A stretch of 64,000 nucleotides of DNA, from assembly GCA_963855995.1 (NCBI GenBank), contig OY979722.1, positions 2,976,001-3,040,000 on the forward strand. Direction: 5' to 3'. The position numbers were made by a program, and so were the translations under genes. How positions within the stretch are numbered: position 1 is the stretch's first letter; every line of letters begins with the position of its first letter. The DNA is from Muricea muricata. Its lineage: Eukaryota > Cnidaria > Anthozoa > Malacalcyonacea > Plexauridae. A model generated the notes under the pieces. It saw nothing but the letters and a program-made list of their open reading frames with translations. It ran no database searches and was not told the origin of the DNA. Below are positions 1 through 64,000 of this stretch, in pieces.

Positions 1-3000
1 GTAATATATGTTTATAATTTGGGGGGTTGCCCTTCCTTTGCGCTAGGTCGCGAGATTTGCAATTTGATTATAAATATGATTGAATGTAATAATAGTATAC
101 ATATCAAACATATCGATGTAGTGTGATACATAGATCGGCATAGTTTCTTTTCTAAATATTAATTTGTAATCATTCGGTCTAAAATTAGGTTGATATTTGG
201 GGGTCCCCTTAATAAGACACGTATATGCAAATTATTTTAAACATTTAGATAATAATATTCAAGACATTTTACACAACATGCAAGTAGGAAAATTTGGCAT
301 CATATGTGTTGAATTTTTGTTTCATACAAAAAAGCATGTTAACTCGTATCATTTAAGAAGAACGCACGACATGTTAAAATTTGACATCATATTTGTCAAA
401 TTATTATTTCAGAAATTTCAAATTTAACAGTTCTTACATTTACCTAAAGCACATAAAATACACGAGAATTTTGCACCATCTGTGTTGAATTCTAATTTCA
501 AACGTTTTAAAATTATCAGATACACGCATGATACATATACTGGACCCGAAAGGGGCATTTGTAATATATCACAATTGCGGAATTGAGCGTAAGGTTTTAA
601 AGAAGAATTAAGAAGAATCAACGTACATTGTAGCGAGGCGCTTTGCAGTCTCTCTTACAATCTTCAGTGTAATAGATAAATGTCAAATGAATAAAGTTGA
701 ATTACCTATTGTGTGTTTTCATTATTATAACATGAAACAAACATCTTCCTCTTCTAAGCGTCTGTCTTCTTCCATCTAGTAATATATTGTAATACAATTT
801 ATATTGATTCAAATAACTGCTTGCATGACGGTTTTCAATTTTTTCCTTTACATATTGTAAATAGGTATACAATTGTTTTTAAAATAAAAGTCAGAAATTG
901 TGGTTTGTGCTGCGTTTCTTCTAACATAGAGTGCAAGTTGACAAGTTTCTCAAGAGAAAACAATAAGAAACTTGAAATATTAAATTCTTCAACTAACGAA
1001 ACTCCAGAATTCATTTTTTTCAGATGCTAGGAAAGCTATCGAAAGTTCTAAATTGAGTAGTTAAATTTCAAGATCTTTTTTCGAATTGTGTAAATAATTT
1101 ATTAATATACCATATTTGAGTAAGCAATCGAGTTCCTGAATAGCAATGCCTCGAAAATTATATTGTGCATTCGTAGCTTGATTATTTGTTAATTATAGAG
1201 GCGCAACACGATAGTACAGAATTGTTGTCAAAATGCACAAGTATTGTATTGTCTATTGTGAAATACCTTAATTTACTTATAGAAAATTCATTGAATAATA
1301 AAAGCGATTTCTTTGTTTGGCTGTGTTCTTCTTTAGGATATATTACCTGTACCATAAAACGAGGGTGGCTTCTCAAGAAGCGATAAACTCGGGAAGCTTC
1401 CCTCGTTAAACCATCCATTCCTCTTGACTAAAAGATCTCCAGAAATTATGTCTTTCAGGTGCTCAAAGATAAGAAATAGCGGTCTTAGTGTGGCTACAAT
1501 TTAGTTTAAAGATTCTTTTAAACATTGTAAATACTGCTTAAATATAGAAGTAAATAGGTAACTTGAGTTAGGATTCATGATGCTCAAAAAAACAATTGTA
1601 CCTCAGCCAGCTTTAACGCTTTATATCGGTGTAAATAGTGGTAAAAATTTCTAGAAACAAATGGAATAAACGACCTTTTTTAGTCCAATTGTTTTCTTAA
1701 ATAGATTTCGTAGAAATTAATTGTAGTGTAAACTATATCATATACATATGGTTCGTTAACCGATGAAGCGATTCATTAATTTTGGGAACGACCCATACAT
1801 AATTTGGGGTCCCCTAACACGCGTAATATGAAAATTATTATTAAGGACATTTCACACACACGTATACAAGTAGAAAAATTTGGCATCATAGTTGTCGAAT
1901 TTTTGCTTTCATGTAAAAAAATGCATGTTAGATACTTCATTCAACGTGTAAAAAATTTGACATATTTGTCAAATTATTATTTTAGAAATTTTGAAAAGTA
2001 GACCTTCTCGCCTGCATTCACCTAAAAAGTACATAAAATCGCCAGAATTTGGCATTATCTGTGTCGAATTCTAATTTCGAACATTCCAAAGTTATCAGGT
2101 CCATACATGATACATGTGCTCGGCCCGAAGCAGGCCATTCCTAATACATCGCATTTGCGGATTTGCAAATCGATCATAAATATGATTAAACGTAATAATA
2201 ATGTACGTATCGAACATATCGATGTAGTGTGATACATAGTTCGACATAGTTTCTTTTCTAATTATTAATTTGTGCTCATTCGGTCTGAAATTAGTTTGAT
2301 ATTTGGGGGTCCCCTTAATAATATGCGTAATATGCAAATTATTATTAAAGACATTTAACACAACATGCAAGTAGGAAAATTTGGCATCATATTTGTCAAA
2401 TTTTTATTTCAGAAATCTCAAAATTAACACGTTCTAACATTTACCTAAGGTACATAAACTACACAAGAGTTTGGCACCATCTGTGTCGAATTCTAATTTA
2501 ATTTCAAACGTTCTAAAATTATCAGATACACACATGATACAAATACTCGTCCCAAAAGGGGCATTCGTAATATATCACAATTGCGGAATTGAGCGTAAGG
2601 TCTTAAAGAAGATTAACCGGAAGAATCAATGTACATTTCTAACGAGGAGCTTGGCAGCGTCTCCTACAACTTCAGTGTAATAGATAAATGTCAAATGAAT
2701 AAAGTTGAATTACTTATACTGTGTATTTTGATTATTATATCATATATAACAAACATCTTTCTCCTGTAGGATGTCGTAGTCCACGTAGTTGAATATTGTG
2801 ATACATTTTATATTAAAATAACTGCTTGCTTGCGTTACGGTTGAATTCTTTCCTTATATGTTGTAAATAGGTATATAACTGTATTTAAAATAAAAGTCAG
2901 AAGTCAGAAAAGTTGTTTGTGCAGCATTTCTTTTAACATAGAGTGCATGTTGACAAGTTTCTCAAAACAAAACATTGAGAAACTTGAAATATTAAATTCT

Positions 3001-3780
3001 TGAACTAATCAAACTCCAGAATTATTTCTTTTAGATGCTAAAGCTATCAAATTCTAAATTAAGAGTTACAGTTGAGAGTAAATTTCAACATCTTTTTTCA
3101 AATTGTAAATAATTTGTAAATATATAGCAATAGTAATGCTTCAAAAATTATATTGTGCAGTCGCAGTTTCATTATTTGTTCAATGTACAAGCACCATAGT
3201 ACAGAATGGTTGTCAAAGTACACAAATATTGTATTGTCTATTGTGAAATATCTTAATTTACTTATAGAAAATTCATTGAATAATAAAAGCAATTTCTTTG
3301 TTTGGTTGTGTTCTTCTTTAGGAATATGTTATACCTGTACCATAAAACGAGGGTGGCTTCTCAAGAAGCGATTAACTCGGGAAGCTTCCCTCGTTAAACC
3401 ATCCATTTTGCTTGACTAAAAGTTCTTCAGAAATTATGTCTTTCAGGTGCTCAAAGATAAGAAATACCTGTCTTAGTATGGCTACCATTTAGTTCAAAGA
3501 TTTTTTAAACATTGTAAATACTGCTTGAATATAGAAGTAAATAGGTAACTTGAGTTAGGATTCATCATGCTCGAAAACCTAAATTGTACTTTAGCCAGCT
3601 TTTAACGTTTTACATCGGTGTAAATAGTGGTAAAAATATCTAGAAACAAATGGAATAAACGACCTTTTTCGTCCAAGTGTTTTCTTTTTATAGATTTTAT
3701 AAAAATTAATGCAGTGTTAAACTATATCATATACACATGTGGTTTGTTTCCCGGTGAAGCGATTCACTTCCGGGAACGAC
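1..3780. repeat. Diverged tandem duplication, period about 2.0-2.1 kb
   Basis: Two long AT-rich segments repeat in the same order. The string gatatttgggggtcccctta occurs near 192 and again near 2300. The hairpin-forming motif around 1358-1412 recurs around 3347-3401, an offset of about 1,990. A shorter third copy of the left part lies at about 1,790-2,290. Copies differ by many substitutions and small indels, so the duplication is old. The hairpin arms (aacgaggg ... ccctcgtt) are kept in both copies. Short ORFs in the two copies do not share a conserved frame, so I see no protein gene. Confidence 0.75.
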
Positions 3781-5833
3781 CCACTAATCCACATTAAAAT
3801 AACTGTTAATAACACTAATAACTGTTTTTTAAAGATCTTTTTCAGATTCCAAGTGACGTATTTCAGAAGCGCAGCAACAGTCGGATTGCAAGCCAACGTT
3901 TGAGAAGTCTTCACTTCATTTTTTTCCGAATTTGTAAATAATATATATTATAGATATATTTAAAACAACAATTTATCAAGTTTAAAACATTGTAATTTTG
4001 CTGACAAAATAAAATTCCAAAAAAATTAACTGTCTAAAATAGTTATTTATACTAATTTCTTTGTAATATAAATGATTATTTTTAGCTTAAAACAATAAAA
4101 ATTAGAGAAAATTTATGTTCTTGTTTTCTGGTTTTTTCTATATGTTTTTAGTATGTTTAGAATACATTTGGCTGGTATTGTTGCCTTTTACATTTCACTT
4201 AAATACTTTTAAATCTCTTTTAGATGTTTGTAAACAGCAGAAGTTGGAGAAAATTATGTCTCAAGTTACACTTGGTAAATTTTTGAACCATACTTCAAAC
4301 AGTTTGACTTGTACCTTTCTTTTCTTTTAATACAGATCAACGAACCCTTAAGAGCTTTCGTCTGGCACCTAGCATGTACTGCTGAAGTTGGACTTGATTT
4401 GAATAATTAGAGTATGTATTTATCAAAGAAGTGGTTGTGTTTGGTCATTGATGTTTAAGGGGATGTTATAACTTATAATGCAACATCTAATATTCACGGG
4501 ACAACATTCAACAACTACTCGCATGTAAGTTGTGTATAATAAACGAAGTGTGTACAATTTTTACGGAACTCCCTCGTTTATGCCGCGAGTTATTGTTTTT
4601 GAAATTTGTTCCCTAATGTATTCTTTCAGGCTTGTTATTTACCTTGTCTAAGGATCGGGCATACTATTTTTTACTTGCGCAGAACGAATGCCTGGTATTT
4701 CAAGAACTGACTCTATCCTGTACTTGGCTTTACAAGCAACCTGGCTTTGTACTCTAACAAAGATTGTGGTTTTTCAACCATCAAGGATGTACATTTTAAA
4801 CACGAGAAGATGGTTGACATGTCAACTGTTATTCGTTATAGTTTTACTGGTCTATTATAATTCTATGTTGCAATATGCTTACATGCAATAAAGGGGAAGA
4901 TTGTAAAAAAGTTTAAAAAGTTGGAAGAAACAGCATGTAAAAAAAACACTGTAAGAGGAACATTAGAGCGTTCGGTGTAAGAGAATATTGTAAAGAACTT
5001 TCAGTGTAAGAGTTGTACTCAGTGTTGGTCTCTTAATTACTTGTATTTCTATATGTGTAACATATAAAGTGGAAGGTACAAGATTGTAAAAAAATTGTAA
5101 GAATCGTTGTAAAAGTACGTTGTAAAAAACACCTTTTTGAAGACGTTTAATCTAAAAGAACGTTCAGTCAAAACGGACGGGTTCAGACTGTCTGAAACGG
5201 GCGTTCAGCCTCAAACGTGCGCTTCAGTCTTAAACGCCCGTTTCAGACTAAAAACACGTTCAGTTTAAAAAGGACGTTCACTCTAAAAGAAAGTCGTAAA
5301 AAATGTAAGAAAAGCTGTCAAAATAAAGTAATTATCTATGGTGATCGTAGTAAGTGGCCATGTGAAGAAGTAGTAAAAAAGAAAGGGCAAACCTTTCGCT
5401 TTTGACTTTTTTCAACTTCAATTTTGTTTAAAAGTGAACACAAAATTTTGATAACCATTTTTTCCCTTTGGTCGAGGTTGTACAATTGATAGAAAAGATG
5501 ATTATCAACTTCTTCGCAATGGTCAAAAATGAAAAGGCAACCTTTAGATATTGAATTCTTTGTTTGAAAGTAATAAAGAACTTTTTTCTTGTCGAGGTTT
5601 TTTACTTCGTGCATCTTTGAAAGAATACGCACAAAAAGTCAAATGATGGTAAATATCAACCTAAAATGATTAGGCTTTATTGTGATTTGCCTTTTTAAAC
5701 ATTGCATCGCTGTTTATGATTCGTTTTTAAGAAAATCAATTTCTATAGTTTATTTTCTGTCATTGCTATAACCAACCACTCACAAAGGTTGTTGGTATAG
5801 GTAGGTGCATGGCGACTCCAAAAGTTCCACTAA
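3781..5833. other. AT-rich intergenic DNA with no recognised gene
   Basis: I see no conserved protein and no RNA gene here. Between about 5,150 and 5,300 there is a loose tandem pattern of the type ttcagtctaaaacg, which gives short basic ORFs without family resemblance. The sequence is otherwise AT-rich with scattered T- and A-runs. Confidence 0.5.
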
Positions 5834-6148
5834 GGGGCTGATTATATGATCCCGCTTACCCGGCATTACGTGAAGCGTAACATGATTTTGAGGTATTGAA
5901 ATAAGTCATAGTTTACGTTGTAAAAATGCTTAATCCTTGATTGCTTGAGATTTTCGTTTTGCCGAAATATGAAGTAAACAAAATGTTGTATATCGCATTT
6001 ATTTTTGTTAAATCTATTTTTGTATTGAACAATGCTGAAAGCATTCGAACTTTGGTCGTTTCGTTTCATAAAATGACATTTTTCAACACCTCAAGATTAT
6101 TTTACGCTTCACTTAATCCCGGGTAAGCGGGACCATATAATCAGCCCC
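5834..6148. mobile_element. MITE with TAA target-site duplication (family 1, copy 1)
   Basis: The ends are long inverted repeats: ggggctgattatatgatccc at the left and its complement at the right, continuing to about 50 bp. TAA stands directly outside both ends (5831-5833 and 6149-6151), the 3-bp duplication typical of PIF/Harbinger-type elements. The 315-bp interior has no transposase. A diverged second copy lies at 23,711-23,949. Confidence 0.85.
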
Positions 6149-6446
6149 TAACCACTTCACATTTTTGCCATTTTGGTTGCTCTTCAATGTCACGCAGTCA
6201 CAAATCGTTTCTATAGATGCTTGTAGACGTTTCTCACGTCGATCATTTCGAACCACGCCGGTCATTTTCTTCCATTCTCAGGTTATATACTTTCATGATA
6301 CGCAATAATACAGTGACGAAATAATTGATTGGTCGATCTTATAAGAAAGAGGAACATGATTCGTGGTCCTGCATTAAAGCCCGTTTTCCACTTCACCTAT
6401 GCCGTAACGAAACGTAGCGTATTCTATTGTGCCCACAGTAGTACTT

Positions 6447-6866
6447 ACCTGGCCGTTTGGGGTCGGAAGTAATTAGCATTCAAAATGACGCCGGAAGTAA
6501 TTAGTATGCAGGATGGTATTGGCGGCGGAAGTAATTAGTATGCAGGATGACGTCATTACTTAACGCGAGATGCAGGATGACGTCATTATTTAACGTGAGA
6601 TCTCCCGTGAGATCTGACGTCATTATAATTAACGTGAGATATCCCGTGAGATTTAACGTTAGACCTAACGTTATCTCCCGTGAGATCTCTGACGTTCAAT
6701 GTTTTTTTTAATTGGTGCGCGAATGACACAAACAATAACGTTATGGTGATAAGGTTATGCTTAATATGGTTGAATAAGCATGTAAAAGAGAACAAAAACA
6801 GTGTTTTGACATATTTATTAAGATATAGCCTTCTCATTACAAGCATTTAGTTGGGGCAATAGTTTA
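6447..6866 (+). repeat. Left terminal inverted repeat of the ATPase element
   Basis: This is the inverted complement of 8702-9085, with small indels. The outer part holds several copies of ggaagtaattag. The middle holds three CRE palindromes TGACGTCA (6548, 6578, 6615) and repeated palindromic gtgagatctcccgtgagatc modules. The inner end reads toward tagttggggcaatagtttat. Confidence 0.85.
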
Positions 6867-6890
6867 TCTTTGGCTCTGTAGTGTTTGGAT

Positions 6891-7377
6891 TCATTGTTCT
6901 AGAAAACGTCCTTGACCTTCTAAAAGCCGTTTCAGCAAAAACTTTCTCTTCTTTACGGCCGCTGCTTTAGCTTCATCTTGATCAAACATATCGTATTATC
7001 GTTGTTCACATAATCGTCTCTGGTCGCTATGATCTTTTTCTGGATGAGATCTTTTCTCAATGCCTTTCATCCATGCTTGAAAAACAGGTAGAATTTGCCC
7101 CAAGGCTTCCTCTTTCGCTTCACTTTCTTCGTGACCCTCCATGAGAAGCGCTTGCAAGATGATCCCGGACCTTGGACGCCGCGTCGTTGATCAATGTACT
7201 CCAGGGATCGATTTCCTCATCAGAACTGTTTTCAGTTGTGATGCTGCTTTGTTCTTCTTCAGAACTGTTTTCATCACGGTCTTCTGTCGTAATACTACTA
7301 TCGTCTTCGGCATGAGTTTCCATGGAACTTTCGCTGCAGTCATCAGCTACGAGGCTTTCGCTGTATTGACTCTCCAT
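6891..7377 (-). pseudogene. Acidic Ser/Glu-rich protein of the TIR element, broken
   Basis: An ATG at 7377 opens an 85-codon frame that is rich in Ser, Glu and Asp for its first 50 residues and then has a DPWSTLI-type segment. The frame closes near 7120. Shifting by one at about 7135 gives a second coding-like stretch, interrupted by one TAA near 7000 and closing at TGA 6891-6893, with a basic VKKRKFLLKRLL-type C-terminal segment. The change in composition from acidic to basic suggests a nucleic-acid- or chromatin-binding accessory protein. I recall similar acidic-to-basic proteins beside the same ATPase in cnidarian genomes. The function is unknown, and the frameshift plus stop indicate decay. 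Confidence 0.55.
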
Positions 7378-7567
7378 TGTCTTACGAATGTCAGTACAAA
7401 ATAAGCGAATTCTCGGTTATGTACGACCATTTATACACAAAAACAAGACAGAAGCTTCACAGAAGCTTGACAGAAGCTTTAGAGAATTTTCAGACCACTG
7501 CTCCCTCAATACAATAGTATATAGAATCCTGTTTGTATTTAAACTGGAATCATCTACTGGAGCAGCC

Positions 7568-7690
7568 ATGCAAAGACGATTTCGCCGGACCTGTCCGGTT
7601 TGCGGACGACCTGATTTGAAGAATATCGGTACACATCTTTTACAAGTTCACGGCTTATCTTCTGAGGAGAGAAAAGCCTATCTTAAGTAA
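7568..7690 (+). CDS. Short CPxC...HxxxxH zinc-finger protein of the TIR element
   Basis: The 40-aa frame starts at ATG 7568. An upstream ATG in the same frame at 7388 would add 60 residues that look non-coding and contain agaagctt repeats. The protein has an Arg-rich start, then CPVC, then two histidines spaced as H-xxxx-H before an LSSEER motif, which fits one compact C2H2-like finger. It ends in TAA at 7688, only 6 nt before the ATPase frame, which continues in the same phase. The two may once have been one protein, or the stop may separate them. This is an accessory DNA-binding candidate. Confidence 0.5.
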   Translation: MQRRFRRTCPVCGRPDLKNIGTHLLQVHGLSSEERKAYLK

Positions 7691-7696
7691 GCCCAG

Positions 7697-8586
7697 GTGT
7701 CGTCACGGCAGCCCCGCGTCGTGGTTGTGGGTCCCACACAAAGTGGAAAAACGTATTTTGTCCAACAAATTTTGGAAAACAATCGTATCGTGTATGAAGA
7801 GCAAAAGAGTATTGGCATTTTTTGGTACTACAATCAATGGCAAGAATGTTATGAAAAGTTGAAAAAGTCTCTCGGTAAAAGCATCCGATTTGAAAGAGGT
7901 GTGCACGAACTGACTGAAGATCTGAGTGAAATCAATGCCCGGTACAATAACACCATCATCCTAGACGATTTGATGGCTGAAGCGACAGACAGTCCTGTGG
8001 TATCTCGACTGTTTACCCAAGGCCGCCATCGAAACGCTTATTGCTGCAAAACATGTTTCCGAAGGGGAAACATAATACAGATATCAGCCAAAATGCCCAG
8101 TACTTGGCTCTCTTCCGAAGTCCTAGCAATAGAACACAAATCGGAATTATTGCAGAACGCATGTTTGACAAGAATAGAGGGTACTTTATGAATGCTTATT
8201 ACAAGGAGACTGAAAAACCGTATGGATACTTGTTGGTGGATAACAAACCCGGCACACTACCCGATAATCAAATTCTTGCAGACCTATTTGGGGAATGCTA
8301 TGCTTATCACTTCGGTGTAAACAGTACTGAGCCTACACGTGTGGAAACCAAGCCTGTAGGCAAACACAGCACAGCAACCAAAAACACCTCTTCAAGGAAG
8401 AAGCCTGTGCAAACCGTCACCTGGTCGGATGTCCCAAACGACGGGTGGCATAAATACACCTTGAGCGCACCGGAGGTCCGTAAGATTTCCGAAGGATATG
8501 TTATCATCGAAATGTACAACACATCGTGTAATACGAGTTATCAGCCTGTCCGTGGAGGTGTTGAGATCACTGGCGAAAATTATTGA
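7697..8586 (+). pseudogene. P-loop ATPase of the TIR element, frameshifted
   Basis: Seen: a Walker A motif GPTQSGKT at residues 12-19 of the frame opening at 7697, a hydrophobic strand ending ILDD (Walker B) at residues 88-91, then a FTQGRHRN-type segment. The frame then changes at about 8035-8041, where several bases appear lost, and coding continues in the next frame to TGA 8584-8586. The first codon is GTG, not a eukaryotic start, so the original ATG was probably mutated. Known or recalled: this fold resembles packaging or translocating ATPases of the FtsK-HerA/A32 kind, and the family is repeated in cnidarian genomes. The viral-packaging role is an inference. The C-terminal region after about 8370 is basic and Ser/Thr-rich. 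Confidence 0.65.
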
Positions 8587-8701
8587 CCTGTGAAATTTAA
8601 AGCACCGGTCTACAGGTCATACCAAATAGTTGAATTTACACAGCGATGAGCCTACTGTCCAATCCATTGTCAAAGAAACCTTGGAAAACACGACAGAGCG
8701 A

Positions 8702-9085
8702 AAGATAAACTATTGCCCCAACTAAATGCTTGTAATGAGAAGGCTATATCTTAATAAATATGTCAAAATACTGTTTTTGTTCTTTTTTACATGTTTATTC
8801 AACCATATTAAGCATAACCTTATCACCATAACGTTATTGTTTGTGTCATTCGCACCCCAATTAAAAAAACATTGAACGTCAGAGATCTCATGGGAGATAA
8901 CGTTAGATCTAACGTTAAATCTCACGGGAGATCTCACATTAAATAATGACGTCATCCTGCATCTCGCGTTAAGTAATGACGTAATCCTGCATACTAATTA
9001 CTTCCGCCGCCAATACCATCCTGCATGCTAATGACTTCCGGCGCCATTTTGAATACTAATTACTTCCGACCCCAAACGGCCAGGT
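8702..9085 (-). repeat. Right terminal inverted repeat of the ATPase element
   Basis: It mirrors the left repeat from taaactattgccccaactaa to ccccaaacggccaggt. One intact TGACGTCA is kept at 8947-8954, and a one-base variant lies near 8976. It is slightly shorter than the left arm because of deletions in the palindromic middle block. Confidence 0.85.
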
Positions 9086-9671
9086 ATGATATGTGTAGCG
9101 ATACAATGAAATACGCTACGTTTCGCTACGATTCGGCTGAAGTGGAAAACGACCTTAATGCGTGTCATTGAAGTATAGTAGAATACTACCTGCAGTGGAC
9201 CACAACGTTTAATTGAGATTTCCTTTTCAGATAGTTTATTTTTAAGCACACGCCACGGCTTAAATTAGTTGTTGGTTATAATTTACAAGTATACACATCG
9301 CGCACTCCTTTGTTAAGCATTGTCTTGCAAAAAAATTAAAGGGAAAATAGTTAAAGTCAATTTACATTTCAGATCTTGAGCATGAATGAGTGACCCAGTC
9401 TTATATTGGCTTTGGTGTGAATTAGAAGTTCGTCAGGTTCAAGTCTTCCTTCGGCCTTTTGCAAAATTTTTGGCTCAAGTAAAGAAAAAATCGCTTAAAG
9501 TCAATAATTTACATCGCATACCCAAGCATGGAATGTGTTGGGCGGTTGTACAGGTTTTGGTGGGAATTACCAGTTGCACTGGTTCAAATCTCGATCGTGA
9601 AAGTCTTTTGCAAAAATAAACAAACAAACAAAATTGGTTAATTCTATTTCAGAACCATCCTCAGAGATATG

Positions 9672-9938
9672 AAAAACTAGATTCATATTAATCTGGCACT
9701 GCAGAGAATAACGAAAAATTCGCTGTCTCGGGCGGGATTCGAACTCGCATCTTCGGGTTTCTAGACCGCCGTCCTACCAATTGAGCTATCGAGTCAACTG
9801 GGATTGGTAGCGAGTCTTATCCAATTTAAATGCACGAAATATTTCGTGACGACTTAACGCTTGGCTTTAGGACGCGCAGTGTTTGAAACAATCAGCAGTG
9901 TTCTCTGCAGTGTCAGATTAATATAAATCTAGTTTTTT
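9672..9938. mobile_element. Foldback element carrying a tRNA-like sequence
   Basis: Imperfect inverted ends of about 36 bp (aaaactagattcatattaat at the left and its complement at the right) enclose a tRNA-like segment on the - strand. It is inserted in the left arm of the tRNA-like array. No ORF is present. Confidence 0.65.
9725..9795 (-). pseudogene. tRNA pseudogene or tRNA-derived segment
   Basis: Read on the - strand, the 71-nt segment starts gactcgatagctcaattgg (A-box) and contains gagttcgaatccc (B-box). The T-arm pairs with one mismatch and the acceptor arm pairs 5 of 7. The anticodon stem is short and irregular around ctagaaa, so an isotype cannot be assigned with confidence. It is more likely a tRNA-derived part of the surrounding foldback element than a working tRNA. 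Confidence 0.5.
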
Positions 9939-10810
9939 AAAATTGGTTAAAGTCAACAATTTACGTCTCAATTTCAAGCATGAACAAGTGGTTTAGTGGT
10001 ACAGGAATTGGTATAAACTGCCAGTTGCTCTGGTTCAAATCTCGGTGAAGTTTTTCGCAAACAAATGTATGAACGAGTGGCCGAATGGTACAGGGTTTGG
10101 TGTGAATACTAATTGCTTGGGTTCAAATATCGTTGAAGCCCGTTTTTTTCAAAAAACGGCTTAAAATTAAGAAAAAATGGTTAAAGTTAATAAGTTACCT
10201 CTTCGCTTACGGCTTGGACAGGTGGTCTAGTGGTACAAGCTTTCTTGTGAAATACTAATTGCTTGGGTTCAAATCTCGTTGAAGCTTTTTGGGAAAAAAT
10301 GGCTTAAAATAAAGAAAAAAAATGGTTAAAGTTATTAAGATACCTCTCCGCTTACGGCTTGGATGAGTGGTCTAGTGGTGCCGGGTTTGGTGTGAAATAC
10401 TAAATGTTTGGGTTCAAATATCGTTGAAGCTTTTTTCAAAAAATAGCTTAAAATAAAGAAAAAATGGTTAAAGTTAATAAGATACCTTTCCGCCTACGGC
10501 TTGGACAGGTGGTCTAGTGGTACAGGGTTTGGTGTGAAATACTAATTGCTTGGGCTCAAATCTCGTTTAAGCTTTTTGGAAAAAAATGGCTTAAAAGAAA
10601 GAAAAAAAATGGTTAAAGTTAATAAGTTACCTCTTCGCTTACGGCTCGTACAGGTGGTCTAGTGGTACAAGCTTTCGTGTGAAATACAAATTGCTTGGGT
10701 TCAAATATCGTTGAAGTTTTTTGCAAAAAATAGCTTAAAATAAAGAAAAAATGGTTAAAGTTAATAAGTTGCCTCTCCGCTTGCGGCATAGACGGGTGGT
10801 CTGGTGGTCA

Positions 10811-11535
10811 GACAAAATGATGATGACTTTGAGAAAAAGTGGAAAATTTACAGTTTCAACCTGCGTCTTGTTTTGAAGCATATTTTGCATTCTCAAGATG
10901 TTTTTTTTTTCGGAATTTGCTTTTTACTTTACTTTTTTAAATTGTCGGCTGGTCATGGTTTTTGAGTCTCTAAAGTCTTGCATGCTTTTTAAAGACCAAG
11001 TCCTGGTCGTTGATCAAGTGGTATTTCATTTATAGGAGTTCGCTTCTCTATCTCTTGATTGCATTACCAAGCATAACACGCCTGGGGATAAAAACGCATC
11101 GATGCTATCTACTCTGTCTGTTGTATTCTCTTTTGGTCATTAATACACTATTCACTCTTTCCCATCCCCACACTTTGGCATTTTATTGGTAAATAACTTC
11201 GAAGCTGCACATTGCAATTGAGCTTTAAGATTCGGTACGCCCAAACCACCTTGTGTTGGTGTTAAAGTCACAAGTTAACATATAGTTCGTCCGAGAGGGG
11301 TTTTTCTTGACCAAAAATTTGTTGCGGAAGAAGTATTTTCACGCGAACGCTTCGTGTTTCCGTATCTTCAAAAGCCTCTGTCAATTGTTCGCATAACGAA
11401 TAAGTAAATTTAGACTTGTACGACTCAACGCGTTTGAGTGAATGCTTAGATCAAAAGTTGAAGATTTGGGTGAAGTTAAAAAAAATCGTCTTAGACAATT
11501 TTTGCCTTATTTTCAAGCCAGAATTTTTACAAACG
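10811..11535. other. Unique spacer between opposed halves of the tRNA-like array
   Basis: No A-box/B-box monomers and no conserved ORF are seen. The left array ends in a diverged monomer near 10,800. The first - strand monomer starts near 11,535 (cactggaccctcattcatgc). A T9 run lies near 10,900. Confidence 0.6.
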
Positions 11536-12892
11536 ATTTTGGTAGGTTTGAACCATGCACGCGCTAATTAATTTATAGCGAGTATACCCTGCACTGGACC
11601 CTCATTCATGCCTGAACAACAGTCCTGGATTATTGACTTTAAGCATTTTTTCTTTATTTCAAGCCAATTTTTTTGCAAATGGCTTCAGCGAAATTTGAAC
11701 CAGAGCAATTGAAACTTTACACTAAAGCCTTTTACACTAAAGTATTTGCCACTGGGCTATACATTCATGCTTGCACTTGAAAAATAAATTATTGACTTTA
11801 AGCATTTTTTCTTTTATTTCAAGCAAAAAATTTTTGCATTTGGCTTCAGGGAGATTTGAACCTGAGCAACTTAAACTTTACACTAAAGTGTTTGCCACTG
11901 GGCTACACATTCATGCTTGGACTTAAACTATAAATTATTGACTTTATTCTTTTTTTCTTTATTTCAAGCAAAAAATTTTTGCAAATGGCTTCAGCGAGAT
12001 TTGAACCAGAACAACTGAAACTTTACACTAAAGCCATTTACACTAAAGTCTTTGCCACTGGGCTACACATTCATGCTGGGACTTGAAATATAAATTATTG
12101 ATTTTATTCTTTTTTCTTTATTTCAAGCCAAATTTTTTTTGCAAATGGCTTCAGCGAAATTTGAACCAGAGCAACTGAAACTTTACACAAAAGCCTTTTA
12201 CACTAAAATCTTTGCCACTGGGCTACACATTCATGCTTGGACTTAAACTATAAATTATTGACTTTATTCTTTTTTTCTTTATTTCAAGCAAAAAATTGTT
12301 GCAAATGGCTTCAGCGAGATTTGAACCAGAACAACTGAAACTTTACACTAAAGCCATTTACACTAAAGTCTTTGCCACTGGACTACACATTCATGCTCGA
12401 ACTTGAAATATAAATTATTGACTTTATTCTTTTTTCTTTATTTCAAGCCAAATTTTTTGCAAAAGGATGCAGCGAGATTTGAACCAGAGTAACTGAAACT
12501 TTACACCAAAGCCTTTGCCACTGCGCTACACATTCATGCATGGAGTTGAAATATAAATTATTGACTTTATTCTTTTTTCTTTATTTCAAGCCAAATTTTT
12601 TCCAAAAGGCTTCAGCGAGATTTGAACAAGAGCAACTGAAACTTTACACTAAAGCCTTTTACACTAAAGTTTTTGCCACTGGGCTACACATTCATGTTTG
12701 AACTTAAAATATAAATTATTGACTTTACTCTTTTTTCTTTACTTCAAACCAAACTTTTTGCAAATGGCTTCAGCGAGATTTGAACCTGAGTAACTGAAAC
12801 TTTACACCAAAGCCTTTGCCACTGGGCTACACATTCATGCTTGGACTAAAAATATAAATAATTGACTTTATTCTTTTTTTCTTTATTTCAAG

Positions 12893-14430
12893 CCAAATTT
12901 TTTGCAAAAGGCTTCAGCGAGATTTGAACCTGAGCAACTGAAATTTTACACCAAAGCCTTTGCCACTGGGCTACACACTCATGCATGGGCTTGAAATATA
13001 AATTATTGACTTTATTCTTTTTTTCTTTATTTCAAGCCAATTTTTTTGCAAAAGGCTTCAGCGAGATTTGAACCTGAGCAACTGAAACTTTACACTAAAT
13101 CCTTTTACACTAAAGTCTTTGCCACTGCGCTACACATTCATGCTTGGACTTGAAATATAAATTACTGACTTTAAGAATTTTTTCCTTATTTCAAGCAAAA
13201 ATTTTTTGCAAATGGCTTCAGCGAGATTTGAACCAGAGCAACTGAAACTTTACACTAAAGCCTTTTACACTAAAGTTTTTGCCACTGGGCTACACATTCA
13301 TGCTTGAACTTGAAATATAAATTATTGACTCGATTCTTTTTTCTTTATTTCAAGCCAAATTTTTTGCAAAAGGCTTCAGCGAGATTTGAACCTGAGCAAC
13401 TGAAATTTTACACCAAAGCCTTTGCCACTGGGCTACACATTCATGCATGGAGTTGAAATATAAATTATTGACTTTATTCTTTTTTCTTTATTTCAAGCCA
13501 ATTTTTTTGCAAAAGGCTTCAGCGAGATTTGAACCTGAGCAACTGAAACTTTACACTAAAGCCTTTTACACTAAAGTCTTTGCCACTGGGCTACACATTC
13601 ATGCTTGGACTTGAAATTTATATTACTGACTTTAAGAATTTTTTCCTTATTTCAAGCAAAAATTTTTTGCAAAAGGCTTCGGCGAGATTTGAACCAGAGC
13701 AACTGAAACTTTACACTAAAGCTGATGTTACACGAGACGATTTGTAACGACGATTTTTAGCGATACGTGTTGTCATTCGCGCAACGCTACTTCGACATCA
13801 CCATGTTACACAGGTCAATTTTTAGCGATTTTTAGCGAATTCACTCGATATCTTGGTTGTTTACGTCCAATGACTTCTAGCATTGCATTCTGGGAAGGCG
13901 TTGGGCAAAAAATCGACGACGAACCTGTTACACGAATCAACTTGCTGAAAATTCGTCATTCTGCGTTGCGAGTTTTTGAAGCTGGATCAAAAACTTGCAA
14001 CGCGTTGCCATATCCGAAAATCGTTTTTCTTGACCTGTTACACGTATCAATTTTTCGCGCATCAGCGTATCGCTAAAAATCATCTCGTGTAACATCAGCT
14101 TAAAGCCTTTTACACTAAAGTCTTTGCCACTGGGCTACACATTCATGCTTGGACTTAAATATAAATTATTGACTTTATTCTTTTTTCTTTATTTCAAGCC
14201 AATTTTTTTGCAAAAGGCTTCAGCGAGATTTGAACCTGAGTAACTGAAACTTTACACCAAAGCCTTTGCCACTGGGCTACACATTCATGCATGGAGTTGA
14301 AATATAAATTATTTACTTTATTCTTTTTTCTTTATTTCAAGTAAAATTTTTTTGCAAATGGCTTCAGCGAGATTTGAACAAGAGCAACTGAAACTTTACA
14401 CTAAAGCCTTTTACACTAAAGTCTTTGCCA
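12893..14430. repeat. Large intra-array duplication, copy 1
   Basis: About 1.54 kb, comprising several monomers plus the inserted MITE, recurs 3,286 bp downstream at 16,179-17,716 with only scattered single-base differences. Sequence outside these limits is different, so this is a recent block duplication and not simple array drift. Confidence 0.8.
13720..14100. mobile_element. 381-bp MITE inserted in the array, copy 1
   Basis: Ends agctgatgttacacgagacg and its inverted complement frame the element. TAA at 13717-13719 and 14101-14103 is the target duplication, and the pre-insertion monomer sequence cactaaagcc can be read across it. Internal repeats of tttttagcgat are seen. A 68-codon ORF inside is a by-product of the sequence and has no family resemblance. 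Confidence 0.9.
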
Positions 14431-16178
14431 CTGGGCTATACATTCATGCTTGCACTTGAAAAATAAATTATTGACTTTAAGCATTTTTTCCCTTATTTAA
14501 GCAAAAAATTTTTGCATTTGGCTTCAGGGAGATTTGAACCTGAGCAACTTAAACTTTACACTAAAGTCTTTGCCACTGGGCTACACATTCATGCTTGGAC
14601 TTGAAAAATAAATTATTGACTTTATTCTTTTTTTCTTTATTTCAAGCAAAAATTTTTTGCAAATGGCTTCAGCGAGATTTGAACCAGAGCAACTGAAACT
14701 TTACACTAAAGCCTTTTACACTAAAGTCTTTGCCACTGGGCTACACATTCATGCTTGAACTTGAAATATAAATTATTGACTTTATTCTTCTTTCTTTATT
14801 TCAAGCAAAAAATTTTTGCAAACGGTTTCAGCGAGATTTGAACCGGAGCAACTGAAACTTTACGCTAAAGCCTTGGCCACTGGGCTAGACATGCATTCAT
14901 GCTTGGGATTGAATTATAAATTATTGACTTTATTCTTTTTTTCCTTATTTCAAGCAAAAAATTTTTGCAAAAGGCTTCAGCGAGATTTGAACCAGAACAA
15001 CTGAAACTTTACACTATAGCCATTTACACTAAAGTCTTTGCCACTGGGCTACACATTCATGCTCGAACTTGAAATATAAATTATTGACTTTATTCTTTTT
15101 TCTTTATTTCAAGCCAAATTTTTTGCAAAAGGATGCAGCGAGATTTGAACCAGAGTAACTGAAACTTTACACTAAAGCCTTTGCCACTGGGCTACACATT
15201 CATGCTTGGACTTGAAATATAAATTATTGACTTTATTCTTTTTTCTTTATTTCAAGCCAAATTTTTTGCAAAAGGCTTCAGCGAGATTTGAACATCAGCA
15301 ACTGAAACTTTACACTAAAGCCTTTTACACTAAAGTCTTTGCCACTGGGCTACACATTCATGTTTGAACTTAAAATATAAATTATTGACTTTACTCTTTT
15401 TCCTTTATTTCAAGCCAAACTTTTTGCAAATGGCTTCAGCGAGATTTGAACCTGAGCAACTGAAACTTTACACCAAAGCCTTTGCCACTGAGCTACACAT
15501 TCATGCATGGACTTAAAATATAAATTATTGACTTTATTCTTTTTTTTTTATTTCAAGTAAAAATTTTTTGCAAATGGCTTCAGCGAGATTTGAACCAGAG
15601 CAACTGTAACTTCACACTAAAGCCTTTTACACTAAAGTCTTTGCCACTGCGCTACACATTCATGTTTGAACTTGAAATATAAATTATTGACTTTTTTCTT
15701 TTTTCTTTATTTCAAGCCAAATTTTTTGCAAAACGCTTCAGCGAGATTTGAACCTGAGTAACTGAAACTTTACACCAAAGCCTTTGCCACTGGGCTACAC
15801 ATTCATGCATGGGCTTGAAATATAAATTATTGACTTTATTCTTTTTTTCTTTATTTCAAGCCAATTTTTTTGCAAAAGGCTTCAGCGAGATTTGAACCTG
15901 AGCAACTGAAACTTTACACTAAAGCCTTTTACACTAAAGTCTTTGCCACTGGGCTACACATTCATGCTTGGACTTGAAATATAAATTACTGACTTTAAGC
16001 ATTTTTTCCTTATTTCAAGCAAAAATTTTTTGCAAATGGCTTCAGCGAGATTTGAACCAGAGCAACTGAAACTTTACACTAAAGCCTTTTACACTAAAGC
16101 CTTTACCACTGGGCTACACATTCATGCTTGAACTTGAAATATAAATTATTGACTCGATTCTTTTTTCTTTATTTCAAG

Positions 16179-17716
16179 CCAAATTTTTTGCAAAAGGCTT
16201 CAGCGAGATTTGAACCTGAGCAACTGAAATTTTACACCAAAGCCTTTGCCACTGGGCTACACACTCATGCATGGGCTTGAAATATAAATTATTGACTTTA
16301 TTCTTTTTTTCTTTATTTCAAGCCAATTTTTTTGCAAAAGGCTTCAGCGAGATTTGAACCTGAGCAACTGAAACTTTACACTAAATCCTTTTACACTAAA
16401 GTCTTTGCCACTGCGCTACACATTCATGCTTGGACTTGAAATATAAATTACTGACTTTAAGAATTTTTTCCTTATTTCAAGCAAAAATTTTTTGCAAATG
16501 GCTTCAGCGAGATTTGAACCAGAGCAACTGAAACTTTACACTAAAGCCTTTTACACTAAAGTTTTTGCCACTGGGCTACACATTCATGCTTGAACTTGAA
16601 ATATAAATTATTGACTCGATTCTTTTTTCTTTATTTCAAGCCAAATTTTTTGCAAAAGGCTTCAGCGAGATTTGAACCTGAGCAACTGAAATTTTACACC
16701 AAAGCCTTTGCCACTGGGCTACACATTCATGCATGGAGTTGAAATATAAATTATTGACTTTATTCTTTTTTCTTTATTTCAAGCCAATTTTTTTGCAAAA
16801 GGCTTCAGCGAGATTTGAACCTGAGCAACTGAAACTTTACACTAAAGCCTTTTACACTAAAGTCTTTGCCACTGGGCTACACATTCATGCTTGGACTTGA
16901 AATTTATATTACTGACTTTAAGAATTTTTTCCTTATTTCAAGCAAAAATTTTTTGCAAAAGGCTTCGGCGAGATTTGAACCAGAGCAACTGAAACTTTAC
17001 ACTAAAGCTGATGTTACACGAGACGATTTGTAACGACGATTTTTAGCGATACGTGTTGTCATTCGCGCAACGCTACTTCGACATCACCATGTTACACAGG
17101 TCAATTTTTAGCGATTTTTAGCGAATTCACTCGATATCTTGGTTGTTTACGTCCAATGACTTCTAGCATTGCATTCTGGGAAGGCGTTGGGCAAAAAATC
17201 GACGACGAACCTGTTACACGAATCAACTTGCTGAAAATTCGTCATTCTGCGTTGCGAGTTTTTGAAGCTGGATCAAAAACTTGCAACGCGTTGCCATATC
17301 CGAAAATCGTTTTTCTTGACCTGTTACACGTATCAATTTTTCGCGCATCAGCGTATCGCTAAAAATCGTCTCGTGTAACATCAGCTTAAAGCCTTTTACA
17401 CTAATGTCTTTGCCACTGGGCTACACATTCATGCTTGGACTTAAATATAAATTATTGACTTTATTCTTTTTTCTTTATTTCAAGCCAATTTTTTTGCAAA
17501 AGGCTTCAGCGAGATTTGAACCTGAGTAACTGAAACTTTACACCAAAGCCTTTGCCACTGGGCTACACATTCATGCATGGAGTTGAAATATAAATTATTG
17601 ACTTTATTCTTTTTTCTTTATTTCAAGTAAAATTTTTTTGCAAATGGCTTCAGCGAGATTTGAACAAGAGCAACTGAAACTTTGCACTAAAGCCTTTTAC
17701 ACTAAAGCCTTTGCCA
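16179..17716. repeat. Large intra-array duplication, copy 2
   Basis: This is the partner of 12,893-14,430 at an offset of 3,286. It includes the second copy of the 381-bp MITE and the same monomer variants, for example the rare cactgcgctaca A-box variant. Confidence 0.8.
17006..17386. mobile_element. 381-bp MITE inserted in the array, copy 2
   Basis: It is almost identical to 13,720-14,100, with the right end differing by one base (atcgtctcg against atcatctcg). It has the same monomer context and TAA flanks. It arose by the 3,286-bp-offset block duplication and not by a second transposition. Confidence 0.9.
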
Positions 17717-17824
17717 CTGGGCTACACATTCATGCTTGAACTTGAAATATAAATTATTGACTCGATTCTTTTTTCTTTATTTCAAGCCAAATTTTTTGCA
17801 AAAGGCTTCAGCGAGATTTGAACC

Positions 17825-18310
17825 AGAGCAACTGAAACTTTACACTAAAGCCTTTTACACTAAAGTCTTTGCCACTGGGATACACATTCATGCTTGGACT
17901 TGAAATATAAATTACTGACTTTAAGAATTTTTTCCTTATTTCAAGCAAAAATTTTTTGCAAATGGCTTCAGCGAGATTTGAACCAGAGCAACTGAAACTT
18001 TACACTAAAGCCTTTTACACTAAAGCCTTTGCCACTGGGCTACACATTCATGCTTGAACTTGAAATATAAATTATTGACTCGATTCTTTTTTCTTTATTT
18101 CAAGCCAAATTTTTTGCAAAAGGCTTCAGCGAGATTTGAACCAGAGCAACTGAAACTTTACACTAAAGCCTTTTACACTAAAGTATTTGCCACTGGGCTA
18201 TACATTCATGCTTGCACTTGAAAAATAAATTATTGACTTTAAGCATTTTTTCTTTTATTTCAAGCAAAAAATTTTTGCATTTGGCTTCAGGGAGATTTGA
18301 ACCTGAGCAA
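17825..18310. repeat. Smaller intra-array duplication (offset 1,690)
   Basis: The same three-monomer order, including the rare cactgggatacaca variant and the gcactgggctatacattc variant, recurs at 19,515-20,000. This is a second, independent block duplication in the core. Confidence 0.65.
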
Positions 18311-20938
18311 CTGAAACTTTACACTAAAGCCTTTTACACTAAAGTCTTTGCCACTGGGCTACACATTCATGCTTGGACTTACATATAAATTATTGACTTT
18401 ATTCTTTTTTTCTTTATTTCAAGTAAAAATTTTTTGCAAAAGGCTTCAACGAGATTTGAACCTGAGCAACTGAAACTTTACACCAAAGCCTTTGTCACTG
18501 GGCTACACATTCATGCATGGGCTTGAAATATAAATTATTGACTTTATTCTTTTTTCTTTATTTCAAGCCAAATTTTTTGCAAAAGGCTTCAGCGAGATTT
18601 GAACCTGAGTAACTGAAACTTTACACCAAAGCCTTTGCCACTGGGCTACACATTCATGCATGGAGTTTAAATATAAATTATTGACTTTATTCTTTTTTCT
18701 TTATTTCAAGTAAAATTTTTTTGCCAATGGCTTCAGCGAGATTTGAACAAGAGCAACTGAAACTTTACACTAAAGCCTTTTACACTAAAGTCTTTGCCAC
18801 TGGGCTACACAATCATGTTTGAACTTAAAATATAAATTATTGACTTTATTCTTTTTTTCTTTATTTCAAGTAAAAATTTTTTGCAAAAGGCTTCAGCGAG
18901 ATTTGAACCTGAGCAACTGAAACTTTACACCAAAGCCTTTGCCACTGGGCTACACATTCATGCATGGGCTTGAAATATAAATTATTGACTTTATTCTTTT
19001 TTTCTTTATTTAAAGCCAATTTTTTTGCAAATGGCTTCAGCGAGATTTGAACCTGAGCAACTGAAACTTTACACTAAAACCTTTTACACTAAAGTCTTTG
19101 CCACTGGGTTACACATTCATGCTTGGACTTAAATATAAATTATTGACTTTATTCTTTTTTCTTTATTTCAAGCCAAATTTTTTCCAAAAGGCTTCAGCGA
19201 GATTTGAACCAGAGCAACTGAAACTTTACACTAAAGCCTTTTACACTAAAGTATTTGCCACTGGGCTATACATTCATGTTTGAACTTAAAATATAAATTA
19301 TTGACTTTATTCTTTTTTTCTTTATTTCAAGTAAAAATTTTTTGCAAAAGGCTTCAGCGAGATTTGAACCTGAGCAACTGAAACTTTACACCAAAGCCTT
19401 TGCCACTGGGCTACACATTCATGCATGGGCTTGAAATATAAATTATTGATTTTATTCTTTTTTTCTTTATTTCAAGCCAATTTTTTTGCAAAAGGCTTCA
19501 GCGAGATTTGAACCTGAGCAACTGAAACTTTACACTAAAGCCTTTTACACTAAAGTCTTTGCCACTGGGATACACATTGATGCTTGGACTTGAAATATAA
19601 ATTACTGACTTTAAGAAGTTTTTCCTTATTTCAAGCAAAAATTTTTTGCAAATGGCTTCAGCGAGATTTGAACCAGAGCAACTGAAACTTTACACTAAAG
19701 CCTTTTACACTAAAGCCTTTGCCACTGGGCTACACATTCATGCTTGAACTTGAAATATAAATTATTGACTCGATTCTTTTTTCTTTATTTCAAGCCAAAT
19801 TTTTTGCAAAAGGCTTCAGCGAGATTTGAACCAGAGCAACTGAAACTTTACACTAAAGCCTTTTACACTAAAGTATTTGCCACTGGGCTATACATTCATG
19901 CTTGCACTTGAAAAATAAATTATTGACTTTAAGCATTTTTTCTTTTATTTCAAGCAAAAAATTTTTGCATTTGGCTTCAGGGAGATTTGAACCTGAGCAA
20001 CTTAAACTTTACACTAAAGTGTTTGCCACTGGGCTACACATTCATGCTTGGACTTGAAAAATAATATATGGACTTTATTCTTTTTTTCTTTATTTCAAGC
20101 AAAAATTTTTTGCAAATGGCTTCAGCGAGATCTGAACCAGAGCAACTGAAACTTTACACTAAAGCCTTTTACACTAAAGTCTTTGCCACTGGGCTACACA
20201 TTCATGCTTGAACTTGAAATATAAATTATTGACTTTATTCTTTTTTCTTTATTTCAAGCCAATTTTTTTGCAAAAAGCTTCAGCGAGATTTGAGCCAGAG
20301 CAACAGAAACTTTACACTAAAGTCTTTGCCACTGGGCTACACATTCATGCTTGAACTTGATATATAAATTATTGACTTTATTCTTTTTTCTTTATTTCAA
20401 GCCAAATGTTTTGCAAACGGCTTCAGTGAGATTTGAACCAGAGCAACGGAAACTTTACACTGAAGCCTTTGCCACTGGGCTGCACATTTATGCTTGGACT
20501 TAAACTATAAATTATTGGCTTTATTCTTTTTTTCTTTATTTCAAGCAAAAAATTTTTGCAAATGGCTTCAGCGAGATTTGAACCAGAACAACTGAAACTT
20601 TACACTAAAGCCTTTTACACTAATGTCTTTGCCACTAGGCTACACATTCATGCTTAAACTTGAAATATAAATTGTTGACTTTACCCTTTTTCCTTTATTT
20701 CAAGCCAAATTTTTTGCAAATGGCTCCAGCAAGATTTGAACCAGAACAACTGAAACTTTACACTAAAGTCTTTGCCACTGGGCTACACATTCATGCTTGA
20801 ACTGGAAATATAAATTATTGACTTTACTCTTTTTTCTTTATTTCAAGCCAAATTTTTTGCAAAAGACTTCAGCGAGATTTGAACCCGAGCAACTGAAACT
20901 TTACACTAGAGCCTTAGTCATACTGGACCACTCATTCA

Positions 20939-23500
20939 CTAAAGTCAATAATTTACATCGCTTACTCGAACATGAACAAGTGGTCCGGTGGTAAAATCAT
21001 TGTTGGGAATCAGCAGTTAGTCTGGTTCAAAACTCGCTGATGTCTTTTTCAAAAAATTTTGGATAAAATGAAGAAAAAATTGGCTAAAGTCAATAATTTA
21101 CATCACTCGCTCAAGCCTAAACAAGTGGTCTTGTGGTAAAATCAATGTTGGGAATCAGCAGTTCTACACTTTGGTTCAAATCTCGCTGAGTTCTTTTTCA
21201 AAAAATTTTGCATAAAATGAAGAAAAAATTGGGTAAAGTCAATAATTTACATCACTTGCTAAAACATGAGCAAGTGGTCTGGTGGTAAAATCATTGTTAT
21301 GAAGTAGCACTTCTACACTCTGGTTCAAATCTCGTTGATGTCTTCTTCAAAAAATTTTGCATAAAATGAAGAAAAAATTGGTTAAAGTCAATAATTTACA
21401 CCACTTGCTCAAGTATGAACAAGTGGTCTGGTGGTAAGATCATTGTCATGAATTAGCAGTTCTACACTCTGGTTCAAATCTCCCTGATGTCTTTTTCAAA
21501 AAATTTTGCATAAAATGAAGAAAAAATTGGTTAAAGTCAATAATTTACATCACTTGCTCAAGTATGAACAAGTGGTCTGGTGGTAAGATCATTGTCATGA
21601 ATTAGCAGTTCTACACTCTGGTTCAAATCTCCCTGATGTCTTTTTCAAAAAATTTTGCATAAAATGAAGAAAAAATTGGTTAAAGTCAATAATTTACATC
21701 ACTTGCTCAAGTATGAACGAGTGGTCTGGTGGTAAAATCATTGTTATGAATTAGCACTTCTACACTCTGGTTCAAATCTCCCTGATTTCTTTTTCAAAAA
21801 ATTTTGCATAAAATGAAGAAAAAATTGGCTAAAGTCAATAATTTACATCACTTTCTCAAGTATGAACAAGTGGTCTGGTGGTTAAATCATTGTTGGGACT
21901 CAGCAGTTCTACACTCTGGTTCAAATCTCGCTGATGTCTTTTTCAAAAAATTTTGCATAAAATGAAGAAAAAATTGGGTAAAGTCAATAATTTACATCGT
22001 TTATTCAAGCATGAACAAGTGGTCTGGTGATAAAATCATTGTTATGAATTAGCACTTCTACGCTCTGGTTCAAATCTCCTTGATGTCTTCTTCAAAAAAT
22101 TTTGCATAAAATGAAGAAAAAAATTGGTTAAAGTCAATAATTTACATCTCTTGCTCAAGTATGAACAAGTGGTCTGGTGGTAAAATCATTGTCATGAATT
22201 AGCAGTTCTACACTCTGGTTCAAATCTCCCTGATGTCTTTTTCAAAAAATTTTGCATAAAATGAAGAAAAAATTGGCTAAAGTCAATAATTTACAGCACT
22301 TGCTCAAGTATGAACAAGTGGTCTGGTGGTTAAATCATTGTTGGGAATCAGCAGTTGTACACTCTGGTTCAAATCACGCAGATGTCTTTTTCAAAAAATT
22401 TTGCATAAAATGAAGAAAAAATTGGGTAAAGTCAATAATTTACATCACTTATTCAAGCATGAACAAGTGGTCTGGTGGTTAAATCATTGTTGGGAATCAG
22501 CAGTTCTACACTCTGGTTCAAATCACGCAGATGCCTTTTTCAAAAAATTTTGCATAAAATGAAGGAAAAAATTGGTTAAAGTCAATAATTTACATCTCTT
22601 GCTCATGTATGAACAAGTGGTCTGGTGGTAAAATCATTGTCATGAATTAGCAGTTCTACACTCTGGTTCAAATCTCCCTGATGTCTTTTTCAAAAAATTT
22701 TGCATAAAATGAAGAAAAAATTGGCTAAAGTCAATAATTTACAGCACTTGCTCAAGTATGAACAAGTGGTCTGGTGGTTAAATCATTGTTGGGAATCAGC
22801 AGTTCTACACTCTGGTTCAAATCACGCAGATGTCTTTTTCAAAAAATTTTGCATAAAATGAAGAAAAAATTGGGTAAAGTCAATAATTTACATCACTTAT
22901 TCAAGCATGAACAAGTGGTCTGGTGGTTAAATCATTGTTGGGAATCAGCAGTTCTACACTCTGGTTCAAATCACGCAGATGCCTTTTTCAAAAAATTTTG
23001 CATAAAATGAAGAAAAAATTGGGTAAAGTCAATAATTTACATCACTTATTCAAGCATAAACAAGTGGTCTGGTGGTTAAATCATTGTTGAGAATCAGCAG
23101 TTCTACACTCTGGTTCAAATCTCACTGATGTCTTTTGCAAAAAATTTTTGGGTAAAATAAAAACAAAGCATTGGTTAAAGTCGATAATTTATACCCCGTG
23201 CACAAGCATGAATGAGTGGTCGAGTGTTAAAAGCATTGGTTAGATTTAGCAAATAGTCTGGTTCAAATCTTGCAAAAATTGTGGTTTAAAATAAAGAAAA
23301 AAAATTAAAGTCAATCGTTTATATGTCAAGTCCATGCATGAATGAGTGGTCCATTTACAAAGGCGTTTGTGTGAATTTTCAGTTGCTCTGATTTAAATCT
23401 CACCGAAATCTTTTGCAAACATTTTGGCTTAAAATAAAGAAAAAAGAAAGAAAAAAGGTTAAAGTCAACCATTTGCATCTCAAGTCCAAGCATGAATGCA
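20939..23500 (+). repeat. tRNA-derived tandem array, right + strand flank (about 17 monomers)
   Basis: The 149-bp monomers are very regular between 21,090 and 23,130. Each has A-box-like aagtggtctggtggtaaaat, B-box-like ctggttcaaatctc, then gatgtcttttt (T5) and an A-rich spacer ending in gttaaagtcaataatttaca. A three-monomer higher-order unit of 448 bp repeats (22,326 against 22,774). The orientation is opposite to the core, and the switch lies at about 20,938. The last units (23,150-23,500) are diverged. Confidence 0.85.
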
Positions 23501-24595
23501 TGCACTCGTTTTAAAGAGCGTTTTAAAAAACCCCGAATCCAACGTTTGCACATCATTAATAAAGGCATTTACTATTGATATGATGGAAGATCAGGCTCTT
23601 AGCCATTGAATGACATGGTTTTTGTACAATAAGCATTGGAATCGAACAGGAGTTGGATAAAAACTCGTAGTGAAAATTGCAATTTTTTCACCTCTCAAGA
23701 ATGTTAGTAAGAGCCTGATTATGTATGATCCCGCTTACCTGGGATTAAATAGATTTTGAAGTAATGAAATAAGTCATAGTTTATGATATAAAAAGTGTTT
23801 AATTTCTGATTGTTTGAGATTTTTGTTTTTGCCAGGATATGAAATAAAATTATTAAAATATATATGTTTTATTGGTCAATTCTGAAAGCAGTCAAGATCA
23901 TTTTACCCTTCATTTAAACCCGGGTAAACGGGATCATATGATCAGCCCCGTATTATATTAGAGGTTAGATAGACTGTTTGAGGTTAGAAAAACACATCTC
24001 ATTTAAGCTTTAAGCGTAAGCGAGGTAGAACAGAAGCAAATTGCAAGGACAATCATTTCTGTTATGTCCTTGAAAACGCCAGAGTCAGGGGCGTAACTCC
24101 TGGGGGTGTAGGGAGGTGTGACACCTCTACCCCTTCCAAAATTACAATTGACAGGCATGTATCAATAACTGATCCGGAAAAAGGTGGAGGAAAATCTAAA
24201 TATAAAAGTTAAGAGGACCCTGAAAGTGCCATTTCTATCAATGTAAGGTTTCAAATTTTCATAAATCTTCAGGCCTGTCATTCATTGTTTTCGTAGCAAT
24301 CTAGATCACACACCATATTTTTTTTACCCTCAAAAATAAGTTAGGGCAAAAATAAGTTTCGGCCCCCTAAAGTTCATATATTTTATAAAGTTACATCCTT
24401 GCCAAGAGTAACACTCACGCTTTTGTTTTCTCGACTCTGTTTTCAATAGCCCAAGGTTTGTGCCTGCGAGCCATTCAGCGGAGTGCTTCGGAAGAGATAA
24501 TATTGTTTAGCGCTTAAACAAAAGCAAGATCGATGGCAAAAATGTGTTTATTTTGTAGTATTTTTTAGTGTGTTTTTCTGTCCAAAGCGAACGAA
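23501..24595. other. Intergenic region upstream of CPSF1
   Basis: It holds the family 1 MITE at 23,711-23,949. A possible second foldback lies at about 24,078-24,405: ggggcgtaactcc at the left, with the diverged complement agttacatccttgcc at the right. The last 190 bp before the CPSF1 ATG is presumably promoter and 5' UTR. No TATA box is obvious at a suitable distance and no other gene is seen. Confidence 0.5.
23711..23949. mobile_element. MITE, family 1, copy 2
   Basis: The left end gcctgattatgtatgatccc and right end gggatcatatgatcagcccc match the element at 5834-6148. The interior is shorter and also related (gaaataagtcatagttta in both). The target duplication is eroded. Confidence 0.8.
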
Positions 24596-43676
<19,081 letters not shown>

Positions 43677-44229
43677 TTGTGTGGAAGGTTGAGAACCATA
43701 CGACATTCGCAAGTCAGTTATGTAAATATACATTGTCCTGGGGAGAGGGAGGGAGGCGTCATGCGAGGGTTGGGGCGGGGTATCATTAAAGAAATGAAAC
43801 AGTGTTTTGTAATAACATATTGTGAAAACCATTTCTGTGTTTAGTGCAAAATTTAAGTAACAATTGTACGATTAGCTGACTTCTACTACCAAAACTACAT
43901 TTGTTTGAAAGACGTGAAAAAATGTGAAAGGCTCACAAGTTTGTGCTTAGACACAGCCAACTTTATTGTTCAAGTTACGAATCAGGTTATCTCATTATGT
44001 TACGGATCATAACCTATATACATGCACAAATATGTGTTAGGGTTAGCCCTAACCCCAACACATACTTATGCATATATCATGAACCGTAACAAAACGAAAT
44101 AACCACAAATCACAGCAGCTCATAATATACACAGGTGAGTGTCCGTGGCATAAAATGTCCCAAATAAATTAACAGCATTTATCCATCATCATCCCCAATT
44201 GTTCACTGTATCCATTTATCCCCAATTGT
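43677..44229. promoter_or_regulatory. Convergent 3' ends of CPSF1 and the monooxygenase gene
   Basis: For CPSF1 (+) the candidate poly(A) signals are ATTAAA at 43785-43790 and AATAAA at 44163-44168. For the - strand monooxygenase gene a signal reads AATAAA at 43967-43962. If the distal CPSF1 site is used, the two 3' UTRs overlap by about 200 bp. Which site is used cannot be told from sequence. Confidence 0.5.
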
Positions 44230-47200
44230 TCACTGTATCCATTCATAACGCCTCAGAAGCCCAATTGATGTGGCAGTTGCGCCGACAAGCAGCGAGAGGA
44301 ACAAAGGTATCCGCCACGCACGCCTTGCGTGCCAATTTTTTCTCCTCTTCTGCCATTCCAATGGAAGACTTGCGGCACCGGTAACAACTTTCATTAAAAT
44401 TCTTGCGCCTTCGTTGATGCTGTCGTTCTCCAATAAAGTCGGAATTTCATTGCCACACCAGCATATGTAGAGGTCCGGGCGAATTAACACGAAGTCCTAA
44501 ACAAATTAATAAACACAGGAAATTATTTTTTGCCTAAACGAAAGATTTAAAACATCAATACTTCGAAGCCTCATCGTAGCCATAGAGTGAAACATGATTG
44601 GCTGTGGGGTGCTACAACGCATTTTGATTGGTCTAGAAGTTTTGGCGGGAAAATGTATTCATTTGTCAATGTTGTCGGTGAAATTAAAAAGAAAGATACT
44701 TTTAATGTCAATTTTAACAGATGAAACAACGCTAAATGCTGCATGGGTAAGGTGTTTTTCTATTCTTTTACCAGTTGTGTTAACGTTTCCTTATTTTTAA
44801 TGTTAAAAATTTCATTGTTTGTATCACAGAATAAACAATAAACAGAAGTGTTACTCGAGTCGGAAGCTTTGAGAAGTTTGTGTCCCACGTATGTCGCATT
44901 ACACATCTCATTATGCAGGTTCTCGCCAGTCAATGGACCATTCCCCAATTAGACAAACTTTTAAATTTGAAAACAATTTTAGCACAATTGGAAAGAGCTT
45001 CCTAAATTTAGTGAAATTGTAAAGTTTGGTTGTAAAATATTGTAAAATGTCGAAAATATAGTGATGTAAAGTTTGCGAATTTTGTATACTTTTGTATTAC
45101 GCGGGAAAAAGTGTTACCACATTACCACATAGTGGTAACGCTTTCCGTTCGTAATACAAAACAATACAAAATTCGCAAACTTTACGGGGCCATATTTTTC
45201 ACATTTTACAATATTTTGCAACCAACCATTTTGTGGCAAAATAGAAACGCTGATCTGGCTGTTCTGCCATTATTCTGCCCAGTCTATTGCATGAAAATAG
45301 GCAGACATGTTGCACAGCTGAGTGGCCCTATTCTTTATTCGCTATACTGTGGTTGGTATGTTCACTATTTTTGGTCCCTTACCATCCCTTGGTAGAGTGT
45401 TTTCAACTGTTCATCTTCTAGGGAAACAACCTTAAATAACAAAGCATTGGTCAAACCAGTAGTCAGTGTTGGTCGAATTCATTTACTTGAGTAAAAAAAA
45501 GTAGTATTTATTTGAGACGAAATAATTTTTAATGAAGTACCTTTTTTGTAATCAAGTACGATTTTTGGTCAATATTTACTTTAAATTTTACACCGTTGAC
45601 TAGTTACTTATTCTCAATGCGGAGTCAGCACTGAACAGACTAGTGAAAACGTGCTTGACACAGCCAGGCTATTAATCCATCGCGGGGATAAATGTACTAA
45701 ATTCTAAGTGTAGTACTTTGACCTAAGGATACTTTTACTCAAGTAAACTTAAGTTTTATCACCTTGAGTGGAATACCACAATGAGCGGCTGCCGACATTA
45801 GTGGATCGTAGCTTTTTTCTGAAGGTTTAAGGTAAAGAAGTGTGAACGCTGAACCTAGAATACAAAGAGAAAACATTTATCTTCAAACCTACAAATCACT
45901 TGTAGACATCATTGGATAAGGCTTGCTACTTTCGGGTGCCACAATACGATCACTCAATGGTCATAGCTAAAGGGGATGGACGAGATGTAGCTTTTCAAAA
46001 TGACTGCTGTTTTTTAAGATTCTTAAAACGAGAACGAACCAACCAGTCATTTATAACATTCCTAAACGGGCTAAACCTCACTTTAATCCTTAGCCTAACC
46101 TTCATTTAGAAATGTTAGAAGTGTCTGGTTGTTGATTCGTTCTTGTTTTAAGAATCTTGTAAAACTGCCACCATCTTGAAAACCTACATCTCGTTTATCC
46201 CTTTTAGTATGAACATCACTCAGTCAGGGACGAACGTATCGAATTTAGCTGGCGGACGGGGTGCAATATGAAAATGCATGGCACCGACTGTGTAGCCAAT
46301 AACGGTTGACACTAAGACAGTATACTAACAATAACTGGTTTCACGAAAGTCGTACTCGAGCACTGTGTGGCAATGCGATCTGTCACCAAGTAAAAAATCA
46401 GCAATGTTTGAAGCCACAATCGTGGCAAATATTCTGGGGACAATGAAGCTCATAAAAAAATGAATGACAAGATTATTATACACTATTTTCCCCAATTCCC
46501 CCTGTACAATGTTGTTTCTCGAATGTTGATTTGGCCAGGTTTGGTATAATGATGATTAGTCAGGGGGTAGGAGGGGGAATTGGGTTTTTTATACAGGAAG
46601 TAGGAGGGGGAATTGGGTTTTTTATACAGGAAGTAGGAGGGGGAATTGGGTTTTTTATACTTGTATGTAGAAAATTGTAATTAAGACAATTTTCGTACGC
46701 GCTGTCCGCGAAAACTTTTGCCAGGATTGTAGTCTCCAAACACATAGCGCCCCAACCCATGTTTACGTTAACACCAACCTAGTTTGTCGTAGAGTTTGCT
46801 GCCATCTTTAAACTGGTAGTGAGGTGCCCGGCATCCGGGTAATGCTGTTGGCGTGTAGTTCGTCGGGTCTTGTGGGGGTAATGGTATACTGGACGGGATA
46901 CATAAAGGTGACGAGTCCAATCTCAGTCCAAAGAGGATGGCTAAAGAGAGAAGACGCTTGGGTGAGTTAGCACGGATAAAACTGTCCTATGAACTTGGAC
47001 TTTAGATGAACTTGATCAGAAGAGGCCATGAGAGGGAAATGTTTACAAATTTTTGAATGCACTCACCAGAAAAACCCATGTTCACATTAGACGAATCAAT
47101 GAATCTTCTCAAGATAAAACTGAATGGTGGAGTCCGAAAAAGAAATTTAAGGATTCCAGTATAGTTTTGAAACACGTAGAACATCCGTCTGACGCGGTCC

Positions 47201-50200
47201 AGGACCTTGTTGATAAACGGTAAACGCTCGGCCTGAAAATAACCCAACATCTTAGCCTGTCTCATCGCATATTTTCTTGGCGAAAATTATACAGCTAAAA
47301 ATGAACAACTTGTTCTGGCCTGATGAAAGCAGCATTGAACAATGTTTTGCCGCCCACATTGTTCAAGGCTTCACCAACTTGTCCATTACTGTTGACAACC
47401 GATTGAACAATGTTAGCAGCAAAACATTGTTCAATGTTGTTTTCATCAGGCCAGAACAGGTTGTTCATTTTTAGCTGTGTAGTAATGAAACTCTTGTTTA
47501 CTGAAATCAGAGTGAAGTGGAATACAATAATTTCTCATCAGTAGTTTTCTAGTTCAATCACTCTTTGCCGTCGAAAATTAGAGCGTGATGGGATATTGCG
47601 AGAAAGGGTAATCGGGCATTACCAACTGCGAATACATCAGATTGTTGATTTTTTATGAATAATGCAAATCTATTAAGTGATTAAAACTGTTTTGATTCGA
47701 GTTCCAGTAGGTCTTCCCCTATTGGTTTGGTGTTAATACAAAAATGTAAAGTAATTGTGTTCAAGTTATATAGGAGCAGTGTGAGGCTACCGAGAAACTG
47801 AATTTTGCAACAATATATGGGTAATATTAATCAGATTAAGCTTCAACATACAATTTTAGACAATATTCTATCAAAATTTGACAAAACTTGAAAAGCTGTT
47901 TGCCAACAACTTTTCAAGATGTCAAATACAATCCAACCCAATTCTCGATTAATCCTGATCATCCGTACTCATCCTGACATCTGTACAAACTTTTTGCATT
48001 TGTTATCGATCTATTTTGTGTTTACAGTCATTATTTTTGAGTTTTATGCAAAGTTTGCAGGTGAACGAATTACTTAAAATGACCTGACACTGCCCCCAGT
48101 TTAAAAACTGTGACGATTGTTCGACCAAAAGCGTTCATACCGTGTAACTGGCTAGTAACATTTCACCTCCCCAACCTTTGAGCGTGGCGACCAACTTCCA
48201 GCCCAAATCATAAGCATCTAGCACGCCAGTGTTCATGCCAAATCCACCGACAGGGATCATGATATGACAAGAATCACCTGGTAACGAAACGATGGAGTAT
48301 ATAAAATAAAACACGGAATGTCTGGCCATGAAACCCCGAGGATTCGAGGTTTTACCGAGGTACCAAGAGTTTTATCCTCCCCTGCTATTACTTCTCTCGA
48401 TTAGATTGTATTGAGTAAGCAAGAAATCCTAGCCCTAACCTTGAGGGAAAAGGGACCTAACCTCTGGGGGAAAAGGGACCTAACCTCTGGGGGAAAAGGG
48501 ATGAATCCAGTGAGGGGGATTAATTAGGCATCTGCAAGGGGTGGGGGTGGGACCATTGACTGTGGTAAAGTAACAGTCTATCAGAGGCTAAGAACCGGAT
48601 TGATATGATCTACCATCTTTCGGAGGGGGGGAGCATTGCCATCAGCCCTTGTTTCCCTCCCTCTCCATTTAAAAGAGGTAAAATGGGTACTCTCGTACAT
48701 TCCCCTACCACAAACCTGCAAGAAATACGCGCCCTTGTTGTAACGTCTCAGCGGATGCAAAATGTCCCCGCCAGTCATTATTGAACACAACATTAAACGA
48801 AATGTCCTCGTTGTCCCATAATGCTCTCACGTACTCCTCAGAGGTTGATCCTGGTTTGTACATCATATAATGCGAGACGTACAGTCCATCGTCATTCAGA
48901 GGCAGCGTGAACGCCTGCACATCGTTTTTCGTCGTTACCGTTGCGAAAAAGCCATTCCCCAGAAGTCGTTCCTTGAGCTCCTGTGATTCGTAGCTTATTG
49001 TTTTCATGTTGGCCAAGTCGAACTCGCCTTTGAAATGAATACCTTTAAGACAGCGAGAAATGCAACCGATGTTTATACACTAAAGTCTAATCAAAGGTTA
49101 CTTTAGCATGCTGGCTCAGCCAATAACTCACTGTGCGAGTTTATGCTTCATGCAACATTTTCCAGCGTATCAAAATGTGCATAAAACTGTGTAATTGAGA
49201 GTTGAATTGAGAGTTGAAGGGAAAAAGTTGACAAGCGAAAGTTTGCAAGAAAGTTTAGCAATTCTCATCCGCAATCAAACGCGAACAAGAATTGCATGAG
49301 AGAGTCGTGTGATTAAGTGTTAGATAGAATATCTTTGTACCTAAAGACTTTCTTACAAAGCTTTTTCCACCATCACAGCCCACCGCGTACTGGGCACGGT
49401 ACACCTTTTTTTCACCAGTCTTCATGTTAACGGCTTCGACCGTCACGTATTCTTGACTTTGAGAAACTGCTTCAACTTGCCAACCAAACTGTATTTTGCT
49501 AGCGGCGTGTTCACCGGCAGCTTTCTAAAATAAATACATCAACTGTCAGTTCTGAGCTCATTTCTGACAGGTACACGCCGAGTTACCTTGAACGTTGTTT
49601 AAAAAATACCTTAATACGTGTACCTATATTACCTTGGGCCAGACTTGCTCAAAAGCCGGTTGGCTTAACTCTGGTTTAACGTATAAAATTTAGAGGAAAT
49701 TTCCCACCAGCTCGTAATTATAAACTTGGAAATATTTTTCATAAATCTTGTCTAGATTAATGATAGTCTTAGTTCCTGAAGTTCTGGGGCCGGTTGTTCG
49801 AAGCCCGTTTAGCGTAAACGGTGGATAAGTCAAAATTAAATAACACTCTTACATCACTCGTTAAACAGTTAACTTAAATATTTTGCAGTAAATATGTAGT
49901 AGGCATAGTCATTTTATTAAGGTTCAAAACTTTTAGTTAGGTTGTTGAATGAATCTATAAACTTGGTTTCTATTTTGAGCTTAACCACCGTTTAAGCTAA
50001 ACCGGCTTCGAACAACCGGCCCCTGGGGCCGGTTGCATCAAAGGCGTGTAGCTTAAAAATCACTTTTACACCTAGTACGGAACAGAAATTATGAGTTTAA
50101 TAGAATAAATATTTAGTTTTATATATGATTTTTCTTCTCAGGTCAAATAACTTTAGCTGGTTTGTTTATACAACATGAAAACTTGTTTTATATTTTTGAC

Positions 50201-52257
50201 TTATCCACCGTTTAAGACCCCGTTTACACGGTATCGGATCCACATGCTCACGACATCGAGTTCGGGCAGTTTGCGATCATATTTACTCTTACCACTTTCT
50301 CTATGACTAGTTGTTATTAAATTCTCTCATATTATTATATGTTTGAAAGCCACACTTGTCTTGAAACTATCCAATTTGATATCGTGAACATGCGGATCCG
50401 GTACCGTGTGAACGGGGTCTAAGCTAAACGCCTTTGATACAGCCCCTGGGGCCGGTTGTTCGAAGCCCGTTTAGCTTAAACGGTGGTTAAGTTCAAAATA
50501 GAAACCAAGTTTATAGATTCATTCAACAACCAAACTAAAAGTTTTGAACCTTAATAGAATGATTATGCTTACAACTACATATTTACTGCAAAATATTTAA
50601 GTTAACTGTTTAACGAGCGATGTAAGAGTGTTATTTAATTTTGACTTATCCACCGTTTACGCTAAATGAACATGTAGAAATACAGAAACTAGAACGGTCA
50701 ACTTTAACCCACTGGGTAGAGCGTTTACTATGCTCTGAACAATTGGCTCCTGGAAGTTACCAGATCGAGGTTACTTCCAAACAGCTCAAGCCGAAACAAG
50801 TCCTTACTTGCAGTATTCGTTCAATATAAATCTGCGATAGCCTTAATATATTCTCTGTGGTCCATTGTTCATCGAATGTGTACGAACCATCGGAGTTTCT
50901 CCGTGGATTTTTTCCCATCATTTGCGCTATGAAAAATTGGAGGATGGGTTTCTCATTTATCAGCGAATTGCCAACTGTGACACGATTGTTGGAGTCTCCC
51001 AATTCTTCTTCACGTAGAGCTGCGTCCAATCCTAAGTATGGGAATATAATCGTGTAGTACTGTGGTTAAGAAGCGATCTTTTGTATTTGCAATGCATGCA
51101 CGTAGAAACTTCATAAGTGCTACTTGTTTAAATAAATTTAGTCATAATTGTCTGAGCCTTCTAGTTCCTCTTCAAGGAGAGCTGCGTCCAGTCTAAAGTG
51201 TGGAGATATAGTTGTGTGTAATACTGTATCTGACAACTGATATTTAGTATTTTCAACACATATATAAGTAGTGCCTTCCGTTATGAAGTAGTGATTATAT
51301 GTGCAAGTTGAGTTAGTCAAAAATGTCACAGCCTTAATCTCAAGTATGGATTACATTAGAGTAATGACTCGGTAGCCACGGTGATTAAATCCTACTTTTA
51401 GTGAAATTAACCGGACTTTCTCCAGGTACCATAGTTTCCTGGAACTATGGGTTTGGAGCCTCAGCCAGCAAACTGATCATTCTATTACAGCTTGGCCATA
51501 AGTTGAAAGCTGGTGTAGGGGTTTTGAGATGCATCATAAGTGACCACTTGGAATTTAAACTAAACTTTATATATATACCAATTCAGTCATCTACATTCCT
51601 TTAAAAAGTTTATTGCTTCATTTACAAACTTCCTGTATGTTGTTTAAGCGATAGGATAATGAATATGGTACAGGTAAATATGAATGAGGTGACATTAAAT
51701 TGGCATAGAGGTGTGATGGAAATTGTGTTCGTGGTGGTAATGGTGGTCATGTAAAATTTGAGAAATGCTGGTAGTAATAGCAAGTATTATAGTGTTGGTG
51801 ATGAGACTGGGAGGTGGTAATGGTCAACTTAGTGGTCTATGTGTAATGATGATATGTATTAATGGTCATAATTATAATAATTAATATGATTGGTAATTAT
51901 ATTTTGAGAGGTGTAATGAGGCAAACTGTTTTAATTAACAATTATAATGCTCCAAAACATTGGCTATAAGTGATTGTTAATGTTACCAGTAGTGTCGTTA
52001 AAACCCTGATGTGGATATATTGTGGTTGTCAGATGATGTGAACGACCATGCTAGGTTGTTTAACTTCCACACACCATACCTAACTGATGATACAGTTCCA
52101 TGGATCGAGGATTGGTGATCATGGCTTTGGGCCAGTTTGATGTCGTATCATTCTTCTCTAACAACACATGCTCAATATTATTCTTGCCCAAAATACAAGA
52201 TAATGTCAAGCCAATCGGACCTCCACCAACAATAACAACAGGTACTTCCTCAACCAT
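44230..52257 (-). CDS. FAD-dependent monooxygenase (PheA/TfdB/UbiH-like) with C-terminal membrane anchor
   Basis: Class A flavin monooxygenase expected to use FAD and NAD(P)H to hydroxylate a ring-type substrate; the substrate is unknown. Ten exons join in frame to 594 aa, listed in - strand order: 52257-52080, 51031-50808, 49524-49341, 49042-48716, 48277-48141, 47232-47067, 46940-46779, 45854-45763, 45430-45383, 44496-44230. Seen: the N-terminal FAD motif VVIVGGGPIG (residues 7-16), GCDG of the second nucleotide motif (183-186), and GDSCHIMIPVGGFGMNTG (from residue 305; usual form GDAAH..PP.GG.GMNTG). A thioredoxin-like C-terminal part runs from about FTLL to FVLIRPD. A hydrophobic segment at about 569-587, followed by RRYEWIQ, suggests a membrane tail. 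The ATG at 52257 is preferred over a non-ATG codon 12 nt upstream. Such enzymes are commonest in bacteria, so ancient transfer is possible, but the gene is now intron-rich. Confidence 0.92.
44943..45240. mobile_element. MITE family 3, complete foldback copy, monooxygenase intron 9
   Basis: The left arm (ccccaattagacaaactttt ... cgaattttgtatacttttgt) and right arm (taatacaaaacaatacaaaa ... tattttgcaacc) are complementary over about 95 bp, with loop gtggtaacg-type sequence. Related copies are at 38,501 and 63,757. Confidence 0.8.
46566..46665 (+). repeat. 33-bp tandem repeat, three copies
   Basis: The unit starts gtaggagggggaattgggtt and ends tttatacaggaa. Three consecutive copies are almost identical. 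It lies in intron 7 of the monooxygenase gene. Read on the - strand it forms an in-frame extension past exon 7, but the exon 7 donor and the C-terminal family match show it is intronic. Confidence 0.9.
47289..47481. mobile_element. MITE in monooxygenase intron 5
   Basis: Inverted ends acagctaaaaatgaacaact...ctggcctgatgaaa and the complement of tttcatcaggccagaacagg...agctgt pair over about 40 bp. The interior repeats ttgaacaatgtt. It lies about 55 bp upstream of exon 6 in transcript sense. Confidence 0.8.
49786..50666. mobile_element. Composite of nested MITEs in monooxygenase intron 2
   Basis: Copy A1 (49786-50024) begins ggggccggttgttcgaagcc. Copy A2 (50447-50666) is the same element in the opposite orientation, with its far end missing. 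Between them stands a different MITE, B (50025-50446), with ends ggggccggttgcatcaaagg. Inside B sits a third MITE, C (50216-50419), with ends gaccccgtttacacggta and TAA duplications on both sides. The whole is an 880-bp near-palindrome. Confidence 0.85.
51138..51215 (-). pseudogene. Partial duplicate of monooxygenase exon 2
   Basis: On the - strand, ctggacgcagctctccttga with following codons repeats the start of exon 2 (51031 downward) with several substitutions. The preceding intron end with its AG acceptor is also repeated. The copy has one base fewer after the AG, so splicing to it from exon 1 would shift the frame and soon stop. Its coding resemblance ends after about 25 codons. It looks like a decayed partial tandem duplication. 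Confidence 0.7.
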
Positions 52258-54187
52258 TTTCAACTGCAATAAATGTTATATGCATGATAAGTTATATACC
52301 AAACTGCAGCGTATGGCAACTGCACACCCAAGGTTTTTTTTTTGGGTAAAAAATAGGGAACCTAGTGGGAAAATTTCAGGACCCCTGGCACACCTAGTCT
52401 ACTGTCACTGGTGCTTTGGAAGGCCTTGCAGAATCATCTCATTTTAACCTTTCATGTTTTTCAAATATAATCCAGCACTGAAATATTTTAGGCACACTTA
52501 AATATATTTTGCTGCACCTAGAAGATTTTTCATGGTGCAACTGACATATTTTTCCCCAACCGCGCCTGGTTGTTGGCATTTGGCACGCCCAATATTTTGA
52601 TGAAGACCCTCTGCAGGCGGGGTTATATACATACAACATAATTATGCATATATATCCTATTACCTAAGAAAGAACTGACAGAATAAAAAGCATGGTTCTG
52701 TGTATGATTTGCAGATTCAATATCTAGTAAGTCTAAACTATAGTAGCTAACGAAAATTTTTATTAAATTTTTCCCTGCGTGAAAACATACAGAAATAATA
52801 GTATTGATCACGCAATGTAAACAATTCAAAGAGCTGCTTGCCTTTTTTTACAAATACAAGGAAACACATTTAATAACTATTATTACTGTACTCTCATACT
52901 GTTTACCACATTTTTGATATTACAGTAAACCATTTTTAATAGTCTTACCACCTAATACCATACAACATAATTTGGTTACCATGCACACTGTATGTTTGAT
53001 ATTATTATTGGGACAGATTAAAACTGCCTATTCGAATCTAAAATCAAGAGTATTAACTATATATATATTAAATATCTGCAATTACCTTATTCAAGCTTGG
53101 TTCTAAGCCAATTTTTATCGTCTAAATCTTGTGCCGTTCGAGACTTTGAGGAGATCGTCTCCTTTTTATAGACGCAGAGTAAACCCCGACTCAGAGGAAC
53201 CATTTTCCCCGGGGGTCTCTTGTTCGTATGTGACGTCATTATCGTCTGCCGCGGGCTATCGAAGATGTCAAATTTGACAACGTGGCAATAATAAAATACG
53301 TCAAAGGAAAGGAGTTTTTTCCTGCCACTTCAATGTACTCTTCATATGTGAATAACATCTTTAGGCTTTGCATACCCTTCCTTCCCACTCACAACAATAA
53401 AGCACAATGAGTAAGCAATTCCCCCCTATTTATTATCATCCTAGCTCTAAATACTCGGAGTTTCGCTAAAATCAAGAAGTCGTTTCCTGTAGGTCTTTGC
53501 CTTGTGCAGTATGATTAGTCTATTGAAATATAGATGAACTGACAATCACAATATCTGAATGTTTCTAATCAATATAAAAAGATTAATCGTACAAAATGAT
53601 CAACACAACACTACTTTAATAAGTAACTACATTCCAGCTGATTGTAGCTTTTAAATTTATGTTAATATTACAGAATTTAATAACAACTAATCATGAACTC
53701 GACGTCGTTACCATGCGGATCTGGTACTGTGTAAATGGCGTCTTAATTTAAGCCCGTTTTCCACTTCAACCGTATCGTAGCGAAACGTAGCGCATTCTAT
53801 TGGGTCCATATCATTGCTTCAGTCTGCATGTTCACGAAACAATGAAATACGCTACGTTTTCGCTACGATACGGTTGAAGTGGTAAACTAGTTACCACGCA
53901 TTATTTGGTTTGCCTTACAACAGGCTAACATCGTAATCGCTCACTAATAGATCTTAGAAGTGCTTACGTCACGCTGTTTTCAATGCATATAAAGACAAGG
54001 TTAATTTTTCCCACATGTTTCTAACATTACATTGCAATTCATTGTTCAACTCTGGCGTGATGTAAGAACCTCTAATGTCTATTCCTGAACCTCCGATTGG
54101 TAGGGCCTACCTATACCGACAAATTTACCCTGTCACCACGTAGACGACACACCGTGATGAATTGAATACAAATACCACCTTCTTTTG
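52258..54187. other. Intergenic region between monooxygenase and acid phosphatase genes
   Basis: No conserved coding sequence is seen. It should hold the monooxygenase promoter; a TGACGTCA palindrome lies at about 53,231. A truncated MITE C piece (accatgcggatctggtactg) stands at 53,700-53,742, directly before a family 2 MITE at 53,752-53,886. The rest is AT-rich. Confidence 0.5.
53752..53886. mobile_element. MITE, family 2, uninterrupted copy
   Basis: Ends gcccgttttccacttcaacc and the complement of ggttgaagtggtaaac. Arms of about 55 bp read cgtagcgaaacgtagcg towards the centre. It shows the pre-insertion structure of the element split at 6378-9155. Confidence 0.85.
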
Positions 54188-57100
54188 CTACAGCGACCCG
54201 ACTGGCAGGGATTTGAAAAAGTCTTCTAAAAGTTTCGGATATTTTTGTTCTTTGTACTCAGGCAGTTTGTTTCGTAGGGGTAAAACTCTCTTATATGTTC
54301 GCTTCGCCTGGGTCGTTCGAAATTCCAACTTGAGTCTGTCCTCTTTGGCTGTAACCAACAGAAACCCAGGATAATCACCCATGAAGTATCTGAAAACGAC
54401 AGCAGGAAATAACTCCAAATTAAGTTCATTTTTGAGTCGGTTTTCTTTGATGAAACGTGGTCACTATGTATAACTACGACAATGACCTTGGACAGATAAT
54501 TAGGTGGAACTTGTGAAGAAACGTCGAAAAGTCTTAACTACATTTTTAAAGTCGATAGATTCTTGTTGAAAAACCTCCTCAAAAATGCTTCAAGTGAGAT
54601 AAATAACTCGAAAGTCGGGATTAAATTTTGTCTACAAAGCCTATTGTGCACTTTCTTTCCAACAGTGTAGGTCACATTTTCGAATCAAGCTGTTATTGGA
54701 AGCGGACACTATGTACTCACTTCAAACTGTTTGGTTCTAGTTTTTCACGATTCGGCATCCAGTTGTGAAAAAAATTCGACGACCCACACACGAAGTGTTC
54801 CAAAGACGAGTTTGCGGGAACGATGTGCTGTGAAAATAAAAAAAACAAACATGTACACATATAAAAATCACGCAACTTGCAGCATGTCTGTCAACAGGAC
54901 GCCAACAAGACGTGCTCGGACTGCTTGTCCCAGATGTGAACAAGATAGTGGACAACTAGTTACAAGCCTAACTGGGATATCAGACTTGCTACACGGCTGT
55001 CCTAACAACTCTGGCACAGACCTGCTGCAACAAGATTGTCACAAAGTTGACAACACAAGGCCGTAACAATATTGTTATATCATGAATGTACCAGTCTTGT
55101 TACAGTCCTATTAAACTCGTTAAAAGTTATTAACAGCTTGTTCCAAACTTGTTCTAACAATTCGGAACAAGCAGTGCGAACACAATTAGTTGTCAACAGA
55201 CTCGTTTTCCGGTTTGACAACATGCGCATTCTTACTGAGCTTTAAGCCTTTACGCGTGCAGTTTCTGATAAGAGTTTTGTCGTGGCATTCCATAAATTCA
55301 CAAAAATGGAATACAAATTTTTCCATATCAACAAACCTGCTGGTTGTGATCGTGTCCACTGATGTAGGCGTTAACTTTGTGCTTTTTAAACAAATTTTGC
55401 AGCTTATCTTGAAGGCATTCGTTACTGCCATGTCTTCCTGCAGAGAACATCGGATGGTGACCAACCACGATCAGGTAATTTGCGCTAGATGGTTAAGTAT
55501 AAAAGGATTTCTCAACAATAGAGCCATGTTAGGTAAAAAATCTAACAATAAATGAATATTTTTGCTGACATTTTAACTTAAGGCTAAGACCATGTTGTGC
55601 AAATAATATAAGGCCATTAGTAAAACCAGCCACCTGTACTAAAGTTGCCAAAGATTAGCCCCCCTGCTTTCTGACACAATTGCTACAAAGTTGAGAAATC
55701 TTGCAAGGTTACCAGAACTTCAGCTAAAAGTCGATGCTCAAATTTCAAGAAATCGTATTTCGGTCCGAGGCTCTAGTTTGTAAATTTCATAGGACAGCAT
55801 GCACCCGGACCTCCAAGCTAGATGGGTCACACCCTCGCCTCAATTTTAAATCACGCTGCTTACCTAGACCCACTTAATGTATCTTTGATCCACTGCATCT
55901 GCGTTTTCACAGGAGGCGCGTTTTTTTTCTTCGGCAACCTATGAGAAATTCATCTGTCAGACAAAATTACATCCGGCATATTTAACCAATGATGTTGAAG
56001 GTGTAGTCGAGATGAGAGAGTGAAAACATACCTTCCAAAGCAAAGACTCATAGTATCAATCAGGATCAACTGCAAGGTTTTGTTAGACCTGGGCAGAGGA
56101 AATACTGAAAGAGAAATTGCGTCTTTAACTTTTCAGCTTTACTTATATTTACCACAGATACTGTCATTTGTGCTCCGCCTTCGCCTCAGGCTAAGCAAAG
56201 GTAATCGAAGGAATGGTGAGCTAAAGTGCTAATCACACCGTGATACGGCCTGATACGCTTTAAGCCTGTTTTCCACTTTAACCGTACCGTAACAAAACGT
56301 AGCCTACTCTATTGTGCCCATATCATTAGCTCTACCTGAGTGTTCACGAAACAATGAAAATACGCTATGTTTCGCTACGACTGAAATTGAAAACGGCCTT
56401 TACTTAGGAACCCTGTAACTTCACTTTAAAATATTCTGGGACTTTGTATACATATTTCAAACAAGAACAGCAACGTTTACGGAACTATCGATTTTTAAAA
56501 CTTCTTTTTGGTGTAGAACAACTAAAAACCAACGTTGAATGTTCGCCTTCTTTTTGCGTGCCAGAAATCTGGCCACTGATATTATTGACTGAGAATGTTT
56601 CACGAAAACATTCAATTGTAATTTTAAGCCTGTTTACCCCTAAAAACGCCTAAAAGTCGATAGTTTTGAAGACATTGCTGTTCTTGTTTAAAATTTGCAG
56701 ATACAAAATCCTGGAATCAGATTTGAAGTGAAGCTACAGGGTTCTAAAGTGAAAGTTAGCAGGCCGTATTACGGATGTCTTTAGCGCTATAACTGGCGTT
56801 TCCAGTATATTTCTTTAACTGTCTCTGACTCTGCTAATATGGACTGGCAGTAGTCACACAAGCGAAAAACACATTTGAAGCGTCATTTACGCGCTCCTCG
56901 AGCGTCATTTACGCGTTCCACTTTGGGGCTAACCTTTAGTGTGATAAAAGTCCGGGAACGTCCAGCGATTCGACTTTTTCGTGTAGAGTATTTGCGCCGA
57001 AACGTTGCCGAAGTAATCATGATTGCCAGCAATCACGTACCATTTCTTCTGCAACGATGGATAATTGTAAACTCTCTCGAACGTCGCAAAAAATCTGAAA

Positions 57101-58215
57101 TCCTCAACGCTCCGAACACCTCGGTAATAGAAATTGTCGCCGTTGGCCACGAAGAAATCTACATTTGGAATCTAAAGGGAAGATAATGCGACACAACTGA
57201 GACTTAAGTGGAAAACCGTGGGGCATTGAAATCATAGACAGCGAACATTATGGTTAAAAATCTTTCATTTCAATTAACAAAGAATATTTATACACTGTGG
57301 TGTTTTTCCACTACATTTAAAACAAATACAGCCCAGCCAGGGACCGCGGAGCGGTTTTTTGTTGGTGGGGCTAATCGAGCACCGAAGGTGCGAGATATCT
57401 AGAGGGGAAACTTTTGAAATCAAGAGCCCTGAGATGCCTTGAAACACTTCTAATTTCAACAATCATCATATAGTTTTTGCATCGATTCTTATATTTTTAC
57501 TGCTAACATATGTATTGAACAAAAATTATTGGTGGGGCTTTAGCCCAGCCAGCCACCCCGCTCCGCGGTCCCGGCAGCGAGAATAACCAAAGGAAGGTAT
57601 CTAATGAGAACACAATGTTTGGTCGCAATCAGCTTCTTCACATAACCAAGTGCAACAACCACGACGTATTCTCGTTTTCCAGACACATTCTCCTGCTTGT
57701 GGAGTCATTCTTCTCCGGGATATACTATTATAATTAACGTATTCTTGTAAACATAAAATTTTCCACTTCAATCCATGCACAATCGCTTCAGCTCGATAGC
57801 TTTAGAACTAACTTTCTCCCCGCAGACACGATGCTCTTTCTATGTGTGCTGTAAAGTATTGTATTTCATTCTGTTTGAAGATGACTTTAAAATAAAGTCG
57901 AAAATTTTCAATTTTCAAGTTTCATTTGCCTATCTTCTTTCAATGATATATATTTATTCTCAAGATGCCCTTTAGATTCACAATTTGTGTTTTGGTCATG
58001 GTTTACAGCACACGTTATCTGCCGTCCGTAAATCCATACATACCCACCCTGGCTATCTGTTCGCTGACAAGTCTCTGACTCCACAACGAATACGGACGAA
58101 CCGGCAGACCGCCGAAGTCACCAAGAACCACAAATCTCAGTCGACTTTTGACTGTGTGTTCATTTGTCTCAATGAACAGCCGTAGCACCAATATAAAGAT
58201 AAAATAATATTTCAT
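54188..58215 (-). CDS. ACP5: Purple (tartrate-resistant) acid phosphatase, ACP5-type
   Basis: Binuclear-metal phosphomonoesterase of the metallophosphoesterase fold, expected to be secreted or lysosomal. Seven exons join in frame to 336 aa (mammalian ACP5 about 325-338): 58215-58048, 57171-56934, 56104-56032, 55938-55864, 55484-55337, 54827-54721, 54389-54188. Residues 1-16 form a hydrophobic signal peptide. All metal ligands are visible: D33 (LGDFGG), D68 and Y71 (GDNFYY), N106 (AGNHD), H194 (VGHHP), H229 and H231 (SGHDH). NVSAQI and RWTFP are diagnostic of the animal family. At the exon 1-2 junction the protein is about three residues shorter than relatives, so a micro-exon in the roughly 880-bp intron cannot be excluded. 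The C-terminus is unusually Lys-rich. Introns hold a MITE at 57,331-57,575 and dispersed ttgttg repeats. Confidence 0.93.
56263..56398. mobile_element. MITE, family 2, in acid phosphatase intron 2
   Basis: Ends gcctgttttccactttaacc and the complement of gaaattgaaaacggcc, with TAA at the left flank. It is slightly more worn than the copy at 53,752. Confidence 0.8.
57331..57575. mobile_element. MITE in acid phosphatase intron 1
   Basis: The ends gccagggaccgcggagcggt and accccgctccgcggtcccgg are inverted and strikingly GC-rich against an AT-rich interior. There is no ORF. Confidence 0.8.
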
Positions 58216-59232
58216 CGTTCATATCAAGATCCGTTAACATTAGAACCGTAGGCGGCGTAGACATAGCTTACATTTTGCTTGCAAAATTGATTTATATTGC
58301 CTTATAATTGATTTATATTGCCTTAGTTGATGGTGGATAGTCTTATAGTCAACCGCTATGTTTATATAATGAATATATATATGAAACCTGCCCTGCCTTG
58401 GTAAAAAACAATTGTCCACCAGCCGATCAGCGTGTGTAAACTGATCCAACGCCGAGGGAAAATTGCACGAAAAATAGGAAAATTGCAGGTGGCCTATTGG
58501 AAATCTGATAGTCAAATCTGACGACGGATGTGCTTTTTATGTACTTTGCCGCGTTCGGAACGCGGTGAATGGCAAAGTACATAAAAAACCTAATTGGCGT
58601 TCGTATGCTATCCCGTTGAGCACAATCAAAATTTGCCGTGCTCAAAAGACGACAACATGGTTCCGATTTTGACAGGAAATCTCCTTTAGCAAAGACAACA
58701 TTTCCTCAAAGTTTTAATTGGATACTGCCTCAAAACTCGTTTAAATAAACTCAACCTTGCAGCTACTTTCGTTGAAGTCAAGGTCATCGATGTCAAAATA
58801 GATGGTCTGTACATAGAGGTTACCAAAAACAGTAAGAATTATCTCTTTACTCTGCGCAGAGATTGTAAATTGCAATTTTCGACATGATGAAAAACTGCCT
58901 CAAAGTTTTGCCTTGAAGCTTTTTTAGTCCACATATTTTTTGGAATTTCTGAATTGTTAGATCTTTCTCAACATTCACCTGCTAAGACTTTCACGCTAGT
59001 GAAAAGCGAAATCTTAACTTTTCAACACTAGAAACCATAGACTAATGCGCTGCTGACATTTAACATTAAACCCCATCTAGACCTTCTACATAACATCGGT
59101 GCCCTATATCGAAATTGTATTGCAAATTGCAAAATCCAACGTGTAAACTCGTCTCTAATGGTGGACGATCGGTGAAATTTACAGTGGAAAATCAAATGTC
59201 CCTCATTCAGGTAGTACAGCTAATAGTTCGTG
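58216..59232. other. Region between acid phosphatase start and the upstream gene's last exon
   Basis: It contains the presumed acid phosphatase promoter and the 3' UTR of the gene upstream. A perfect-stem hairpin (ttttttatgtactttgccgc and complement) lies at 58,533-58,588. A short direct repeat ttgatttatattgcctta lies at about 58,287-58,325. No other gene is recognised. Confidence 0.5.
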
Positions 59233-62200
59233 TCAGTATTCGAATCTGCTGCCGGCGGTGTTTCTCTTTCTTAGTCCTGTCAGCTCAATGGACGTTCTTC
59301 TTTCATTGTTGCTAGCTTCTCTGCATTCAGCTTCATCTCCACTGAAACACATCAATTGATATAATTATGGCTACGATTAGGGACATAACAGCAGTTGCAT
59401 GAGTAAGCGAGAGGGGAAAAACTGATATTTACAAACCTGGATTGACAAACCTAGTAAAGGGGGCCTTTTGTACTTTGAAATTTCTGCTTTATTTTCTTTT
59501 GAAATTTTCCCCTTTTGACTGATGTGAAAGAGTGGATTACTAACGAACGTTCTGAGTGTATGATTTTGCATCTGAACATTTCTAACTGATTCGCTCGTTC
59601 ACATCAACCACAAGAAGAAAATCGCAATTGAAGTAAACTGCGGTAAAAAGTGTGAACAAGACTTAAACTGGCCTTTAGAGTTCATACAAAATGATAAAGA
59701 GGCCTTTCACTTACTAGTAATATTCCCAGACGTTGTGGTAGTAGATTCCCAGAGCAAAGATGAAGATAGGAGTGAATGTGAGATAATAGAGCACTTCGTA
59801 AGGTGACAGCTGAAAGAATAAAGAAAACTTCGATTACAAGTACAGTACCAAATTGATCTCGGCATAATTTCGGCCTTTAAAGTTACTGGTACAATGATAT
59901 ATAGTGGTAATATACATTATGATTGATAATAAAAGTCTGATGCTGCTGCGCATCTCTCATACTGTACTAGGCACGATGTCACTTGCAAGCAAGGTGGACT
60001 GTATTCTTGCTCCTGACTGATTGCTACCGTCACCTTACGTAATTATGTTGGAGGCCTTAGATACGACAAAATACTTCCACCTTATTGCCAAATGATATCA
60101 TCATTCGAGCATTGCAGTGTTGCAACACCAGATCACTCCAGATGAAGATACTAGATCGGAGTGGCGAAGCGTTGAGTCGTGATTGCAAATTTGCAATTCG
60201 ATCGGGTGGCTTTGTATTCATTTAAACATATATAACTAAGTAGCGAGCGAGATATGGTTATTTCATCCACACACTTCACACGAAGTACCTCGTATTCAAG
60301 TGGTTTCCAGTAATCTTCGCAATTGATCAGCTCGCACGTTCCTTCTACAATCTCATCTGGTAACAAAAAACACTTTTCTAACGCAATGTGGACTAAACGC
60401 GTATTCTCCTACAATAATAACTGACGACGCTGGACTCAATTACAGCGAAACATGTCTTAGGGAACATTTGTTTCCTAGCTGTGTTTCCTGGAGGTGGCCA
60501 AACTTGGAAACATTGTTTCTTATAGGAGGACATTCTAAGATTGTCTCAAAGCCATCGGTGACGTCTTCTTTAGAAAATATTCCTTCCTAAGCCATGAACT
60601 CGTACAAGCTAGCAAACATTGTACCAATGTTTTCGTAAGAGACAAAACGTGAAAATTGTTCTTTCAATGAAAATGATATGTACAAGCAACGAAAATATAT
60701 AGACTTCCAAACTGTTTTGCACCGTCCTTGATTTGCCAAAGTTTTATTAAGTTTTCATGAAACAGATTAAAAGATACCAACTGACCATAAATTTCTTTGA
60801 AAAACTCAGATGTTCTGTGATCTGGAATACATGATTTCACTAGACTCTAAATGATTACAAGAAGTTGATTTAAGTATGAGGGCAGTCACTATCAATAGTG
60901 TTGCGCGAAGTGCTTAATCTATCAACTTTGGAAAAGCAAATTAAACATTTTAATGTTTCAAGTTGTTAAATCAAATCTCACCAAACATTTCTTTTTTATT
61001 TTAGCCATGTTTTGAGCATTACACAATGCTTTGCTCCAGAAATGTTTATTTCTCTTCTCTCTGTTCAACGCATCACAACGAAACAACTTACAATAATCAG
61101 CAAGGCACACAGGGAAAAACTAGAAAAAGGTAGGGATGTTGCTTTATTATATCTTTAGAAATGCATAGTCTGTATTTAGGGAGGGTGTTGAGGGGAGGGA
61201 TAGGACTGAAGTTAAGGTAGAGATAAGTAAATGGGATAGGACTGAAGTTAAGAGGAGAAGGTAGAGGGTGAGAGGGTGAAGAAATGTACTATGTACAGTA
61301 GGTGAGAGGTGGAGAAATGTACATGTGAGGGGAGGTGTGCAGAGGTATATAACAAGTGTTTCTCCATATCCTTAGGCAAGTGGGTGCAGAAATAATGCCT
61401 GTCTAGGGGGTCAGAGTAGGAGTGCAGGTTCAGGAGTAAGGTAGTTTTTTACATATTCTTAATGTATATTATGCCTGTATATGGAATGGGGGTAGCAGGG
61501 AGGGGTGGGGTTGGGAACGGGAGATAGAGATAGTTGTTTCTTGCACATATCCTTTTATAATAGGTGAAGAAATGTGGAAGGTGTAATTTTGGGTGGGGTA
61601 AGGGTGGAGCGGGCATAGGTAGTCAGGGAAGTTGACTCTACATTACTACATATATCTTTATGTAGGTGGGTCAGAGAATGTTTTAAAGCTTGTATATGGG
61701 GTTTGCATGTGCAGGTGATGCTTAACCCTATATATAGTAGCTTTTAACATGTTACCTCTTCCTTGACTAAGAGGTCCTGATGTTTATTGTCCATATGAAG
61801 GTCCAAAAATTCTTGTTTATAAAAAGCTTTTCCACACTTTACACAGCTCCATCTTGCACTGTGCTCAAACAATTTGTGCTGTTCTTCAACATGATATACA
61901 TCTCTTGACCGTCTTAATGGGCATTCCTCGGTTGTGTTTACTCCATAATGCTCAAATATTGGATAAAAATTCTAGAATACCAATACCAATAGAGTATATT
62001 TTAATAACGAATGCATTCCTTCCTAGCTGGCTCTGAAAAGCTTAAGTTAAATTTTATCAGTTTCACCTTTTCAAGAGCTCGTCTAACCAATCTTGATCCT
62101 TCTCGAGAACAGTGTGGAGAAGAACAGGACTATAAAGGGTGTCACAATTATATTTAATTTAGCTTCCCAACTCTTCGTCAGGCTATTAAAAAGTTTAAAG

Positions 62201-62622
62201 AATCTTAGAAACCATCAATACAGTCGGCTTGCTGTAGTTGTTTGACAAGAAGGGCTAACAGACTTAGTTCAACATCAATTGATGTGAAAATGTTGGAATG
62301 TCTATTAGGGGTGAGAAGGATGGGGGGGGGGGGGGAGGGGGATTACAGACAAAGTGGCTCAATTACCAGGTAATTTGCATAATTAAATAATTCAAACATC
62401 CTATCACAGCTAGACACACTCACATAAACATGCCACAAACATTTGCACGTGACAACTGCAAGTGTTAATATTTGTACATGTTTATAATTAGACGCAACCG
62501 ACGGTAGTTAAAAATTCCGAATACACACTTCACACTTTATCGCACCATACCTCCGGAATAAGCAAAAAAGAGATGCAAAATACTTGCAAAAAAAGTTCAG
62601 ACAAACTGCTCGGGGATTTCAT
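59233..62622 (-). CDS. Signal-peptide, C2H2 zinc-finger, single-pass membrane protein
   Basis: The function is unknown. Seven exons join in frame to 252 aa: 62622-62551, 61971-61756, 61119-60982, 60846-60786, 60356-60289, 59809-59715, 59341-59233. Residues 1-24 are a likely signal peptide. A classical finger C67-x2-C70-x12-H83-x4-H88 follows, then a Cys-rich part (VCLADYC at 100-106, KSC and CELINC). One transmembrane segment at about 191-209 (VLYYLTFTPIFIFALGIYY) precedes a charged tail. Known in general: small animal and plant proteins combining this finger with Cys-rich motifs and a C-terminal helix exist, but I cannot name the family securely. A finger between a signal peptide and a membrane helix would lie in the lumen or outside, so it may not bind DNA. 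If the last intron is retained, TAG ends the protein at residue 216. Divergent start with the + gene at 62,817. Confidence 0.75.
61130..61620 (+). repeat. G-rich low-complexity tract in intron 2 of the zinc-finger membrane protein gene
   Basis: Purine-rich, degenerate repeats of gggatagga, ggtagaggg and gtgagagg types. It lies in the intron between exons 2 and 3 (- strand). It has no coding signal. It ends just before exon 3's branch region. Confidence 0.6.
62318..62342 (+). repeat. Poly-G run
   Basis: A run of about 14 G followed by a and more G, in intron 1 of the zinc-finger membrane protein gene. Similar but shorter G/C runs occur at 29,087, 31,041, 33,072 and 36,329 (the last as C). Confidence 0.8.
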
Positions 62623-62816
62623 TATGAATACAGCGACATTTCACGATATTTGAGAAATATTTCAATAATTAACCAAAATTCCAACGCCATATTGGAAAAC
62701 TTGCTTCATCTTCCCCAGCCCTCACGCGGCAATTTCTTCAGACACACGTGTTGTTGTTTATATTCTGAAATCTGAAGTATTTTGTAAAGTAGGCTTTGGG
62801 TTTAATTTACTCAAAA
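62623..62816. promoter_or_regulatory. Short divergent (bidirectional) promoter region
   Basis: Only 194 bp separates the ATG of the - strand zinc-finger membrane protein gene from the ATG of the + strand gene. The 5' UTRs must lie here, so the core promoters must be shared or overlap. No TATA box stands out. Confidence 0.6.
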
Positions 62817-63756
62817 ATGCCTCGTGCTAAAAGGTAAGACATTATGTGGAAATCAAATTTAATATTATACAGATGATCACTCAGGATCAGTGTTAATAGA
62901 ATGATAAAATGTTAGAGTCAGAGATAAAGTCATAAAGGATCACAAAGAACTATAATTAAGTAGTAAGCCCCCCCCCGGCTTTTTTTTATTTTGTGAAAGA
63001 TAATAGTTTCGTATGGCTCAGAGTGGGCTTGGTTCCAACCATTCCTTCCCCCCTGCCTCTCCCTCCCAAGAAACTGCTAAAGACAACAGAAACATATTTT
63101 AAAGGATTTTTAATGTGCCCAGGTTTTTAATGAGGGAGGGTGGAAGATCTGGAACCAAGCTTAGCCTAGCTGAGGTCATAAGACTTTCGAAGGCCAATGT
63201 ACATTGATAATAGTCATGACATATACAGTTGTCATACTGGTATATTGAAATGAGTGATTGAGCTTGTCATCGTAATTACTCATTCACTCCATCGCATGTG
63301 TCAGGGTAACAATGCATGCAACCTATTGTGTTGTGTGGATAGGCCTTAATCCTTAATACATGTGCAAGCTTGATAACCAAATATCAGGAAAGGATTTAAA
63401 TCAAAATATGTTGGATTGATTGCCATGAATATAATTTACCTTAGGATCTATTGCATACATAATACATTCAAATATCATGTATACAGCCTAGTAAGGGGTT
63501 CTGAATGCTTGGTAACAGGTTCATGCATGGTTTTAACATAACCAATTGGAAAAATACCTAGCTGTTCTAAGATCAGTTCAGAAATGATAGAGATAAACAA
63601 ACTTGGCACAATTAAGCAACTTAGATGTGCCAATCTCACATTCCTGATTTAGAAAACCTAAAAAGAAAACCGTTGTTCAAAAAGAAGACATTGATATTGA
63701 TGCAGGACATGACAGTCCTGATCCGGTTTGTGACAACTTCATAAAAAGAGTCGACA
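62817..63756 (+). CDS. 5' part of an unidentified gene, running out of the window
   Basis: Exon 1 is 62817-62833 (ATG CCT CGT GCT AAA AG, then a consensus GTAAGA donor). Exon 2 starts at 63653 after tgatttag and continues the frame: a Lys/Arg-rich start (MPRAKRKPKKK) followed by an Asp/Glu-rich stretch with DIDIDAGHDSPDP. The basic N-terminus would fit a nuclear protein. I cannot recognise the family. The exon 2 end is not clear, because the frame runs into a MITE that starts about 63,757. The true donor may lie just before it. Confidence 0.5.
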
Positions 63757-64000
63757 ATTCCCCTATTAGACAAACATTTGAATTGGGAAATTTATTAGTG
63801 CAGCTGGAGTGAACATCCTAAATTTGAGGTGAAGTTTGATTGCAAAGTATAGTAAAATGTGCAAAATATAGTCCAGTGAAATTTGCAAATTTTGTATACT
63901 TTAATAGTACATATTGCACATGGAAAAGGCTTACCACTTTGTTGCAACATGGTAAGCCTTCTTCTCACGTTACCAATTTCAAAAGTTTCTCTAATAGGAG
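63757..64000. mobile_element. MITE, family 3, at the window end
   Basis: Ends cccctattagacaaacattt and the complement of aaagtttctctaataggag. The left arm is the same as at 38,501 and 44,943. The element is essentially complete but its right border coincides with the window edge. Confidence 0.75.

What the first reader, a model, noticed from the sequence alone, without database searches (positions are those of the whole stretch)
9350..23500. Giant array of about 85 tRNA-derived monomers with Pol III-like boxes
Every monomer keeps an A-box-like and a B-box-like motif at about 40-60 nt spacing while the spacers drift. That is what one expects if the boxes are functional or if the unit spreads through Pol III transcripts. 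Many monomers also carry T4-T5 just after the B-box. The array could produce a swarm of 90-110-nt RNAs without anticodons. It is neither a normal tRNA cluster nor a dispersed SINE, but a tRNA-derived satellite.
Basis: partly seen in the sequence, partly recalled or inferred. Interest (0 to 1): 0.85.

Follow-up and report, generated by a model that had tools for sequence, protein, structure and literature searches.

The report
tRNA-derived satellite array, three blocks
A 14-kb stretch of about 84 head-to-tail copies of a decayed tRNA-like unit that still carries Pol III promoter motifs, one of which changes unusually slowly; such tRNA-like satellites are already described in amphibians, so this is a new example rather than a new kind of thing.

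Summary
The array is real: 86 profile hits, about 84 monomers, between 9352 and 23517, with nothing convincing elsewhere in the window. It is three blocks in two orientations (+ / - / +), 57 of 82 aligned monomers on the minus strand, block consensuses 72-75% identical, interrupted by four stretches of other DNA. A-box/B-box pairs are far beyond chance: 63 (62 in monomers, one in an inserted tRNA gene) against 0.17 in shuffles. The monomer resembles a tRNA, best Cys, on one strand only (73 of 82 monomers above the 95% null, 0 of 82 on the other strand), but no longer folds as one. Two unreported islands are also slow: TAAAGTCAATAATTTA, about 40 nt upstream of the A-box, and the A-rich tail. 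T4+ follows the B-box closely in 52 of 82. Growth is by DNA duplication, not retroposition of each unit. Best reading: a tRNA-derived satellite like Rana/polIII, with a possibly active Pol III promoter; transcription was not testable. New member of a known kind.

The parts
9352..10858 (+). Block P1: nine monomer hits, plus strand, period about 145 nt; of the eight aligned units the first four are eroded (61-69% to the block consensus), the next four 89-91%; the insert 9646-9938 lies within
   Evidence: nhmmer hits to 10811, profile coverage to 10858, TRF, identity table
10859..11498 (.). Non-monomer spacer between the plus block P1 and the minus block M
   Evidence: gap in profile coverage
11498..20938 (-). 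Block M: minus-strand monomers, two length classes (about 145 and about 160 nt; the longer has a 15-nt direct duplication, unit AGGCTTTAGTGTAAA, between the boxes)
20940..23517 (+). Block P3: plus-strand monomers of about 149 nt; abuts block M head to head at 20938/20940; last units eroded
21383..21398 (+). Example monomer: upstream slow island TAAAGTCAATAATTTA, about 40 nt before the A-box
   Evidence: 1.69 changes/site, P=0.00015; spacing to the A-box 40 nt in 71 of the 75 monomers where both were found
21424..21434 (+). Example monomer: A-box TGGTCTGGTGG
21471..21481 (+). Example monomer: B-box GGTTCAAATCT, the slowest-evolving 11-column window
21492..21496 (+). Example monomer: T5, possible Pol III terminator
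15130..15201 (-). tRNA-like part of a minus-strand monomer (A-box 15194-15184, B-box 15151-15141, T4 15130-15127); the only one of five monomers scanned in short stretches with any tRNA model match, and that far below threshold
   Evidence: Rfam tRNA model positions 1-71, 11.6 bits against gathering score 29, E=8.5; none
12875..14177 (.). Segmental duplication copy 1 (2 mismatches, no gaps in 1303 nt against 16161-17463)
16161..17463 (.). Segmental duplication copy 2
13719..14101 (.). MITE-like element inside a monomer: 32-nt terminal inverted repeats (AAGCTGATGTTACACGAG...), TAA on either side, open stop to stop over 116 codons; a second copy lies in the segmental duplication at about 17005-17387
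   Evidence: flanking TAA read from the sequence
9646..9938 (-). Insertion carrying a tRNA-Ser(AGA) gene that passes the tRNA thresholds (9722-9796) between 37-nt inverted arms, flanked by two copies of AAAATTGGTTAA

Best explanation
A satellite (tandem) repeat whose ~145-160-nt monomer arose from a tRNA (best match Cys) or a tRNA-headed SINE-like retrocopy: an upstream AT-rich segment, a 72-nt tRNA-like head with A- and B-box, often a T-run, then an A-rich tail. The tRNA fold has been lost. Copies were multiplied and homogenised at the DNA level (unequal exchange, segmental duplication, at least one inversion), block by block. Slow evolution of the B-box and of an upstream island, at the place where a TFIIIB/TATA-like element would lie, suggests that Pol III recruitment was retained for at least part of the array's history, with potential short RNAs of about 80-110 nt. 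Shown: tandem structure, blocks, motif excess, one-strand tRNA similarity, uneven rates, duplication. Inferred: tRNA ancestry, Pol III binding. Not shown: any transcription or function. The confidence given is for the tRNA-derived, DNA-amplified satellite; the retained-promoter step alone I put at about 0.4, and the first rival shares everything but that step.
For: Array structure. Box pairs 63 (62 in monomers) against 0.17 by chance. B-box 1.55 changes per site against 3.74 for the 122 non-box columns, P=0.0008 as a pre-named region, 0 of 10,000 base-matched draws as low, identical in the three block consensuses that are 72-75% alike overall. Upstream island 1.69 per site, P=0.00015, 40 nt from the A-box in 71 of 75. 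DNA-level amplification: mean identity 0.86 within M and 0.89 within P3 against 0.60-0.63 between blocks, five M monomer sequences occurring twice, a 1303-nt duplication with 2 differences. Precedents: PMC10702118 Background, PMC9659126 table passages.
Against: The A-box is not slower than average (P=0.50; base-matched 0.20). The B-box P is 0.08 if every window is counted as a candidate; scored with its degenerate consensus it ranks 3 of 135, with 5.9% of windows as low; in block P3 alone it is only rank 27 of 135. No tRNA model match above threshold in any monomer, and 4 of 5 monomers scanned in short stretches have none even at E 10. T4 close to the B-box is missing in 30 of 82. The A-rich tail is also slow, so slow columns need not mean promoter function. 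Tests on consensus rows were mixed: the M consensus P=0.03, one edge monomer P=0.64, the P1 match is a 24-nt Glu-like D-arm only, and the P3 alignment puts the A-box out of register; the best-scoring single monomer there had been picked after its Rfam match.
Confidence: 0.72

Rival explanations
1. An inert satellite: the tRNA-like boxes are a fossil of the founder, and slow columns reflect recombination, low mutability of A/T runs, or DNA-structure or protein-binding motifs, not Pol III. (Shares the satellite and tRNA-origin parts of the best explanation.)
For: A-box at average rate, A-rich tail also slow, T4 missing close to the B-box in 30 of 82, folds of five candidate RNAs no better than shuffles (z -1.24 to -0.09). 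A and T columns are slower in general (2.87 and 3.11 against 4.65 and 4.78 for C and G). The slow tail and the slow upstream island are neighbours across the monomer junction.
Against: The B-box window is the slowest of 134, stays so with base-matched controls and ranks 2 of 135 in the M block alone; the upstream island stays slow with base-matched controls (0.0018) and lies 40 nt from the A-box in 71 of 75.
Confidence: 0.45
2. A cluster of small-RNA genes under selection, like the tandem 4.5SH RNA genes of mouse: each monomer is an external TATA-like element plus A/B boxes plus terminator.
For: Upstream island, B-box and T-run in the right order and roughly the right distances; 4.5SH/4.5SI genes have TATA-like boxes at -31/-24, and the authors ascribe the stronger dependence of 4.5SH on that box to its atypical box A (PMC7279448, abstract and section 3.1). 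A possible stem AAAGGCTTTAGTG / CGCTGAAGCCTTTT: 13 of 14 pairs in the M consensus, 12 of 14 in P1, 10 of 14 in P3.
Against: The supposed RNA body (columns 54-85 and 97-106) evolves at or above the average rate (4.0 and 4.5 changes per site); the stem pairs as well out of register in P3 (0.576 in register, 0.600 at +3) and nearly so in P1 (0.705 against 0.670 at +1), though clearly better in register in M (0.848 against 0.648); five individual RNAs fold no better than shuffles (the consensus of M had z -2.98 by a cruder shuffle, P1 -1.02, P3 0.24).
Confidence: 0.1
3. A true SINE array: separate SINE copies inserted next to each other by retroposition.
For: tRNA-like head and A-rich tail (AATAAA in the tail half of 52 of 82) is the layout of a short SINE.
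Against: Units abut, and no target-site duplications are seen between them by eye in the alignment (no formal search); the right edge falls inside a monomer, no convincing copy lies in the other 49.8 kb of the window, and a multi-monomer stretch is duplicated.
Confidence: 0.05

Closest known systems
Amphibian tRNA-like Pol III tandem families: Rana/polIII, PolIII/TAN (Cynops), Hy/polIII (Hydromantes), Xenopus OAX / satellite I (as described in PMC10702118, Background read; Hy/Pol III and Satellite 1 also in a table of PMC9659126, passages)
   Same: Tandem repeat with a tRNA-like segment; no confirmed parent SINE; PolIII/TAN is reported capable of in vitro transcription
   Different: Monomers here are shorter (about 145-160 against about 200-360 nt or more), in inverted blocks, with a slow upstream island at fixed distance; host unidentified; no transcription data. 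PMC10702118 itself calls these cases inconclusive as SINE-satellite links, doubts the tRNA origin of Hy/polIII (no box B) and finds the OAX unit too long for a proper satellite
SINE-derived satellites (sSats) of squamate reptiles (PMC10702118, abstract, Background and Discussion read)
   Same: Satellite built from part of a tRNA-headed element; similar unit lengths; homogenisation; mixed monomer patterns
   Different: sSats are defined by similarity to a known SINE family, mostly with a longer terminal unit; no parent SINE was found here
4.5SH RNA (tandem genes) and tRNA-derived 4.5SI RNA of rodents (PMC7279448, abstract and section 3.1; PMC3440375, passages; PMC10137851, listing only)
   Same: About 100-nt Pol III RNAs with A/B boxes and an upstream TATA-like element; [quoted passage not shown]
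   Different: Those are demonstrated RNAs; here the RNA body is not conserved and no transcript is known
Small elements with Pol III promoters that form tandem arrays (Cassandra, PMC7215508, listing only; Helenus-type, PMC10886601, passages)
   Same: Tandem arrays of an element with a small-RNA-gene promoter
   Different: Those are LTR elements; LTRs and primer-binding sites were not searched for here, but the monomer is only about 145-160 nt and carries an A-rich tail

Membership tests
Satellite DNA | Long head-to-tail tandem arrays of a non-coding unit | tested here: met
   86 hits in 14.2 kb, contiguous apart from four inserts or spacers
Satellite DNA | Concerted evolution: copies more alike within than between arrays | tested here: met
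   0.86 within M, 0.89 within P3, 0.60-0.63 between blocks; P1 is poorly homogenised at 0.63
Satellite DNA | Heterochromatic location and high genomic abundance | not testable with these tools
   No genome held
tRNA-derived Pol III satellite (Rana/polIII, OAX type) | tRNA-like sequence within the unit | tested here: met
   Sense strand above the 95% null in 73 of 82 monomers, opposite strand in 0 of 82 (yardstick tRNAs recalled). Weaker on consensus rows: P1 and P3 exceed 400 draws but not over both arms in register, M P=0.03, edge monomer P=0.64
tRNA-derived Pol III satellite (Rana/polIII, OAX type) | A-box and B-box at working distance | tested here: met
   62 pairs in monomers against 0.17 expected
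tRNA-derived Pol III satellite (Rana/polIII, OAX type) | Pol III transcription | not testable with these tools
   Sequence only
tRNA gene cluster | Units fold as tRNA with anticodon | tested here: not met
   ARAGORN 0 of 82 monomers at default; no Rfam tRNA match in array monomers at E 10, 1 weak match among 5 monomers scanned in short stretches
SINE-derived satellite (sSat) | Similarity to a dispersed SINE family in the same genome | tested here: inconclusive
   No convincing copy in the 49.8 kb around the array; genome not held
SINE | Dispersed copies with target-site duplications | tested here: inconclusive
   None in the rest of the window, but only the window could be searched; units in the array abut directly (by eye)
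4.5SH-like RNA gene cluster | Conserved RNA body | tested here: not met
   Segments between and after the boxes change at 4.0-4.5 per site, above the average

The most novel reading that the evidence does not exclude
The array is a working battery of Pol III promoters in which the external TATA-like island and the B-box, not the A-box or the RNA body, are kept by selection: the act of Pol III/TFIIIC recruitment (for example boundary or chromatin-loop formation, or nucleosome exclusion) would be the function, and the RNAs by-products.
Probability: 0.12. Interest if true: 0.72.

Novelty: new member of a known kind. Interest (0 to 1): 0.38.

Why it matters
It adds an example of a satellite built from a tRNA-like Pol III unit, with 79 comparable copies in one locus, so promoter constraint can be measured inside a satellite. 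The unequal constraint (B-box and upstream island slow, A-box not) makes a concrete prediction about which contacts of the Pol III machinery matter. I did not find this array in print: the answered paper searches (listings seen, five papers opened) showed as comparable cases the amphibian and squamate ones; the library is incomplete and the host is not identified.

Tried and rejected
Intact tRNA genes in the monomers: rejected. Relaxed ARAGORN settings were uninformative: they report 409 'tRNAs' in the window. Rfam miRNA, snoRNA and other sub-threshold matches in the array (3 besides the tRNA-Ser): chance level; a stretch of equal length outside the array gives 20 (many of those lie on a strong inverted repeat at 26.7 kb).

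RNA hairpin AAAGGCTTTAGTG / CGCTGAAGCCTTTT: strong in block M and with two apparent double changes (A-T for T-A at columns 61/103 in 14 of 15 P3 copies; A-T for G-C at 58/106 in 2 of 8 P1 copies), but out-of-register pairing is as good in P3 and single RNAs fold no better than shuffles. Kept as a weak lead only.

Relatives elsewhere: three patterns from the monomer in viral contigs, one in prokaryote genome contigs and one pattern from the tRNA-Ser insert in viral contigs: 0 hits each. These collections are not of animals, so this says little. Host identity: 10 of the 29 ORFs listed were scanned against Pfam; one had matches (six families, all below their cut-offs). The cnidarian label stays unverified.

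Rows dropped: 4 of 86 profile hits were too short to align (82 aligned); 3 of 82 (two fragments cut by the MITE-like insert, one truncated copy) were left out of the rate tests (79 used). The 53-monomer M set leaves out those three and one further junction copy (M11495). Spacing and length counts cover the 75 and 76 monomers in which the motifs were found. A- and B-box consensus strings are recalled, not taken from a call. The chance model is sampling from each sequence's own dinucleotides, not an exact shuffle.
Full report
WHAT IS THERE. The region 9352-23517 is a satellite array. A three-seed profile gives 86 hits, all between 9352 and 23513; two monomers are each split in two by an inserted element, so about 84 monomers. 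A profile made from the 82 aligned monomers and run at maximum sensitivity gives 91 hits: 89 inside the array, three of them weak, and two outside at E 6.9 and 9.2. The array has three blocks: P1 (+, from 9352 to 10811 or, with the second profile, 10858; period about 145), M (-, 11498-20938, monomers of about 145 and about 160 nt, the longer with a 15-nt internal duplication) and P3 (+, 20940-23517, period about 149). M and P3 meet head to head. Four stretches within the coordinates are not monomer: 9629-9947, 10859-11498, 13737-14108 and 17023-17394.

MOTIFS. With at most one mismatch in each box and 30-65 nt between them, A/B-box pairs number 63 in the array, 1 elsewhere in the window, and 0.17 on average (maximum 1) in 30 dinucleotide shuffles; one of the 63 is the inserted tRNA-Ser gene. 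The A-box is TAGCCCAGTGG in the M consensus and TGGTCT(A/G)GTGG in the plus blocks; the B-box is GGTTCAAATCT in the three consensuses and in 61 of 82 monomers. By an automatic scan the A-box consensus is exact in 67 of 82, one mismatch in 8, two or three in 7. T4 or longer begins within 14 nt after the B-box in 52 of 82. Predicted transcripts (assumed start 12 nt before the A-box, end at the first T4) are 78-108 nt in 67 and have no end nearby in 9 of the 76 monomers with both boxes located.

RATES. I counted parsimony changes on a tree of 79 monomers. The 122 non-box columns average 3.74 changes per site, the B-box 1.55, the A-box 3.45. The B-box is the lowest of 134 eleven-column windows; as a region named in advance P=0.0008, with 0 of 10,000 base-matched draws as low, but P=0.08 if any window may be the minimum. 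With degenerate positions of the consensus scored leniently, the B-box ranks 3 and the A-box 29 of 135. The A-box is average: P=0.50, base-matched 0.20. In block M alone the B-box ranks 2 and the A-box 36 of 135; in P3, where changes are few, both rank 27. Two further slow islands were found: TAAAGTCAATAATTTA (columns 2-17; 1.69, P=0.00015, base-matched 0.0018) and the A-rich tail AAATAAAGAAAAAA (1.79, P=0.0016, base-matched 0.019); the linker between the upstream island and the A-box is the fastest part tested (5.94). The upstream island lies 40 nt before the A-box in 71 of the 75 monomers where both were found. If transcription starts roughly 10 nt before the A-box, as in tRNA-type genes (general knowledge), the island covers the -31/-24 position at which TATA-like boxes act in 4.5SH, 4.5SI, B1 and B2 genes (PMC7279448, abstract and section 3.1). 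That placement is inference.

ORIGIN. No monomer is a tRNA by ARAGORN or by Rfam thresholds. Scanned in short stretches, 1 of 5 monomers gives a weak full-length tRNA model match in the expected phase (15201-15130, 11.6 bits, E 8.5, gathering score 29), the other four none. Consensus rows gave a more mixed picture: P1 and P3 exceed all 400 null draws, but P1 through a 24-nt Glu-like D-arm and P3 with the A-box out of register; M has P=0.03, an edge monomer P=0.64; monomer 15092-15236, picked after its Rfam match, scores 40 against a null maximum of 32. So a tRNA origin is likely, Cys the best candidate, and the cloverleaf is lost.

HOW IT GREW. Mean identity is 0.86 within M, 0.89 within P3, 0.63 within the eroded P1, and 0.60-0.63 between blocks. 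Five M monomer sequences occur twice, and 12875-14177 repeats 16161-17463 with 2 mismatches in 1303 nt, carrying a MITE-like element along. Of six edge or junction monomers, five are 57-70% and one 81% identical to the overall consensus. All this points to DNA-level duplication and homogenisation; nothing seen indicates that single units arrived by retroposition.

RNA LEVEL. A stem between the segment after the A-box and the segment after the B-box is 13 of 14 paired in the M consensus, 12 of 14 in P1 and 10 of 14 in P3. In register it beats slid versions clearly only in M; P3 pairs as well 3 nt out of register. Five individual candidate RNAs fold no better than shuffles (z -1.24 to -0.09). 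I do not claim a structured RNA.

COMPARISON. Objects of the same kind are described for amphibians: Rana/polIII, PolIII/TAN of Cynops (capable of in vitro transcription), Hy/polIII of Hydromantes and OAX/satellite I of Xenopus; SINE-derived satellites are described for squamates (PMC10702118, abstract, Background and Discussion read; PMC9659126 passages). PMC10702118 regards the amphibian cases as inconclusive evidence for a SINE origin. The present array meets the sequence-level features of the first group; transcription is untested. It fails as a tRNA cluster; SINE parentage is open because the genome is not held. Functionally the nearest analogy is the tandem 4.5SH gene cluster, but the RNA body here is not conserved.

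VERDICT. Corrections: three blocks in two orientations, A-box not specially conserved, two unreported slow islands, DNA-level amplification. New member of a known kind; modest interest, with a testable promoter prediction.

Noticed in passing
9646-9938 (tRNA 9722-9796, minus): Insert in the array with a tRNA-Ser(AGA) gene that passes ARAGORN and the Rfam threshold, between 37-nt inverted arms (95% complementary), flanked by two copies of AAAATTGGTTAA as if by a target-site duplication: possibly a mobile element that carries a tRNA gene.
   Followed up: partly
13719-14101 and about 17005-17387: MITE-like element, 32-nt terminal inverted repeats, TAA flanks (as in PIF/Harbinger-type elements, recalled), open over 116 codons stop to stop (not searched); the second copy came with the segmental duplication.
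   Followed up: partly
7691-8586 (+): Two overlapping open frames; the first has sub-threshold AAA/poxvirus-A32-type ATPase matches, suggesting a broken virus- or Polinton-type packaging ATPase relic.
   Followed up: no
26675-26856: Near-perfect 87-nt inverted repeat with 8 nt between the arms (95% complementary), and a second 54-nt inverted repeat at 26416-26562; sub-threshold miRNA-precursor matches. Probably fold-back elements.
   Followed up: no
46567-46660: Perfect 33-nt tandem repeat, 2.8 copies at 100% matches.
   Followed up: no
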